DNA from: an uncultured Pelagibacteraceae bacterium
Lineage (GTDB): Bacteria > Pseudomonadota > Alphaproteobacteria > Pelagibacterales > Pelagibacteraceae
Length of the DNA: 64,000 nt
Direction: 5' to 3'
Assembly (NCBI GenBank): GCA_902539165.1
Contig: CACBHY010000004.1
Span: forward strand, 62,001-126,000
The translations under genes were made by a program, and so were the position numbers. The notes under the pieces are model-generated. The model was given only the letters and a program-made list of their open reading frames with translations, did no database searches and was not told the DNA's origin. Below are positions 1 through 64,000 of this stretch, one piece after another; within the stretch, counting starts at the first letter, position 1, and every line of letters starts with the position of its first letter.

Positions 1-867
1 GATTGTCCAAGCTCTTGTTTCTTCAGGACCAGAAGTAAAATATGTATCAAGTTCTAGAATTTTGTATCCTTTCTGGATCAACATACTCAATCCTGTATCT
101 TTTAATCCGATCATATCCATATAATTTTTTTTTTCTTCATTTTCTAATTCATTAATTTGATTTTCAATATCAGCTGAAACTATTAAAGTGTTTTCTTCAC
201 CATATTTCTCAACGAAGGCATTTGTATAAATATTTCCCTCTTTCACACTCTGTTCATCAACATTACATACAAATATCTTAGGTTTTATGGATAACAATCC
301 ACTTTGGTTTAGTTGTTTAGTTTCAAACTGGGACTTAAGAATCGTTATATCTTTATCATTATTGATACAATCTAAAGCAATCTCTAAAATTTTGAGCTGT
401 TCTTCCTCTATATTTTTCTTATTGTTTTTTTCTAATCTTTTTTGAATAGACTCTAAATCTGCAAGCATCATTTCTGTTTCAATAATCTCTAAATCTCTAA
501 TGGGATCTACTGTTGGATTAACATTCTGAATATCATCAGAGTCGAAGCATCTAGTCATATGAATTACAGCATCTACCTCTCTTATATGTGAAAGAAATTT
601 ATTACCTAAACCCTCACCTTTTGAGGCACCTTTCACAAGTCCGGCAATATCAACAAATGAAATTGTCGTATTAATTGTTTTTTTTGAGTTAGAAACTTTG
701 GATAATTTTTCAAGTCGCTCGTCTGGAACTGGAACGACTCCTACATTAGGGTCTATTGTACAAAAAGGGAAATTTGCAGCCTGAGCTTTGCTCGAATTTG
801 TGAGTGCATTAAACAATGTAGATTTACCAACATTGGGCAAACCAACAATTCCACATTTAAAACTCAT
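1..867 (-). CDS. ychF: YchF/Obg-family GTPase (partial, C-terminus beyond window)
   Basis: Ribosome-associated P-loop ATPase/GTPase of the OLA1/YchF family. The 289 visible codons start at the ATG at 867 and read into the window edge without a stop. The translation opens with MSFKCGIVGLPNVGKSTLFN (G1 P-loop), followed by a switch region with DIAGLVKGASKGEGLGNKFL, both typical of YchF. A family member is about 360 residues, so roughly the last 75, including the TGS domain, lie outside. The start codon overlaps the stop of pth in TAATG, so the two are probably translationally coupled. The pth-ychF pair is a very common bacterial arrangement. Confidence 0.93.
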   Translation of the reverse strand, partial: MSFKCGIVGLPNVGKSTLFNALTNSSKAQAANFPFCTIDPNVGVVPVPDERLEKLSKVSNSKKTINTTISFVDIAGLVKGASKGEGLGNKFLSHIREVDAVIHMTRCFDSDDIQNVNPTVDPIRDLEIIETEMMLADLESIQKRLEKNNKKNIEEEQLKILEIALDCINNDKDITILKSQFETKQLNQSGLLSIKPKIFVCNVDEQSVKEGNIYTNAFVEKYGEENTLIVSADIENQINELENEEKKNYMDMIGLKDTGLSMLIQKGYKILELDTYFTSGPEETRAWTI

Positions 868-1427
868 TATTTATTATTTACTGTGCTTGAAAATAAATCT
901 AATTTTTTATCAACTAATATTGAAATAGAGTCTGTGATATCATTGGTTATTTTTTCCAATCCTGTCATCTCATCTTCGTCAAAATTTTGTAAAACATAGT
1001 CACTTATTTCCATATTAACTTTTGGTTTTCCAATTCCCACCCTTACTCTAGAATAATCTTTGCCAATAAATTTATCTATTGATGCAATACCATTGTGGCC
1101 TGCACTTGATCCCCCAAATTTTGCTTTAATTTTTCCAAATTCTACATCTAAATCATCATGGAAAACAATTACGTCCTCAGCATCAATTTTGAAATATTCT
1201 ATGAGCTCTCGAATACATATTCCAGAATTATTCATAAAAGTTAAGGGCTTAATGGCATAAATTTTTTGATCTGAAACATTACCAGTGGTTAGCAATCCTT
1301 TAAATTTTGGTTTCTGTTTTGATAAGCTAAATTTTTTATTAATTGAGTCGATTATTTTAAAACCCACATTATGTCTATTATTTTCACTATCTGGAGTTGG
1401 GTTACCTAAACCTACAAATAAAAGCAT
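867..1427 (-). CDS. pth: Peptidyl-tRNA hydrolase
   Basis: Releases tRNA from peptidyl-tRNAs that drop off ribosomes; cytosolic. The 186 residues match the family's usual length. The N-terminus FVGLGNPTPDSENNRHNVGF carries the invariant Asn and the catalytic His of the Pth family, and KPLTFMNNSG and the HDDLD segment are further family signatures. It lies between rplY (41 nt upstream) and ychF (1-nt overlap), the standard rplY-pth-ychF order, and all three read from the same strand. I see nothing unusual in it. Confidence 0.96.
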   Translation of the reverse strand: MLLFVGLGNPTPDSENNRHNVGFKIIDSINKKFSLSKQKPKFKGLLTTGNVSDQKIYAIKPLTFMNNSGICIRELIEYFKIDAEDVIVFHDDLDVEFGKIKAKFGGSSAGHNGIASIDKFIGKDYSRVRVGIGKPKVNMEISDYVLQNFDEDEMTGLEKITNDITDSISILVDKKLDLFSSTVNNK

Positions 1428-1468
1428 ATAATGAATTCTAGTGGGAAGTAAATTTCAATTTTGATAAC

Positions 1469-2182
1469 TTATTTTTTTTCTTCTGCAGGTTTTTTATCTT
1501 CACCTTCTTTTTTAGCACCTTCAGCAGCAGGTTTATCACCATCTGCTGGGGCTGCCTCTGCTCCAGCTGCTCCTTCTTCACCTTCAGCTGCCTCAGCCTC
1601 TGCAGGTTTTTCAGGTTCTTTCATTACTGTTGGAGCTGCTAAAGTTGCAATTACAAAGTCTCTTCCTTGAATTGTGGGCACTACCTCTTCATCTAAAGTT
1701 ATAGATGAAATTTTAAAACTCTCTCCAATATCAATTCCATCTAAATTTATTACAAGATTTTCAGGAATTTTTTCACTTGGGCATTTTAATTCAACTTTTC
1801 TTCTTACTATATTTAATACCCCACCCCTTTTAAGTCCTGGTGAGCTTTCGTGATTAATAAATTTTACTGGAACTTCAATTTTAATTTTAACACCTGGCAC
1901 TACTCTTAAAAAATCTACATGAATAGGTTCATCAGTTATAATGTCGTATTTTATTTCTTTAGGAAGAACATTTTGAGTTTTTCCATCAACGTTTAAAGAA
2001 ATTATGTTTGATAGAAAATTTTCTTTTTCAATTAATGATTTTAATAATTTTTTTGAGATTGCCACCTTTTCATTTTGAGCCTCTCCACCATAAATTATAG
2101 CAGGCACACTGCCATTATCTCTAAGGGAAGCTAGTTCACCTTTAGTTTTAGTGTCTCTTATATTTGCGTCTAATGAATTCAT
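1469..2182 (-). CDS. rplY: 50S ribosomal protein bL25 (Ctc form)
   Basis: 5S rRNA-binding protein of the large subunit, in the long CTC form (N-terminal L25 beta barrel plus C-terminal TL5 domain). The 237 residues begin with MNSLDANIRDTKTKGELASL and contain VPAIIYGG, the conserved L25 signature. Residues from about 185 to the end form a low-complexity tail of Ala, Glu, Lys, Pro and Gly whose codons are clearly richer in G+C than the neighbours. Such tails occur in other alphaproteobacterial bL25 proteins and are expected to be disordered. It sits 45 nt downstream of prs, the usual prs-rplY-pth order. Confidence 0.95.
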   Translation of the reverse strand: MNSLDANIRDTKTKGELASLRDNGSVPAIIYGGEAQNEKVAISKKLLKSLIEKENFLSNIISLNVDGKTQNVLPKEIKYDIITDEPIHVDFLRVVPGVKIKIEVPVKFINHESSPGLKRGGVLNIVRRKVELKCPSEKIPENLVINLDGIDIGESFKISSITLDEEVVPTIQGRDFVIATLAAPTVMKEPEKPAEAEAAEGEEGAAGAEAAPADGDKPAAEGAKKEGEDKKPAEEKK

Positions 2183-2227
2183 AAAAACAAAGGTTTTTAG
2201 CTCAAGATCCTTAATAACTCAAGGTAA

Positions 2228-3160
2228 TTATTTAAATAAATCAGAAACGGAGGTTGAGTTTGATATTCTTTTAATAGCTTCTCCCATCAAGGCTGAAATA
2301 GATAGAACTTCGATGTTTTTTGCACTCTTCGTTTTCTCTTTATTGTCAATTGTATCTGTGATTACTAATTTTTTAATTACTGAATTTTTAATTTTTTTTA
2401 CAGCTTCTCCAGTTAAAACACCGTGGGTGATATAAACGTAAACTTCTTTTGCACCCCGATCCTTTAATGCCTTAGCCGCATTGACTATAGTTCCGCCTGA
2501 GTCAATGATATCATCCACTATTACACAAGTTTTATCTTTTACTTCTCCAATTACATTCATCACTTGGGATTGACCAGGTTTTGGTCTTCTTTTATCAACG
2601 ATTGCAAGACCAACATTCAAAATCTTTCCAAGTGCTCTTGCTCTTTCAGTACCACCAACATCAGGTGCAACACATACAATATTTTTACTTTTAATATTTT
2701 TTTTTACATGTCTTGCAAAAATGGGTGTAGAAAATAAATTGTCTACTGGAATATCAAAAAATCCTTGAATTTGGCCTGCATGCAAATCTACTGTCACAAC
2801 TCTATCTGCACCAGCTTTTGTTATTAAATTTGAGACAAGTTTTGCTGAAATAGATGTTCTTGGAACAACTTTTCTATCTTGTCTCGCATAACCAAAATAT
2901 GGAATAACTGCTGTTATATTTTTAGCAGAAGATCTTTTAAGAGCATCTATACACAACAAAAGTTCCATTAGATTATCGTTAGCAGGAGATGAGATAGACT
3001 GAATTATGAAAATACTATTTCCTCTTATATTTTCATTTAACTCAACATATATTTCACCATCTGCAAAATTCTTGATACTTGAATTAACTAGTTTAGATTT
3101 TAAAAATTTTGCAATGTCCTTGCTGAGAGGCTTATTGCTAGTTCCAGATAATAATTTCAT
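2228..3160 (-). CDS. prs: Ribose-phosphate pyrophosphokinase (PRPP synthetase)
   Basis: Makes 5-phosphoribosyl-1-pyrophosphate from ribose-5-phosphate and ATP, feeding purine, pyrimidine, NAD, His and Trp synthesis. The 310 residues match class I enzymes. Visible signatures are the flexible-loop region YARQDRK, VDLHAGQIQGFF, and the PRPP-binding loop CVIVDDIIDSGGT. The ATG at 3160 lies 11 nt after the stop of pgeF, so it probably belongs to the lgt-midA-pgeF-prs transcript. Carbamoyl-phosphate synthase and nadC, which also feed or use PRPP-dependent pathways, are encoded elsewhere in the window but are not linked. Confidence 0.97.
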   Translation of the reverse strand: MKLLSGTSNKPLSKDIAKFLKSKLVNSSIKNFADGEIYVELNENIRGNSIFIIQSISSPANDNLMELLLCIDALKRSSAKNITAVIPYFGYARQDRKVVPRTSISAKLVSNLITKAGADRVVTVDLHAGQIQGFFDIPVDNLFSTPIFARHVKKNIKSKNIVCVAPDVGGTERARALGKILNVGLAIVDKRRPKPGQSQVMNVIGEVKDKTCVIVDDIIDSGGTIVNAAKALKDRGAKEVYVYITHGVLTGEAVKKIKNSVIKKLVITDTIDNKEKTKSAKNIEVLSISALMGEAIKRISNSTSVSDLFK

Positions 3161-3171
3161 TAGAAAAAAGC

Positions 3172-3930
3172 CTAATTAAGCATAATTATTGAAATATTTC
3201 TACCATAATCATCATGTTTTAAACTTAAAGCTCTTCTTGCACTAAAGAATTTATTTTTAACATCAAATGTATCGATTTTAATTTTTTCTATTTTTTTTAT
3301 TTTATTCTTTAAAAGTATAGATTTTACGTACTTTGATAAATCAAAATATAACTTTTTACGCTTTATTCTAAAAAATATTTTATTTCTTCTGTCTTTTTTT
3401 AAAAATTTGTTCTTGAAGTCATTTTGAACTTCATAGTTATCAATTGAGATAGAAGGGCCTATTACAGCAGAAATATTTTGCGGCTTAGACCCTTTCTTAA
3501 TCATAAATTTAATCACTTTATCGACTATTCCCTTATAAGCTCCTTTCCAGCCCGCATGGATTGCTGCAATTATTTTTTTTTGCTGATCACAAATCAAAAT
3601 TGGCACACAGTCTGCTGTTAAAACAGCAATTGGTAAGTTTTTCTGGTTAGTAATCACCGCGTCTGCTTTTGGCTTTGATTTAAAATGATATTTTTCATTT
3701 ATATAAACGAATTTACTGCTGTGAATTTGATTAAGTAAAAAAATATCCCCAGCTGAATGATTTATTTTTTTTTTTACTAATTCTAAATTTTTTCTTACAT
3801 TACCTGGTTTATCTTTTGATCCTGGTCCACAGTTTAAACTTTTATAAATATTTTTAGATGTTCCACCTTTGCTATTAAAGAAGCCGTGTTTTAAGTTCTT
3901 AATATTTGAAAGTTTTTTAGATTTGATCAC
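3172..3930 (-). CDS. pgeF: Peptidoglycan editing factor PgeF (YfiH / laccase-domain)
   Basis: Member of the YfiH/DUF152 family (laccase-like multi-copper fold). The E. coli homologue removes L-Ser wrongly incorporated in place of L-Ala in muropeptide precursors; older annotations call it polyphenol oxidase. In 252 residues the family signatures are visible: LTADCVPILICD (metal-binding Cys region) and AAIHAGWKGAYKGIV (metal-binding His). The start overlaps the end of the upstream methyltransferase by 14 nt. The cluster lgt-midA-pgeF-prs is common in alphaproteobacteria, and its envelope-related genes fit an editing role. The substrate is inferred from the family. Confidence 0.88.
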   Translation of the reverse strand: MIKSKKLSNIKNLKHGFFNSKGGTSKNIYKSLNCGPGSKDKPGNVRKNLELVKKKINHSAGDIFLLNQIHSSKFVYINEKYHFKSKPKADAVITNQKNLPIAVLTADCVPILICDQQKKIIAAIHAGWKGAYKGIVDKVIKFMIKKGSKPQNISAVIGPSISIDNYEVQNDFKNKFLKKDRRNKIFFRIKRKKLYFDLSKYVKSILLKNKIKKIEKIKIDTFDVKNKFFSARRALSLKHDDYGRNISIIMLN

Positions 3931-4978
3931 CTTGAAATCCTGTTTGAAATTTATTATTTTTGGATTTTATAAGCATAACCTTAAACAATTCACCCATCTG
4001 TTTTTCATCTATTAGTCTTCTTATTCTATAAAATAAGTCTGTTTTTTTTGAAAAAGTTATATCCTTACTAATAATTTCAGCTCTTTGAAGAATTCCCATA
4101 CTGGTCAAGAATTTTTTTTGCGTTGTTACTACTGTGTCCAAATTTTTAAATTGATCAATAAATTTTTGAAATAAATTAAAGTTGATGTTGTAAGTAATAT
4201 CAGACTCACCAATATTTTCTAAAATATTTGAATATTTATGATTGTTTACTGCTTGAAGGGTATCTTGCATTTTAGAATTTAAATAACCATAGTCTATAAC
4301 AAGTATTCCACCTTCACTTTTTTCAATTATATTGCCTATAATATTTAAATATTCTAAAGCATCAGGAGAATATTCAATTATATTTTGTCCTTTTGAAATC
4401 TCTAAATTTAATTTTTCCTCAATTAATTTAATATTTGTTTTAACCTCGTTAAATTTTGCCTCTTTAGGATTTGAAAGATCTACAAATTTTTCATACCAGC
4501 CATCTTGTCTTTTAAAAAACTGTTTAATTGGCAAAGCATCAAAAAATTCATTTGCTAGAAAAATAGTAGGTTCTGAATAATTTTGTTTTAAATCTTGGAT
4601 CCAATTAATTTTCTCAGACTTAAGGTTTATTTTCTGTTGATCAATGAGATATTTACTTTTTTCGTGTATCATAAAATTACAAGAACTAAAGTGTTCTGGG
4701 AAGTTCTTTAATGTTTGATAAACCACCTTCATCATTTCACCATTTCCAGCACCTAACTCAATTAAATTAAATTTATTTGGAGAGCCCAAACTCTTAAGAA
4801 AAGTAACTAACCAAATAGTTATAATTTCTGAAAAAAGTCTTGTGATATTTGGGGCTGTAATAAAATCACCCTCCTTGCCAAAGGGATTTTGCTTCATGTA
4901 GTAACCAAAATCTTTATCGTAAAGTGCCCAATTAATAAATTGGTCTAAAGATAAATTAGTTGATTTGTTTATCTTCAT
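3917..4978 (-). CDS. SAM-dependent methyltransferase, MidA/NDUFAF7 family
   Basis: The 353 residues match the MidA/NDUFAF7 family (DUF185). The N-terminus FINWALYDKDFGYYMKQNPF and the following GDFITAPNITRLFSEII are diagnostic, and NLIELGAGNGEMM is the SAM-binding glycine motif. In mitochondria the homologue dimethylates an arginine of a complex I subunit during assembly; the bacterial substrate is less certain. The gene overlaps lgt by 23 nt and pgeF by 14 nt, so it is firmly inside the operon. Family assignment is strong; the function in this organism is inferred. Confidence 0.88.
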   Translation of the reverse strand: MKINKSTNLSLDQFINWALYDKDFGYYMKQNPFGKEGDFITAPNITRLFSEIITIWLVTFLKSLGSPNKFNLIELGAGNGEMMKVVYQTLKNFPEHFSSCNFMIHEKSKYLIDQQKINLKSEKINWIQDLKQNYSEPTIFLANEFFDALPIKQFFKRQDGWYEKFVDLSNPKEAKFNEVKTNIKLIEEKLNLEISKGQNIIEYSPDALEYLNIIGNIIEKSEGGILVIDYGYLNSKMQDTLQAVNNHKYSNILENIGESDITYNINFNLFQKFIDQFKNLDTVVTTQKKFLTSMGILQRAEIISKDITFSKKTDLFYRIRRLIDEKQMGELFKVMLIKSKNNKFQTGFQGDQI

Positions 4979-5738
4979 TTTTAAAATAAAATAGGACCAA
5001 TCCAGCTAATATTAGGATTACGCTTAAAATTTGCCCCATAGTTAAATTAAATAATAAATAACCTAACTGCTCGTCTGGAACTCTTAAAAACTCAATAGAA
5101 AATCTAAATATTGAGTAAAAAATTAAAAATAGACTTGATATTAAACCAGGCTTAAGCAAAAAATTTTTATTTTTAAAATTTACTAAAATTAAAAATAAAA
5201 TTATTCCTTCTAGCAGTGCTTCGTATATTTGCGTAGGATGTCTTGGCAAGTTATCTATTTGAACAAAAGTTACCGACCATGTTACATTAGTTACTTTTCC
5301 ATAAAGCTCTGAATTTATAAAATTTGATAGCCTTCCAAAAAAAATTCCAATTGGAGCAACTAAGGATACAATATCCATATATAAAAAAGGGTTTTGATTG
5401 TTTCTTTTCCCAAAAATTATACTTGTAATTATAATTCCAATTAATCCACCATGAAAAGACATGCCGCCTTCCCAAATCTTAAAAATATCCAACAAATTAT
5501 TTAAATAATATTCTAGATTATAGAATAATATGTAACCAATTCTTCCACCTAAAATAATTCCAATTATTAAATAAGTGATGTAGTCGTCAAATTTTTTATT
5601 GATATCCTCATTTTTAATAAATATTTTTTTTGCAACTAACCATCCAAACAAAATACCAACAACATAAGATAAAGAATACCACCTGATTTCTAAGGAAAAA
5701 AATTCAATTGCGACTGGGTCAAAATTATTGGTGAACAT
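4956..5738 (-). CDS. lgt: Prolipoprotein diacylglyceryl transferase
   Basis: Integral inner-membrane enzyme that moves diacylglycerol from phosphatidylglycerol to the lipobox cysteine of prolipoproteins. The 260 residues contain several hydrophobic segments and the family signatures GGRIGYILFYN, GMSFHGGLIG (essential His) and GRLSNFINSELYG (the Lgt PROSITE-type motif with catalytic Arg/Asn). It is the first gene of the minus-strand operon that ends with ychF. Its start is only 32 nt from the ubiK ATG on the other strand, so at least one of the divergent promoters must reach into coding sequence. Confidence 0.96.
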   Translation of the reverse strand: MFTNNFDPVAIEFFSLEIRWYSLSYVVGILFGWLVAKKIFIKNEDINKKFDDYITYLIIGIILGGRIGYILFYNLEYYLNNLLDIFKIWEGGMSFHGGLIGIIITSIIFGKRNNQNPFLYMDIVSLVAPIGIFFGRLSNFINSELYGKVTNVTWSVTFVQIDNLPRHPTQIYEALLEGIILFLILVNFKNKNFLLKPGLISSLFLIFYSIFRFSIEFLRVPDEQLGYLLFNLTMGQILSVILILAGLVLFYFKNEDKQIN

Positions 5739-5770
5739 TTTAATTTATACTTATAATGTATATCTTAAAT

Positions 5771-6016
5771 ATGAAAAATTCTAAATTTATAATTGATAAG
5801 TTTGCAAAGCTGATTGAGCAAGGGTTAGTTTCCTCCAAAGATTTATCAGCTGAAATCCTAAATATTTTTAAATCTAAAAGAGACGAATTTGTTTTTAAAA
5901 TGAAACTGACAAGCAAAGATGAATTTGATGTTCTTTCAAAACGTGTTGAGAATTTAGAAAATAAAGTTAAAAAATTAGAAACAAAAAAAAAATCTAAATC
6001 GGTAAAAAAATCTTAA
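5771..6016 (+). CDS. ubiK: Ubiquinone biosynthesis accessory factor UbiK (BMFP domain)
   Basis: Small BMFP/DUF526 protein, about 81 residues, which in E. coli helps the aerobic ubiquinone-synthesis complex. The sequence is a helical region followed by a predicted trimeric coiled coil (DEFDVLSKRVENLENKVKKL) and a lysine-rich tail, which is the family's layout. An ATG five codons upstream (5756) is in frame; I prefer 5771 because it gives the usual N-terminal length. The last 23 nt overlap the end of the histidine kinase gene on the opposite strand. Confidence 0.8.
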   Translation: MKNSKFIIDKFAKLIEQGLVSSKDLSAEILNIFKSKRDEFVFKMKLTSKDEFDVLSKRVENLENKVKKLETKKKSKSVKKS

Positions 6017-7313
6017 CTCTAAGCCCGTTCATTTTAGATTTTTCTAATTTAATATTTCCACCATGAGATTTAATTATATCTGATGCTATTGATAGACCCA
6101 GACCAACGCTTGATTTGGAGTCGGCTCTTCCTTTATCTATTTTATAAAATGGTTTAAATACATTTTCATATTCATTTTTTGAAATTCCAGGACCATCATC
6201 ATCTATAATTACAAATAAATTTGTATTTTTTTTTGTAAGACTAATATTTACCTTATTTGCATATTTTAAAGCATTATCAATCAAATTATTTAAACATCTA
6301 TTAATTAAATTTTTTCTACCATTAATATAAACTCTAGCTACCAAATTTTTGGAAATATTTTGGTTATTATATTTATTAATTATTCTTTCTATTAATTCTG
6401 TAAGATTAAACATTTCATCTTTTTCGACATATGATGAACTTGTAAATTGAAGATATTCATTAAGCATTTTTTCCATTTCGTTAATATCTTCGGTTAACTT
6501 TTTTACAGAATTTTTGTCATTGATGAATGCAAGTTGCAGCTTCATTCTAGTTAGGGGTGTCCTTAAATCATGACTTATGCCTGACAACATTTCAGTTCTT
6601 TGATTGAGGTGTCTTTCTATTCTTTTTCTCATTTTATCAAATTCATGACCGGCTTGTCTAATCTCCGAAGCCCCTGATGGTTTAAATTCTCCAATATTCT
6701 CACCTTTGCCAAATCTCTCAGCTGCACGTGCTAGATTTGTAATAGGTCTGGTTTGATTTTTTAAAAAAATTAGAGAAATGATAATCACAATAAATGCTGG
6801 AACAGTTATCCAAAGTGCAAATATCCTTGCAGAAGAACTTGAAACTCTATCTTTTGGAACTAAAAACTTAAAATAACCATCATTATATTTAATTCTTAAA
6901 TCTATTAATTCTTTATAATTAGTTGTATCGAACCAGTAACTCCCTAAAGTAAACTTTGATTTCAATTCTCTTCTTAAGGTTCTATCTATCGGGCTGAACC
7001 ATCGTTCCTTATCTTGGTTGTCTAACCTTTCATTTTTTATTAATTCAATATTTAAGTCTAGAAACAGTGAGAATAGATTTGTTATGTTATCTTTGTCGTT
7101 AACTTCATTTTGATAAGACTCTATAAATGCACTTATTTCATTTACTAAAGCTCGGGTCATGCCTTTGTTAGTTTTTATCCAAAGACTATCAAAAAAAACA
7201 ATTGTTATTACTAGCTGAAGAACTAAAACAGGAATAGCTACAATTAAGAGTGCTCTGTAAAATAGTCTTTTAGGGAGTATTTTTTTAAAAAAACTACTCA
7301 ATCCATAGGACAT
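5994..7313 (-). CDS. EnvZ-like sensor histidine kinase
   Basis: Inner-membrane sensor kinase of 439 residues. Hydrophobic segments lie at about 20-42 and 162-185 and bracket a periplasmic domain. A HAMP-type linker follows (about 184-237), then the H box with His248 (SGISHDLRTPLTRMKLQL), an N box (NNLIDNALKYAN) and G boxes (DDDGPGIS, SSVGLGLSIASDI). The start overlaps the response regulator by 20 nt, so the pair is co-translated. Partner and order resemble the alphaproteobacterial petP-petR-kinase locus; the signal sensed cannot be read from sequence. Confidence 0.9.
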   Translation of the reverse strand: MSYGLSSFFKKILPKRLFYRALLIVAIPVLVLQLVITIVFFDSLWIKTNKGMTRALVNEISAFIESYQNEVNDKDNITNLFSLFLDLNIELIKNERLDNQDKERWFSPIDRTLRRELKSKFTLGSYWFDTTNYKELIDLRIKYNDGYFKFLVPKDRVSSSSARIFALWITVPAFIVIIISLIFLKNQTRPITNLARAAERFGKGENIGEFKPSGASEIRQAGHEFDKMRKRIERHLNQRTEMLSGISHDLRTPLTRMKLQLAFINDKNSVKKLTEDINEMEKMLNEYLQFTSSSYVEKDEMFNLTELIERIINKYNNQNISKNLVARVYINGRKNLINRCLNNLIDNALKYANKVNISLTKKNTNLFVIIDDDGPGISKNEYENVFKPFYKIDKGRADSKSSVGLGLSIASDIIKSHGGNIKLEKSKMNGLRVKIFLPI

Positions 7314-7971
7314 ATCCTGCTCCCCTGATTGTTTGTAAAAATTTAGGATTTTTTGGATCTATTTCAATTTTTTTTCTCAATCGAGTTATAATTACATCAA
7401 TTGATCTTTCTTTATCTAAATTAGTTATTAATCCAATATCCTCTCTTGAAAATGTTTTACCCGGATTGTTGATCATCTTTTCTAATATTATTTTTTCAGT
7501 ACTATTTATTTTAAATTCTATTGAATTTTTTATGATTAAAAGTTTGTTTAAATCAATTTTAACATTTGCAAATTCAATGATTCTTTTTTGATCATTTTTA
7601 ATAGTTTTATTCAAAATATTTTTTATTCGTAATAAAAGCTCTTTGGGTTCAAATGGTTTAGCTAAATAATCGTCTGCTCCAGTTTCTAATCCCTCAACTC
7701 TTTCGTTTGCCTCTCCTTTTGCTGTCAATAGCAATATGGGAGTATTAATTTTTTTTTTATTTTCTTGAATAAACTCTAAACCATTTTTACCAGGCATCAT
7801 TATATCCAAAACTATTAGATCAAATTCTATTACTTTTATTTTTTCTGATGCATTTTCTGCATCACTAGAAGTAGTAACTAGAAAATTATTTTCATTTAAA
7901 TATTTTTTTACCAATGATCTAATACCATCATCATCATCGACCACCAAAATATGAGCAATAAATTTATCCAT
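7294..7971 (-). CDS. petR: OmpR/PhoB-family response regulator (PetR-like)
   Basis: Two-domain DNA-binding response regulator of 225 residues. The receiver domain has the acidic pocket VVDDDDGIR, the phospho-acceptor Asp56 (LIVLDIMMPG) and the conserved LLTAKGE and DYLAKPFEPKEL segments. A winged-helix trans_reg_C domain follows, ending VIITRLRKKIE...TIRGAGYVL. It overlaps both the upstream MarR gene (8 nt) and the kinase (20 nt). The MarR-OmpR order matches petP-petR, known from Rhodobacter to affect cytochrome bc1/photosynthesis genes; using the name petR here is inference from synteny. Confidence 0.9.
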   Translation of the reverse strand: MDKFIAHILVVDDDDGIRSLVKKYLNENNFLVTTSSDAENASEKIKVIEFDLIVLDIMMPGKNGLEFIQENKKKINTPILLLTAKGEANERVEGLETGADDYLAKPFEPKELLLRIKNILNKTIKNDQKRIIEFANVKIDLNKLLIIKNSIEFKINSTEKIILEKMINNPGKTFSREDIGLITNLDKERSIDVIITRLRKKIEIDPKNPKFLQTIRGAGYVLWIE

Positions 7972-8401
7972 TTATTATTTTTTTTAAGACGTTATTAAAA
8001 TTTAAAACCTCCTCTGAACTTGAGTCAAGTAATGCTTTATAAATTCTTTTTTTTTGTAAATTAAAAATTTCACTAAATAATTTTTTTCCTTTTTCATTTA
8101 AAAAAATATGTTTTACTCTTGTATCTTCACTGTCTTTTTTATAAATTATAACATCTAACCCAATCAAATCTTTGAGTACTCTATTTAAACTTTGTTTTGT
8201 TACTTTTAATTTTTTTAATAATTCAGAAATCGAAATCCCCTCATACATGGAAATTAAATGTATTACTTTATGATGTGCTAAACCTATGGAATATTTATCT
8301 AAAATTTTCTTAGAGTCAGAAAATGTCTCTCTGTAACTTACAAATAATTTTTCAATCAGTTGTTTAAGCTGATGATCTTTTAAATATAGAAGTTCTCTCA
8401 T
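7964..8401 (-). CDS. petP: MarR-family transcriptional regulator (PetP-like)
   Basis: MarR-type winged-helix protein of 145 residues: GISISELLKKLKVTKQSLNRVLKDL is the recognition region, and the wing contains KKDSEDTRVKHIFLNEKGK. It is the first gene of a three-gene operon with a response regulator and a histidine kinase, overlapping the regulator by 8 nt. MarR proteins usually repress their own operon; a short inverted repeat in the 71-bp gap towards ilvE could be its operator (see 8412-8429). The PetP name rests on gene order and is less certain than the family. Confidence 0.85.
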   Translation of the reverse strand: MRELLYLKDHQLKQLIEKLFVSYRETFSDSKKILDKYSIGLAHHKVIHLISMYEGISISELLKKLKVTKQSLNRVLKDLIGLDVIIYKKDSEDTRVKHIFLNEKGKKLFSEIFNLQKKRIYKALLDSSSEEVLNFNNVLKKIING

Positions 8402-8411
8402 AATAGGTAAG

Positions 8412-8429
8412 TTATATTGACATATATAA
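8412..8429. promoter_or_regulatory. Inverted repeat overlapping a -35 in the petP/ilvE divergent gap
   Basis: TTATAT and ATATAA face each other across six bases. The repeat overlaps a perfect TTGACA (8417-8422) that points towards ilvE. A GATAAT follows at 8438-8443 with a short 15-bp spacer. Size and placement would suit an operator for the MarR-type regulator encoded next to it, but half-sites made only of A and T arise easily in this DNA. Confidence 0.35.
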
Positions 8430-8472
8430 GATACAAAGATAATTTTTATGCATAATTTAAAAATATTAAAAG

Positions 8473-9354
8473 ATGATTCCGTACGACAAAAGATCTGGAA
8501 AAATTTGGTACAACGATGAGCTTGTAGATTGGAGTGACGTTAAACTTCATGTTTTAAGCCATGGTTTACACTATGCAAGTTGTGTTTTTGAAGGTGAGAG
8601 AGTTTATGAAGGGTCAATATTTAAATTAGAGGAGCACACATCTAGATTTTTTCACTCAGCAAGAAGAATGGGTTTTGAAATTCCATATTCTGAAGAAAAA
8701 ATCAATAATGCTTCAAATAAAATTATTGCTAATCAAAATGTTAACAATGGATATGTTAGACCTGTAGCTTGGAGAGGTAGTGAGATGATGGCTATTTCTG
8801 CTCAGCAAACAAAAATACATGTTGCAATTGCAACTTGGGAATGGGGCTCATATTTTGATCCAAAATTAAAAATTGAGGGAATTAAATTAAATATTTCAAA
8901 TTGGAGAAGGCCTGCACCTAACACAATTCCCTGGGATACAAAAGCTTCTGGCCTTTATATGATTTGCACACTATCAAAACATGAAGCCGAAAAACAAGGA
9001 TATACAGATTCATTAATGTTGGATCATGAAGGAAATGTTGCTGAAGCAACTGGAGCAAATATTTTTTTTAAAGATAAAAATGGAGAACTTCATACTCCAA
9101 TTCCTGATTCATTTTTAGATGGAATTACACGAAGAACAGTTATTGAAATTGCAAAATCAAAAAATGTCAAAGTTAATGAAAGGAAAATAAGTCCAGAAGA
9201 GCTATCAAGTTTTGTAGGATGTTTTTTAACAGGGACGGCTGCAGAAGTTACTCCAGTTTCATGTATTGCAGAACATCAATTTAAAGTTTGTGATACAATA
9301 ATTGATTTGAATGAAAGTTATCAAAGTTTAGTAAGAAAGAAAAAAGCTGCTTAA
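8473..9354 (+). CDS. ilvE: Branched-chain amino acid aminotransferase
   Basis: PLP fold-type IV transaminase for the last step of Leu, Ile and Val synthesis. The 293 residues include HGLHYASCVFEGERVY at the N-terminus, the PLP lysine at about Lys157 (IPWDTKASGLYM), and EATGANIFF and FLTGTAAEVTPV, all family signatures. The ATG at 8473 is the only reasonable start. The 3' end overlaps pgsA on the opposite strand by 4 nt. An alternative would be a D-amino-acid or ADC-lyase relative, but GTAAEVTPV and the overall length favour IlvE. Confidence 0.93.
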   Translation: MIPYDKRSGKIWYNDELVDWSDVKLHVLSHGLHYASCVFEGERVYEGSIFKLEEHTSRFFHSARRMGFEIPYSEEKINNASNKIIANQNVNNGYVRPVAWRGSEMMAISAQQTKIHVAIATWEWGSYFDPKLKIEGIKLNISNWRRPAPNTIPWDTKASGLYMICTLSKHEAEKQGYTDSLMLDHEGNVAEATGANIFFKDKNGELHTPIPDSFLDGITRRTVIEIAKSKNVKVNERKISPEELSSFVGCFLTGTAAEVTPVSCIAEHQFKVCDTIIDLNESYQSLVRKKKAA

Positions 9355-9935
9355 TTTTTGTTGTCTTCGGACATTGCATGGTCAATTCCTTTTCGCATAT
9401 AATCATATCCAGTAAAAAGTGTTAAAGCCGCAGATAACCATAAAAGTATAATTCCTATTGTTTGAGCGTTATAATCTTGAAAATTAATAATTTTGTTACC
9501 TGTCTCTCCTGATAATAGAAGAGCGATTGAAACCATCTGTAAAACTGTTTTTAATTTAGCTAGGCTGGATACGGGAAGTTTAATTTTTCCTTTTGCTAAA
9601 AACTCTCTTAGCCCTGAAATTAATATTTCTCTGGTAAGAATAATAATTGCAGCAATTACTTCATAATTTCTGATAGTTCCATCCATTACCAAAAGAATTA
9701 ATGCAGTTGCAACAATAATTTTGTCAGCTATTGGATCTAGTAATTCCCCTAACTTAGATTCTTCGCCCATCATCCTTGCCAACATTCCATCTAAAAAGTC
9801 TGTAAATGATGCTACAATGAATAATATAAGAGCAGTTAAATCTCCATAAAATCCAGGGAGATAAAAAGCTAAAACAAAAAAAGGAACTATAATTATTCGT
9901 CCGATGGTTAGAATGTTTGGAATTTTTTTTAGCAT
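9351..9935 (-). CDS. pgsA: CDP-diacylglycerol-glycerol-3-phosphate 3-phosphatidyltransferase
   Basis: Inner-membrane enzyme that makes phosphatidylglycerol phosphate, the committed step to PG and cardiolipin. The 194-residue protein has several membrane segments and the CDP-alcohol phosphotransferase motif (DFLDGMLAR...GELLDPIADK), with all expected Asp, Gly and Arg residues. It starts 2 nt after uvrC; uvrC-pgsA adjacency is conserved across proteobacteria. Its product is the lipid donor for Lgt, encoded at 4956-5738. Confidence 0.95.
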   Translation of the reverse strand: MLKKIPNILTIGRIIIVPFFVLAFYLPGFYGDLTALILFIVASFTDFLDGMLARMMGEESKLGELLDPIADKIIVATALILLVMDGTIRNYEVIAAIIILTREILISGLREFLAKGKIKLPVSSLAKLKTVLQMVSIALLLSGETGNKIINFQDYNAQTIGIILLWLSAALTLFTGYDYMRKGIDHAMSEDNKN

Positions 9936-9937
9936 AA

Positions 9938-11773
9938 CTATTCGTGAAAAAAGTTATATATCTTTTTTGCTACTTTTTCTTCAACACCTTCAACAGACTT
10001 TATTTCGTCTAAACTTGCAGATTCAACTGATCTAGCAGATCCAAAATGGTTCAATAGTGCTCTTTTTCTTATAGATCCTATACCTTCAATCTGATCAAGA
10101 AGAGATTTACTTATTCCCCTTTTCCTTTTTGCCCTATGCGCACTTATTGCAAATCTATGTGATTCATCTCTTATTCTTTGAAGAAAAAATAATGTTGGGT
10201 CATTTCTTGAAAATTTAAATTCTTTACCGTTATGAAAAAATGTTTCATTTCCACTATTTCTGAACTTGCCCTTTGCAATAGCAATTAAAGGTATATCATG
10301 TAAACCAAGCTCATTTAAACTCTCTCTAGCTACAGAGTATTGTCCTTTACCACCATCAACAAGGACTAAATCAGGAAATGTAAGATAATTATCTTTTTCT
10401 TGTACTGCTCTTTTAAATCTTCTGCTTAAAACTTCTCTCATCATTCCATAATCATCTTGCTCATTTTTTTTATGTTTAATATTAAATTTTCTATATCTTT
10501 TTTTAATGAAACCCTCATCCCCATATGTAATTAATGCTCCAACACTATTTGTGCCCTGAATATGACTATTATCATATACTTCAATTAAATTAATATTTGT
10601 TTCTAAATTAAATTTTTTTGCAACTGAATCAAATAACTCTCGGTTATTCTGACTTTCATAAAGTTTTCTATTAAGACTGTCTTTAGCATTTTTGATAGCT
10701 TGATTAATAACTTTTAACTTTGAACCTTTTTTTGCAACTGAAATATTAATTTGTTTTCCTTCTTTAATTGTTAATGTTTTTTCAATTAAAACTTTTTCTT
10801 TAATTTCTTCCGAAACAATTATTGAAGAGGGTACGCTCTTATTTTCATAAAATTGGGAAATAAATGAATTTAATATTTCGTCAAGTTTTTCATCAGGATC
10901 GTGTTTTGGAAAAAAAGCTTGGTTGCCCCAATTTTGTTTTGATCTATAAAAAAATACCTGAATACATGTTTTACCAGACTCTTTATAACCAGCAACAACA
11001 TCTGCCTCAACAAGATTAGCCTCATTTATTCTTTGAGAGGATTGAATAATATTTAATGCTTTAATTCTATCTCTTAATATTACTGCCTTTTCAAAATCTA
11101 ATCCGTTACTTGCCTGCTCCATTTGATTAGAAAGATTTTTTTGTATTCTTCTTGACTTACCTGAAACAAATTCAATCGCATCTTCGACTGATTGTTTGTA
11201 GTCTTCTTTACTTACATATCCAACACATGGTCCAGAGCATCTTTTAATTTGATATAAGATACAAGGTCTCTCTCGATTTTTAAAAACGGTGTCATCACAA
11301 ACTCTTAAATGAAAAATTTTTTGAATCATTTTTATGGTCCAGTTTGCTGATCCTGCAGAAGCGAATGGTCCAAAGTAAAATCCTTCTTTTGTCTTTTTCC
11401 CCCTATGTCTTTTAATTTGAGACCATTGATCTTTGTTTCCAATAAATATGAAAGGAAATGATTTATCGTCTCTTAATAGGATATTAAACTTTGGTTTATG
11501 TTTTTTGATTAAATTAGCCTCAAGAAGTAATGCCTCACTTTCGTTAGAGGTAGTTGTTATTTCTAACTTTCTAGTTTGTGACAACATTCTCTCTGTTCTA
11601 ATTATGTGATTTTTTTCCGAAACATAACTCTTAAGTCTATTAGGTAGGTTTTTTGCTTTTCCTACATAAAGAATTTCATTTTTTGAGTTTAGCATCCTGT
11701 AAACTCCTGGTAGTTTTGGAATTAAAGTGAGTTCTTTTTTTATTACTTCTTTACCTAATTCAGAACTTATCAT
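9938..11773 (-). CDS. uvrC: UvrABC excinuclease subunit C
   Basis: Makes both incisions in nucleotide excision repair. About 611 residues: a GIY-YIG nuclease domain (PGVYRM, then [10 protein letters not shown]), a UvrB-binding UVR motif ([19 protein letters not shown]), an RNase H-like 5' nuclease domain ([20 protein letters not shown]) and a C-terminal helix-hairpin-helix pair ([29 protein letters not shown]). I prefer the ATG at 11773; a TTG ten codons upstream (11803) is also in frame. It overlaps the end of folB by 14 nt, and uvrB heads the same operon. Confidence 0.95.
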
Positions 11774-12185
11774 GACTTCTTTTTTTGGTAATTTGAATAC
11801 CAACAGAGGTACATTCTTTCAAAATTTCTAATTTTTCAATCTGAAGGTTTATTTTACCTATACGTCTGTCCTTAAAAAGGACGTCAAAAACATCTTCAGC
11901 AAGAGTTTCAAGAAAGTTATAATGTTTGTTTTTTGTAAGTTTTTTAATTAACTTTACTATTCTTCCGTAATTTACGATTGATTTTATATCTTTGTCACTT
12001 GTCGGCTTCTTGTCCTCGTAACCAACTTCAAGATTAAATTTAACTTTTTGAGGTTTTTCTTTTTCAAAATCATAATACCCAAGTTTAAGATCAAGAATTA
12101 ATTCTTTAATTAGAATTTTTTTTTCGTAATTAAATAAAGCTTTATTTTTATCTATTTTAACTATTTTGAAGTTATTTTTTCTCAT
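11760..12185 (-). CDS. folB: Dihydroneopterin aldolase-type protein
   Basis: Folate-pathway aldolase family (FolB), 141 residues. The region [20 protein letters not shown] is the family's opening strand-helix pattern, and [14 protein letters not shown] is the typical central helix. About 20 residues precede the core, so the N-terminus is slightly long. It overlaps the upstream SDR gene by 4 nt (ATGA). The adjacent SDR looks like a pteridine reductase, which supports a pterin role for the pair. Identity is weaker than for the repair genes; a dihydroneopterin epimerase is possible. Confidence 0.75.
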
Positions 12186-12915
12186 TCTTTACCCATTATA
12201 TCTGGTGTTTGCCAGTTCAGATTTTGTCCGCTATCAATTGCTAGAACTTGACCAGTAATAGACCTATTTTTAATAAAAAAGTCAACAGCATTACATATTT
12301 GCTCAACGTCAACTTGTCTTTTTAAAGGAGTGGCTAGATACTGTTTTCTAAAATGTTTCTCTGATTGTCTCTGGTTCTTAATAGTAGGTCCAGGGGCTAT
12401 TCCATTTACTCTTATATTTGGTGCTAGACTCATAGCACTTGTTTTTGTAAGAGTATAAAGGCCGGTTTTGCTAATAGTATACGAAAAAAAATAAGGTGTA
12501 AGTTTGAAAACTCTTTGGTCAATAATATTTATAATATTATTATTTTTTCCTTTAATATTTTTCGAAAATTCTTTTGATAATAAAGCTGGTGTTCTCAAAT
12601 TTGTTCTTAAATGTTGACCCCAACTATCTGTTGAAAAGTTTTCTAATTTATCATTTTCAAATAAGGATGCATTATTTATTAAACAATCAAAAAACTTAAG
12701 TTTTAATTTAGCAAATTTAACAATTTTATTTACATCTATTTCTTTGCTTAAATCTCCTTTTACTAGATAAATTTTTGTTCCGTTATTTTCTAATTCTTTT
12801 TTGAGTTTTTCAGCCTTTGATTTGGATTTATTGTAGTGTATTAAAATTTCTATATTTTGACCTGATAGTTTTTTTGCAATTGCTGCACCAATTCTGGTGG
12901 CTCCACCTGTAATTA

Positions 12916-12934
<19 letters not shown>
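12182..12934 (-). CDS. SDR oxidoreductase, pteridine reductase (FolM/PTR1)-like
   Basis: Classical short-chain dehydrogenase of 250 residues. The nucleotide-binding motif [15 protein letters not shown] has the Arg after the glycines seen in NADPH-dependent pteridine reductases. NNAS, and the catalytic Tyr and Lys in YTISKTGLY, are present. [14 protein letters not shown] ends the core in the way FolM proteins do. It lies between uvrB (19-nt overlap) and folB (4-nt overlap). I infer reduction of dihydropterin/dihydrofolate-type substrates from the motif and the neighbour; the substrate is not proved by sequence. Confidence 0.75.
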
Positions 12935-16314
<3,380 letters not shown>

Positions 16315-16317
16315 TAA

Positions 16318-16980
16318 GTGAAAACGGCACTTATATTTGGGTCAACAGGTTTAGTAGGTGGACAGGTTTTAAATCAACTGGTTGATAATACAGATTATTC
16401 TAAAATAAAGATCTTTGTAAGATCTGACGCTAAAGTTCAGAGCAATAAAGTAGAAATTATTAAAATAGACTTTAGTAATTTAGAAAATTTCAAAGATTAT
16501 ATTAAAGGTGATGATTGTTTTTTTTGTATAGGAACAACAAAAAAAAAATCTCGTGATCAAGATGAATATAGAAGAATAGAACTTGATATTCCAAAGAAAG
16601 TAGCTCAATTAGCAAAAATGAATGAGGTTAAATCTTTTATATTTATTTCCTCAATTTCAGCGAATTCAAAAAGTTCTAGTGATTATTTAAAATTTAAAGG
16701 ACAAGTAGAGGAAGAAATCAAAAATTTAAATTTTCAAACAATTGCAATAATGAGGCCATCATTTCTAATGGGAAATAGAAAAGAAATTAGAATAGTTGAG
16801 ATGGTAGGTATTCCTATTTTTAAAATGCTTTCACCTTTATTTTTGGGATCTTTAAAAAAAATGAAACCAATTCAGTCAGAATTAGTTGCAAAAATCATGA
16901 TTAGAGCTGCAAATGAAAATATGCAAAAAACTATTTTTGAGTCTGATGAGATAGTTGAGTTAAATTTAGACCAAACCTAA
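16318..16980 (+). CDS. NAD(P)H-binding Rossmann protein, HTATIP2/TIP30-like
   Basis: Atypical SDR of 220 residues with the nucleotide-binding motif IFGSTGLVGGQVLNQL, then DCFFCIGTT and FIFISSISANS; this pattern is that of the HTATIP2 / YwnB-like NAD(P)-binding family. Translation starts at GTG (16318), 3 nt after the aspC stop, so the two are probably cotranscribed. The last 15 nt overlap the convergent epimerase-family gene. Enzymatic activity is unknown in most bacterial members, so I give no function. Confidence 0.72.
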   Translation: MKTALIFGSTGLVGGQVLNQLVDNTDYSKIKIFVRSDAKVQSNKVEIIKIDFSNLENFKDYIKGDDCFFCIGTTKKKSRDQDEYRRIELDIPKKVAQLAKMNEVKSFIFISSISANSKSSSDYLKFKGQVEEEIKNLNFQTIAIMRPSFLMGNRKEIRIVEMVGIPIFKMLSPLFLGSLKKMKPIQSELVAKIMIRAANENMQKTIFESDEIVELNLDQT

Positions 16981-17988
16981 CCTAACAACAGATTTAGCAG
17001 TATCAGCCATACACCCTTTTGCAGGTTTAAATTTAAATCCTAATAAATCCTCAGAATAAGTAGTGTCAGTTTGCATTGTAATCTCAAGGTCAGGTATCAT
17101 TGTTTTAGCACTTGAGTCGATGTAACTAAATAATTTAACCATAAAATTTGGCAAATGTTTTTTTGGAAGTTTTTTTGCATACTCAGGCATTGCTTCAGCC
17201 ATTATTTGAGATAACTCAATAAGTGTTTTTACTTCCTTACCTACTATCAATCTCCTCCCACCAACCTTATTATTCCCAAGACAAGCAATGTGCGATTTTG
17301 CTACATCACGTACATCAGAAATTAAAACTCCCCATTTCGGTGCTGCTGGAAATTTACCTTTAAGAAACTGTCTTACATATTCAATTGAAGTACCCCCTTT
17401 AGTATCTAATGCATCACCAAATACCCCGCCAGGGCAGATAGTAGTCAGCTTATTCTTTAATCCCTTACTTTCCATGAACTCCCAAGCAATTCTCTCAGCT
17501 TTGGTTTTTGACAAAAAGTAATCTGTCACTCCCTTTGTCCAATTTTCATCTGTCCAATCATTTTCTCCAAATGAATATGGATTACTTCTGTTTGGTTTTC
17601 TAAACATTGCAACAATCGAAGAAGTTTTAATTATTTGTTCTACATTTGCATTTAAGCCAGCATTTAAAACTCTTAACGTTCCATCTACTGCAGGTGCCAA
17701 TAAACTATCTCTATTATTTGATACTTTATAGGGGAAAGGGGAAGCGATATGCATTATATACTTACAACCTTGAGCTGCTTCATTCCAGCCTTCATCTTTT
17801 AATAGATCTAATTCAACAAATGATAAATTATTTATTGGAGCGAACTTACTTATAGTTTCTTTTGTTTGTTCTATTAAACTATTATTTCTTACCGTTCCTA
17901 AAACTTTGTAACCTAAATTTAATAATTCTATTGTAGTATGCTTTGCAATCCATCCGCTTATACCAGTAACTAATATCTTTCCATCCAT
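16966..17988 (-). CDS. NAD(P)-dependent epimerase / dihydroflavonol reductase-like SDR
   Basis: Extended SDR of 340 residues: ILVTGISGWIAKHTTIELL is the N-terminal nucleotide motif, MHIASPFP and KTSSIVAM follow, and YFLSKTKAERIAWEF carries the catalytic Tyr-x3-Lys. The layout matches the dihydroflavonol-4-reductase/aldehyde reductase branch. It reads from the same strand as the next SDR (20-nt gap) and trxB, suggesting a three-gene operon trxB-SDR-SDR. The substrate is unknown; an aldehyde or hydroxy-ketone is a fair guess from the subfamily only. Confidence 0.8.
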   Translation of the reverse strand: MDGKILVTGISGWIAKHTTIELLNLGYKVLGTVRNNSLIEQTKETISKFAPINNLSFVELDLLKDEGWNEAAQGCKYIMHIASPFPYKVSNNRDSLLAPAVDGTLRVLNAGLNANVEQIIKTSSIVAMFRKPNRSNPYSFGENDWTDENWTKGVTDYFLSKTKAERIAWEFMESKGLKNKLTTICPGGVFGDALDTKGGTSIEYVRQFLKGKFPAAPKWGVLISDVRDVAKSHIACLGNNKVGGRRLIVGKEVKTLIELSQIMAEAMPEYAKKLPKKHLPNFMVKLFSYIDSSAKTMIPDLEITMQTDTTYSEDLLGFKFKPAKGCMADTAKSVVRLGLV

Positions 17989-18008
17989 AATTATACTTAA
18001 CGTAATTA

Positions 18009-18680
18009 TTAAAATTTTTCTACTGAAGTTCTCAATTCAATTTCCCACGCCCAAGCACTTTTTTCCTGATCATAAAAGCTAAGATATGATTTTGCAATTT
18101 CATCAGGATGCATTGTTTGATAATCACCGTAAGGTTCTCGACCTATTGCTCCATCGATAACAAAATGACCTATATGTATGTTTTGTGGATGAAGTTCTCT
18201 AGCTAATGACTGAGCAAGACCTCTTAAAGCGAATTTTCCCATTGCAAATGCAGAGGAATTAGCAAAACCTTTAACTCCTGCAGTTGCACTAGTAAAAAAA
18301 ATACTTCCACTTTTTCTCTCCAACATTCTTTTTGATGCTTCTTGAGCAACCAAAAATGCACCAAAGCAAGTAATATTAATTGCTTTTTGAACCTGAATTG
18401 CTTCAATTTCAGTTATTGAACCCTTTACTCTCATTGATGGATTATAAATTACTAAATTTGGTACTCCAATTTTGTCAACCTCTTTAAAAAGATTTTGAAC
18501 ACTTTTCATATCGCTTGCATCACAAGAAATTGTTATTGCATCAATTTCTTTTTTTAAATTTTCTAATTTTTCAACATCCCTTGCAGCCAAAATAACTTTC
18601 ATTTTTTTAGATGCACAAAGTCTAGCTATAGAAGAGCTTAATCCAGGACCTACTCCCACAATTAAAACTATTTCTGACAT
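18009..18680 (-). CDS. Short-chain dehydrogenase-like protein with Phe at the catalytic Tyr site
   Basis: SDR-fold protein of 223 residues. The N-terminal VGVGPGLSSSIARLCA is a variant glycine motif, the active-site Ser is at about 131 (FFTSATAG), and the YxxxK motif reads FAMGK (residues 145-149), so the usual catalytic Tyr is Phe. From memory, several proteobacterial homologues share this Phe version, so it is probably a family trait and not a mutation. It lies 5 nt after trxB and 20 nt before another SDR gene. Cofactor use is plausible; classical SDR chemistry is doubtful. Confidence 0.78.
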   Translation of the reverse strand: MSEIVLIVGVGPGLSSSIARLCASKKMKVILAARDVEKLENLKKEIDAITISCDASDMKSVQNLFKEVDKIGVPNLVIYNPSMRVKGSITEIEAIQVQKAINITCFGAFLVAQEASKRMLERKSGSIFFTSATAGVKGFANSSAFAMGKFALRGLAQSLARELHPQNIHIGHFVIDGAIGREPYGDYQTMHPDEIAKSYLSFYDQEKSAWAWEIELRTSVEKF

Positions 18681-18685
18681 TTATA

Positions 18686-19627
18686 TTATGATAAGTGCTT
18701 TTCAGCCTCTAAAGCGGCCATACATCCCATTCCAGCTGCTGTAACCGCTTGTCTAAAAGTTTTATCTTTAACGTCTCCAGCTGCATAAACTCCAGGTATG
18801 TTTGTTTCGGTTGAATCTGGTTTAGTAACCAAATATCCCTCTTTGTCCATATCTAATTGTTCTTTAAATAGAGATGTTGCTGGATCGTGACCAATTGCAA
18901 TAAATACCCCATCGAGTTTTATTTCTTCTACGTTATTTGTTTTTACATTTTTAATTTTTATTCCTTTTACATTTTTAGGCTCTTTGTCTCCAATCACATC
19001 CTCTACAACCGAATCCCAAATAATCTCGATTTTTTTATTTTCCATCAATTTTTTTTGAAGCATTTTTTCAGCTCTCAAACTATCACGTCTGTGAATTAAT
19101 TTAACTTTAGAGGCAAATTTTGTAAGAAACATTGCTTCCTCAACTGCCGCATTTCCTCCACCAACAACTGCTACTTCTTTATTTTTAAAGAAGAAACCAT
19201 CACACGTTGCGCAAGCGGAAACTCCAAACCCTCTGAATTCTTGTTCAGACTTAATGTTTAGCCATCTTGCTTGAGCACCTGTCGAAATAATTATGCTATC
19301 TGCCGTATACTTTTGACCGCTATCCCCCATAGCTTCAAAAGGTTGCGATTTTAAATTTACGGATGCAATATGATCTTCTATCATCTCAGTTCCAACAGCT
19401 TTTGCTTGTTCTTTCATTTGGTCCATCAACCATGGTCCTTGAATTACATCGGCAAATCCAGGAAAATTTTCAACATCAGTTGTTGTTGTTAGTTGTCCTC
19501 CTGGCGCAGCTCCATATACTAATATTGGATTTAACATTGCACGAGCAGCATATACTGCTGCAGTGTAGCCGGCAGGACCGGATCCAATTATTAACACTTT
19601 TGTGTGTTTAGTTGGATTTTCGCTCAT
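18686..19627 (-). CDS. trxB: Thioredoxin-disulfide reductase
   Basis: FAD- and NADPH-dependent reductase of thioredoxin, 313 residues, cytosolic. Seen: the FAD motif IIGSGPAGYTAAVYAARA (Gly-x-Gly at 15-20), the redox-active CATC at Cys139/Cys142 (SACATCDGFFF), the NADPH motif VVGGGNAAVEEA, and the C-terminal FAD motif GVYAAGDV. Length and motif order are those of low-molecular-weight TrxB. It heads a probable operon with two SDR-fold genes and is divergent from the ELM1-like gene with only 21 bp between starts. Confidence 0.96.
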   Translation of the reverse strand: MSENPTKHTKVLIIGSGPAGYTAAVYAARAMLNPILVYGAAPGGQLTTTTDVENFPGFADVIQGPWLMDQMKEQAKAVGTEMIEDHIASVNLKSQPFEAMGDSGQKYTADSIIISTGAQARWLNIKSEQEFRGFGVSACATCDGFFFKNKEVAVVGGGNAAVEEAMFLTKFASKVKLIHRRDSLRAEKMLQKKLMENKKIEIIWDSVVEDVIGDKEPKNVKGIKIKNVKTNNVEEIKLDGVFIAIGHDPATSLFKEQLDMDKEGYLVTKPDSTETNIPGVYAAGDVKDKTFRQAVTAAGMGCMAALEAEKHLS

Positions 19628-19648
19628 ATGAAAGCTATATAATGATTA

Positions 19649-20593
19649 ATGTCTAAATTAAAAGGTTTATTATTAACTCAGGGCATGCATGGAATGATCA
19701 GTCAAGTAGAGGGCTTAGCTAAAGCTCTTGATATTGACTTCATACACCACAAGGTTGAAACAAATAATATTTGGAAGATTGTTCCACCAAGATTTTCTCC
19801 AATCTCACAAAGTGTTTATAAAAAAATCAATCAAGTAGATTTTAACGTAATAATTTCATGTGGAAGAAAAAGCGTTATTCCTTCAATTCATTTAAAAAAT
19901 ATTTCTAATAAAAAAATCTTTACTATTCATATTCAAGATCCGAAAGTGGACTATAAGCATTTCGATTATATTGTTGCACCTGAGCATGATGCTATAGAAG
20001 GAGAGAACGTTATTAACACAAAGGGTGCCATTCATTACTTAACTGAGCAAGAAATTTTCGAAAACAAAGAATATCTAAATTCTTTTATTAAAAAAGATAG
20101 CAGAAAAATATGGACCTTAATTATGGGAGGACCAACGAAATATTATGATTATTCATCAAAAAATATAAAGGATATTTTTTCAATGTTTAACAATTTGTTG
20201 GAAAAACATGATTTCCAACTTGTAGTTATTCCATCAATGAGAACACCACTTAATACAATTAATTATGCTAAGGAATTTTTTGGAGAAAATCATACAATAA
20301 TAATGAACGTAGATAAAAAAGCATACTTATCCGCCCTGGCAATTTCAGAAAAGATAGTAGTAACTTGCGACTCAAGCTCAATGATTTCAGAGGCTGCCCT
20401 AACTGGCAAACCTGTTTATGTTGCAAATATTCCACCAAAAAAAAATGATAAAAGATTTCAAAGATTCCGAAACTTATTTAGAGAATTGAATATTACAAGA
20501 AATCTAGGTGAAGAAATTGAAAATTGGAACTATGAAAAACTAGACGAAACGAATAGAGTGGCAAAAATTATTAAACATAAAATTCAATTTTAA
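19649..20593 (+). CDS. Mitochondrial fission ELM1-family protein
   Basis: ELM1/COG3660 family protein of 314 residues. In plants ELM1 recruits a dynamin to mitochondria; bacterial homologues are common in alphaproteobacteria but their role is not established. Seen: LLLTQGMHGMISQVEGLAKAL at the N-terminus, a central FTIHIQDPKVDYKHFDYIVAPEHD block, and VTCDSSSMISEAALTGKPVYV near the C-terminus, which looks like the sugar-nucleotide site of GT-B glycosyltransferases. Its stop overlaps the start of the next gene (TAATG). I infer a glycosyltransferase-like envelope role, with low confidence. Confidence 0.8.
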   Translation: MSKLKGLLLTQGMHGMISQVEGLAKALDIDFIHHKVETNNIWKIVPPRFSPISQSVYKKINQVDFNVIISCGRKSVIPSIHLKNISNKKIFTIHIQDPKVDYKHFDYIVAPEHDAIEGENVINTKGAIHYLTEQEIFENKEYLNSFIKKDSRKIWTLIMGGPTKYYDYSSKNIKDIFSMFNNLLEKHDFQLVVIPSMRTPLNTINYAKEFFGENHTIIMNVDKKAYLSALAISEKIVVTCDSSSMISEAALTGKPVYVANIPPKKNDKRFQRFRNLFRELNITRNLGEEIENWNYEKLDETNRVAKIIKHKIQF

Positions 20594-21255
20594 TGTCATT
20601 TTTAAATTCAATAAAAAATAATTCTACAAAACATGAAATTCCTTTTGATCATTGGGAGTATGGTGATGCGTTAAGTGAGGAGTCAATTAAAGAAATAATT
20701 AAAGCAGACATTCCAGATTTAAGTAAACTTAATCTTTCATATGATGGAACAAGGGCAATTGATGGTGGTAGTGCAGAATTTCGAGAGGGGATCGCCTCAG
20801 GGGGTAAAGCAATAAAATTCAGATGTTTTGTATCTAAAGAAAATTCATTGCAGTTTCCACATTTAGTAAAATTTATTAATGAATTACAATCTAAAGAAAC
20901 ACATAAAACTATTTCTGAAATGATTGGTAGGGATTTATCAAATTCATATGTACGAGTTGAAGTTATTTGTGATAGAGAGGGATTTTGGTTAAAACCTCAT
21001 TGTGATATTAAAGAAAAGTTGATGTCTGGATTGATATTCGTCAATAATACCAACGAGTCTGAGGATTTAGGTACAGATTTTTACAACGATAAGTTAGAAA
21101 AAGTTAAAACTTTACCCTATAGAAATAATTATGGTTATCTTTTTACGAGTGGGCCAAATACCTGGCATGGAATGGAAAAAAAGAAAATTCTAAAAGAGAG
21201 ACGATGTTTACAAGTTAATTATGTGACTTTTGAAACGGATTGGAAAGTTGAATAA
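20593..21255 (+). CDS. 2OG-Fe(II) oxygenase-like protein
   Basis: A 220-residue protein with a probable double-stranded beta-helix fold. A candidate iron triad is visible: HCD (about residues 135-137, in WLKPHCDIKEKL) and a distal His in NTWHGMEKK, followed by an Arg (RRCLQVNY) that could bind 2-oxoglutarate. The central NNTNESEDLGTDFYN resembles the linker seen in small phytanoyl/prolyl hydroxylase-like proteins. It is translationally coupled to the ELM1-like gene by a 1-nt overlap, so the two may act on one pathway. Substrate unknown. Confidence 0.65.
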   Translation: MSFLNSIKNNSTKHEIPFDHWEYGDALSEESIKEIIKADIPDLSKLNLSYDGTRAIDGGSAEFREGIASGGKAIKFRCFVSKENSLQFPHLVKFINELQSKETHKTISEMIGRDLSNSYVRVEVICDREGFWLKPHCDIKEKLMSGLIFVNNTNESEDLGTDFYNDKLEKVKTLPYRNNYGYLFTSGPNTWHGMEKKKILKERRCLQVNYVTFETDWKVE

Positions 21256-21257
21256 TT

Positions 21258-21983
21258 TTATTTTTCCCAATCAAATCTTGGAAAAGAGTCAAAAACTTTA
21301 ATAATTCCCTCTGACCATTGATTACAAACCTTTGCATAATTCTCATCTGTAAGATTTAAACACTCAAGCGTAGAGAGTTTATCAGCGTCTTTTTTAAGAA
21401 CTGCAAAATCAATTGGAGGTCCAACAGTAAGGTCGCTTTTTAATGTAGAGTCCATTGATATGAGTGCGCAGCGTGATGCATCACCAATTGAAACTGTTGG
21501 TTTTATAACTCTATCAAGAATAGGTTTTCCATATTTTACCTCTCCGATTACGAGGTATGGTTTACTATCAGCTGGCCTTATATAATTACCCTGAGGATAA
21601 ACTAAATATAACTCATGTTGTTGACCTTTGATTTGTCCACCAACAATAAAAGTAGAACCCAACAAAACGTTATCTGTATTTATACCTTGAGGTGCTGAGT
21701 GTTCAATATTTAGTGAACCAACATAAGATGCTATTTGTTCAAAATCACTACAAGTGTTCAAATTCATTATACCTGTTGAACTTTTTAGATCTTTTTCAAT
21801 CGATTTAAAAACTGCTTGAGATGTTCCTAAATTTCCTGATGTCACAATTACAACTGTTCGGTCACCCACATCGTGAGTCATCATTTTAGAGTAAATATTT
21901 ACATTATCTAAACCAGCATTAGTTCTTGAGTCTGAAGCAAAAACAAGCCCTTCATTCGTTTTAATACCTATGCAGTAAGTCAT
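21258..21983 (-). CDS. Anbu-type proteasome-like peptidase
   Basis: Member of the Anbu (ancestral beta subunit) Ntn-hydrolase family, 241 residues. The N-terminus MTYCIGIKTNEGLVFASDSRTNAG places Thr2 as the predicted nucleophile after Met removal, with Asp18 and Lys33 region residues typical of proteasome beta subunits. IVTSGNLGTSQAV and SIGDASRCALISMDSTLKSDLTVG are further Anbu signatures. It is divergent from an ATP-grasp gene, its common genomic partner. In other bacteria the cluster also contains alpha-E and transglutaminase-like genes, which are not next to it here. Confidence 0.88.
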   Translation of the reverse strand: MTYCIGIKTNEGLVFASDSRTNAGLDNVNIYSKMMTHDVGDRTVVIVTSGNLGTSQAVFKSIEKDLKSSTGIMNLNTCSDFEQIASYVGSLNIEHSAPQGINTDNVLLGSTFIVGGQIKGQQHELYLVYPQGNYIRPADSKPYLVIGEVKYGKPILDRVIKPTVSIGDASRCALISMDSTLKSDLTVGPPIDFAVLKKDADKLSTLECLNLTDENYAKVCNQWSEGIIKVFDSFPRFDWEK

Positions 21984-21984
21984 C

Positions 21985-22080
21985 TCACTTAAATAATTAG
22001 TAAATTATAACATTTTTTCATAATCAATTAAAAGCATAACAGATATATCCAATACGCATTTGCATATTTTATTTAAGTGA
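21985..22080. promoter_or_regulatory. 12-bp inverted repeat spanning the Anbu/ATP-grasp divergent promoter region
   Basis: TCACTTAAATAA at 21985-21996 and its exact reverse complement at 22069-22080 sit near the two start codons of the 113-bp divergent gap. One arm is 1 nt from the Anbu start, the other 16 nt before the ATP-grasp start. They could be paired operators for shared control, or AAGTGA could act as a weak ribosome-binding site for Anbu. A perfect 12-bp match is more than I would expect by chance in so short a stretch. Confidence 0.45.
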
Positions 22081-22096
22081 TAAACACTAATAAGCT

Positions 22097-23542
22097 ATGG
22101 TTTCTAAGCTTTGGAAAAACTATAATTCGACACATGCTTATGATGGTTATTTTACCAAGGATAATAAACTACGAAAGCATGCTACCATCATTTCATCAAT
22201 TTTAGAAAGATACGGTAAAAAAAAGCTTCAAGAAATCGAGAAGAATTGTCAAAGTACAATAAGCGCGAGAGGAATAAATTTTAGAGTATATGCTGCTAAT
22301 AATAGAGCGGAGGAAAAAAAATGGCCTCTTGATATTATTCCAAGAATAATTCCGAAAACACAATGGAACAAAGTTTCAAAAGGTTTGAAGCAACGTGTAA
22401 AAGCTTTAAATTTGTTTATTGATGATGTTTATAATCAAAAAAAAATATTCAAAGATAAAGTGGTTCCAAAAGAAATAATTTTTAACTCTCCATATTATAT
22501 AAAAGAATGTGAAGGGTTTTCTCCTAAACACAAAGCTTGGTCAAATATTTCAGGGGTAGATTTAATAAGAAATACAAATGGTGATTATTTAGTTTTAGAA
22601 GATAATTTAAGAGTCCCGTCAGGAGTTTCCTACATGCTAGAAAATAGAATGGTCATGAGAGATGTTTTTCCTGAATTGTTTACGAGGTATAAAGTTGCAT
22701 CAATTCACCAGTACACAAATAAATTGTTCAATTGTATGGTTGAGTGTATTCCAAAAAAAACGGTGAATCCTCATATGGTTGTTTTGACACCTGGTATATA
22801 TAACTCTGCATACTTTGAGCACTCTTTCTTGGCAGATCAGATGGGTATTGCTTTAGTAGAAGGAAAAGACTTGTTTGTTGAAAACGAAATTGTTTATATG
22901 AAGACGGTAAAAGGTCCTTTAAAGGTTGATTGCATATACAGGCGTCTTGATGATAATTTTTTAGATCCCAAGGTATTTAATAAAGAGTCAGTTATAGGTG
23001 TTCCAGGATTATTTAAAAGTTGGCGTAAAGGGAATGTTGGAATCATAAATGCTATAGGCACAGGTATCGCTGATGACAAAGTAGTTTACTCTTATGTTAA
23101 TAAAATGATTGTTTATTATCTTGGCGAACAACCAATTTTAAATCAGGTAGAAACTTACTTATGTCACAATAAAAACGAAAGAAACTATGTCATTGAAAAC
23201 ATCTCTAAGTTAGTTGTGAAACCTGCTAATGCATCTGGTGGTTATGGAATAATGATAGGTCCCAAAGCAGACAAAAAAGAAAGAGATGATGTGATAGCCA
23301 AAATTAAGAAAAATCCTAGAGAGTACATAGCCCAACCTCTTGAAATCCTTTCAACCGCACCTACAATTACTGAAAATGATATTGAGCCAAGACATCTTGA
23401 TTTAAGACCGTTTGTACTTAGTGGAAAAACTACTTATGTAAGCACAGGAGGATTGACAAGAGTTGCTCTTAGAAAAGGGAGTACTATTGTTAATAGTTCT
23501 CAAGGTGGAGGATCTAAAGATACACTAATCGTTGATGTCTAA
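22097..23542 (+). CDS. Circularly permuted type 2 ATP-grasp protein
   Basis: Protein of 481 residues of the circularly permuted ATP-grasp family (DUF404/407), thought to form peptide or amide bonds in unknown small molecules. Typical segments are visible: ARGINFRVYA, NLRVPSGVSYMLENRMVM, FEHSFLADQMGIALVEGKDL, IYRRLDDNFLDP, and VVKPANASGGYGIMIGP in the ATP site. It is divergent from the Anbu peptidase. In other genomes an alpha-E domain (DUF403) gene usually follows it or is fused to it; here it is followed within 4 nt by convergent carB, so that partner is absent at this locus. Confidence 0.88.
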   Translation: MVSKLWKNYNSTHAYDGYFTKDNKLRKHATIISSILERYGKKKLQEIEKNCQSTISARGINFRVYAANNRAEEKKWPLDIIPRIIPKTQWNKVSKGLKQRVKALNLFIDDVYNQKKIFKDKVVPKEIIFNSPYYIKECEGFSPKHKAWSNISGVDLIRNTNGDYLVLEDNLRVPSGVSYMLENRMVMRDVFPELFTRYKVASIHQYTNKLFNCMVECIPKKTVNPHMVVLTPGIYNSAYFEHSFLADQMGIALVEGKDLFVENEIVYMKTVKGPLKVDCIYRRLDDNFLDPKVFNKESVIGVPGLFKSWRKGNVGIINAIGTGIADDKVVYSYVNKMIVYYLGEQPILNQVETYLCHNKNERNYVIENISKLVVKPANASGGYGIMIGPKADKKERDDVIAKIKKNPREYIAQPLEILSTAPTITENDIEPRHLDLRPFVLSGKTTYVSTGGLTRVALRKGSTIVNSSQGGGSKDTLIVDV

Positions 23543-23546
23543 ATTT

Positions 23547-26500
23547 TTATATATCTTGAAGAGAAGTAACTTTTAATTTTTTTGTTTTAAGTGACTTGAT
23601 TGCTTCTAAACATGCTAGTGCTGTCGACATGTTGGTGCAATAAGGAACTTTGTTTTTAAGTGTTCCTCGTCTAAGGGCTACTGCATCATTTAATCTGTGT
23701 TCACTATTTCCACCCCCAGTATTAATAACAAGACCAATTTTTTTAGAGTCTAATACATCTACTATATGAGGGGAGCCACTACTTACTTTATTAATAATTC
23801 TACATTTCATCCCGTGTTTTCTAATGTATTCAGCTGTTCCTCGTGTTGCACAAAGAGTAAAATTTAATCTAATCAATTCTTTAGCCAAACCTATTCCTTC
23901 ATCTTTGTGACTATCTTTTAAAGAGATAAATGCTAATCCATCTTTAGGTAAAGAGTTAGCAGAGGCTATCTGGCTTTTTGCAAAAGCCATACCAAAGTTT
24001 TTATCAAATCCCATCACCTCACCTGTTGATTTCATTTCAGGACCTAAAAGCAGATCGCTGTTTGGAAATTTATTAAAAGGGAACACAGCTTCTTTAACTG
24101 CATACATTCCTTTAGATTTATCTCTTAAGTTAAATTTTGATAGTTTTTCACCTGCCATTACCCGTGATGCAATTTTTGCAAGTGGCAATCCTTTTGCTTT
24201 AGATACAAATGGTACTGTTCGACTTGCTCTTGGATTTACTTCAATTACGTAAATTTCATCTTTTTTAATTGCATATTGAATATTCATAAAACCTTTAACT
24301 TTTAAAGCTAATGCTAATTTCTTAGTTTGGTTTTCAATTTTTTTAATCAAAAATGGTTTTATAGATATGGGAGGTAAACTACATGCAGAGTCCCCAGAGT
24401 GAATGCCAGCTTCCTCTATGTGCTGCATGATCCCTGCAACATGAACTTGTTTTCCATCTGAGATGGCATCAACATCAACCTCCATTGCATGATCAATAAA
24501 TTTATCGATTAAAATTGGATTTTCCTCTGCAGCTTTAAAGGCCTCTTCTACAAAATTTTTAAGTTGGCTTTTTTCATGAACAATCTCCATTGCTCTTCCA
24601 CCTAACACATAAGAAGGTCTTACCATCAAAGGTAAACCAATTTTTTCAGAAATTTGTATTGCTTGTTTAAATGTTTTTGCAATCCCACTTTTTGCTTGTT
24701 TTAATTTCAGTTTATTTAACAAATTTCTAAATCGATTTCTATCTTCAGCTAAATCTATAGAAGTGTACTGTGTTCCTAGAATTGGAAGTTTGTGGTCATG
24801 TAAAAATTTTGCAAGTTTAATTGGTGTTTGACCACCAAACTGAGCAATAATTCCAATAAGATTTCCTTTTTCTTGCTCTTTCTTAATTATATTAAAAACA
24901 TACTCCTCTTTTAGGGGCTCAAAATAAAGTCTGTCACTTGTGTCATAATCGGTTGAGACAGTTTCAGGATTACAATTAATCATGATTGTTTCAAAACCAG
25001 CTTCCTTTAGTGAAAAACTTGCCTGACAACAGCAATAATCAAATTCTATACCTTGTCCAATTCTGTTAGGTCCGCCTCCTAAAATTATAATTTTTTTATT
25101 TGAAGATGGATCTGCCTCACACTCTGAGTTAATTGAAAAATTTCGTTGATATGTTGAATACATATAAGGTGTGAAAGACTTAAATTCAGCAGCACAAGTA
25201 TCTACTTTCTTAAATACAGGTAAAATTTTTAGAGCTGTTCTTTTTATTCTAACAATATCCTCAGAAGTTTCGGTTAATTCAGAAAGTTTTTTATCAGAAA
25301 AGCCAATGGATTTTATTCTATTAAATTCAGCAAAATCCTTTGGTAATCCATTCTTTTTGATCATAGTTTCATTATCTACGATTTCTTTAATTTGCTCTAA
25401 AAACCATGGATCAATTTTAGATAATGTAAAAATTCTTTTTAAGTTAATTTTCTTTCTTATGGCTTCTGCAATCACAAGAAGTTTATTTGGAATATTTTCT
25501 TTAAGTTTTTTTTCAATTTGCATTTTATTTAGATGAAACACTCTATCCAATCCTGAAAGTCCTGTTTCAAGAGAAACCAATGCTTTTTGAAGTGACTCTT
25601 TAAAATTTCTACCAATTGCCATTGCTTCTCCAACTGATTTCATTGAAGTACCTAATATTGCTGGAGAGGTTGAAAATTTTTCAAAAGTAAATCTTGGAAT
25701 TTTTGTTACCACATAATCGATACTAGGCTCAAAAGATGCTGGGGTAACTTTTGTAATTTCGTTTTTTAATTCATCCAAAGTGTAACCAACAGCTAGTTTT
25801 GCTGCAACTTTTGCAATTGGAAAACCAGTTGCTTTTGATGCGAGTGCTGATGATCTTGACACTCTTGGGTTCATTTCTATAACAACCATTCGTCCATTTT
25901 TTGGGTTGATTGCAAATTGAACGTTGGATCCACCTGTCTCCACTCCAATTTTTCTTAGGCAAGCAATGGAGGCATTTCTCATCACTTGATATTCTTTATC
26001 AGTAAGGGTTAGTGCTGGGGCAACAGTTACCGAGTCTCCGGTATGAATTCCCATAGGATCAACATTTTCAATAGAGCAGATAATAATACAGTTATCTTTT
26101 TTATCTCTGACCACTTCCATCTCAAATTCTTTCCAGCCCTCTAAGCATTCTTCAACCAGTACCTGGCTAACTGGAGACTCATGAAGTCCACTTTTAATTA
26201 TTTTTAAGTAATCTTTTTTATTTTTAGCAATACCACCGCCAAGACCTCCAAGTGTAAATGCAGGTCTTATAATTGCAGGTAAACCAATTTTTTTTAAAAC
26301 TTTTGAGGCTTGGTTAATATTGTTGATAATCTCGGATTTAGGTAAATCTAAACCAATATCGATCATATTTTTTCTAAATTTTTTCCTATCCTCTGCATTG
26401 GCAATTGCTTTAGAATTTGCGCCTATGAGTTTAATTTTATATTTTTTTAAAATTCCTTTTTTTTCTGCTTCCATTGCAAGATTGAGTGCAGTTTGACCAC

Positions 26501-26771
26501 CCATTGTAGGAAGAATTGCATCAAGTTTTTCTTTGATAAGTATTTTTTCTAAAACCTCTAATGTTATGGGCTCAATATAAGTTTTGTCTGCAACACCTGG
26601 ATCGGTCATAATGGTTGCAGGATTTGAGTTAATTAATATTACTTTATAACCTTCATCTTTTAACGCCTTACAAGCTTGTGTACCCGAGTAATCAAACTCA
26701 CATGCTTGACCAATGATAATAGGTCCAGCTCCCACAACTAATATTTTCTTAATATCTTTTCTTTTTGGCAT
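23547..26771 (-). CDS. carB: Carbamoyl-phosphate synthase large subunit
   Basis: Makes carbamoyl phosphate for arginine and pyrimidine synthesis from bicarbonate, two ATP and ammonia supplied by CarA. The 1074 residues equal the full family length, with two homologous ATP-grasp halves: [20 protein letters not shown] starts the first and [20 protein letters not shown] the second. A C-terminal MGS-like regulatory domain contains [15 protein letters not shown]. Its start lies inside the end of carA (23-nt overlap). It converges on the ATP-grasp gene with 4 nt between stops. Confidence 0.97.
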
Positions 26772-27942
26772 TTTTTTTCATGTTATTAATGAATTCTTGA
26801 AAGAGGTAGACGCTATCTTGTGGTCCAGGGTTAGACTCTGGATGATATTGTACTGAAAATACTGGTTTGTTTTTAAGTCTTATTCCTTCAATGGTATTAT
26901 CAAATAGAGACTTATGAGTAACTTCAATTTTTTTAGGTAAAGTTTCTTCAACTACTACAAAACCATGATTTTGACTAGTGATTTCAACTTTATCGTGGAC
27001 TAAATTTTTAACAGGATGATTGGCTCCTCTATGGCCCAACTTCATTTTTTTTGTTTTACCACCCAAAGCTAAAGCTAAAATTTGATGACCTAAACAAATT
27101 CCAAATATAGGTAAACTTTTTTTGATTAATTTCTTAAGTATTTCTATTGCATATTTTCCAGTCGCTGCTGGATCACCTGGACCATTGGACAAAAATATTC
27201 CATTTGGTTTAAGATTAATGATTTTTTCTGCAGAGGTTTTACAAGAAACAACCGTTACTTTACATTTGAAATCGGAGAAATATCTCAAAATATTTTTTTT
27301 TATTCCATAATCAATTGCAACTACATGAAAAGTGTTGTTTATACTCTTTTTATATCCTATTTCTTTTTTCCAAGTTTGAAGTCCTTTCCAAATATAGCTC
27401 TTTGAAGTTGAAACAGTTTCTGCAAGATCAAGGTTATTTAAACCACTCCATTTGATGGTAGAATTCGTTAACTTGCTAACATTAAACTTTCCATTTTTTG
27501 AGTAAGCAATTGTTCCCTTAGGTGCGCCTTTATCTCTAATAAAGTTTGTTAAACTTCGAGTGTCTAGTCCTGTAATTCCCACAATTTTATTTTTTTTGAG
27601 CCAGGTATCTAAATGTAAAAATGCTCTATAATTTGAAGGAGAAGTTATTTCTGAGTTAAAGATTACTCCTCTTGTCCAGATTTTATCAGACTCGACATCT
27701 TGTTTATTGGTTCCAACATTTCCAATATGAGGAAAAGTAAAATTTATAATCTGACCTGCATAAGAAGGATCTGAAATTATTTCTTGGTAACCAGTTAATG
27801 AGGTGTTAAAGCAAACTTCTCCAGTTGCTTCTCCTTGATAACCAATCCCAATCCCCCTAAAAACCTTCTTGTTTTCAAGAACTAAAACGCCTGTATTAAT
27901 TTGGGAATTTTTTGAGTTTGCTTTTTTTGCTTTTTTTATCAA
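26749..27942 (-). CDS. carA: Carbamoyl-phosphate synthase small (glutaminase) subunit
   Basis: Class I glutamine amidotransferase that feeds ammonia to CarB; 397 residues. The N-terminal CPSase domain shows [20 protein letters not shown]; the C-terminal glutaminase domain has [10 protein letters not shown], the nucleophile Cys in [15 protein letters not shown], and [12 protein letters not shown] with the catalytic His/Glu. Translation appears to start at TTG (27942): the codon before it is an in-frame TAA, and no ATG or GTG lies upstream of the conserved core. A 12-bp palindrome lies 4 nt upstream of the start. Confidence 0.95.
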
Positions 27943-27946
27943 TTAC

Positions 27947-27958
27947 AACTCATGAGTT
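27947..27958. promoter_or_regulatory. 12-bp perfect palindrome just upstream of carA
   Basis: AACTCATGAGTT is a perfect palindrome 4 nt before the TTG start of carA. The ATG inside it (27953, minus strand) opens a four-codon reading frame whose TGA overlaps the carA TTG. It could be an operator in the leader or a leader-peptide start; either is inference. The related core ACTCATGA recurs in the palindrome at 35098-35117. Confidence 0.35.
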
Positions 27959-28069
27959 AAAGGTTAATACAATAATTGCTTTATTATCGCAACAGAGATG
28001 TATTATAAAATTGTAAAAAAACAATTTTTCTTTTGAACAATTATTTCTTTGCAGTAAATTAAAAAAATT

Positions 28070-28531
28070 ATGCCCTTAAAAGATATTATCGAAAGTGAGT
28101 ATAAAACTGCTCTTAAATCAAAAGATAAAAATAAAATATCAACCTATAGGTTAATATTATCATCCATTAAGGATCTAGACATAGTCAACCGATCAGGGCC
28201 TAATAAAAAAGATACAGATGATGAAGACATCAAGAAGCTTTTAAAAAAAATGGTTAAACAACGAGCCGAATCGATTGATATATACAAAAAAAATAATCGA
28301 ACTGATTTGTTAGAGGTTGAGCAAAATGAATATGATATTTTAACAGGATTTCTCCCAAAGCAACTTGGAGAAGAGGAAACTAAAAAAATCTGTGCAGATT
28401 TAATAGCTAAAGTGGATGCTAATTCAATAAAAGATATGGGAAAAGTAATGGGTGAGTTAAAGAAAGCCCACTCGGATGAAATTGATTTTGCTAAAGCAGG
28501 CCTGATAATCAAAGATCTATTAGATAAATAA
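28070..28531 (+). CDS. GatB/YqeY domain protein
   Basis: YqeY-family protein of 153 residues, related to the C-terminal tRNA-binding tail of GatB. Seen: ESEYKTALKSKDKNKISTYRLILSSIKD at the N-terminus, VKQRAESIDIYKKNNRTDLLEVEQNE, and ILTGFLPKQL, all family hallmarks. It precedes dnaG with a 1-nt overlap (TAATG), and carA is divergent; this carA / yqeY-dnaG-rpoD order is frequent in alphaproteobacteria. The molecular function of free-standing YqeY is not settled. Confidence 0.92.
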   Translation: MPLKDIIESEYKTALKSKDKNKISTYRLILSSIKDLDIVNRSGPNKKDTDDEDIKKLLKKMVKQRAESIDIYKKNNRTDLLEVEQNEYDILTGFLPKQLGEEETKKICADLIAKVDANSIKDMGKVMGELKKAHSDEIDFAKAGLIIKDLLDK

Positions 28532-30306
28532 TGAAATATCCAAAAGAATACCTAGATGAAATTAAAACAAGGTTAAAAGTTTCAACAGTGGTCTCAAAAA
28601 CAGTTTCCTTAAAAAAGAGGGGCAAAGAGTTTGTTGGTTTGTCCCCATTTAAAAACGAAAAATCACCTTCATTTACGGTAAATGATGAAAAAGAATTTTA
28701 CCATTGTTTTGCAACTTCAGAGCATGGAAACATTTTTGATTTTGTTATGAAAATTCAAAATCTTAGATTTGGTGAGGCAGTTAAGTATTTAGCTCAATTA
28801 GCTGGAATGCAGCCCTATATGTTTTCAAAACAGGATGAAGAAAGAGAAAAAAAATGGAAAGAGTACCAATCAATTTTTAGTCAGTATGTAGATTTTTATC
28901 ACAGTGAATTATTAAAAAATGAGAGTTATTCTATTGCAAGAGATTATTTAAAAAATAGATCTTTAACTAAAGAAGAAGTTAAAAAATTTAAAATTGGTTA
29001 CATAGAAAAAAATCCAAATTTTTTTGAGAAATTAAAAGATAATTATAGTGAGCAAACTTTAGTTGAAACGGGTTTATTTTATTTAGATGAAAAAAAGAAA
29101 ATATATGTTGAAAGATTTAGAGGACGATTAATCTTTCCAATCAATAATATCTCAGGTCAACCAATAGCTTTAGGAGGGAGAATAATCGAAAACGTAGATT
29201 ATTTAGCTAAATATATAAATTCACCTGAAACAAATTTTTTTAAAAAAGGGTCTAATTTATATAATTTAGATTTAGCTCGAAAACTTTCTAATAAAATGGA
29301 TCATATCTATTTAGTTGAGGGCTATATGGATGTTGTTGGTTTAAGTAAAAATGGGATTGACAATGCAGTTGCCAATCTTGGAACTTCTTTGACTGATAAA
29401 CAAATTTTAACTCTTAATCAGTTTTTTGATGACATTATTATATGCTTTGATGGTGATGAAAGTGGTTATAAAGCTGCTTTAAGAGCAGCAGAGAACTCTA
29501 TTAAAGAATTAAAACCAGAAAAAAATATTTCATTTTTATTTTTACAAGACAAGGAAGACCCTGATAGTTATGTGAACAAAAATGGCAAAGCTAATTTTAT
29601 TAATTTTACTAAACAAAGTAAGCTTTCTATTCATCAATTTATTTTTAGTCATTATAAAAAACAAACAGCAAATAATCCTTCTTCATTAGCAATTTTTGAA
29701 AAAAAATTGAGAAGTATTGCAAGTACAATTAAAGATGATTTTATAAAAAAATATGTACTTGAGTATTTTTTAGAAAAAATTGCTGAATTAACACCACATT
29801 CTAATCAAAATAAGAAAAAGTTTTTTGTTAAAAGAACTAAATCTTTAGATACAACAAAAAAGCATTTTAATGACAGTCAATCATTGACAGGGGTTGAACT
29901 TAAAGAGTTTTCTTTATTATATTTAGCAATGAATAATTTAAATTTGTTACAAGCAAATATACATTTAATTGAAAATATTAAGTTATTTACTGATGTTAAT
30001 AAAAAAATATTTGAATTAATAATTGAGAAACTGAAATCTGGAGAGCAAATTATAATTGAGGATCTAAAGTTAGACAATCAATTGATAGAAAAGATAAATA
30101 AATTTGCACCCATTAAACATATTCTTAAAAATCAAGCCGACGATGATCAAAAAACGATCGAATTGTTAGAGGATATTTCAAGAGATTTAATGAATTATGA
30201 TCTTGAGTTTAGAATTCAAGAATTAGAATCGAAGTTCTCAGTTGATATGAGTGAGACCACATTTAATGAGCTAAAAGACCTAAAAAAAAAGCAGAATCTC
30301 AATTAA
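28531..30306 (+). CDS. dnaG: DNA primase
   Basis: Synthesises RNA primers at the replication fork; 591 residues. The N-terminal CHC2-type domain is recognisable (GLSPFKNEKSPSFTV...FYHCFATSEHG), but three of the four zinc ligands are replaced: Ser38, Lys41 and Thr62, with only Cys59 kept. The TOPRIM polymerase domain is intact (VEGYMDVVGL, then ICFDGDESGYKAAL). The C-terminal DnaB-interacting part is divergent and lysine-rich. It is coupled to yqeY (TAATG) and precedes rpoD by 67 nt, the alphaproteobacterial form of the macromolecular synthesis operon. Confidence 0.95.
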   Translation: MKYPKEYLDEIKTRLKVSTVVSKTVSLKKRGKEFVGLSPFKNEKSPSFTVNDEKEFYHCFATSEHGNIFDFVMKIQNLRFGEAVKYLAQLAGMQPYMFSKQDEEREKKWKEYQSIFSQYVDFYHSELLKNESYSIARDYLKNRSLTKEEVKKFKIGYIEKNPNFFEKLKDNYSEQTLVETGLFYLDEKKKIYVERFRGRLIFPINNISGQPIALGGRIIENVDYLAKYINSPETNFFKKGSNLYNLDLARKLSNKMDHIYLVEGYMDVVGLSKNGIDNAVANLGTSLTDKQILTLNQFFDDIIICFDGDESGYKAALRAAENSIKELKPEKNISFLFLQDKEDPDSYVNKNGKANFINFTKQSKLSIHQFIFSHYKKQTANNPSSLAIFEKKLRSIASTIKDDFIKKYVLEYFLEKIAELTPHSNQNKKKFFVKRTKSLDTTKKHFNDSQSLTGVELKEFSLLYLAMNNLNLLQANIHLIENIKLFTDVNKKIFELIIEKLKSGEQIIIEDLKLDNQLIEKINKFAPIKHILKNQADDDQKTIELLEDISRDLMNYDLEFRIQELESKFSVDMSETTFNELKDLKKKQNLN

Positions 30307-30373
30307 TCCAGCCAATTTAGTCATGGATTTTTGCAAATTTGACATTATATAAGACTTCCAAACTTTTATTGTC

Positions 30374-32197
30374 GTGGAAAGAATTATAACAAAATCATTT
30401 GCTAGATTAATGGGTCGTGGAACTCATAGAGGTTTCATAACCTATGAAGAATTGAGCAAGTCTCTTGGAAAAAGAAATTTATCTGATGAAAACTTGGCCC
30501 AAGCTTTTATTCATATTTTGAATGAAAATGTTTCCTTAGTCGAAAAAAAATCTGACTTTAAAGTTCTAAGAAAAAAAGAAAACTCAGGTAAAGAAGAAGG
30601 CAAGACGATTGAGAAAAGCGATGACCCTATCAGGATGTATTTACGTGAGATGGGTGGAGTAGAGCTTCTTTCTAGAGAAGGTGAAATTGCAATTGCAAAA
30701 AGAATTGAGGCTGGAAAAGATGTAATGTTAATTGCGCTTTCTCAAAGTCCAATAACAGCTCAACAGTTTTTTGAATGGAATGAAAAATTACAAAAAGACG
30801 AAATCTTAGTTCGAGAAATTATCGATATTGACACAAATTATATGGAAGATGAATCAACTGGCCCAAGCGCAAAACAAAAAAATGCTGGTGAGACTGACAA
30901 AGAAGAGGGTTCTTCTGATGAGGATGATGACTTTAACCCCACTCTTGCTGCTATGGAAACTGAGATTAAGCCTAAAGTTCTAAAAACTGTTAACACATTA
31001 ACTAAAGAATATATAAAATTAATAAAGTTTAAAAAAGAAAAATTGGATTGTGTTTTAAATTCACAAAATTTTTCACCAGCAAAAGAAAAAGGACACGATA
31101 AACTTGTTAGCGATATTTTAGAAAATATTAAATCACTTCAATTATCCCCATCGGTTCTTGAGGAGCTCGTTCAGAAGCATTATACTGAAAATAAAAAAAT
31201 TGTTTTTCTTGAAGGTAATCTTTTAAGGTTGGCACTGGATCATAAAATTCCCAGAAATGAATTTATTAAATTTTATATTGGAAATGAAATTAACCCAAAT
31301 TTAAAAAAGTTTTTGGATACAAACAATGTTTGGAAACAATTTTTCAGTAAAAATAAAGAAGAATTCAAAAATATTAGAGAGAGATTAATAGAAATTAGTC
31401 ATAAACTTGGGATATCAGTAACGGATTTTAAAAAACTAGTAAGCAGAGTTCAAAAAGGTGAAAAAGAGTCAAGAATCGCAAAAAAAGAGATGGTCGAGGC
31501 TAATTTAAGATTAGTTATTTCAATTGCAAAAAAATATACTAACCGTGGTCTTCAGTTTTTAGATTTAATTCAAGAGGGAAATATCGGTTTAATGAAAGCG
31601 GTAGATAAATTTGAATATAGAAGAGGTTATAAGTTTTCAACATATGCAACTTGGTGGATTAGACAAGCAATAACAAGATCAATTGCCGATCAAGCAAGAA
31701 CAATCCGTATCCCAGTTCATATGATTGAAACAATTAATAAAATTGTAAGAACTCAAAGATTAATTTTGAGTGAATTTGGAAGAGAAGCTACACCTGAGGA
31801 ATTAGCTCAAAAACTTAGGATGCCATTAGATAAAGTTAGAAAAGTTCTAAAAATCTCTAAAGAACCAGTGTCTTTAGAAAAACCAGTTGGTGATGAAGAG
31901 GACAGCAGTCTTGGAGATTTTATCGAAGATACAAAAGCATTAGCGCCACTCGAACAAGCAATTAAGTCAAATCTTGGAGAAGCAACTACAAAAATTTTAT
32001 CTACTTTAACCCCTAGAGAAGAAAGAGTTTTAAGAATGAGATTTGGGGTAGGTATGAATACCGATCATACTTTGGAGGAAGTTGGATTACAATTTTCTGT
32101 CACAAGAGAAAGAATTCGACAAATTGAAGCTAAGGCGCTTAGAAAATTAAAGCACCCTAGTAGATCAAAACAACTTAAAAGCTTCTTAGAAAGTTAG
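30374..32197 (+). CDS. rpoD: RNA polymerase primary sigma factor (sigma-70)
   Basis: Housekeeping sigma factor, 607 residues, starting at GTG (30374). A short region 1.1 is followed by region 1.2 ([21 protein letters not shown]), a non-conserved insert, region 2 ([39 protein letters not shown], core binding and -10 recognition) and region 4 with the helix-turn-helix that reads -35 elements ([27 protein letters not shown]). Residues of regions 2.4 and 4.2 look canonical, which justifies using TTGACA/TATAAT as promoter references here. The tRNA-Val gene begins 4 nt after its stop. Confidence 0.97.
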
Positions 32198-32201
32198 TAC
32201 T

Positions 32202-32276
32202 GGGCCGTTAGCTCAATAGTAGAGTACTGCATTGACATTGCAGGGGTAGTTGGAGCGTAACCAACACGGCCCACCA
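32202..32276 (+). tRNA. tRNA-Val(GAC) with non-canonical D and T loops
   Basis: All four stems pair: acceptor GGGCCGT/ACGGCCC, D stem GCTC/GAGT (one G-T), anticodon stem CTGCA/TGCAG, T stem GTTGG/CCAAC. The anticodon loop TTGACAT gives GAC (valine), and CCA is encoded. The loops are odd: the D loop is AATAGTA, with A at position 18, and the T loop is AGCGTAA in place of TTCRANY, so T54, T55 and A58 are all missing while G19 and C56 remain. It starts 4 nt after rpoD and is probably cut from that transcript. It may be functional with altered elbow contacts, or decaying. Confidence 0.75.
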
Positions 32277-32333
32277 TAAACAAATATCTTTAATTGATTA
32301 CTAAAAAAAAATGATATAACTAACATAATTTTT

Positions 32334-32410
32334 GGGCCTGTAGCTCAGTTGGTTAGAGCAGTACACTCATAATGTATTGGTCCCAGGTTCGAGTCCTGGC
32401 GGGCCCACCA
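32334..32410 (+). tRNA. tRNA with CAT anticodon, probably tRNA-Ile2 (lysidine type)
   Basis: Standard cloverleaf with encoded CCA: acceptor GGGCCTG/CGGGCCC, D loop with GG, anticodon loop CTCATAA, T loop TTCGAGT. A CAT anticodon can mean initiator Met, elongator Met or Ile2. The acceptor carries C4-G69 and C5-G68, known TilS identity elements of tRNA-Ile2, and the first pair G1-C72 excludes a typical initiator. I therefore prefer Ile2 over elongator Met. It lies 57 nt after tRNA-Val and 11 nt from the convergent mlaC stop. Confidence 0.9.
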
Positions 32411-32421
32411 CTAATTATATT

Positions 32422-33015
32422 TTATTTAATATAAAATTCTTTTAAAGACTTAAATAGTGCATTTATATCATCATCATTGGAATTTAATATTGATCTAAAT
32501 TCCTCTTTTTGTGTCCTTGCTAAACTAAGACCCTCTATAATCAAGTCTCTAATTAAGGGATTTTTTTGATCTTTGGTATATACTCTCCAATCTATTTTCA
32601 CTTCGGGTCTCTCATCGGTGGCCACCAAAACACTTCTAACTATCGTATAATTTTTATTTAAAATCTCTTTATTTTTTACGTCTATTTCAGGGTTTGTATA
32701 TTCAGCCAATCTACTAGAAAAACTTTTTAAAAAGTAATTTTCAAACAACACAGTATAAATATCAAGCTGGTTTTTATCTAAATTTTTTCTTTTAGAACCA
32801 AGAGAATAATATCCAACTCCTTTTATATCAACGGTTTCTTTTGCTATAATTTTTAATTGGTTCATTTTTTCTTCTTTAGAAATATTTTTAGATAATACCT
32901 CTGAAGCTCTGTTGACTGTAGATTGTATAAAAATATCTGGCGAAATTGCAAATACCTTATTTACACCTGAAAGTGTTATTAAAAAAAAAAGAAAAAAACC
33001 TATTGAGCTTTTCAT
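32422..33015 (-). CDS. mlaC: MlaC/Ttg2D-family phospholipid-binding periplasmic protein
   Basis: Periplasmic carrier that shuttles phospholipids between the outer-membrane MlaA complex and the inner-membrane MlaFEDB transporter. The 197 residues begin with a clear signal peptide ending near NKVFA. The body contains KGVGYYSLGSKRKNLDKNQLDIYTVLFENYF, the usual MlaC core, and KIDWRVYTKDQ...IRDLIIEGLSLARTQKEEF. It is downstream of mlaA (11-nt gap); the transporter genes mlaDEF are not in the window. Confidence 0.9.
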   Translation of the reverse strand: MKSSIGFFLFFLITLSGVNKVFAISPDIFIQSTVNRASEVLSKNISKEEKMNQLKIIAKETVDIKGVGYYSLGSKRKNLDKNQLDIYTVLFENYFLKSFSSRLAEYTNPEIDVKNKEILNKNYTIVRSVLVATDERPEVKIDWRVYTKDQKNPLIRDLIIEGLSLARTQKEEFRSILNSNDDDINALFKSLKEFYIK

Positions 33016-33026
33016 TATGTACTAAA

Positions 33027-33818
33027 TTAATTATTATCTACTTCTACCCAGTCTTGATCATCACTATAAATAACTTCTATATTTCCTCTTTGAATATTTT
33101 TAATTTTATTTTCTCTATCTTGAGTATATAAACTTTTAACTGACGCATAAAAATCTACAGAATTTTTTTCTAAATTATCTAATGACTCAATATTTGCTGC
33201 TCTAAATTCTACTCCTGATAAAATTTTCGTTGCTGCAAACAACTTACCATCTAAGTATTCATTATTGCCATTTACTGATATATTGTAATAAGGATCACCA
33301 CCCATCACATTAACAAACATTCCTGCGGTATCTCTAACTGTTGATGGTCCTAAAACTGGTAAAACTATATAGCAACCAGGACCAACTCCCCATTTTCCAA
33401 GTGTTTGACCATAGTCTTCTTTGATATATTTTGGAAAGCCCATGCCAGTTGCCACATCGAAAATCCCAAGAATACCAATTGTAGAATTTATAACCAATCT
33501 TCCAGTATTAATACTTGCTGTTTTAAGGTCCCCCTGCAAAACGTTATTTGGTATAGTTATCAAACTAGATAAATTATTTAAAACATTACCTGTTCCTTTT
33601 TTTATAGGTGTTGGTAACGATCTGTATCCTTCAGCCACTGGTTTTAAAATAACTTTATCTAACCCCTGATTAAATTTAAAAGTTGCTCTATTTAGGGTTT
33701 CAAAACAGTCTCTAGTTGTAACATTTTTTTTTGGTAAGTTTAGCTCACTGCTAGATCCCGCAAAAACATTTGAGATTAGGAAAAAGTATATTATTGTAAA
33801 TTTTATAAATCTTATCAT
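33027..33818 (-). CDS. mlaA: MlaA/VacJ-family outer-membrane lipid asymmetry protein
   Basis: MlaA family, 263 residues; in other bacteria it removes misplaced phospholipids from the outer leaflet and hands them to MlaC. The core shows FETLNRATFKFNQGLDKVILKPVAEGYRSLPTPIKKGTGNVLNNL, continuing to GVGPGCYIVLPVLGPSTVRD, the family signature. The signal peptide ends VFA-GSSS with no lipobox cysteine, so unlike the E. coli protein this one is probably not lipidated. It is the first gene of an mlaA-mlaC pair and is divergent from the amidase. Confidence 0.92.
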   Translation of the reverse strand: MIRFIKFTIIYFFLISNVFAGSSSELNLPKKNVTTRDCFETLNRATFKFNQGLDKVILKPVAEGYRSLPTPIKKGTGNVLNNLSSLITIPNNVLQGDLKTASINTGRLVINSTIGILGIFDVATGMGFPKYIKEDYGQTLGKWGVGPGCYIVLPVLGPSTVRDTAGMFVNVMGGDPYYNISVNGNNEYLDGKLFAATKILSGVEFRAANIESLDNLEKNSVDFYASVKSLYTQDRENKIKNIQRGNIEVIYSDDQDWVEVDNN

Positions 33819-33924
33819 TTCATTAAATACTAATTATATAGTGTATATGCATTTAAAGTAAATCAAGATTTAGTGCTAAAAATGACTTAATTATGGCCTT
33901 ATATTAATTATTAATTCAACCTAA

Positions 33925-34659
33925 ATGAGTATAAAAAAAATTTATAATTATTCACCTAATTTTAATCCCAGGAAAAGAAAAACTAATCAGATAAAATTTT
34001 TAGTTTTTCATTATACTGGCATGAAAAAAGAAAAAGAAGCAATTAAAAGACTCACAGATTTCAAATCCAAGGTTAGTAGTCATTATCTAATTAAGAATAA
34101 CGGAGAAGTAGTGGTATTGGTACCAGATTTATATATTGCTTGGCATGCTGGGAAATCTTCTTGGAAAAATTTTAAATCATTAAACTTTAATTCTATTGGT
34201 ATAGAAATATCTAATCCAGGACATTATTTTAATTACAAAAAATATTCAAATAAACAAATTAATTCTTTATTAAATCTAAGTAAATTTTTAATTAATAAAT
34301 ATAAGATTAAGTCTAAAAATATTTTAGGGCATTCAGATATAGCTCCAGATAGGAAAAAGGATCCAGGTGAAAAATTTCCATGGTCATTTCTTGCAAAAAA
34401 AAAAGTTGGGTTATGGCATTCGATTACAAAACAAAGACTTAAAAGTAGAAGAAAAAAAACAATAGATATAAATCATAAAAAAAAATTTCATGAAAATTTA
34501 ATAAAGATTGGATATTTAAACAAGAAGCAAGCTAAGGATAAATTAATTGGTTTTGTTATTAAAGCTTTTCAAAGAAGGTACAGGCAAGAATTAGTAAATG
34601 GTAAATTAGATAAGGAATGCTTGCTTATAAGTGAAAATATTGCAAAGAAGTTTGATTAA
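33925..34659 (+). CDS. amiD: N-acetylmuramoyl-L-alanine amidase (amidase_2 type)
   Basis: Zinc amidase that cleaves the bond between MurNAc and the stem peptide; 244 residues. Seen: VFHYTGMKKEKEAI (first Zn His), SSHYLIKNNGEVVVLV, IAWHAGKSSW, SIGIEISNPGH, and ILGHSDIAPDRKKDPGEKFPW (second Zn His plus catalytic Asp/Lys region). A C-terminal peptidoglycan-binding-like helical part follows. No signal peptide is visible, so it may act in the cytoplasm on recycled anhydro-muropeptides (AmpD-like) and not as a periplasmic AmiD; I cannot decide between them. Confidence 0.85.
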   Translation: MSIKKIYNYSPNFNPRKRKTNQIKFLVFHYTGMKKEKEAIKRLTDFKSKVSSHYLIKNNGEVVVLVPDLYIAWHAGKSSWKNFKSLNFNSIGIEISNPGHYFNYKKYSNKQINSLLNLSKFLINKYKIKSKNILGHSDIAPDRKKDPGEKFPWSFLAKKKVGLWHSITKQRLKSRRKKTIDINHKKKFHENLIKIGYLNKKQAKDKLIGFVIKAFQRRYRQELVNGKLDKECLLISENIAKKFD

Positions 34660-34665
34660 ATTTTC

Positions 34666-34691
34666 TTGAAAATTTAAATTTTAGATATAAG
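34666..34691 (+). promoter_or_regulatory. Possible rnpB promoter
   Basis: TTGAAA at 34666-34671 and TATAAG at 34686-34691, with a short 14-bp spacer. The -10-like element ends about 7 nt before the expected 5' end of RNase P RNA, which is the main argument for it. The spacer is below the optimum, so the -35 assignment is weak. Confidence 0.35.
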
Positions 34692-34697
34692 TTGAAG

Positions 34698-35055
34698 GAG
34701 CCAGATAAACGACTTATCGCTTTAATTTATTAAAGAGGAAAGTCCGGGCTCTACAAGGAAACAGTGCCAGGTAATACCTGGCGGGGGCAACCCTAGGGAT
34801 AGTGCCACAGAAAATAAACCGCCATAACATGGCAAGGGTGAAAAGGTGTGGTAAGAGCACACCGGTTCTATTGGTAACAATGAACGCTGGAAAACCCCAC
34901 TGTGAGCAAGACTAAGTAGAGATGACATTGTTGAAAAACTAAAAGCCTTCCTTGGCTAGTCATCAGGGTTAGTTGCTTGAGCTTAAGAGTGATCTTAAGC
35001 CTAGACAAATGATAAGTTTAAATGACAGAACCCGGCTTATAGTTTATCTGGCAAA
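34698..35055 (+). ncRNA. rnpB: RNase P RNA (type A)
   Basis: Catalytic RNA of ribonuclease P, which trims tRNA 5' ends. The ends pair perfectly as helix P1: GCCAGATAAAC at 34700-34710 with GTTTATCTGGC at 35042-35052. Conserved region I (GAGGAAAGTCCGGGCT, 34735-34750) and region V (ACAGAACCCGGCTTAT, 35025-35040) form the P4 core. The inner ACAGTGCC, GGGTGAAAAGGTG and GGTAAGAGCACACCG segments are also standard. Total length about 358 nt. Exact ends are uncertain by a few bases. Confidence 0.96.
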
Positions 35056-35097
35056 CTTACTAACTCCTTTTTTTAAAGTAAATTAAATGTTCTCCTA

Positions 35098-35117
35098 ATG
35101 ACTCATGAATGAGTCAT
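35098..35117. terminator. 20-nt palindrome downstream of rnpB (terminator or operator)
   Basis: ATGACTCAT and ATGAGTCAT flank a GA, giving a 9-bp stem (8 bp with a 4-nt loop). A run of seven T bases begins about 10 nt later (35128-35134), so a loose intrinsic terminator for rnpB is possible, though the U tract is too far for a textbook one. A second T run without a hairpin lies nearer, at about 35068-35074. Otherwise the rnpB-mraZ gap holds only AT-rich sequence up to the mraZ promoter. Confidence 0.4.
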
Positions 35118-35231
35118 AGATGTTGTCTTTTTTTGTTATCCAATTGAAATCAATAAACCGTTTTTTTTTAAATTTTATAAAGATTTGAAAAAAAACATTA
35201 AATCCATTGAAGAATAGCCAGTATTCAAGGT

Positions 35232-35260
35232 TTGACAGGTAATTAAAATACCCATATATT
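35232..35260 (+). promoter_or_regulatory. Sigma-70 promoter of the mraZ/dcw operon
   Basis: A perfect -35 TTGACA (35232-35237) is followed by a 17-bp spacer and TATATT (35255-35260), a 5/6 match to the -10. It would start RNA at about 35267, leaving a leader of roughly 35 nt before the mraZ ATG at 35303. The -10 is embedded in the MraZ-type repeats, so repressor binding would block it directly. Confidence 0.7.
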
Positions 35261-35280
35261 CCCATATATTCCCATTTATG
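35251..35280. promoter_or_regulatory. Three MraZ-type boxes (10-bp direct repeats)
   Basis: CCCATATATT, CCCATATATT and CCCATTTATG follow one another with a 10-bp period; on the other strand each reads as an ATGGG box. MraZ proteins are known to bind a row of TGGGN-type repeats spaced 10 bp apart upstream of mraZ. The first two copies cover the -10 of the promoter. The sequence thus shows an autoregulatory site for the whole cluster; binding itself is inferred. Confidence 0.75.
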
Positions 35281-35302
35281 GAATTTAAATATTATAAAAT
35301 TT

Positions 35303-35770
35303 ATGTTTTTAAGTACTTACGAGAACAAACTAGACAAAAAGGGAAGGGTTTCCGTGCCAGCTAGCTTCAGATCTCATCTTTCTAATTTAGGATATAATAG
35401 TGTAATTTGTTATCCTTCATTTAATAACGCATCCATTGAAGCTTGTTCACAGGATCGACTTGAAAAAATTTCATCAGCAATAGACTCTTTAAATCCATTC
35501 GAAGAAAAAAGAGATTTTTTTGCAACCTCAATTCTAGCAGAGAGTACTAGTTTACAATTTGATAGCGAAGGAAGAATTTCAATTTCAATAAAATTATTAA
35601 AACATGCAAAGATAAAGAATAGCATGTTGTTTGTTGGTCAAGGTCAAACTTTCCAAATATGGGAGCCAAAAGCGTTTGAGAAATTTAAGGTAAATGCAAG
35701 AAAAAAAGCAAATCTAAATCGAGCAAATCTTAAATGGGAAAAACATTTAAACAATAAAGAGGGGAACTAA
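35303..35770 (+). CDS. mraZ: Transcriptional regulator MraZ
   Basis: Ring-forming AbrB/SpoVT-type DNA-binding protein that represses the division/cell-wall cluster in E. coli; 155 residues with two tandem SpoVT domains ([23 protein letters not shown], and [19 protein letters not shown]). It is the first gene after a promoter with three MraZ boxes. Its usual follower rsmH is displaced: here ftsZ starts 1 nt after its stop. There is no clear Shine-Dalgarno motif ahead of the ATG. Confidence 0.95.
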
Positions 35771-35771
35771 G

Positions 35772-37250
35772 ATGACAATTAACTTTAAAGCACCAGAAAT
35801 AAAAGAACTACAACCACGACTATTAGTATTAGGAGTTGGAGGGGCAGGCGGCAATGCAATTAATGAGATGATTGAAAACAATCTACAAGGAGTAGAATTT
35901 ATTGCAGTTAATACTGATGCTCAGGATTTAAAGTTAAGTAAAGCAAAATCAAGAATTCAAATAGGATTAAATTTAACTAAAGGTTTAGGTGCAGGGGCAA
36001 AACTAGATATTGGTCAAGCTGCAGCTGATGAGTCTTTAAATGAAATTGTTAATACTTTACAAGGCGCAAACATGGTTTTTATCGCAGCAGGTATGGGTGG
36101 TGGAACGGGTACTGGTGCTGCTCATGTCATCGCCAGAGCTGCTAAAGAATTAAATATTTTAACTGTAGGTGTTGTAACACTTCCATTCTTATATGAAGGC
36201 CCCTCAAGAATGAGAAGAGCACAACAAGGTTTAGAAGAATTGAGAAAACATGTTGATACTATTATTGTTATACCAAATCAAAACTTGTTTAAAATAGCAA
36301 ACGAGCAAACAACGTTCGAAGAGTCTTTTAATCTTTCAAATAATGTATTAATGCACGGTGTTCAAAGCATTACTGATCTAATGGTTAGACCAGGCTTGAT
36401 CAATTTAGATTTTGCAGATGTTGAAACTGTTATGGCTTCAATGGGAAAAGCAATGATGGGCACAGGTGAAGCAGAAGGAGAAGACAGAGCCACTAAGGCA
36501 GCAGAGATGGCAATAAGTAACCCATTGATTGACGATTATACATTGAAAGGTGCTAAAGGATTATTAGTTAATATTACTGGTGGCAAAGACCTTAAGCTCT
36601 TTGAAGTTGATGAAGCGGTAAATAAAGTAAGAGCAGAAGTTGACCCTGAAGCTGAATTAATTATTGGTGCAATTACAGACTCTGAGCTTGATGGAAAAAT
36701 GAGAGTTTCAATTGTTGCAACATCTTTAGATGGTCAACAACCTGAAACTAAGTCAGTAATAAATATGGTACATCGAATACAAAATCGAAATCCCGGATAC
36801 TCTGACTTTTCTAATATGGGTCCATCAGCAGCTTTTAATTTTTCAAACCCAACATCAAATCCAATTTCACATGGCGCAAATGCTTTAAAGCTTGAAAATG
36901 AAATAGTTCAAGAGCAACAGAGTGAAACTACTGAAACAAATGTTACAAATGAGGAAGTTTTACAGAGTACAAATCTTGAGACAGAAAGTGTTGTTGAAGA
37001 TTCAACAGTTAATGAGATGGAGAAATCTTTTACACAAGAGGCTGTTGAGACACAGCATGAGACTAATTCAACAGACAGCGTTGAAAAAGATGCTTCAAAC
37101 GATCTAAAAGAATTTGGTGTAGACTCGGACTCTCCAGATTTATTTAGCTCTGAGTTAGAAAATTCAAGTCCAGAAGATTTATTATCCTCAGATGAAGAGG
37201 AAGAGGACGATCTTGAAATACCAGCATTCTTGAGAAGACAAAAAAATTAA
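35772..37250 (+). CDS. ftsZ: Cell division GTPase FtsZ
   Basis: Tubulin homologue that forms the Z ring; 492 residues. The GTPase core has [13 protein letters not shown], the GTP signature [22 protein letters not shown] and the T7 loop [11 protein letters not shown], all intact. From about residue 345 an acidic, Ser/Thr/Glu-rich linker follows, ending in the conserved C-terminal peptide [11 protein letters not shown], which binds FtsA and other partners. Elsewhere in alphaproteobacteria ftsZ follows ftsA; here it lies between mraZ and rsmH, 1 nt after mraZ. No second ftsZ is in the window. Confidence 0.98.
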
Positions 37251-37268
37251 TGGTCTTCAAAGAAATAA

Positions 37269-38279
37269 ATGGACGCCGCCATAACACCAAATATGCAAAA
37301 GCATTATCCGGTGTTGCTAAAAGAAATTATTAGCATTATTTCCCCTCAATATGGCGGCACCTTTATCGACTGCACCTTTGGCCAAGGTGGTTACACAAAA
37401 AAAATATTAGAGTTTGATAAAACTAGAGTAATAGCTTTAGATAGAGATCCTGAAAGTAAAAATATTGCTTTAAAAATAGAAGAAGAATTTGAAGAAAGAT
37501 TTAAGTTTAGAAATATTAAATTTAGTCAATTAAATAATTTAAAATTAAAAAACGAAAATGTTAAAGGTGTTATATTTGATTTAGGATACTCTTATACTCA
37601 AATAAAAGACCCAAATAAGGGCTTATCCTTTGACTCTGTTGGTAAATTAAATATGCAACTTGGTTTAAATTCTTATTCAGCTGAAGAAGCAATTAATAAA
37701 TTAAGTCAAAAAGAATTGGAAAAAATTTTTAAGTTTTTTGGAGATGAAAAAGAAGGAAAATATATAGCAAGAAACATTATTAAAGGAAGAGTTATAGAAA
37801 AAATTGATACACAAGGCCTTGTTAAAATAATTGATAGTTCTAAAAGAAAAAAAAATTTTAGAGTCAATAATTCTACAAAAGCTTTCCAAGCATTAAGAAT
37901 ATTTGTTAATAAGGAGATTAGCGAATTAATTTACGGATTAATTAATGCCGCTAAAATTTTAAAAAAAAATGGGGTCTTAGCAGTGGTTACCTTCCATTCT
38001 TTAGAGGACAAAATAGTTAAATATTTTTTAAAAAGTCTTTCAGAAAATAAAAGTATTTCTAGATATACTCCTTTAACCGAAAAAACCGATCCACTATTTC
38101 ATTTGACAAAAAAAAAACCAATTACACCAAATGAAGAGGAGTTAAGTGAAAACCCTCCTTCGAGGTCTGCAAAATTAAGATTTGCGATTAAAAAAACTGA
38201 TTTTTTTGAGTTTGAAACTGATATTGAGGATCAATTTAAAAATTTAATAGATATTGAAAAATTTGGAGAAAAACTATGA
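37269..38279 (+). CDS. rsmH: 16S rRNA m4C1402 methyltransferase RsmH (MraW)
   Basis: SAM-dependent N4-methyltransferase of C1402 in 16S rRNA; 336 residues. Signatures: [29 protein letters not shown] (SAM site), [18 protein letters not shown], and [15 protein letters not shown]; the C-terminus has [15 protein letters not shown] keep the ATG at 37269; one at 37293 just before HYPVLL is also possible. It begins 18 nt after ftsZ, the only inserted gene between it and mraZ, and overlaps ftsL by 4 nt. Confidence 0.95.
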
Positions 38280-38581
38280 AAAAAATTGGTCTTGTATCAT
38301 TCATTTTTTCATTAATTTTATTCACCGCAATAATAAAAAATACAACAAAACAAATTGAAGATGAATTATTTACAGTAAACGAAAATTTAAGAGTATTAGA
38401 AACTGAATATGAGAATATTTTGTTAGAGCATGATTATTTGAGCTCTGCTGAAAAACTACTTGAATTTCAATCTTTATATTTTGAGGATCAGCTAATTCAA
38501 AAAAGTATAAAAAATATCAAAATTTATAATATTTCTAAAAATCAAAAAAATATACAAGATTTAAAAATAACACAGGATTAA
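38276..38581 (+). CDS. ftsL: Cell division protein FtsL (by position and topology)
   Basis: A 101-residue bitopic protein: short cytoplasmic N-terminus, one membrane segment (about residues 4-22), then a helical, coiled-coil-like periplasmic part. Sequence identity to FtsL is low, as is normal for this protein. The call rests on the 4-nt overlap with rsmH and the 1-nt overlap with ftsI, exactly the slot of ftsL in dcw clusters. In other bacteria FtsL forms the FtsQLB complex that activates FtsWI. Confidence 0.8.
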
Positions 38582-40269
38582 TGAATAAATCTAAACCAAA
38601 TTTAATTATAGAGGATAATGAAAATGATTTTATATATCAAAAGAAAAAAACTGGACTAAATATCCAGTTTAACAGAGTAGCCTTTATTTTTTTTATTTTT
38701 TTTATAATTTATATAATTTACTCTATTCATTTAATTAAACTAGGCACTCGCTATTCAAAAGTAGAAAAAACAAATACTACATTAATTAATGAAAAGCTTT
38801 ATAGAGCCGATATTGTAGATATTAACGGCAATTATTTGGCAAAAACAGTAAATTCAATTGATATTGGTTTAAAAACATCTGACATTATAAATCAAAAAAA
38901 ATTATTACTCAGTTTAAATTTAATTTTTCCAAACAAAGATTTTGATGAAATTGAAAAAAAAATTGATCAAAAAAAATTTTTCTATCTTGAAAAAAAAGTT
39001 TCAGAGGAAAATTATGAAAAATTGATGAAACTTGGAGATAAGTCTTTGAAACCTGAAGAAAAGGTATTGAGGATTTACCCACAAAAAAATCTTTTTAGCC
39101 ACATTATCGGTCAAATAGATAATGATAATATTGGAATTTCTGGACTAGAGAAATCTTTAAATGAGCTTTTAATAAAATCCAGAAAACCCATCAAATTAAC
39201 AGTAGACAAAGATTTACAATTTCTTATTCGGAAAGAATTAATCAAATATCAAGAAATTTTTAAAAGTAAAGGCAGCGCCTCAATTTTAATGGATATCCAT
39301 AATGGAAATATATTATCTCTTGTTTCTTTGCCTGACTTCGATCCTAATGAAAGACAAAATTTAACAGATGTAAATTATATAAATAGAGTAACAAAAGGGA
39401 CTTATGAGTTAGGTTCAGTATTTAAGGCATTTACATTTGCAAGTGCGCTAAATGAAAAATTAATAAAACCAGAAACTGAATTTTTAGATCTTCCAAAATC
39501 AATCAATTGTTATGGTTTTCCAATAAGAGAATATGATAATGAAATTCCATCTGATTTAACTGCGGAACAAATCTTTGTAAGATCTGGAAATATTGGTTCA
39601 GTAAGAATCGCCCAAAAGGTTGGTCCAGAAAAATTTAAGTCATTTTTGGAAAAAATAGGTGTTCTCAGCAATATTCAGTTCGACATAGAGGAGGTGGCAC
39701 CTCAAAAAAACTATAATTTTGGAAAATGTAAACTAGCAACAGCATCTTTTGGTCATGGCGTAGCTACTACAATTCTCCAACTTGCAAAAGGTTATGCAAT
39801 CTTATCGAATGGAGGATACGACATAAAACCAACTCTTGTTGAAAATAATCTTGAAAAAAATACCAAGAAAAAAAAATTATTAAATGAAGGTGTCTCAGAA
39901 CAGGTTGTAAATGCTCTTAGAAAAATAGTTAGTACAGAAGAAGGAACTGCAAAATTTGCAGATGTAGAATATTTTGAAATAGGTGGAAAAACCGGAACAG
40001 CAGATCAACCTAAAGATGGAGCATACTCAGAAGCTAAAATAAATACATTTGCATCTATATTCCCTACTTCAAATCCTCAATATGTATTTATAGTGATGTT
40101 AGATACTCCACAAAAAGCAAAAGATTACTATTATAAATACAGACACAGAAAAGGTGGATGGAAAGGAACTTTATATAACACTGCTGGTTGGACATCTGTG
40201 GAAGTAGCAGGAAAGATTATAGATAAAGTTGGGCCCATTTTAGCCACAAAATATATAGAAATTAAATAA
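38581..40269 (+). CDS. ftsI: Division-specific transpeptidase FtsI (PBP3)
   Basis: Septal class B penicillin-binding protein, 562 residues. An N-terminal membrane anchor (about residues 30-50) precedes the dimerisation domain and the transpeptidase domain with the SxxK motif at Ser279-Lys282 (ELGSVFKAF), SGN (VRSGNIGS) and KTGT at about Lys470 (GGKTGTADQ). It overlaps ftsL by 1 nt and precedes the murEF fusion by 2 nt. FtsW, its glycosyltransferase partner, is encoded at 45474-46595 in the same run. Confidence 0.96.
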   Translation: MNKSKPNLIIEDNENDFIYQKKKTGLNIQFNRVAFIFFIFFIIYIIYSIHLIKLGTRYSKVEKTNTTLINEKLYRADIVDINGNYLAKTVNSIDIGLKTSDIINQKKLLLSLNLIFPNKDFDEIEKKIDQKKFFYLEKKVSEENYEKLMKLGDKSLKPEEKVLRIYPQKNLFSHIIGQIDNDNIGISGLEKSLNELLIKSRKPIKLTVDKDLQFLIRKELIKYQEIFKSKGSASILMDIHNGNILSLVSLPDFDPNERQNLTDVNYINRVTKGTYELGSVFKAFTFASALNEKLIKPETEFLDLPKSINCYGFPIREYDNEIPSDLTAEQIFVRSGNIGSVRIAQKVGPEKFKSFLEKIGVLSNIQFDIEEVAPQKNYNFGKCKLATASFGHGVATTILQLAKGYAILSNGGYDIKPTLVENNLEKNTKKKKLLNEGVSEQVVNALRKIVSTEEGTAKFADVEYFEIGGKTGTADQPKDGAYSEAKINTFASIFPTSNPQYVFIVMLDTPQKAKDYYYKYRHRKGGWKGTLYNTAGWTSVEVAGKIIDKVGPILATKYIEIK

Positions 40270-40271
40270 TC

Positions 40272-43103
40272 ATGCGTTTAGGCGATCACTTTCAACAAAT
40301 AAAAAAAAAATATCATAACACTTTTTTTTCTGGGATTTGTTTTGATCATAGAAGAATTAAAGAAAATTATATTTTTTTTGCAATCAAAGGAAATAACTTA
40401 GATGGTAATAATTTTATTCCATCGGTAGTAAAAAAAGGTTGTAAAATAATTGTTACCGAGAAAAATTTTGATGAATTTGAAAATGGAGTTTTATTTATCA
40501 AGACAAAAAACATTAGAAAATTACTAGCACAAATTTCATTTAGTATCTTTAAAAAAAAACCAAATAACCTAATTGCTGTGACAGGCACAAATGGTAAATC
40601 TTCAGTTTCAGATTTTTATTATCAAATTTTAAACCTTAATAATAAAAAAGTTGCTTCTATAGGTACACTAGGAGTGAGATCAAATAACTTTAATTTAAAT
40701 TTGTACAATACAACTATTGATCCTATTTATTTAGGAAAAATTTTAAACAAATTAAAAAAAAGAAAAATAGAAAATGTAATTATGGAAGCATCAAGTCATG
40801 GGTTACACCAAAATAGATTAGATGGACTATTGTTTAATTCAGCAATATTTACTAATTTATCCCAAGATCATTTAGACTATCATAAAAATTTTAAAAATTA
40901 TCTTAATGCCAAACTTTATTTATTTCAAAATCTGATAAAAAAAGGTGGAATTGTTATAACTGATGACAAAATACCTGAATTTAAAAAAATTAAAAATATC
41001 AGTTTAAAAAAAGAATTAAAATTATTTACCCTTAAAAGTAATTTTCAAATTTTATCACATAATTATAAAAATGAAGCTCAAATATTAAAAATAAAATACG
41101 AAAACTCAATACATGAAATAAGAGTCAATCTTGTAGGAAAAATTCAATTAAAAAATATTTTGATGGCTGTCATAGCAGCTTCAAAAAGTAATTTAGACTT
41201 AAAAAAAATATTTGGTGTTATTCCCAGAATATCTTCAGTTGAAGGTAGATTTGAAAAAATAGGAACAATAAAAAATAAATCTTTAGTATTTCTTGATTAT
41301 GCTCATACACCAGATGCATTACAAACTTGTATTCTAAATATTAGAGAACAATTCACTGATAAACATATTTCAGTTCTCTTTGGATGTGGTGGTGACAGAG
41401 ATAAAGGTAAAAGATCAAAAATGGGCAAAATAGCTGATAAATATGCGGATAAAATTTATCTTACGGATGATAATCCAAGACATGAAAGACCTAAGAAAAT
41501 TAGAGAAGAGATTAAAAGGGGTATAAAAAAACGTCAAATTACTGAAATTTCTAATAGAAAAGAGGCAATTGTAAAAGCAATTAAAAACTTAAATACAGGA
41601 GATATTTTAATAGTTGCAGGCAAAGGCCATGAAAAAATTCAGCAAATTGGAAATAGAAAAGTTTTTTATTCAGATAGGCAAATAATCTTAAATTCAATTA
41701 AAAAAAAGAATTTTAACTTATCTAAAAATTTAAAATTAAACATTCTTAATGAAAGATTTGATCGAAATATTCTATCATCCAAATCTGTAATTAATAAAGT
41801 TAGCATAAATTCTAAGAGTGTTAAAAAAAATGATATTTTTTTTGCAATTAAAGGAAAAAAAAATGATGGTAATAAATTTGTTGAACAAGCAATTCAAAAA
41901 AAGGCATCAATAACTGTAGTAAATAAAATTCAAAACAAACTACCTAGAAATAAACAAGCAATCTCAATAAACCCTTTAGGTTTACTCACAGAAATTGCAA
42001 AAATATTTAGAAAAAATATTTCTACAAAAATTATTGCAATAACAGGCAGTTGTGGAAAAACTTCTTTAAAGGAATTGATGGGTAATACCTTAAATAAAAT
42101 ATCTAAAACAACTATTTCTCCAAAATCATATAATAATAAATATGGTGTTCCCTTAAGTCTTTTAAATATAAATCAAAATGATGATTATGGTGTTATTGAA
42201 GTTGGAATGGATAAAAAAGGAGAAATAGATCAACTCTCAAGAATTATTCAACCTGATATAAGTGTAATCACAAATATTAATTACGCACATGCAAAAAATT
42301 TTAAAAACATAAGACAAATAGCTTTAGCAAAAGCTGAAATAATCGATAATACTAAAGATAATGGCTGTGTAGTCCTTAACGCTGATGACGCTTTTTTTAG
42401 TTTACATAAGAAAATTGCACATAAAAAGAAGATCAAAGTATTATCGTTTGGGATAAACAACGACGCAGATATTGAACTACATAATATTATAAAATCCAAA
42501 AAAAAATACAAAATCTGTATTAAAATAAATAAAATTAAAAAGGATTTTATAGTTTTAAATGATTTCCAAAATTATATTTATAATATTTTAGCGGCGTTAA
42601 CTGTTAAAAGCGTTTTCTTTAATGTTTTAAAATTAGATAAAAATATATTTTTAAATTTTAGAACTCCAGAGGGAAGGGGTGATATCAAAAAAATTAAAGT
42701 GAATAAAAAAATGATAAACCTAATTGATGAAAGTTATAATTCAAACCCATTGTCTTTAAAGACTGCAATATTAAATTATGACAAGATCAAAACAAAGAAT
42801 TCCAAAAAGTATCTTATACTTGGTGATATGTTGGAGCTTGGTCATCATTCAAAAAAACTTCATGAGTCTATAGCACCAGTAATTAATAGAACGAATATTG
42901 ATAAAGTTTTTGTCAAAGGAAAGGAAATTTCCTCCTTATATAATAAAATTTCTAAACTTAAAAAAGGCTCAGTTTTAAAGAATAATTTGCAAATAAATGA
43001 TTTAATTGAAAATAACTTTGATAATGACGATTTCTTAATGATAAAGGCCTCAAATGCGACAGGTTTCAATAAGATTGTAAAAGAATTAAAAGGTTCAAAT
43101 TAA
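40272..43103 (+). CDS. murEF: MurE-MurF fusion (mDAP-adding and D-Ala-D-Ala-adding ligases)
   Basis: One 943-residue reading frame carrying two Mur ligases. Residues 1 to about 480 are MurE: ATP loop VTGTNGKSSVSDF (Lys109), EASSHGLHQNRLDG, DYAHTPDALQ, and the D-N-P-R motif at 400-403 that marks meso-diaminopimelate specificity. Residues from about 485 are MurF: a second substrate-binding start (ILSSKSVINKVSINSKS), ATP loop ITGSCGKTSLKEL (Lys596) and DESYNSNPLSL. No stop or frameshift separates them. Both active sites look intact. Fused MurE-MurF proteins occur in some other bacteria. It catalyses successive steps of the UDP-MurNAc-pentapeptide pathway. Confidence 0.95.
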   Translation: MRLGDHFQQIKKKYHNTFFSGICFDHRRIKENYIFFAIKGNNLDGNNFIPSVVKKGCKIIVTEKNFDEFENGVLFIKTKNIRKLLAQISFSIFKKKPNNLIAVTGTNGKSSVSDFYYQILNLNNKKVASIGTLGVRSNNFNLNLYNTTIDPIYLGKILNKLKKRKIENVIMEASSHGLHQNRLDGLLFNSAIFTNLSQDHLDYHKNFKNYLNAKLYLFQNLIKKGGIVITDDKIPEFKKIKNISLKKELKLFTLKSNFQILSHNYKNEAQILKIKYENSIHEIRVNLVGKIQLKNILMAVIAASKSNLDLKKIFGVIPRISSVEGRFEKIGTIKNKSLVFLDYAHTPDALQTCILNIREQFTDKHISVLFGCGGDRDKGKRSKMGKIADKYADKIYLTDDNPRHERPKKIREEIKRGIKKRQITEISNRKEAIVKAIKNLNTGDILIVAGKGHEKIQQIGNRKVFYSDRQIILNSIKKKNFNLSKNLKLNILNERFDRNILSSKSVINKVSINSKSVKKNDIFFAIKGKKNDGNKFVEQAIQKKASITVVNKIQNKLPRNKQAISINPLGLLTEIAKIFRKNISTKIIAITGSCGKTSLKELMGNTLNKISKTTISPKSYNNKYGVPLSLLNINQNDDYGVIEVGMDKKGEIDQLSRIIQPDISVITNINYAHAKNFKNIRQIALAKAEIIDNTKDNGCVVLNADDAFFSLHKKIAHKKKIKVLSFGINNDADIELHNIIKSKKKYKICIKINKIKKDFIVLNDFQNYIYNILAALTVKSVFFNVLKLDKNIFLNFRTPEGRGDIKKIKVNKKMINLIDESYNSNPLSLKTAILNYDKIKTKNSKKYLILGDMLELGHHSKKLHESIAPVINRTNIDKVFVKGKEISSLYNKISKLKKGSVLKNNLQINDLIENNFDNDDFLMIKASNATGFNKIVKELKGSN

Positions 43104-44189
43104 ATGCTTTATCAATTTATACTAAACTTTGTTGACACATTTGGTTTTTTGAATGTTTTCAAATACATTACTTTTAGAACTGGATTATCTCTATTTACAT
43201 CATTAGCTATTGTTCTAATTATTGGGGGACCCTTTATTAAGTATTTTTCAAGCCAAAAAATTTTGGATCCTATTCGAGATGATGGACCTGAAGAGCACAT
43301 TGTAAAAAAAATAGGAACACCAACAATGGGTGGTGTAATTATTTTAATAGGTTTATTAGTTTCAGTTTTCTTTTGGGGAGACTTAACAAATATAAATATT
43401 CTTTTTTGTATTTATATTGCTATTTCGTTTGGTGTTTTAGGCGCTTTTGATGATTATAAAAAAATTAAACACAGCGATTCATCTGGTGTATCATCAAAAT
43501 TTAAAATAATTTCTCAGATTATTTTAGCAGTTACAGGTGTTTGTTTTTTTGTTTATTATGAAGACTATCAGAACATAACAAATTTATATTTTCCGTTCTT
43601 TAAAAACTTATTTATCAATTTGGGATGGTTCTTTATACCATTTGCTGTATTTGTTTTAGTTGGTTCCTCTAATGCAGTTAATCTAACTGATGGTTTAGAT
43701 GGGTTAGCAACTGTTCCAGTTATTTTAGTTGCAGGATGTTTTGCGTTTATAAGTTATGTAACTGGAAATATTGTTTTTTCTGATTACTTACAAATACCAT
43801 ACATAGAAGGTACAGGTGAAATCTCAATTTTCTGTGGAGCAATCATAGGATCTTGTTTAGGTTTTTTATGGTTTAATGCTCCACCAGCTAAAATTTTTAT
43901 GGGAGATACTGGATCCCTGTCCTTAGGAGGATCCCTTGGGGCAGTTGGAATAATAACCAAACATGAAATTGTTCTTGCAATAACAGGTGGACTTTTTGTA
44001 CTCGAAGCAGTTTCTGTGATGGTTCAAGTCATTTCCTTTAAACTAACTGGAAAACGAATTTTTAGAATGGCACCAATTCATCATCACTTTGAGAAAAAAG
44101 GTTGGCATGAGTCAACAGTAGTTATAAGATTCTGGATCATCTCTATCATTTTAGCAATGATAGGATTAGCGACTTTAAAGTTAAGATAA
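43104..44189 (+). CDS. mraY: Phospho-N-acetylmuramoyl-pentapeptide transferase
   Basis: Polytopic inner-membrane enzyme that attaches phospho-MurNAc-pentapeptide to undecaprenyl phosphate (lipid I); 361 residues, about ten membrane segments. Signatures: GTPTMGGVIIL, FGVLGAFDDYKKI (catalytic Asp pair), NAVNLTDGLDGLAT, FMGDTGSLSLGG, and MAPIHHHFEKKGW. It starts directly after the murEF stop and its own stop overlaps murD by 1 nt. Length and motifs are standard. Confidence 0.97.
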   Translation: MLYQFILNFVDTFGFLNVFKYITFRTGLSLFTSLAIVLIIGGPFIKYFSSQKILDPIRDDGPEEHIVKKIGTPTMGGVIILIGLLVSVFFWGDLTNINILFCIYIAISFGVLGAFDDYKKIKHSDSSGVSSKFKIISQIILAVTGVCFFVYYEDYQNITNLYFPFFKNLFINLGWFFIPFAVFVLVGSSNAVNLTDGLDGLATVPVILVAGCFAFISYVTGNIVFSDYLQIPYIEGTGEISIFCGAIIGSCLGFLWFNAPPAKIFMGDTGSLSLGGSLGAVGIITKHEIVLAITGGLFVLEAVSVMVQVISFKLTGKRIFRMAPIHHHFEKKGWHESTVVIRFWIISIILAMIGLATLKLR

Positions 44190-45484
44190 TGAACAAAATC
44201 GATAATATTTTTTTAAAAAAAAAAATATTAATTTATGGATTAGGTAAAAGTGGAATATCTACTTATAATTTTTTAAAACAAAAAACTATAGTAAACTTAT
44301 TTGATGACAATCCTCAAAATAATCTCAGATTTGACAAAAAAAATCTTTCTTTCGCCAAAATACTTAAAAGTCATTTTGATTTTATAATAATAAGCCCGGG
44401 CATAGACTTTTCTAAATGCAGATTATCAAAATACTTAGAGCAAAATTCATCTAAAGTTTACACAGATCTTGATGTTTTTTGCTCATTTTTTAGCAATGAG
44501 AGTATTACAATCACGGGCACTAACGGTAAATCAACTACTGCAAAACTTTTATATGATGTTTTAAGGAATCAAAAAAAGGATGCCAGACTTGTTGGAAATA
44601 TTGGTAACCCCATTCTATCAGAAAAAAAAATTACAAAAAAAACTTTTTTTGTAATTGAAGCATCCTCTTATCAGCTTGAATATAGTAAAATTTTTAAATC
44701 AAAATATTCAGTGATTCTTAATATCACACCTGATCACATTGAAAGACACAAAAGTTTTAAGAATTATATTGAAGCAAAATTCAGATTAATTGATTCTCAA
44801 TCTACAAAATCTGTAGCTTTTGTAAAAATAAACGATCCTGTTATTATCAAAAAATTAAGGAGTAAAACCTATAAACAAAAGATTATTAAAATAGATACTT
44901 CACTTCAACCTCTAATTTTTAAAAGAATTAGAAATAAGTACTTCATGTCATCTGGTAATAGAGAAAATTTAATTTTTGTTTTAAAAATATGTAAAATTTT
45001 AAAACTAAATGAAGAAAAAATATTAAGAATAATAAATAAATTTAAAGGACTAAAATATCGTCAACAAATAATTTTTGATAATAAATATTTAACTATAATT
45101 AACGACTCAAAATCTACTAGCATAGCTTCATCAGAAAGCCTTCTTAAAAACATCAAAAATGTTTACTGGATTTTGTGTGGTATACCAAAAAAAAAGGACA
45201 AGTTTAATCTTACTAAATTTCAATGTAAAAATTTCAAGGGCTATATATTTGGCAAACATCAAGTAGAATTTAGCAAAAATCTTAAGAATAAATTAACAAT
45301 TAAAAAGTTTAAAAATTTAAAGGATACACTTAATCAAATATTTTCAGAGATTAAGCATAATAAAAAAGGAAAAAATACAATTTTATTTAGTCCAGCTGGA
45401 GCATCATTTGATAATTTTAAAAATTTTGAGGATAGAGGTTTATATTTCAATCAAATAATAAAAAAATATTTAAATGATAAGTGA
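44189..45484 (+). CDS. murD: UDP-MurNAc-L-Ala-D-Glu ligase
   Basis: Adds D-Glu to UDP-MurNAc-L-Ala; cytosolic; 431 residues. Seen: an N-terminal Rossmann-like start ILIYGLGKSGISTYNFL, the ATP loop TITGTNGKSTTAKLL, EASSYQLEYSKIF, NITPDHIERHKSF, and INDSKSTSIASS. The order MurD after MraY is the conventional one. The end overlaps ftsW by 11 nt. The gene is strongly lysine- and asparagine-rich, like its neighbours, reflecting the AT bias. Confidence 0.95.
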   Translation: MNKIDNIFLKKKILIYGLGKSGISTYNFLKQKTIVNLFDDNPQNNLRFDKKNLSFAKILKSHFDFIIISPGIDFSKCRLSKYLEQNSSKVYTDLDVFCSFFSNESITITGTNGKSTTAKLLYDVLRNQKKDARLVGNIGNPILSEKKITKKTFFVIEASSYQLEYSKIFKSKYSVILNITPDHIERHKSFKNYIEAKFRLIDSQSTKSVAFVKINDPVIIKKLRSKTYKQKIIKIDTSLQPLIFKRIRNKYFMSSGNRENLIFVLKICKILKLNEEKILRIINKFKGLKYRQQIIFDNKYLTIINDSKSTSIASSESLLKNIKNVYWILCGIPKKKDKFNLTKFQCKNFKGYIFGKHQVEFSKNLKNKLTIKKFKNLKDTLNQIFSEIKHNKKGKNTILFSPAGASFDNFKNFEDRGLYFNQIIKKYLNDK

Positions 45485-46595
45485 TAGTTTTCTTTATAAG
45501 TTTTATTATCAATGGTGGAAAAATATTGATAAATCTATTTTTTTTATAATTAGTTTATTATTTATTATTGGTCTATTCTTTTCTTTAGTCTCAACTTCTT
45601 TAATAGCCTCTGATAAATTAGATACAAATAGTTACTTCTTTTTTTTTAAACATTTAGTATATGTTGTACTTGGTACTTTTATCGTTTTTGTATTTTCTTC
45701 TTTTAAGAAAGAGCAATTAATCAAATATTCAATAATACTTTTTTTTGTTTCCTTAATTTCATTAGTATTAGTTCCAATTTTAGGTGTTGAGGTCAAGGGT
45801 TCTAAGAGATGGATAGATCTATTTTTTTTACCAAGGTTTCAACCTATAGAATTACTTAAGCCCTTTTTAATAGTTTTTTTAGCTACCATTCTTTGTACTG
45901 AAAAAACTAATTTAATGATTAAATACCTATTAACGACATTAACTATCTCTATTGTTTCTCTTTTACTAATAATTCAGCCAGATATAGGGCAAACTTTATT
46001 AGTATTTTTCTCTTGGTCTGTTTTAATTTTTACATCAGGGATTAATATATTTATTCTTTTAGCATTTTTCTGCTTAGCAATGATTTTGTTAACATATCTA
46101 ATAATATACGTGCCTAAGTTTGACTACATACAGGGACGTATTCTATCTTTCTTTGATAGGGAAACCGGAACTCACAATTTCCAATCTGACAAAGCAATAG
46201 ACTCTATTACTAGTGGAGGTTTTTTTGGTAAAGGAATTGGAGAAGGCATACTTAAAAACAGAGTGCCGGAGGCGCATACAGACTACATCATCTCTGTAAT
46301 TTCGGAAGAATTCGGAGTGGTGGCCATAATGTTAATATTATTATTGTTTTTAATCTTCATTTATATGGTCTTTAAAAAAATTAGTTTTGAAACAGATGAT
46401 AAAATTAAGTTAATATTAATTGGTTCAATAAGTTTAATATTGATGCAAGTAACAATTCATATTGGGGTAAACATTAGATTAATCCCAACTACTGGTATGA
46501 CTTTACCTTTCTTAAGTTATGGAGGCTCGTCAATTATAAGTACATCTTTATTAGCAGGTATTATATTAAATTTGACTAAAAGAAAAGTAAACTAA
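45474..46595 (+). CDS. ftsW: SEDS peptidoglycan glycosyltransferase FtsW
   Basis: Polytopic septal glycan polymerase of the SEDS family; 373 residues with about ten membrane segments. Family signatures are KGSKRWIDLF, FQPIELLKPFLI, QPDIGQTLL, and at the C-terminal end AHTDYIISVISEEFG and RLIPTTGMTLPFLSYGGSSII. It lies between murD (11-nt overlap) and murG (3-nt gap), the classical position. RodA would be the alternative, but the context decides for FtsW. Confidence 0.95.
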   Translation: MISDSFLYKFYYQWWKNIDKSIFFIISLLFIIGLFFSLVSTSLIASDKLDTNSYFFFFKHLVYVVLGTFIVFVFSSFKKEQLIKYSIILFFVSLISLVLVPILGVEVKGSKRWIDLFFLPRFQPIELLKPFLIVFLATILCTEKTNLMIKYLLTTLTISIVSLLLIIQPDIGQTLLVFFSWSVLIFTSGINIFILLAFFCLAMILLTYLIIYVPKFDYIQGRILSFFDRETGTHNFQSDKAIDSITSGGFFGKGIGEGILKNRVPEAHTDYIISVISEEFGVVAIMLILLLFLIFIYMVFKKISFETDDKIKLILIGSISLILMQVTIHIGVNIRLIPTTGMTLPFLSYGGSSIISTSLLAGIILNLTKRKVN

Positions 46596-46598
46596 TTA

Positions 46599-47666
46599 AT
46601 GAAAAAAAAAATTTTGATTACTACAGGTGGATCGGGTGGACATGTATTACCAGCCTTGACAATTTACGATCATTTAAAAACTGAGTATGATATGATTATT
46701 TCAAGTGATCAAAGAGGATTAAAATATTTTGAAACAGAAAAGTATAAACCTATTATTGTTCATACTCCAAAACTAAAAATCTCTATTTTTTTTCCTTTTG
46801 TAATTTTTAAAGTTTTTTTATTAATAATAAAATCTTTAAGTATTTTAAAAAAAGAAAAAATATCGATTTTAATTTCAACTGGTGGATATATGTCTTTACC
46901 GTTATGTTTTGCTGCAAAATTATTGGGAATAAAAATTTATTTAATTGAACCAAATATGGTTATGGGTAGAGCAAATAAATTATTTTTAAAATTTTCAAAA
47001 ATTTTTATTTGTTATTCAAAAAATATTAATAATTTTCCTAAAAAATTTGAAAACAAGTTAAGAATTCTAAAACCTTTAGTAAGAAAAAAGTATTATGAAG
47101 AAATAATGAATATTGAAGAAAAAAAGTTATTTACGATTACAATTATAGGAGGTAGTCAGGGTGCCAAAATATTTGATAATTTATTACATCAAACTTTAGC
47201 TAAAGTTTCGAAAAGCGTAAAAATAAAAATTATTCATCAAACAAGTGAAAGTAATCAAAATTTTCTTATAAATTTTTACAAAAAAAATAAAATTGAACAC
47301 CACGTTTTTGTGTTTGAAAAAGATCTCAATAAACTTTTAATTAAAACTGATTTATGTATTACAAGGGGCGGTGCTTCAAGTTTAGCAGAATTGTCATTAT
47401 TAAATGTCCCATTTATATCTATCCCCCTTCCATCATCTATGGACAACCATCAATATGAAAATGCAAAATTTTATGAGGATCAAAACTCTTGTTGGATTGT
47501 AAATCAAAAAAATTTTGACAAACAAAATTTTGAAGATCTTTTGCTCAAGATAATTAAAAATAAAGAGGAATATTTGGTAAAAAAAAAGAATTTAAAAAAT
47601 TTAAATTATCAAAATACATGGATTAATGTTAATCAAAATTTATTATCAATTTTAAATGAAAATTAA
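46599..47666 (+). CDS. murG: Lipid II synthase MurG
   Basis: Peripheral inner-membrane GT-B glycosyltransferase that adds GlcNAc to lipid I; 355 residues. Seen: ILITTGGSGGHVLPALTI at the N-terminus (first G loop), the STGGYMSLPLCFAAKLLG block, TIIGGSQGAKIFDNLL (third G loop) and TRGGASSLAELSLLNVPFISIPLPSSMDNHQYENA for UDP-GlcNAc binding. Its stop lies 11 nt inside murC. Gene order ftsW-murG-murC is standard. Confidence 0.96.
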   Translation: MKKKILITTGGSGGHVLPALTIYDHLKTEYDMIISSDQRGLKYFETEKYKPIIVHTPKLKISIFFPFVIFKVFLLIIKSLSILKKEKISILISTGGYMSLPLCFAAKLLGIKIYLIEPNMVMGRANKLFLKFSKIFICYSKNINNFPKKFENKLRILKPLVRKKYYEEIMNIEEKKLFTITIIGGSQGAKIFDNLLHQTLAKVSKSVKIKIIHQTSESNQNFLINFYKKNKIEHHVFVFEKDLNKLLIKTDLCITRGGASSLAELSLLNVPFISIPLPSSMDNHQYENAKFYEDQNSCWIVNQKNFDKQNFEDLLLKIIKNKEEYLVKKKNLKNLNYQNTWINVNQNLLSILNEN

Positions 47667-49050
47667 ATTAGCAAAAACTGAATTAATACATTTTATTGGC
47701 ATTGGTGGTATTGGTATGAGTGGTTTAGCTTTAATAATGAAAGGCAAAGGTTTTAGAGTCCAGGGTAGTGATATCTCTATTAATAAAAATATTGAAAGAC
47801 TTAAAAAAGAAAAAATAAAAGTTTTAATAGGACATAAAAAACAGAATATAAATAAGGCAACAATATTAGTTATATCTTCAGCTATAAAAAAAAATAATCC
47901 GGAAATGTTAGAGGCAATTAAGAAACAGTTGCCTATTTATAAAAGAGGCGAAATGTTAGCAAATATTGTGTCTTTAACAAAAAACATTGTTGTTGTGGGT
48001 TCTCATGGCAAGACTACTACCACATCTCTAATTGCTTCTATTTTTCAAGAAACAAAAATAGATCCAACTATCATTAATGGAGGTGTAATCATCTCTATAA
48101 ATAATTCTGCGAAACTTGGTAAAAGCGAATGGTCAATATTAGAAGCCGATGAGTCAGACGGTAGCTTTGTTCATACCCCTCCAACGTATGCAATTATAAC
48201 AAATATTGATAGAGAACACATGGATTATTATGGTTCTATGGATAAATTAAATAAATATTTTGTAAATTTTATTAACAAAGTTCCATCCTTTGGAAAATCA
48301 TTTATTTGTTTAGATAATAAAAATAATAAAAACTTATTAAAAAATTTAAAAAATAAAAATTTTTATACTTACGGTATAGACAACAAATCTAACTATAGCG
48401 TTAAAAATATAAAACAATTTAGAGAATACTCGGAGTATGATTTAAAAATTAGATTGCCAAATAAGAAAATTATAATAATTAGAAAATTAAAAATTCCATT
48501 ATTAGGCTTGCATAATATTAATAATTCAGTAGCCGCAACTGCAGTAGCACTTAATGTTGGCTTAAGTATTTCAAATATAAAAAAAGGACTTAAAAACTTT
48601 AAAGGCGTTCAAAGAAGATTTAATAAAATTTTTACATTTAACAAAGTTGATTTTTTTGATGACTATGCTCATCATCCAACAGAAATTAAAGAAGTTCTAA
48701 ATGGGGTGAAAAAAGTTTATTCAAATTATGAAAAAATATGTATTTTTCAACCACATAGGATTTCAAGATTGAAAGATTTAAAGTCAGAATTTGCCTCTGC
48801 ATTTAAAGATGCAGACAAAGTAATTCTTTTTCCAATATATACTGCAGGTGAAAAAATCAAATTAGGTTTTAATTATTATGACTTTGCAAAAGAAATAATA
48901 AAAAAATCTAAAGTCCAACTATTTCTGTTGAATGACAAATATCAATTAGCAAAATATATAAAACATAATATTTATGGAGATAAAATAGTAATAGGTATGG
49001 GGGCGGGTTCTATTTCATCATGGATGAGAGAAATTCCTAAATTTTTATAA
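47656..49050 (+). CDS. murC: UDP-MurNAc-L-alanine ligase
   Basis: First Mur ligase, adding L-Ala to UDP-MurNAc; 464 residues. Signatures: HFIGIGGIGMSGLALIM, the ATP loop VVGSHGKTTTTSLIA, EADESDGSF, ITNIDREHMDYYG, NINNSVAATAVAL, and FDDYAHHPTEI. It overlaps murG by 11 nt and murB by 1 nt. Nothing is missing compared with the family. Confidence 0.97.
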   Translation: MKIKLAKTELIHFIGIGGIGMSGLALIMKGKGFRVQGSDISINKNIERLKKEKIKVLIGHKKQNINKATILVISSAIKKNNPEMLEAIKKQLPIYKRGEMLANIVSLTKNIVVVGSHGKTTTTSLIASIFQETKIDPTIINGGVIISINNSAKLGKSEWSILEADESDGSFVHTPPTYAIITNIDREHMDYYGSMDKLNKYFVNFINKVPSFGKSFICLDNKNNKNLLKNLKNKNFYTYGIDNKSNYSVKNIKQFREYSEYDLKIRLPNKKIIIIRKLKIPLLGLHNINNSVAATAVALNVGLSISNIKKGLKNFKGVQRRFNKIFTFNKVDFFDDYAHHPTEIKEVLNGVKKVYSNYEKICIFQPHRISRLKDLKSEFASAFKDADKVILFPIYTAGEKIKLGFNYYDFAKEIIKKSKVQLFLLNDKYQLAKYIKHNIYGDKIVIGMGAGSISSWMREIPKFL

Positions 49051-49955
49051 TGAGCGATTATTTAAAAGAATTATCTTCAGAATTTAGTGAAAATCTAAAA
49101 TTAAATTATGATTTGAAGAAAATGAATTGGTTTAATATTGGTGGTAAAACAAAAATTTATTATAAAGCGAAAAATTTAAAAGAATTAATCAAGTTTTTAA
49201 AAAAAATAAATAATAAAGAAAAGATTTTTATTTTAGGAGGGGGCTCAAACACATTAATTACAGACAATGATTATGATGGTGTTGTAATTAAATTATTAAA
49301 TAACTTTAATAATATTTCTTTATTATCAGAAGAAATAATAATTGCAGGTAGTGCTGTTAGTGATAAATCGCTATCAGAATTTGCCATTAATAATTGTTTG
49401 GGAGGTTTTGAATTTTTATCATGTATTCCAGGAACAGTTGGCGGTGGAATTAAAATGAATGCAGGATGCTTTGGTAGAGAATTTAAAGATATCCTTATTT
49501 CTATTCAAGCGGTAGATAAATCAGGCAAGGTTTTAACTATTCCAGCTAAAGATATAGATTTTAAATATAGAGAGAGTGGATTATCAGATGATCTTATATT
49601 TTTGAGCGCATCCTTTAAGGGACACAAAAAAGATAAAGTTCTAATTAAGAGCGAAGTTCAAAAATTAGTGAAAAAAAAAGAACAAGCTCAACCTACGAGA
49701 ATAAAAACTAGTGGAAGTACTTTTAAAAATCCTATCAACCAAACTGATAAAAAGGTGTGGCAGTTAATTAGAGAGTCAGTACCACTTGAAAAATCATTTG
49801 GAGATGCGTCAATTTCAGAGAAACATTGTAATTTTTTTGTAAACAAAGGTAATGCTAAATTTAAAGAAATGAGGGATTTGATTAAATTTGTATCTGATTG
49901 TGTTTTCAAAAAAACTGGGATCAAGCTTGAAACAGAAATTAAAATAATTGAATAA
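49050..49955 (+). CDS. murB: UDP-N-acetylenolpyruvoylglucosamine reductase
   Basis: FAD- and NADPH-dependent reductase giving UDP-MurNAc; 301 residues. Seen: NWFNIGGKTKIYYKAKNL, the FAD-binding GGGSNTLI, IPGTVGGGIKMNAGCFGREF, a KYRESGL segment with the active-site Tyr/Arg, SGSTFKNP with the catalytic Ser, and FVNKGNAKF. It starts at the last base of the murC stop (TAATG). Its last 8 nt overlap ddl if that gene starts at 49948. Confidence 0.96.
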   Translation: MSDYLKELSSEFSENLKLNYDLKKMNWFNIGGKTKIYYKAKNLKELIKFLKKINNKEKIFILGGGSNTLITDNDYDGVVIKLLNNFNNISLLSEEIIIAGSAVSDKSLSEFAINNCLGGFEFLSCIPGTVGGGIKMNAGCFGREFKDILISIQAVDKSGKVLTIPAKDIDFKYRESGLSDDLIFLSASFKGHKKDKVLIKSEVQKLVKKKEQAQPTRIKTSGSTFKNPINQTDKKVWQLIRESVPLEKSFGDASISEKHCNFFVNKGNAKFKEMRDLIKFVSDCVFKKTGIKLETEIKIIE

Positions 49956-50871
49956 ATTGAAAAAGAAAATTTTAATAATATCAGGGGGAATTTCAAAAGA
50001 GAGATTAATTAGTCTTGATACTGGATTGCAAGTTGCAAAAGAATTAAGAAAAAATTCATATAATGTTCAAATTTCTGAACCAAATAATAATCTACAAAAA
50101 ATTATTAATAAATTTAATCCTAATGTGATTTTTAATGCATTGCACGGACAGTTTGGAGAAGATGGTTATATTCAAACTATACTCGAAAGGTTTAATATCC
50201 CATATACCCATTCAGGTGTAATTGCCTCTGCAATAGCAATGGATAAAGAAATATCTAAAAAATTATTTATAAAATATAAAATAAATACCCCAAAATTCCT
50301 CACATACTCATTTGATAAAAAAAATTCACAACTAGTTAAAGAAATCAATAGCAAATTAAAATTTCCAGTTGTAGTGAAACCATTAAATGAGGGCTCGAGT
50401 GTAAACGTATATATCTGTAATAGAAAAAATATATTCAAAATTTTAAATTCTCTCAAAAATTACAAAAAGGTAATGATTGAAGAGTTTATAGGAGGTCGAG
50501 AAATACAAGTCGCAATCTTAGGAAATAGAAAATTAGGTGCGATAGAATTAAAACCTAAGAGAAAATTCTATGATTATCAAGCCAAGTATAATACTAACGC
50601 CAAAACACAACATATTATAAAAATCGGTTTACCAAAAAAAAAATTAAATCAAGTTTTAGAGACAGCTTATAAAGCACATAAAATAATTAAATGTAGAGGA
50701 GTTACGAGATCAGACTTTAAATATTTTAACGGTAAATTTTATTTGTTAGAGATAAATACTCAGCCCGGAATGACCAAACTGTCTTTAGTTCCTGAAATAG
50801 CTGCTCACCATGGTATGAGCTTCATAGAATTAATAGAGTGGATATTAGATGATGCATCAACAAAAAGGTAA
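49948..50871 (+). CDS. ddl: D-alanine-D-alanine ligase
   Basis: ATP-grasp ligase that makes the D-Ala-D-Ala dipeptide used by MurF; about 305 residues. Seen: ISGGISKERLISLDTG, ALHGQFGEDGYIQTILE, AMDKEISKKLF, VVKPLNEGSSVNVYI, and LEINTQPGMTKLSLVPEIA. There is no ATG before the conserved N-terminus; TTG codons at 49948 and 49957 are the only reasonable starts, the second being just after the murB stop. The end overlaps ftsQ by 23 nt. Confidence 0.94.
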   Translation: MNKLKKKILIISGGISKERLISLDTGLQVAKELRKNSYNVQISEPNNNLQKIINKFNPNVIFNALHGQFGEDGYIQTILERFNIPYTHSGVIASAIAMDKEISKKLFIKYKINTPKFLTYSFDKKNSQLVKEINSKLKFPVVVKPLNEGSSVNVYICNRKNIFKILNSLKNYKKVMIEEFIGGREIQVAILGNRKLGAIELKPKRKFYDYQAKYNTNAKTQHIIKIGLPKKKLNQVLETAYKAHKIIKCRGVTRSDFKYFNGKFYLLEINTQPGMTKLSLVPEIAAHHGMSFIELIEWILDDASTKR

Positions 50872-51523
50872 AAAAATTTTAATTTATTTCTTTATATTTT
50901 TAATAGTGGGATCAATTAATAACACTGCATTAACAAAAATCAAATTTGAAACAATTAAAAGTATTCAAATCTCAGGATTAAATCAAAAACAAAATATTAG
51001 TCTTTTGGAAAGTATTAAAGAACTAGACTTAAAAAATATTTTTTTTCTTAATGGAAAAGAAATTTCTAAAATAATAAGCTCTAATAGTTTAGTTGAAAAT
51101 TATGAAATATTTAAAAAATATCCATATGCCCTAGATATCAAAATTGAAAGAACTGACTTTTTAGCAAAAATAAATAATAACGGAAAAATATTTCTTATAG
51201 GAAAAAATGGAAAATTATCTGATTTAAAATTCTCAGATAAAGAACTACCTTTTATATTTGGCAAACCAAGGATAGATGAATTTATAAAATTTACTAATAT
51301 AATTGAGGAATCCAAGCTCTCACTTAATCAAGTTAAAAATCTATATTTTTTTCCATCAAAAAGATGGGACTTGAAACTTAAGAATAATTTAATATTAAAA
51401 TTATCAAAGAAGCATACTAAACTTTCTTTAGACCAGGCTTTGGAAATTATAAATGACGATAATTTTAATGATATTAAAGTAGTTGATGCAAGAATTAAAA
51501 ATCAAATCATTTTGAATGACTGA
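50849..51523 (+). CDS. ftsQ: Cell division protein FtsQ
   Basis: Bitopic division protein of 224 residues: a short basic N-terminus, a membrane segment at about 10-26, and a periplasmic POTRA-type domain (FETIKSIQISGLNQKQNISLLESI), followed by a beta-domain part (PYALDIKIERTDFLAKINNNGKIFLIGKNGKL). That pattern and the ddl-ftsQ-ftsA order support the name, though identity is low. The ATG at 50849 is followed by a second at 50852. It overlaps the reduced ftsA gene by 8 nt. Confidence 0.87.
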   Translation: MMHQQKGKKILIYFFIFLIVGSINNTALTKIKFETIKSIQISGLNQKQNISLLESIKELDLKNIFFLNGKEISKIISSNSLVENYEIFKKYPYALDIKIERTDFLAKINNNGKIFLIGKNGKLSDLKFSDKELPFIFGKPRIDEFIKFTNIIEESKLSLNQVKNLYFFPSKRWDLKLKNNLILKLSKKHTKLSLDQALEIINDDNFNDIKVVDARIKNQIILND

Positions 51524-52220
51524 TAAATTAAGTTTTGAAACATATTTAAGTCTTTCTCATAAAAAATTTGAGATTTATTTATTAGATAAAAAAAATTTAA
51601 AGAATATTTATATGGAAGAAGTTTATGTAGAAAATGGTTCAGATTTATTTGATTACAAATTACTAAATAGCTTTCTTGATAAAAATATTTTTAAAATTGA
51701 AAAATTAATTGGTAAATTTTTAAGAGGTATTGTCGTAGTAATAGAAAATGACCAAACTTTAAATTGTTCAATTGGAATAAAGAAAAAAAGTTATGGTGAA
51801 AAAATCACTAAACATTATTTAGAAAGTTCACTAACTGAGCTTAAAGATTTGTTTAAAGAAAATTATCATAATAGAAAAATCATGCATTTTATAGTAAATA
51901 GATGTTTAATAGATGGAATTAATTATTCATCATTTGACAAAGAAATTGATGGTGAGGATATGTATATTGAAGTAATTTTTATTTCTGTTTCAAATATTTT
52001 AATTAAAGAAGTCAGTAATGAATTAGAAAAATATCAAATAAAAATAGATCGTTTATTTGAAAAGAAATATATTAAAAATCTTTTTGAGGGAGAAGATTTA
52101 GATCTATCCTTAATTGCTTTTAAAGTACAAAGCGGTCACAACCACAATGAAATTACTTTAGTTCCAAAAAACCTTAAAAAGACTGGCTTTTTTGAGAAAT
52201 TTTTTCAACTATTTAGTTAA
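51516..52220 (+). CDS. ftsA: Reduced FtsA-like protein: subdomains 1A/1C plus membrane helix, ATPase half missing
   Basis: Lies in the ftsA slot after ftsQ (8-nt overlap) but has 234 residues, against about 400-440 for FtsA. Residues 1-92 resemble subdomain 1A, but the phosphate-1 motif DIGTSK is gone (SLSHKKFEIYLLD). Residues 93-180 match subdomain 1C: MHFIVNRCLIDG, then an acidic stretch, IEVIFISVSN and a helix ending EKYQIKIDRLF. Domain 2 and the other nucleotide loops are absent. The C-terminus, GFFEKFFQLFS (224-234), is an amphipathic helix like the FtsA membrane anchor. I infer a membrane-bound, probably non-ATP-binding divisome linker. No remnant of domain 2 lies downstream. Confidence 0.78.
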   Translation: MTDKLSFETYLSLSHKKFEIYLLDKKNLKNIYMEEVYVENGSDLFDYKLLNSFLDKNIFKIEKLIGKFLRGIVVVIENDQTLNCSIGIKKKSYGEKITKHYLESSLTELKDLFKENYHNRKIMHFIVNRCLIDGINYSSFDKEIDGEDMYIEVIFISVSNILIKEVSNELEKYQIKIDRLFEKKYIKNLFEGEDLDLSLIAFKVQSGHNHNEITLVPKNLKKTGFFEKFFQLFS

Positions 52221-52284
52221 TATAGTCATATCTGGTAATATTTGTTGTTTTTAATTAGTTAATTTAACAATTTAAAAACTTAAT

Positions 52285-53205
52285 ATGTCTTACTTAAATC
52301 AAAAAACGCTTAAAAATTCAATTACATTTAGTGGCGTAGGTTTGCACACAGGTTTAGATGTGAAAGTATGCATCAAACCCTCATCTCCCAACACTGGGAT
52401 AATTTTTAAGAGAATTGATTTACAAAAGAATAATATTGTTCATCCAAATTTTTTGAATGTAAGTAGCACTTCGTTAAATACAACCATTGCAAATGAATAC
52501 GGTGTTAAAGTTTCAACCATTGAACATTTAATGGGAGCTTTGTTTGGTTTAGGAATTGACAATGCCTTAATAGAAATAGACAACGAGGAAGTTCCAATTC
52601 TAGATGGCTCTGCTAAGGAATTCATTGAAAAAATTATCCCTGCAGGATTTGAAGTAAGTGAAGCTCCAATTAAAATTATTAAAATTAATAAAAAAATTGA
52701 ATTTAACGACAGAAATAGATTAATTTCTATTGAACCCTCAAAATTAAGTTTAGATATAGAATTTAAATTAGACTATGAAAATCCAGTTATAGGAAAACAA
52801 AAAAATAAAATTAGTGTTTATCAAGATAATTTAGAAGATATTTTTAATTCACGAACTTTTTGCTTATACGAAGACATTGAGGCAATTAAAAAAGTAGGAT
52901 TAGCCAAAGGTGGTAGTTTAGAAAATGCAATAGTTGTTAAGAAAGACAAAATTTTAAATTCAGATGGTTTGAGAAATCATAAAGAATTTGTTAATCACAA
53001 AATACTTGACTGTATTGGAGACTTATATACTTCAGGATACAGAATTATTGGAAGTGTAAAATGTTCAAAGGGAGGACATTTTTTAACTAATGAACTTTTG
53101 AAAAAAGTATTTAAAAATAGTGAAAATTTTTCTATAATTGAAATACAGGAAAGAAATTTACCACACACTTTAATCAATAGAAGTCTTTTAAAATCTATAG
53201 CATAG
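52285..53205 (+). CDS. lpxC: UDP-3-O-acyl-N-acetylglucosamine deacetylase
   Basis: Zinc deacetylase, the committed step of lipid A synthesis; 306 residues. Seen: TLKNSITFSGVGLHTG, STIEHLMGALFGLGIDNA with the first Zn His, PILDGSAKEF, SRTFCLYEDIEAIKK, LRNHKEFVNHKILDCIGDLY with the other Zn ligands (HxxxD), and GGHFLTNELLKK with the catalytic His. It follows the reduced ftsA by 64 nt; ftsZ, which normally separates them, is absent here. It implies an LPS-bearing outer membrane. Confidence 0.96.
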   Translation: MSYLNQKTLKNSITFSGVGLHTGLDVKVCIKPSSPNTGIIFKRIDLQKNNIVHPNFLNVSSTSLNTTIANEYGVKVSTIEHLMGALFGLGIDNALIEIDNEEVPILDGSAKEFIEKIIPAGFEVSEAPIKIIKINKKIEFNDRNRLISIEPSKLSLDIEFKLDYENPVIGKQKNKISVYQDNLEDIFNSRTFCLYEDIEAIKKVGLAKGGSLENAIVVKKDKILNSDGLRNHKEFVNHKILDCIGDLYTSGYRIIGSVKCSKGGHFLTNELLKKVFKNSENFSIIEIQERNLPHTLINRSLLKSIA

Positions 53206-53252
53206 AACATATAGAACTTTCAAATTTTGCTTGAAAACTATATATATGTTTT

Positions 53253-54092
53253 ATGAACTACTCTAAAATACAATTATTACTAATTCTTTTGGTTATTTTT
53301 GTTTCTTGTTCTAAGAAAGAGCCAGAGGTTAAAAATATAAAGGAAATTAGTCAAGAATTAGAAATGGCGATTGCATATAATGAAGGATACGAAAAACTTA
53401 AAGTTAACGACACCTTCAACGCGGCTCAAAAATTTTTAGAGGCTGAGCTTTTGTTTCCACAATCTGATTGGGCTCCAAAATCAGCCTTAATGGCTTCATA
53501 CTCATACTACTTGCAAAATTATTATTCAGAGGCCATGCTAAATTTAGAGAGATATTTGAAAACTTATCCAAATGATAAAGATATTGTTTACGCACACTAT
53601 TTGATAGGGATATGTTATTATGAACTCATAGAAGATGAAAAAAGAGACATTGATCCTTTAATAAAAGCTAAAGAAAAATTTAATTTAGTAATAAAAAGCT
53701 ATCCTAATACTGATTTTGCTTTAGATGCAAAATTTAAATTAGATCTAATTGAAGATATTCTTGCATCAAAAGAAATGTACTTAGCAAGACACTATCAAAA
53801 AAAAAATAAATGGGTTGCAGCTATAAATAGATATCAAATAATTTTAGAGAATTATAATCAAACAATTTTTGTCGAGGAAGCACTTCATCGTTTGGTAGAA
53901 ATAAATTACAATATTGGACTTTTAGAAGAATCTAAAAAATATGCTAATGTTTTGGGATATAATTACCAATCAAGTGAATGGTACAAGAAATCTTATAAAA
54001 TTTTTAATAAAGATTATAAAGAAATAGTCCCAAAAAAAGTTGATAAAAATAAGAAAGGTGTAATAGAAAAATTTAAAAAAATTTTTGATTAA
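53253..54092 (+). CDS. bamD: Outer-membrane assembly lipoprotein BamD
   Basis: TPR lipoprotein of the BAM complex, which inserts beta-barrel proteins; 279 residues. The lipoprotein signal peptide ends FVSC (Cys19), after which TPR-like repeats follow (AYNEGYEKLKVNDTFNAAQKFLEAELLFPQSDWAPKSALMASYSYYLQNYYSEAMLNLERYLKTYP is the diagnostic stretch, residues about 42-107). It precedes ligA by 1 nt; recN, usually between the two in alphaproteobacteria, is missing. Lgt (4956-5738) would lipidate it. Confidence 0.94.
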   Translation: MNYSKIQLLLILLVIFVSCSKKEPEVKNIKEISQELEMAIAYNEGYEKLKVNDTFNAAQKFLEAELLFPQSDWAPKSALMASYSYYLQNYYSEAMLNLERYLKTYPNDKDIVYAHYLIGICYYELIEDEKRDIDPLIKAKEKFNLVIKSYPNTDFALDAKFKLDLIEDILASKEMYLARHYQKKNKWVAAINRYQIILENYNQTIFVEEALHRLVEINYNIGLLEESKKYANVLGYNYQSSEWYKKSYKIFNKDYKEIVPKKVDKNKKGVIEKFKKIFD

Positions 54093-54093
54093 T

Positions 54094-56121
54094 ATGAGAA
54101 AAAATTTGATCAAAAAAGAATATTTAAAAAAAATTAAACAATTTGAAAATTATAATAAAAAGTATTTTGACGAAAATAAGCCTATAATATCAGATAGTGA
54201 TTTTGACAATCTAAAATATGAAATAATTGAATTAGAAAAAAAATATCAATATTTAAAAAGTAAAAATTCTCCTTCAAATAAAGTTGGTTTTAAACCCTCT
54301 AAAAATTTTAAAAAAGCAAACCATAAAGTTCCAATGCTGTCTCTCTCAAATGCATTTTCAGAAGAAGATTTAATAAATTTTGAGAAGAAAACTGCAAATT
54401 TTCTCTCAGTAAAAAGTGATTTTAAGTTATTTTACAGTGTTGAGCCAAAAATTGATGGTATCTCAGCTTCGTTAACATACGAAAATGGAAATTTCGTTAG
54501 GGGTCTTTCTAGAGGAGACGGTAAAGAAGGTGAGGATATTACTGATAATTTAAATACCATCAAAGATATTCCAAAAAAAATAGTATCAAAAGATTTTCCA
54601 GAAGCAATTGATATTAGAGGAGAAGTTTTTATACGAAATAGTAAATTCGAAAATTTAAGAGATAAATTTGCAAATCCAAGAAATGCTGCTTCAGGCTCAT
54701 TGAGACAAAAAAATCCTGAGGATACTAAAAAAATTCCATTAAATTTTATTGCTTACACTTTTGGTTTTGAAAATGGTTTAAAAGTTGAAAATCAATCCGA
54801 TTTTCTAAAAAAATTGGAAGAATGGGGTTTTAAAATAAATCCTTTGAATAAATTAATTAGCGGAGTTGAAAATTTAATAGACAATTATAATAAAATTGAA
54901 AAAAAAAGAGCTGATTTAGACTTTGATATAGATGGAATTGTATACAAAGTTAATGATTTTGCTCTTCAAAAAAGATTGGGAAATGTTGCTAATGCTCCAA
55001 GATGGGCTGTTGCACATAAATTTTCCTCAAATAAGGCTATATCTCAAATCAAAGATATAGAGATCCAAATTGGAAGAACTGGTGCTTTAACCCCAGTTGC
55101 AAAAATTAAACCAATCAACATTGGTGGAGTACAAGTATCCAACGCAACTTTACACAATGAGGATGAAATTATTAGAAAAGATATTAGGATTGGTGATACT
55201 GTCACTGTAGAAAGAGCTGGGGATGTTATTCCTCATGTTGTTTCAGTTGATACATCAAGGAGAAAAAACATATTAAAGAAATTCATTTTCCCAAAAAAGT
55301 GCCCATGTGGTTATGAAACAATCAAAGAGTTTAATAAAATTACTAAAAAATTCGATGCTGTGAGAAGGTGCCCTGATAGAGGATTTGAATGTAATAGAAT
55401 TGCAAAAGAAAAACTTAAACATTTTGTTTCAAAAGAAGCTTTTAATATTGATGGATTTGGAAAAAAAATTGCAGAAAAGTTTTGGGAACTCAATTTAATT
55501 AGACTTCCACAAGATATTTTTAAATTAGATTATGATAAAATTGAAAAATTGGATGGGTGGGGAAAATTGTCATCGGATAATCTGAGATATTCAGTCGATG
55601 AAAAAAAACAAATTTCTTTAGAAAGATTTATTTATTCACTTGGTATAAGACATATAGGATTAGAAAATGCTAAAATATTAGCAAGATATTTTGAATCTTT
55701 TCAAAAATTCAAAATTTTGTCAAAAAAAAATAATTATAACGATTTATTAAATATCGATGGAATTGGAGAAACGCAGTTAGTTTCTATTAAAAGCTTTTTT
55801 TCAAAAAATATTAATGTAAAAATTTTAAATGAACTAGATAAAGTCTTAAATATACAAGATGCCAAAGCTGTTAATAACAAGGGATTATTGAAAAATATGT
55901 CTTTTTTAGTTACCGGAAAATTAAACAATATTAGTAGAGCGGAGGTAAAATCACTAATCGAAGAAAATTCTGGAACAACAGTGAGCAGTGTTTCTAAAAA
56001 GTTAAATTATTTAATCACTGGCGAAAAACCAACCAAGAAAAAAGTAGAAAGTGCAAAAGCACTAAAGATTAAAATTATAGATCAAGACGAATTTTTAAGA
56101 ATATTAAATAAGACTAGCTAG
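54094..56121 (+). CDS. ligA: NAD-dependent DNA ligase
   Basis: Seals nicks in replication and repair; 675 residues from the ATG at 54094 (a TTG at 54085 is in frame). Domain Ia (YDENKPIISDSDFDNL-like NAD site), the adenylation domain with Lys119 (EPKIDGISASLTYENG), the OB domain (IGRTGALTPVA), a zinc finger, the HhH domain (FNIDGFGKKIAEKF, LLNIDGIGETQL) and a C-terminal BRCT (FLVTGKLNNISRAEVKSLIE) are all seen. The zinc cysteines, 403, 405, 426 and 433, have altered spacing (CxC...Cx6C). The end overlaps pepP by 18 nt. Confidence 0.96.
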   Translation: MRKNLIKKEYLKKIKQFENYNKKYFDENKPIISDSDFDNLKYEIIELEKKYQYLKSKNSPSNKVGFKPSKNFKKANHKVPMLSLSNAFSEEDLINFEKKTANFLSVKSDFKLFYSVEPKIDGISASLTYENGNFVRGLSRGDGKEGEDITDNLNTIKDIPKKIVSKDFPEAIDIRGEVFIRNSKFENLRDKFANPRNAASGSLRQKNPEDTKKIPLNFIAYTFGFENGLKVENQSDFLKKLEEWGFKINPLNKLISGVENLIDNYNKIEKKRADLDFDIDGIVYKVNDFALQKRLGNVANAPRWAVAHKFSSNKAISQIKDIEIQIGRTGALTPVAKIKPINIGGVQVSNATLHNEDEIIRKDIRIGDTVTVERAGDVIPHVVSVDTSRRKNILKKFIFPKKCPCGYETIKEFNKITKKFDAVRRCPDRGFECNRIAKEKLKHFVSKEAFNIDGFGKKIAEKFWELNLIRLPQDIFKLDYDKIEKLDGWGKLSSDNLRYSVDEKKQISLERFIYSLGIRHIGLENAKILARYFESFQKFKILSKKNNYNDLLNIDGIGETQLVSIKSFFSKNINVKILNELDKVLNIQDAKAVNNKGLLKNMSFLVTGKLNNISRAEVKSLIEENSGTTVSSVSKKLNYLITGEKPTKKKVESAKALKIKIIDQDEFLRILNKTS

Positions 56122-57786
56122 CCATTTTTTTTCATTTGAATTTAAATATTTTGATATTTTAGAATACACATTTAAATGATATTTAAATAAATATTTTTTT
56201 TCAAAGTTTGTTAATAGATTGAAATTGATTAAATCTATATCAATAGGAGCCATAGTTAAATTTTCAAAAAACAATTTATTATTTTGCCTTTTTACGTAGA
56301 CTAAATTTTCTATACGAATTCCAAATTTATTTTTTTTGTAAAAACCAGGTTCATTACTTAAAATCATCCCTTCTTTAATTTTTACCTTATTTATCTTGGA
56401 TATTGACTGTGGTCCCTCATGAACATTTAAAAAAAAACCAACACCATGGCCAGTTCCATGTGCATAATCTAAATTGTTTTTTTTAAGGAATTTTCTAGCT
56501 CTAATATCAATTTTTTTTCCAATATTATCCTTTTTTAGATCCGTAGTTGCTACTGCGATATGCCCTTTTAATACCTTGGTGTAAATATTTTTAATATTTT
56601 GGCTTTGTTTAGAGAAACAAAGTGTTCTAGTAACGTCTGTTGTCCCATATTTGTATTGTCCACCAGAGTCACACAAAAATATATCTTTTTTACTAATAAT
56701 CTGACAATTATCTGGTTTCGCTCTATAATGAACTATTGCTCCATTTTTTCCAGTTCCAGCAATTGTATCAAAGCTTGGATAAAGATAATTTTTGTTTTGT
56801 TTTCTAAGTTTTTCTAATTTATTTTGTGCTTGTACTTCGGTGATTTGTTTTTTATTTTTATTCTTTATCCAATATAAAAATTTAGTTAGTGCTGTACCAT
56901 CAGATATATGTGATTTTATCATATGACTGATTTCAGTCTTATTCTTAATTGATTTAAAATAATAAATAGGATCTTCTTTTTTTTTAATCTTGAATTTTGA
57001 TTTAATTAAGTTTTCAAAGTAAATAGAACAAGTGTTTTCATCAATGATAAAATTGTTACCTTTTAATTTTGAGATTTCATTTAAACCTATAATTTGATTG
57101 GAATTAATGATTTTTTGATTAATTAGTTTTTTACATTTTATCTTCTTAGCTATTAAATAAATTCTTTTTGTTTTGCTAACTATCAATCTTGAGTTTGGCA
57201 TAGGAGTATTTGGCCCATCTTTACCCCTAATATTCAAAGTCCAAGCTACATTTTCTGGCGCGCTGATAAATAAATAATCAGAATTATTTTTTTTTAAATA
57301 TCTTGAAACTTTATTTAATTTTGAATTTCGACTTTCTCCAACAATATTTTTATCTAAGTGAAAAAATGGATGTACATCATTGACTTTAAATTTTTCTATT
57401 TGATCTATTAAGTTTTCATTTATAAATTTTACTTCATTAAATTTTAAGAAAAATTTATCAATCTGTTTATAAGTAAATAGTTTTGGATCAATACCAAGTG
57501 TAAGATTTTTAAATAAATTACAATTTATTAATCTTTCACTACCTAATATTTTAAAATTTTTACCACTCTCAATTTGGCTTTGAATCGTATATCTTCCATC
57601 TGTAAATAAGTAATTTTTATTTTTTAAAATAATTGCAAGTCCGGCAGATCCACTGAAATTTGATATTACTTTAAGTCTGTTAATTTTAGAATATTCAGTA
57701 AAATAATCATCATTTTTTGGAATAACATATCCGTCTATGTTGTGTTTTTTAAATTTATTTTTTAAAATTTTAATTTTATCCATCAT
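56104..57786 (-). CDS. pepP: Xaa-Pro aminopeptidase (M24B family)
   Basis: Metallopeptidase removing N-terminal residues next to proline; about 560 residues in the long, three-domain form (creatinase-like N, middle and catalytic parts). Catalytic segments: DSGGQYKYGTTDVTRTL (metal Asp pair), HGTGHGVGFFLNVHEGP (metal His) and GMILSNEPGFYKKNKFGIRIENL (metal Glu residues). I prefer the ATG at 57786, which overlaps the uvrD stop in ATGA; an upstream ATG at 57813 would lie inside uvrD. It converges with ligA. Confidence 0.92.
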   Translation of the reverse strand: MMDKIKILKNKFKKHNIDGYVIPKNDDYFTEYSKINRLKVISNFSGSAGLAIILKNKNYLFTDGRYTIQSQIESGKNFKILGSERLINCNLFKNLTLGIDPKLFTYKQIDKFFLKFNEVKFINENLIDQIEKFKVNDVHPFFHLDKNIVGESRNSKLNKVSRYLKKNNSDYLFISAPENVAWTLNIRGKDGPNTPMPNSRLIVSKTKRIYLIAKKIKCKKLINQKIINSNQIIGLNEISKLKGNNFIIDENTCSIYFENLIKSKFKIKKKEDPIYYFKSIKNKTEISHMIKSHISDGTALTKFLYWIKNKNKKQITEVQAQNKLEKLRKQNKNYLYPSFDTIAGTGKNGAIVHYRAKPDNCQIISKKDIFLCDSGGQYKYGTTDVTRTLCFSKQSQNIKNIYTKVLKGHIAVATTDLKKDNIGKKIDIRARKFLKKNNLDYAHGTGHGVGFFLNVHEGPQSISKINKVKIKEGMILSNEPGFYKKNKFGIRIENLVYVKRQNNKLFFENLTMAPIDIDLINFNLLTNFEKKYLFKYHLNVYSKISKYLNSNEKKWLASLI

Positions 57787-59819
57787 TTTATTCTTTTTTG
57801 GTACCTTAACCATCCTGGACTTCTGGTTCCCTCCTCAGCTTCAAAATCTTGGTTGAATTCAAAATCCTCTTCAGTATTTACTTCTTCATCAAAAAAAGAA
57901 TTTTTTTCTAAATTTTTTTCTGGTAACTCTTCGATAAATCTTGACGCCATACTATCAATCCAGTCACCTTGATAAAATCTGTTCATTGAAAATGAAATTA
58001 TAGCCTTTTGTTTTGCTCTAGTAATCCCAACATAAGCAAGCCTTCTTTCCTCTTCGAGGCCTTTTTGGCCCTTTTCTTCAATAGATTTTTGATGCGGGAA
58101 TAATCCTTCTTCCCACCCGGGTAAAAAAACCACATCAAATTCTAAACCTTTTGCTGCGTGCATTGTCATCATATTAACTTTTTCCCCATTCCATTCCTGA
58201 TCTACTGAGGTTGCAAGTGAGACATGTTCTAAAAAACTTTCCAAAGTATCAAATTCTTTCATAGCACTTAGTAACTCCTTGATATTCTCTAGTCTGTTTT
58301 CGTTATCTAAATTTTTTTTATTTTTAAGCATTGCTGAATAACCCGACTCATCCATTACAATTTGTAATAATTTGACATGATTTGATTTTTTAACTTTCAA
58401 ATCATTTCTCCATTTATTTAAGGAATTAATAAAAAAACTCAAACCAATTTTAGCTTTTGGCTTAATAAGATTTTGTTCTAACATCTTAATTGATGATCTT
58501 TCTAAATTTAAATTATTTTCTTTTGAAAATTCATGAATGTTTTTAAGGGTACTATTTCCTATTGCTCTTTTTGGGTTGTTTACGATCCTTTCAAAAGCTA
58601 AATCATCTTTTTCTTGATGAATTAATCTTAAATAAGCGATGCAATCTTTAATTTCTGCTCTTTCATAAAATTTAGTTCCTCCTAAAATTCTATAAGGCAT
58701 CCCAATTTTAAGAAACCTTTCTTCAAATTCCCGAGTTTGAAAAATGGCTCTAACCAGAATTGCAACATTATTGTATGTAAATTTTTTTTTGATTTTTTTT
58801 TCTATTTCATCTGAAACCCCAATAGCTTCATCTTTTCCATTTTTAAAACAGTTTAATTGAACCAAATCTCCTTCTTCCATTGTTGTAGTCAATGTTTTAC
58901 CAACTCGATTTTGATTGTTTGCAATCAGATTAGAAGCTACAGATAAAATATTCTGTGATGATCTGTAATTTTGTTGAAGTCTTATAACTTTCGTATTTTT
59001 ATAAACTTGATCGAATTCAAGAAAATTTTTAATCTCAGCACCTCGCCAACTATAGATAGATTGATCATCATCTCCAACACAACATATATTTTTATTCTTT
59101 TCAGATAAAAGATTAAGCCACCTACTTTGAATAAAATTTGTATCTTGATATTCGTCAACAAGAATGTATTTAAAGTTTTTAGAATAAATTTCTCTTATAT
59201 CAGAATAATTTTCTAAGATTTTAACTGTGTGTAGAATTAAATCACCAAAGTCACATGAATTTAAATCAGTTAATTTTTGTTGATAAATTTTATACAAGGG
59301 CAAGATAGTTTTTTCATAAATATCTTTTTTGTTAATAACTACTTCAGAAGGATAATATCCTTTGTTTTTCCAACGATCTATAATTGCTAATATAAATCTT
59401 GGTGATAATTGTTTAATGTCTACATTCTCAGCTTTACAAATATTTTTAATCAATCTTATTTGATCATCAGAATCTATAATTGTAAAATTTGAATTTAGGT
59501 TTGCAGCTGATGCGTGTTTTCTAAGCAGTTTTGCACAAATTGAATGAAAGGTTCCAAGCCAAGAAAGTCCAATTGCAGCAGAACCTAAAATATTGCTTAC
59601 TCTATTTTGCATTTCTTTTGCTGCTTTATTTGTAAAAGTTACTGCTAAAATTTGATTAGGAAATGCTTTTTTTTCTTTAATAATATTGGCAATTCTAGAG
59701 GTCAAAACTTTAGTTTTACCTGAACCAGCGCCAGCAACAATTAAAAGTGGACCATCTAGGTGTAATACAGCCTCTTTTTGAGGTCCATTCAAATTTTCCA
59801 GATAATCTTTGTTTATCAT
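57783..59819 (-). CDS. uvrD: UvrD/PcrA-type DNA helicase
   Basis: Superfamily 1A 3'-5' helicase for excision and mismatch repair; 678 residues. Motifs seen: Q motif LNGPQKEAVLH, Walker A VAGAGSGKTKVL, motif Ia AVTFTNKAAKEM, Walker B VDEYQDTN, motif III CVGDDDQSIYSWRGA, motif IV QNYRSSQNIL, motif V TMHAAKGLEFDVVFL and motif VI RRLAYVGITRAKQ. It is 4-nt coupled to pepP. The acidic C-terminal end resembles that of alphaproteobacterial UvrD proteins. Confidence 0.96.
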   Translation of the reverse strand: MINKDYLENLNGPQKEAVLHLDGPLLIVAGAGSGKTKVLTSRIANIIKEKKAFPNQILAVTFTNKAAKEMQNRVSNILGSAAIGLSWLGTFHSICAKLLRKHASAANLNSNFTIIDSDDQIRLIKNICKAENVDIKQLSPRFILAIIDRWKNKGYYPSEVVINKKDIYEKTILPLYKIYQQKLTDLNSCDFGDLILHTVKILENYSDIREIYSKNFKYILVDEYQDTNFIQSRWLNLLSEKNKNICCVGDDDQSIYSWRGAEIKNFLEFDQVYKNTKVIRLQQNYRSSQNILSVASNLIANNQNRVGKTLTTTMEEGDLVQLNCFKNGKDEAIGVSDEIEKKIKKKFTYNNVAILVRAIFQTREFEERFLKIGMPYRILGGTKFYERAEIKDCIAYLRLIHQEKDDLAFERIVNNPKRAIGNSTLKNIHEFSKENNLNLERSSIKMLEQNLIKPKAKIGLSFFINSLNKWRNDLKVKKSNHVKLLQIVMDESGYSAMLKNKKNLDNENRLENIKELLSAMKEFDTLESFLEHVSLATSVDQEWNGEKVNMMTMHAAKGLEFDVVFLPGWEEGLFPHQKSIEEKGQKGLEEERRLAYVGITRAKQKAIISFSMNRFYQGDWIDSMASRFIEELPEKNLEKNSFFDEEVNTEEDFEFNQDFEAEEGTRSPGWLRYQKRIK

Positions 59820-59853
59820 TTAAAATAATACTTTATAAGATTGCTTGATTAAA

Positions 59854-61344
59854 ATGACCAAGCCAAACTCATTTGTTAAAAATTTAAAAAAAATTAATAA
59901 ATCAATTAATAGTCTATTAGAGCGAAATTTAAACAAGTTAAATTTTGATAATTTAAAAATTTTAGTAAGCAATAATAAATTTATCCTTACATTTGTCGCA
60001 CTTTTTTTTTTATTTGTTTCTTACCTATTAGTGCCAACTTTTTATAAACAGGGTGATATTTCTAAAGAATTAAAAAATGAACTGCTAAATAAATTCAACT
60101 TAGATTTTACATTTACTCAAAAGTTAGATTATAATTTTTTTCCAAGACCACATTTTGTGAGTAGAGAGTCTTCTATTATTAAATATCAAAACAAAATTGC
60201 AGATATAGATAAATTAAAAATTTATGTTTCTTTAGATTATTTGTTTTCTTTAAAGAATATTAATATTAATGAAGTAATTCTTGAGAATACAAATTTTGAA
60301 TTAAATATTAAAAATAGAGATTTCTTTATCAAACTTTTAGATAACAAATTTTTAGATGCTAAATTAAATATTAAAAATAGTAATATTTTTTTTAGGGACT
60401 CAGAGAATGAAATTTTATTTATCAATATAATAAAGAATTTAAAATATTATTATGACCCAAACGAATTAAAAAATATTCTTTACTCAGAAAATGAAATATT
60501 TAATGTTCCATTTTCTCTAGAAGTAGTCAATCATAAAGATGAAACAAAATTATATACTAAGTTAGATCTTAATTTTGCAAAATTACAAATCGAAAATTTA
60601 TTTAATTATAAAGATGATATTAAATCAGGCTCTGCAACCATATTATTAAATTCAGATAAAAGCTTAATAAATTATAAAACTAATAAAAATTTTCTTGAAT
60701 TTGACTATTCCAATGAATTAGAAAATAAAAAATTTTTTTATAAAGGAAAATTAAATTTTAAACCTTTTTATTCTTCGCTTGAAGGTGATACGGAAGAAAT
60801 AAATTTTTCATATCTATTTGATACAAATGCAATTATTGCTGAATTATTAAAAACTGAAATTTTTAATAATAAAAATATAGACTTTAAATTAAATATCAAT
60901 GCCAATAAGATTAAGAATTACTGGAATTTTACAAATCTTTTTTTAAAATCTAAAATTCAAGAGGGCTTAATTGACATAGATGATACCAAAATAGAATGGA
61001 AAGATAATTCACTTATAAAATTAACCGATACATTAATTTTTGTTAGGGATGGCAAACTGTTTTTAGAAGGAAAATCAAAAATAAAGATTACAAATGCTAA
61101 AAATATTTATAAATTTTTGTTAACACCTAAAAATTTTAGAAAAAATATAAAAACAATTGATTTAAGTTTTTCTTATTCATTTGATGAAAAAGGATTAATT
61201 CTTAATGATATTATGATTGACGGAAAATATAATCAAATAGTTAACAGTAAATTAAAAAATGTTTATTTTCGTGGTTCAAGTAGGCAAAATAAAATATTTT
61301 TAAAAAATATGATTAATGATTTACTTAAATCTTACTCTGGATAG
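59854..61344 (+). CDS. AsmA-like membrane-anchored protein
   Basis: About 496 residues with one N-terminal membrane segment (about 43-65) and a long, beta-rich, Asn/Lys-rich periplasmic part. The region after the anchor (YLLVPTFYKQGDISKELKNELLNKFNLDF...YNFFPRPHFVSRESSIIKY) has the AsmA pattern of residues that define its repeating-groove start, and a second AsmA-like domain is near the C-terminus. AsmA/TamB-type proteins move phospholipids to the outer membrane; the function here is inferred from that family. I prefer the ATG at 59854 over the TTG at 59845. The end overlaps fumC by 13 nt. Confidence 0.62.
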   Translation: MTKPNSFVKNLKKINKSINSLLERNLNKLNFDNLKILVSNNKFILTFVALFFLFVSYLLVPTFYKQGDISKELKNELLNKFNLDFTFTQKLDYNFFPRPHFVSRESSIIKYQNKIADIDKLKIYVSLDYLFSLKNININEVILENTNFELNIKNRDFFIKLLDNKFLDAKLNIKNSNIFFRDSENEILFINIIKNLKYYYDPNELKNILYSENEIFNVPFSLEVVNHKDETKLYTKLDLNFAKLQIENLFNYKDDIKSGSATILLNSDKSLINYKTNKNFLEFDYSNELENKKFFYKGKLNFKPFYSSLEGDTEEINFSYLFDTNAIIAELLKTEIFNNKNIDFKLNINANKIKNYWNFTNLFLKSKIQEGLIDIDDTKIEWKDNSLIKLTDTLIFVRDGKLFLEGKSKIKITNAKNIYKFLLTPKNFRKNIKTIDLSFSYSFDEKGLILNDIMIDGKYNQIVNSKLKNVYFRGSSRQNKIFLKNMINDLLKSYSG

Positions 61345-62720
61345 ATCATCTTTTTAGGATCAACTATTTTTTTATAATCTTTTTCCGTGATTAGCCCTGT
61401 TTTTAATGTTTCATATTTTAGAGTGGTATTGTTTTTAAGTGCAGTCTTTGCAATTTTAGCAGCGTTGTCATAACCTATTTGGGGTGCTAGTGCTGTAACA
61501 AGCATTAAAGAATTATCTAAGTGCTCCTGAATTTTCCTCTTATTCGCTTTTATTCCCTTAACACAATAAAGAGCAAAATTTTTGGTACTGTCAGCTATTA
61601 GATCTATCGATTGCAAAATATTATGTGCAATCAAAGGTTTAAAAACATTCAATTCAAAATGCCCATGAGATCCAGCCATTGTTATGCCATTGTGGTTTCC
61701 AATAACTTTTACACAAACCATTGTAACAGCTTCACATTGTGTAGGGTTAACTTTACCTGGCATAATTGATGACCCGGGTTCATTTTCTGGTAGTATTAAT
61801 TCTCCATAACCGGCTCTAGGACCTGATCCTAAAAATCTAATATCATTAGATATTTTCATTAAAGCTACCGCACAAGTATTCAAAGTTCCTGAAAAATTAA
61901 CTATTGCATCATGCGCTGCAAGTTCAGCAAATTTATTTGGTGCAGGTTTGAATTTTATTTTTGTATATTTTGCGATCTCTTTTACTATTTTTTTATCAAA
62001 GTTTTTTTTAGAATTTATTCCTGTTCCAACTGCTGTTCCGCCTTGAGCAAGAAAAAAAATTTCCTTTAAGGCATATTCAATTCTTTCGATACTTTTTTTA
62101 ACTTGAGTATGATAACCTGAAAATTCTTGACCTAAAGAGAGAGGAGTTGCATCTTGAAGATGGGTTCGCCCAATTTTTACTATGTTTTTGAATTCTTTAG
62201 ATTTTCTATTTATTTCTTTTTCTAAAATCTTTAAGTTTGGTAGTAATTTATTTAAGGTTTCTTTTGCAACGGAAATATGCATTGCAGTTGGAAAAACATC
62301 ATTTGTAGATTGTGATTTGTTTACATGATCATTTGGATGAACAGGTTTCTTTGATCCTTTTTTTCCACCCATCATTTCTATCGCACGATTAGCAATAACT
62401 TCATTAACATTCATATTTGTTTGTGTTCCAGAACCTGTTTGCCAGACTTTTAATGGGAAATTGTCATCTAACTTACCTTTAATTACTTCATCTGAAGCTC
62501 TAATAATTGCTTTAGAAATTTTGTTATCAATTAATTTATCTTTTGCATGAACTATTGCTGCAGATCTTTTAATGATCGCAATAGATTTGATGATGGAAAT
62601 ATTTACTAAAATTTTACCAATATTAAAAAATTTATTAGATCTTTGGGTAGATGCTCCCCATAATTTATCATTAGGAACATTGACACCCCCAATGCTATCG
62701 AATTCTTTTCTTAATTTCAT
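61332..62720 (-). CDS. fumC: Fumarate hydratase, class II
   Basis: Iron-independent fumarase of the TCA cycle; 462 residues, the family norm. Signatures: WGASTQRS, GSGTQTNMNVNEVIANRA, HVNKSQSTNDVFPTAMHI, GRTHLQDATPLSLGQEFSG with the catalytic His, and the fumarase-type loop GSSIMPGKVNPTQCE. Both the active-site Ser loop and His are present. Divergent from the MazG-type gene with 67 bp between starts. Confidence 0.97.
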   Translation of the reverse strand: MKLRKEFDSIGGVNVPNDKLWGASTQRSNKFFNIGKILVNISIIKSIAIIKRSAAIVHAKDKLIDNKISKAIIRASDEVIKGKLDDNFPLKVWQTGSGTQTNMNVNEVIANRAIEMMGGKKGSKKPVHPNDHVNKSQSTNDVFPTAMHISVAKETLNKLLPNLKILEKEINRKSKEFKNIVKIGRTHLQDATPLSLGQEFSGYHTQVKKSIERIEYALKEIFFLAQGGTAVGTGINSKKNFDKKIVKEIAKYTKIKFKPAPNKFAELAAHDAIVNFSGTLNTCAVALMKISNDIRFLGSGPRAGYGELILPENEPGSSIMPGKVNPTQCEAVTMVCVKVIGNHNGITMAGSHGHFELNVFKPLIAHNILQSIDLIADSTKNFALYCVKGIKANKRKIQEHLDNSLMLVTALAPQIGYDNAAKIAKTALKNNTTLKYETLKTGLITEKDYKKIVDPKKMIYPE

Positions 62721-62787
62721 TGATTAATTTCTAAGTTACAAATAATTATAAATATACAATAAATTATTAAAAACATACAGGAGCAAT

Positions 62788-63159
62788 ATGTCGAATTTTA
62801 GCAAAGTAGGAACTTTCATGAAAACTTTTGGCCAAGAAGTCAAATTAAAGCCTTCATTTAGTACAGACAAAATTAATAAATTAAGGATAGATCTTATTAA
62901 GGAGGAATTAGAAGAACTAACAGATGCTATGAGTAAACATGATTTATTAGAAGTAGCTGATGCTTTAACCGATATTTTGTATGTTACTTATGGGGCAGGG
63001 CACGCATTTGGAATTGACTTAGATAAATGTTTTGAAGAGGTTCAAAATTCAAACATGAGTAAGTTAGATGAAAATGGAAAACCTATATTCAATGATGCGG
63101 GGAAAGTGATGAAAGGACCAAATTATTTCAAACCCGATCTTTCTAAATTTGTATATTAA
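62788..63159 (+). CDS. MazG-like NTP pyrophosphohydrolase (all-alpha)
   Basis: A 123-residue all-alpha NTP pyrophosphatase (PRA-PH/MazG-like). The metal site shows as KEELEEL (E-x2-E type) and DALTDILYVTYG (D-x2-D). The C-terminal GKPIFNDAGKVMKGPNYFKPDL is seen in a conserved small subgroup. The substrate, a non-canonical or surplus nucleotide, is unknown. The start is fixed by AGGAG at 62779-62783, one of the few strong Shine-Dalgarno sequences in the window. It converges on nadC with a 4-nt overlap. Confidence 0.8.
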   Translation: MSNFSKVGTFMKTFGQEVKLKPSFSTDKINKLRIDLIKEELEELTDAMSKHDLLEVADALTDILYVTYGAGHAFGIDLDKCFEEVQNSNMSKLDENGKPIFNDAGKVMKGPNYFKPDLSKFVY

Positions 63160-63989
63160 ATTTCTAATTTTAGATCGACTGCTGGAGCGCTATGAGTAAT
63201 AGATCCAACAGAAATTCTATTAACGCCAGTTCCTGCAACAGACTTTACTGTTCTTAAACTTATATTTCCTGAAGCTTCAGTTTCATAATGTTTATATGAT
63301 ATTTTGACTCCTTGTCTCAAACTTTTAATGCTCATATTATCAAATAATACTGTATTAAATTTAAGTCCCATTATTGATTTTAATTGATTGAGATTGTCTA
63401 CTTCGACTGTAATTTTTCTACCCTTTTTATTTTTAATAGCTTTAGAAACTAAAGTTTTTAAATCAGAACTAGCTATATGGTTGTCTTTAATTAAATATTC
63501 ATCACTTAAATTAAATCGATGATTTGTTCCACCCCCTAATTTAACAGCATATTTTTGTATCACTCTTAAATTTGGAATAGTTTTTCTTGTACAACAAATT
63601 TTAGTTTTTTTTCCAGCTAGTGTACAAAATTGATTAGTTTTAGTTGCTATACCAGATATGTGAGATAAAAAATTTAGTGCAACTCTTTCAGCAATTAATA
63701 TATTTTTTGCTTTTCCTTTAACTAAAGCAATAAGAGAACCTCTTTTTACCTTTGAACCATCTTTCTTTTTGATTATAAATCTAATTTTATTGTCAATTAG
63801 CGCAAAAGCTTGCTTTGCAAACAATAATCCACCAATAATTGCTTTTTCATTTGATAAAAGTTTAACAGTTATAATTTTATCATTTTTAACTAAACTTGAA
63901 GTTATATCCCCAGAAGGATAGAGATCCTCATTTAATGCAAGCTTAACGGTATTGCGAATAAATTCTTTGCTAAGTTTAATTTTTGACAC
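63156..63989 (-). CDS. nadC: Nicotinate-nucleotide pyrophosphorylase (quinolinate phosphoribosyltransferase)
   Basis: Converts quinolinate and PRPP to nicotinate mononucleotide in de novo NAD synthesis; 277 residues. Seen: EDLYPSGDITS near the N-terminus, the substrate-binding RVALNFLSHISGIATKT, TRKTIPNLR, KYAVKLGGGTNHR, IKDNH and VDNLNQL, then SVGSITHSAPAVDLKLEI. It starts at GTG (63989), immediately preceded by an in-frame TAA, which may be the end of an upstream gene (nadB or nadA are common partners) outside the window. Confidence 0.96.
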   Translation of the reverse strand: MSKIKLSKEFIRNTVKLALNEDLYPSGDITSSLVKNDKIITVKLLSNEKAIIGGLLFAKQAFALIDNKIRFIIKKKDGSKVKRGSLIALVKGKAKNILIAERVALNFLSHISGIATKTNQFCTLAGKKTKICCTRKTIPNLRVIQKYAVKLGGGTNHRFNLSDEYLIKDNHIASSDLKTLVSKAIKNKKGRKITVEVDNLNQLKSIMGLKFNTVLFDNMSIKSLRQGVKISYKHYETEASGNISLRTVKSVAGTGVNRISVGSITHSAPAVDLKLEI

Positions 63990-64000
63990 TTATTATCTGC

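Follow-up and report, generated by a model that had tools for sequence, protein, structure and literature searches.

A SAR11 FtsA without its ATPase half: anatomy, distribution and a possible role as a membrane adaptor

The purpose of FtsA's ATP cycle and filaments is a long-standing question, and it is raised again by a small gene that occupies the ftsA position in a marine bacterium. The DNA analysed here, called the window throughout, is a stretch of 64,000 nucleotides from a SAR11 organism whose closest named records are Pelagibacterales and Pelagibacteraceae genomes with no more than 83% identity. Its assembly (G000) comprises 1.21 Mb in 26 contigs and is 93% complete. A preliminary description, made from the letters of the window alone, had placed in the ftsA slot an open reading frame (ORF) of 234 residues with nothing coding left behind it. 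An ORF scan and the Pfam matches of the neighbouring genes confirmed its coordinates, strand, length and position as well as the empty gap downstream:

51516-52220, forward strand: short ftsA (domain 1 plus membrane helix), 234 residues; ATG at 51516, stop at 52218-52220
50849-51523, forward strand: ftsQ (Pfam POTRA_1 and FtsQ_DivIB_C), adjoining the short ftsA on its 5' side
52285-53205, forward strand: lpxC (Pfam), the first gene 3' of the short ftsA

The first 8 bases of the short gene are shared with the end of ftsQ, and 64 bases without leftover coding sequence lie between its stop and lpxC, giving the order ftsQ-ftsA-lpxC within the dcw cluster. With E values up to 10 the protein has no Pfam match, and its only match in NCBIfam is unrelated and at chance level (E 0.12); neither PF02491 nor PF14450, the two HMMs that had been suggested as a check, recognises it. 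We therefore asked whether this ORF is FtsA, what it has lost, how the loss is distributed and what such a protein could do.

Descent from FtsA and the missing domain 2

An AlphaFold2 model of the window protein (mean pLDDT 87.4, pTM 0.81) was compared with the PDB by Foldseek, where the first 19 matches were FtsA chains (best E 4.5e-12, TMq 0.62) followed by PilM. VIA-align gave Z scores of 12.1-14.8 for FtsA, 11.1 for PilM and 10.6-10.8 for GspL/EpsL, in a comparison that covers the families listed by VIA. The fold is thus that of FtsA 1A/1C, and the dissimilar structure that had been named beforehand as an argument against FtsA did not appear. At the level of profiles, hhalign matched the short forms (A1, 52 sequences) to the long forms (A4, 35 sequences) over 212 columns with a probability of 99.8 and an E value of 7.7e-28, and the short-form profile also matched residues 53-195 of E. 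coli FtsA (E 1.6e-4). Given these matches, the structural rankings, the overlap with ftsQ and the neighbouring ftsQ and lpxC, ORF 51516-52220 is ftsA by descent and shares its ancestry with the full-length FtsA of related genomes. A closer kinship to PilM or GspL was considered and rejected, FtsA coming first by sequence, Foldseek and VIA.

Within the gene the following parts can be assigned:

51534-51743, forward strand: residues 7-76, N-terminal part of subdomain 1A (three strands, a helix and a strand), from the secondary structure of the model, boundaries approximate
51759-52082, forward strand: residues 82-189, SHS2-like subdomain 1C with the 1A strand and helix that come after it, from structure and profile, boundaries approximate
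52083-52103, forward strand: junction at which full-length relatives hold domain 2 (2A and 2B, residues ~190-337 of the long relative from G025), from alignment and comparison of short and long models
52104-52130, forward strand: residues 197-205, final helix of 1A, whose counterpart in the long relative is helix 338-349, from alignment and models
52185-52217, forward strand: C-terminal amphipathic helix GFFEKFFQLFS, likely membrane targeting sequence, kept in short and long forms

Structure and profile both place an SHS2-type 1C inserted in 1A. The claim that the 1C pattern is recognisable thus stands for the profile (through E. coli FtsA 53-195) and for the structure, but fails for the Pfam and NCBIfam models, PF02491 among them. 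The C-terminal helix had likewise been described as amphipathic. It is present and ranks with the best conserved parts of the family, but its amphipathicity is moderate: the hydrophobic moment is 0.54, a value reached in 140 of 5000 shuffles, and the 95th percentile for the other stretches of 11 residues is 0.61. By its conservation it matches the membrane helix of FtsA, and membrane binding is a prediction from its sequence.

The extent of the loss became apparent from relatives. A first search of 61 genomes returned two kinds, with frames of 231-237 and 377-397 residues, besides fragments and two chance matches, L028 and L029, which were omitted (L028 reads by eye as a succinyl-CoA ligase). 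For several of the 377-397 residue relatives the match was split in two, the break lying near query residue 190-205. When aligned, the long relatives (368-410 residues) carry a single extra block of about 140 residues at the short-form junction, and both forms end in an identical arrangement of linker and helix. All ten long relatives tested against the Pfam FtsA models scored above cut-off, and a model of the long relative from G025 (pLDDT 85.1) had FtsA as its top Foldseek match. The elements of this model match those of the short form almost one for one up to residue ~189; it then continues with eleven more strands and helices (about 190-337) before helix 338-349, the counterpart of short-form helix 197-205. 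As judged from these alignments and models, the whole of 2A and 2B is gone and the remainder of domain 1 has been joined up.

The phosphate-1 position of the window protein reads LSLSHKKF in place of [DE]xGS. The motif [DE]xG is found in 32 of 35 full-length proteins and in none of 35 short ones; within one alignment the figures are 31/31 long and 0/35 short, the frameshifted L127 and the distant long forms L126, L226, L227 and L220 having been omitted, of which L220 has the motif. Another alignment, which includes L126, shows the D in 15 of 16 long rows and the G in all 16. The three exceptions, L126, L226 and L227, are full-length FtsAs of the other family of the order (with QVG, DIR and QID), so that loss of phosphate-1 alone is not a mark of the deletion; to go by these residues, the ATP site may be weakened in them while domain 2 is kept. 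The short form, with neither a PF14450 match nor [DE]xG, has neither domain 2 nor the actin-type ATP motifs of FtsA. Comparison with relatives thus supports the earlier statement that phosphate-1 and all of domain 2 are missing, and together with structure and profiles it supports the wider picture of an FtsA descendant that kept 1A/1C and the membrane helix and lacks its ATPase half.

The short gene is intact in most places where it is found. ORFs of the same form (220-244 residues) are present in 65 of 80 relatives' loci, with lengths of 230-236 residues in 62 of these 65, and the remaining 15 loci are cut by contig ends. For the 60 closest of 78 pairs dN/dS lies between 0.05 and 0.33 (0.218 for the window and L033), and values around 0.2 mean that the gene is not decaying. 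Fast divergence might nonetheless suggest a functionless remnant of ftsA, since between the window and L146 the identity is 65% for FtsA and 90-96% for FtsZ, FtsI and MurC, and in the single-contig genome G012 (locus L014/L127) the frame is broken at a T7A8 run. Set against the dN/dS values, the near-constant length, the conserved fold and helix, the overlap with ftsQ and the presence of the gene across many genomes of the genus, we consider such decay very improbable. The frameshift in G012 could be a sequencing error, a pseudogene or slippage.

An assembly or frameshift artefact, or a gene split in two, might be suspected in an assembly of 26 contigs and 93% completeness, yet the same form occurs in many assemblies, including the single-contig genomes G321, G408, G424 and G106, and PF14450 detects no second domain 2 in single-contig genomes; we regard this explanation as practically negligible. 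In the window's own assembly PF14450 finds MreB only and PF02491 finds nothing. No FtsA-type domain 2 was found by PF14450 in five single-contig short-form genomes (G012 and the four above), its matches there being frames of 345-359 residues, which by their size we take for MreB, and a weak match of ~650 residues in G424, presumably DnaK. As a control, the same model does find FtsA in three single-contig long-form genomes (G427, G428 and G423). A full-length ftsA elsewhere, which the preliminary description had itself named as decisive against its reading, was therefore found neither in the 93% complete assembly nor in these five genomes. We rejected it together with a split gene and a pseudogene, on the PF14450 and PF02491 searches, dN/dS and length.

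Distribution and history of the short form

In a sample of 399 genomes from the window's genus 278 match a mixed profile and 121 do not, and in a sample of the order 211 of 247 genomes match the long-form profile, leaving 36 without a match. The order sample contains 143 matched genomes of the window's genus, which a hand count divides into 43 full length (42 open frames of 370-401 residues and one fragment of the C-terminal half) and 100 with domain 1 only or fragments; the genus is thus mixed. Outside it the listed frames are of about 396-420 residues, and two shorter ones (G443 and G435) are cut by contig ends. The short form is the commoner state among the sampled genomes of this large SAR11 genus, and the check on conservation across SAR11 genomes that had been suggested finds it widespread there, well beyond one genome.

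When 29 genomes were searched again seven of them (G131, G192, G514, G520, G102, G104 and G544; 88-92% complete) had no match even at E 10 and several others only pieces at contig ends. Some of these misses are likely assembly gaps, because the short gene has a GC content of about 20% (25% in its surroundings) and many partial matches break off where a contig ends; sequencing dropout at ftsA caused by the ~20% GC is likely. Contig ends inside ftsA are unusually frequent, affecting 15 of the 80 loci (L056, L090, L094-L096, L101, L103, L104 and L106-L112), and further ones were seen at L174, L175, L177-L185.

Did the short form arise once? The organism tree, built from 12 further genes of the cluster, has the short state in scattered places. 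For 69 genomes it needs at least four changes, and the plain reading is of four losses because the distant relatives are long. The window's clade (22 short rows) stands beside six long forms; L212, L217 and L224 make up a second short group; L147, L198-L200 and L202 group with the long L121; and L143, L134, L136 and L144 stand beside the long L209-L211. A 38-row concatenate of the same genes (24 short and 14 long) rejects a single clade of short-form genomes with p-AU 2.3e-38. The trees of these 12 genes were made by quick methods or FastTree and came with long-branch warnings; L135 and L213 were dropped from the 69-genome tree for having too few columns, and L135, L151 and L152 from the concatenate. 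The FtsA domain-1 alignments, in contrast, do not reject one short clade (p-AU 0.311 and 0.308), and parsimony counts 2 changes on the FtsA tree (from which the same five rows were omitted as from the motif count) versus 3 or 4 on the 12-gene trees.

The rejection by the 12 genes bears on the organisms and not on the ftsA gene, because ddl-ftsQ-ftsA-lpxC may recombine. In the sister pairs L115/L123 and L140/L141 this stretch (49948-53205 in the window) is far more divergent than the genes preceding it, with 47-50% identity for FtsA and FtsQ versus 94-98% for MurC; in L115/L123 the values are 49% for FtsA, 47% for FtsQ and 72% for LpxC versus 98% for MurC and 95% for FtsZ. From such comparisons the stretch looks to be either recombining or evolving very fast.

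A single deletion whose short allele then passed from one SAR11 lineage to another by homologous recombination would be compatible with the FtsA alignments and with the divergence seen in the sister pairs. It would also account for the L143 group, which sits with long-form genomes on the 12-gene tree and with short forms on the FtsA tree. The L147 group speaks against it: in the FtsA tree its five short forms share a group of 12 rows (89/97) with seven long forms, it groups with the long L121 on the 12-gene tree as well, and L147 is 54% identical to L121, whereas no short form of the set exceeds 52%. The seven long forms, of ~370 residues, keep phosphate-1 and their domain 2 forms a clade of its own (97/99), so that there is no sign of their having regained domain 2. 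We rate a single spreading deletion at a little below an even chance. Either there were several deletions or one was spread by recombination, and the FtsA sequences alone cannot decide between the two.

FtsZ, partners and a possible role

The window also holds ftsZ, outside its usual neighbourhood according to the preliminary description:

35772-37250, forward strand: ftsZ, between mraZ and rsmH
37212-37247, forward strand: FtsZ C-terminal peptide (12 residues), the canonical ligand of FtsA subdomain 2B, intact

A relocated ftsZ had been tied to the reduced FtsA as the sign of a rewired divisome. The order mraZ-ftsZ-rsmH, however, occurs in 35 of 40 loci in one set and 26 of 30 in another, with both states of FtsA and in other genera too; seven of the nine loci without the full order are cut by the end of a contig or of the fetched stretch. 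In the other family of the order L227 shows mraZ-ftsZ-rsmH and L126 shows ftsZ-rsmH at a contig end. The position of ftsZ is therefore older than the deletion and independent of it, being common to genomes with full-length FtsA, and the proposed link between the two falls. In the remaining two of the nine, L135 and L213, both with the short form, genes that read by eye as transhydrogenase subunits and a transaldolase-like protein interrupt the dcw cluster immediately ahead of murB, so that ftsZ is out of view there.

What the deletion may mean for function can be gauged from studied FtsAs. In the available passages of PMC7613929 the IA-IC cleft of FtsA binds the tail of FtsN in the way that PilM binds PilN, and IIA-IIB make the longitudinal contact. 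Those of PMC4281207 have 1C recruiting FtsQ and FtsN and 2B holding FtsZ, with binding abolished on deletion of 2B. With 2B absent, the tie between FtsZ and the membrane that the preliminary description had ascribed to FtsA cannot be assumed for the short form on the strength of those passages. Its suggestion of a stripped adaptor, on the other hand, remains the best reading.

Taken together we think it probable that the loss of domain 2 has turned FtsA into an ATP-free, non-polymerising membrane adaptor with a 1A-1C cleft. Comparison with the long relatives shows that an in-frame deletion of about 140 codons removed 2A and 2B and thereby fused the first 1A/1C half to what follows domain 2 in the long form: the final helix of 1A, the linker and the membrane helix. 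By analogy with solved FtsAs, the ATP site would have been lost with 2A and the decayed phosphate-1, and the longitudinal filament contact and the known pocket for the FtsZ tail with 2A/2B. The remainder is a single folded domain 1 on a membrane helix, which would act without nucleotide and without polymerising; by its anatomy, which lacks both the site and the contact, it should not form ATP-dependent filaments. The cleft could then hold the cytoplasmic tail of a bitopic division protein, so as to concentrate or gate the septal synthase at midcell, while FtsZ would depend on another protein or on a site newly gained by domain 1. An adaptor for a partner's tail is our best guess because the cleft and the membrane helix have been kept.

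Several observations count against the adaptor reading. The FtsQ tail is by eye only about nine residues long, the FtsZ tail is intact, as would be expected if FtsA still held it, and the searches for SepF and FtsX_ECD described below gave no known alternative anchor. As to FtsN, a SPOR search of 13 genomes gave 19 matches in 12 of them; none was recognised as FtsN among the 11 that were read (L153-L163; 249-279 residues with a lipoprotein-like N-terminus), which may be RlpA-like, the other eight being weaker (E about 0.1 or more).

Could the short FtsA still tether the Z ring, with domain 1 offering the C-terminal peptide of FtsZ a new place to bind, for instance on the surface uncovered by the loss of 2A, and with no need of ATP or filaments? 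The helix, among the best conserved parts of the protein, would hold the membrane, and all 62 FtsZ sequences recovered, from 70 loci with either form of FtsA, have the tail EIPAFLRRQ intact. Neither SepF nor FtsX_ECD had a match over cut-off in nine genomes (the FtsX_ECD model also misses its Caulobacter control), so no known alternative anchor was found that could have replaced FtsA. The FtsZ tail is also a hub for other proteins besides FtsA, however, so that its conservation need not be due to FtsA, and ZapA is present in 9/9 genomes. In studied FtsAs, moreover, the site for FtsZ lies on 2B and its deletion abolishes binding, in the available passages of PMC4281207. We hold a tether of this kind to be rather unlikely and prefer the adaptor for a partner's tail.

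The adaptor can be set beside known systems. With FtsA it shares the gene position, the 1A/1C fold, the last 1A helix, the C-terminal amphipathic helix and its relatedness to full-length SAR11 FtsA; it differs in having neither 2A/2B nor phosphate-1 nor a match to the Pfam FtsA models, and consequently no ATP site, no known FtsZ site and no longitudinal contact. PilM resembles it in having a domain 1 with an SHS2-type 1C (VIA Z 11.1), but keeps domain 2, binds nucleotide according to PDB titles and serves the pilus and not division; it is also not known to have a membrane helix. PilM too is an adaptor to the tail of a bitopic protein, in the available passages of PMC7613929. The cytoplasmic domain of GspL/EpsL is an actin-like adaptor of similar size (chains of 224-238 residues), but it matches less well than FtsA (VIA Z 10.6-10.8), is joined to a transmembrane protein and belongs to the type II secretion machine. 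GspL/EpsL are said to lack nucleotide binding. SepF and ZipA would be of the same functional type if the short FtsA tethered FtsZ without ATP; their folds are unrelated to that of FtsA, and the window protein, which has no Pfam match at E<=10, does not match PF04472 of SepF.

The short FtsA is thus ordinary in its descent and unusual in what is missing: its anatomy follows directly from the comparisons above, while the mechanism is our interpretation. We see an even chance that SAR11 bacteria have repeatedly, or by trading alleles, made their division actin into an ATP-free membrane adaptor that forms no filaments. FtsA's ATPase, polymerisation and known FtsZ pocket would then be dispensable for division, and the FtsZ tail would be gripped either by an anchor still to be discovered or by domain 1 at a new site. 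If so, the ATPase and polymerisation of FtsA can be done without in an abundant group of marine bacteria. With short and full-length forms in one genus, these genomes offer a natural comparison: in the short ones the ATPase half is gone, but domain 1 and the membrane helix have been kept, and so has the FtsZ tail. The short form separates the jobs of FtsA, namely membrane anchoring, binding of a partner's tail, binding of FtsZ and polymerisation, and predicts that at least polymerisation is not needed. It also follows that SAR11 division cannot be modelled on E. coli FtsA, which points to a missing or new anchor for FtsZ. We found no paper on SAR11 FtsA in open PMC, the scope of our search (subscription journals and preprints lying outside it), and the available passages of PMC11994032 and PMC2877005 do not discuss it.

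Two further features of the cluster were seen. In short- and long-form genomes alike, a second motif is conserved in the linker of FtsZ, upstream of its C-terminal peptide; it has 15 positions, in some cases is of about the form GLENFxxxxxxPELF, and is a possible binding site. At the usual place of separate murE and murF genes the window has an ORF of 943 residues (40272-43103), kept in relatives, which from its position and size is probably a MurE-MurF fusion.
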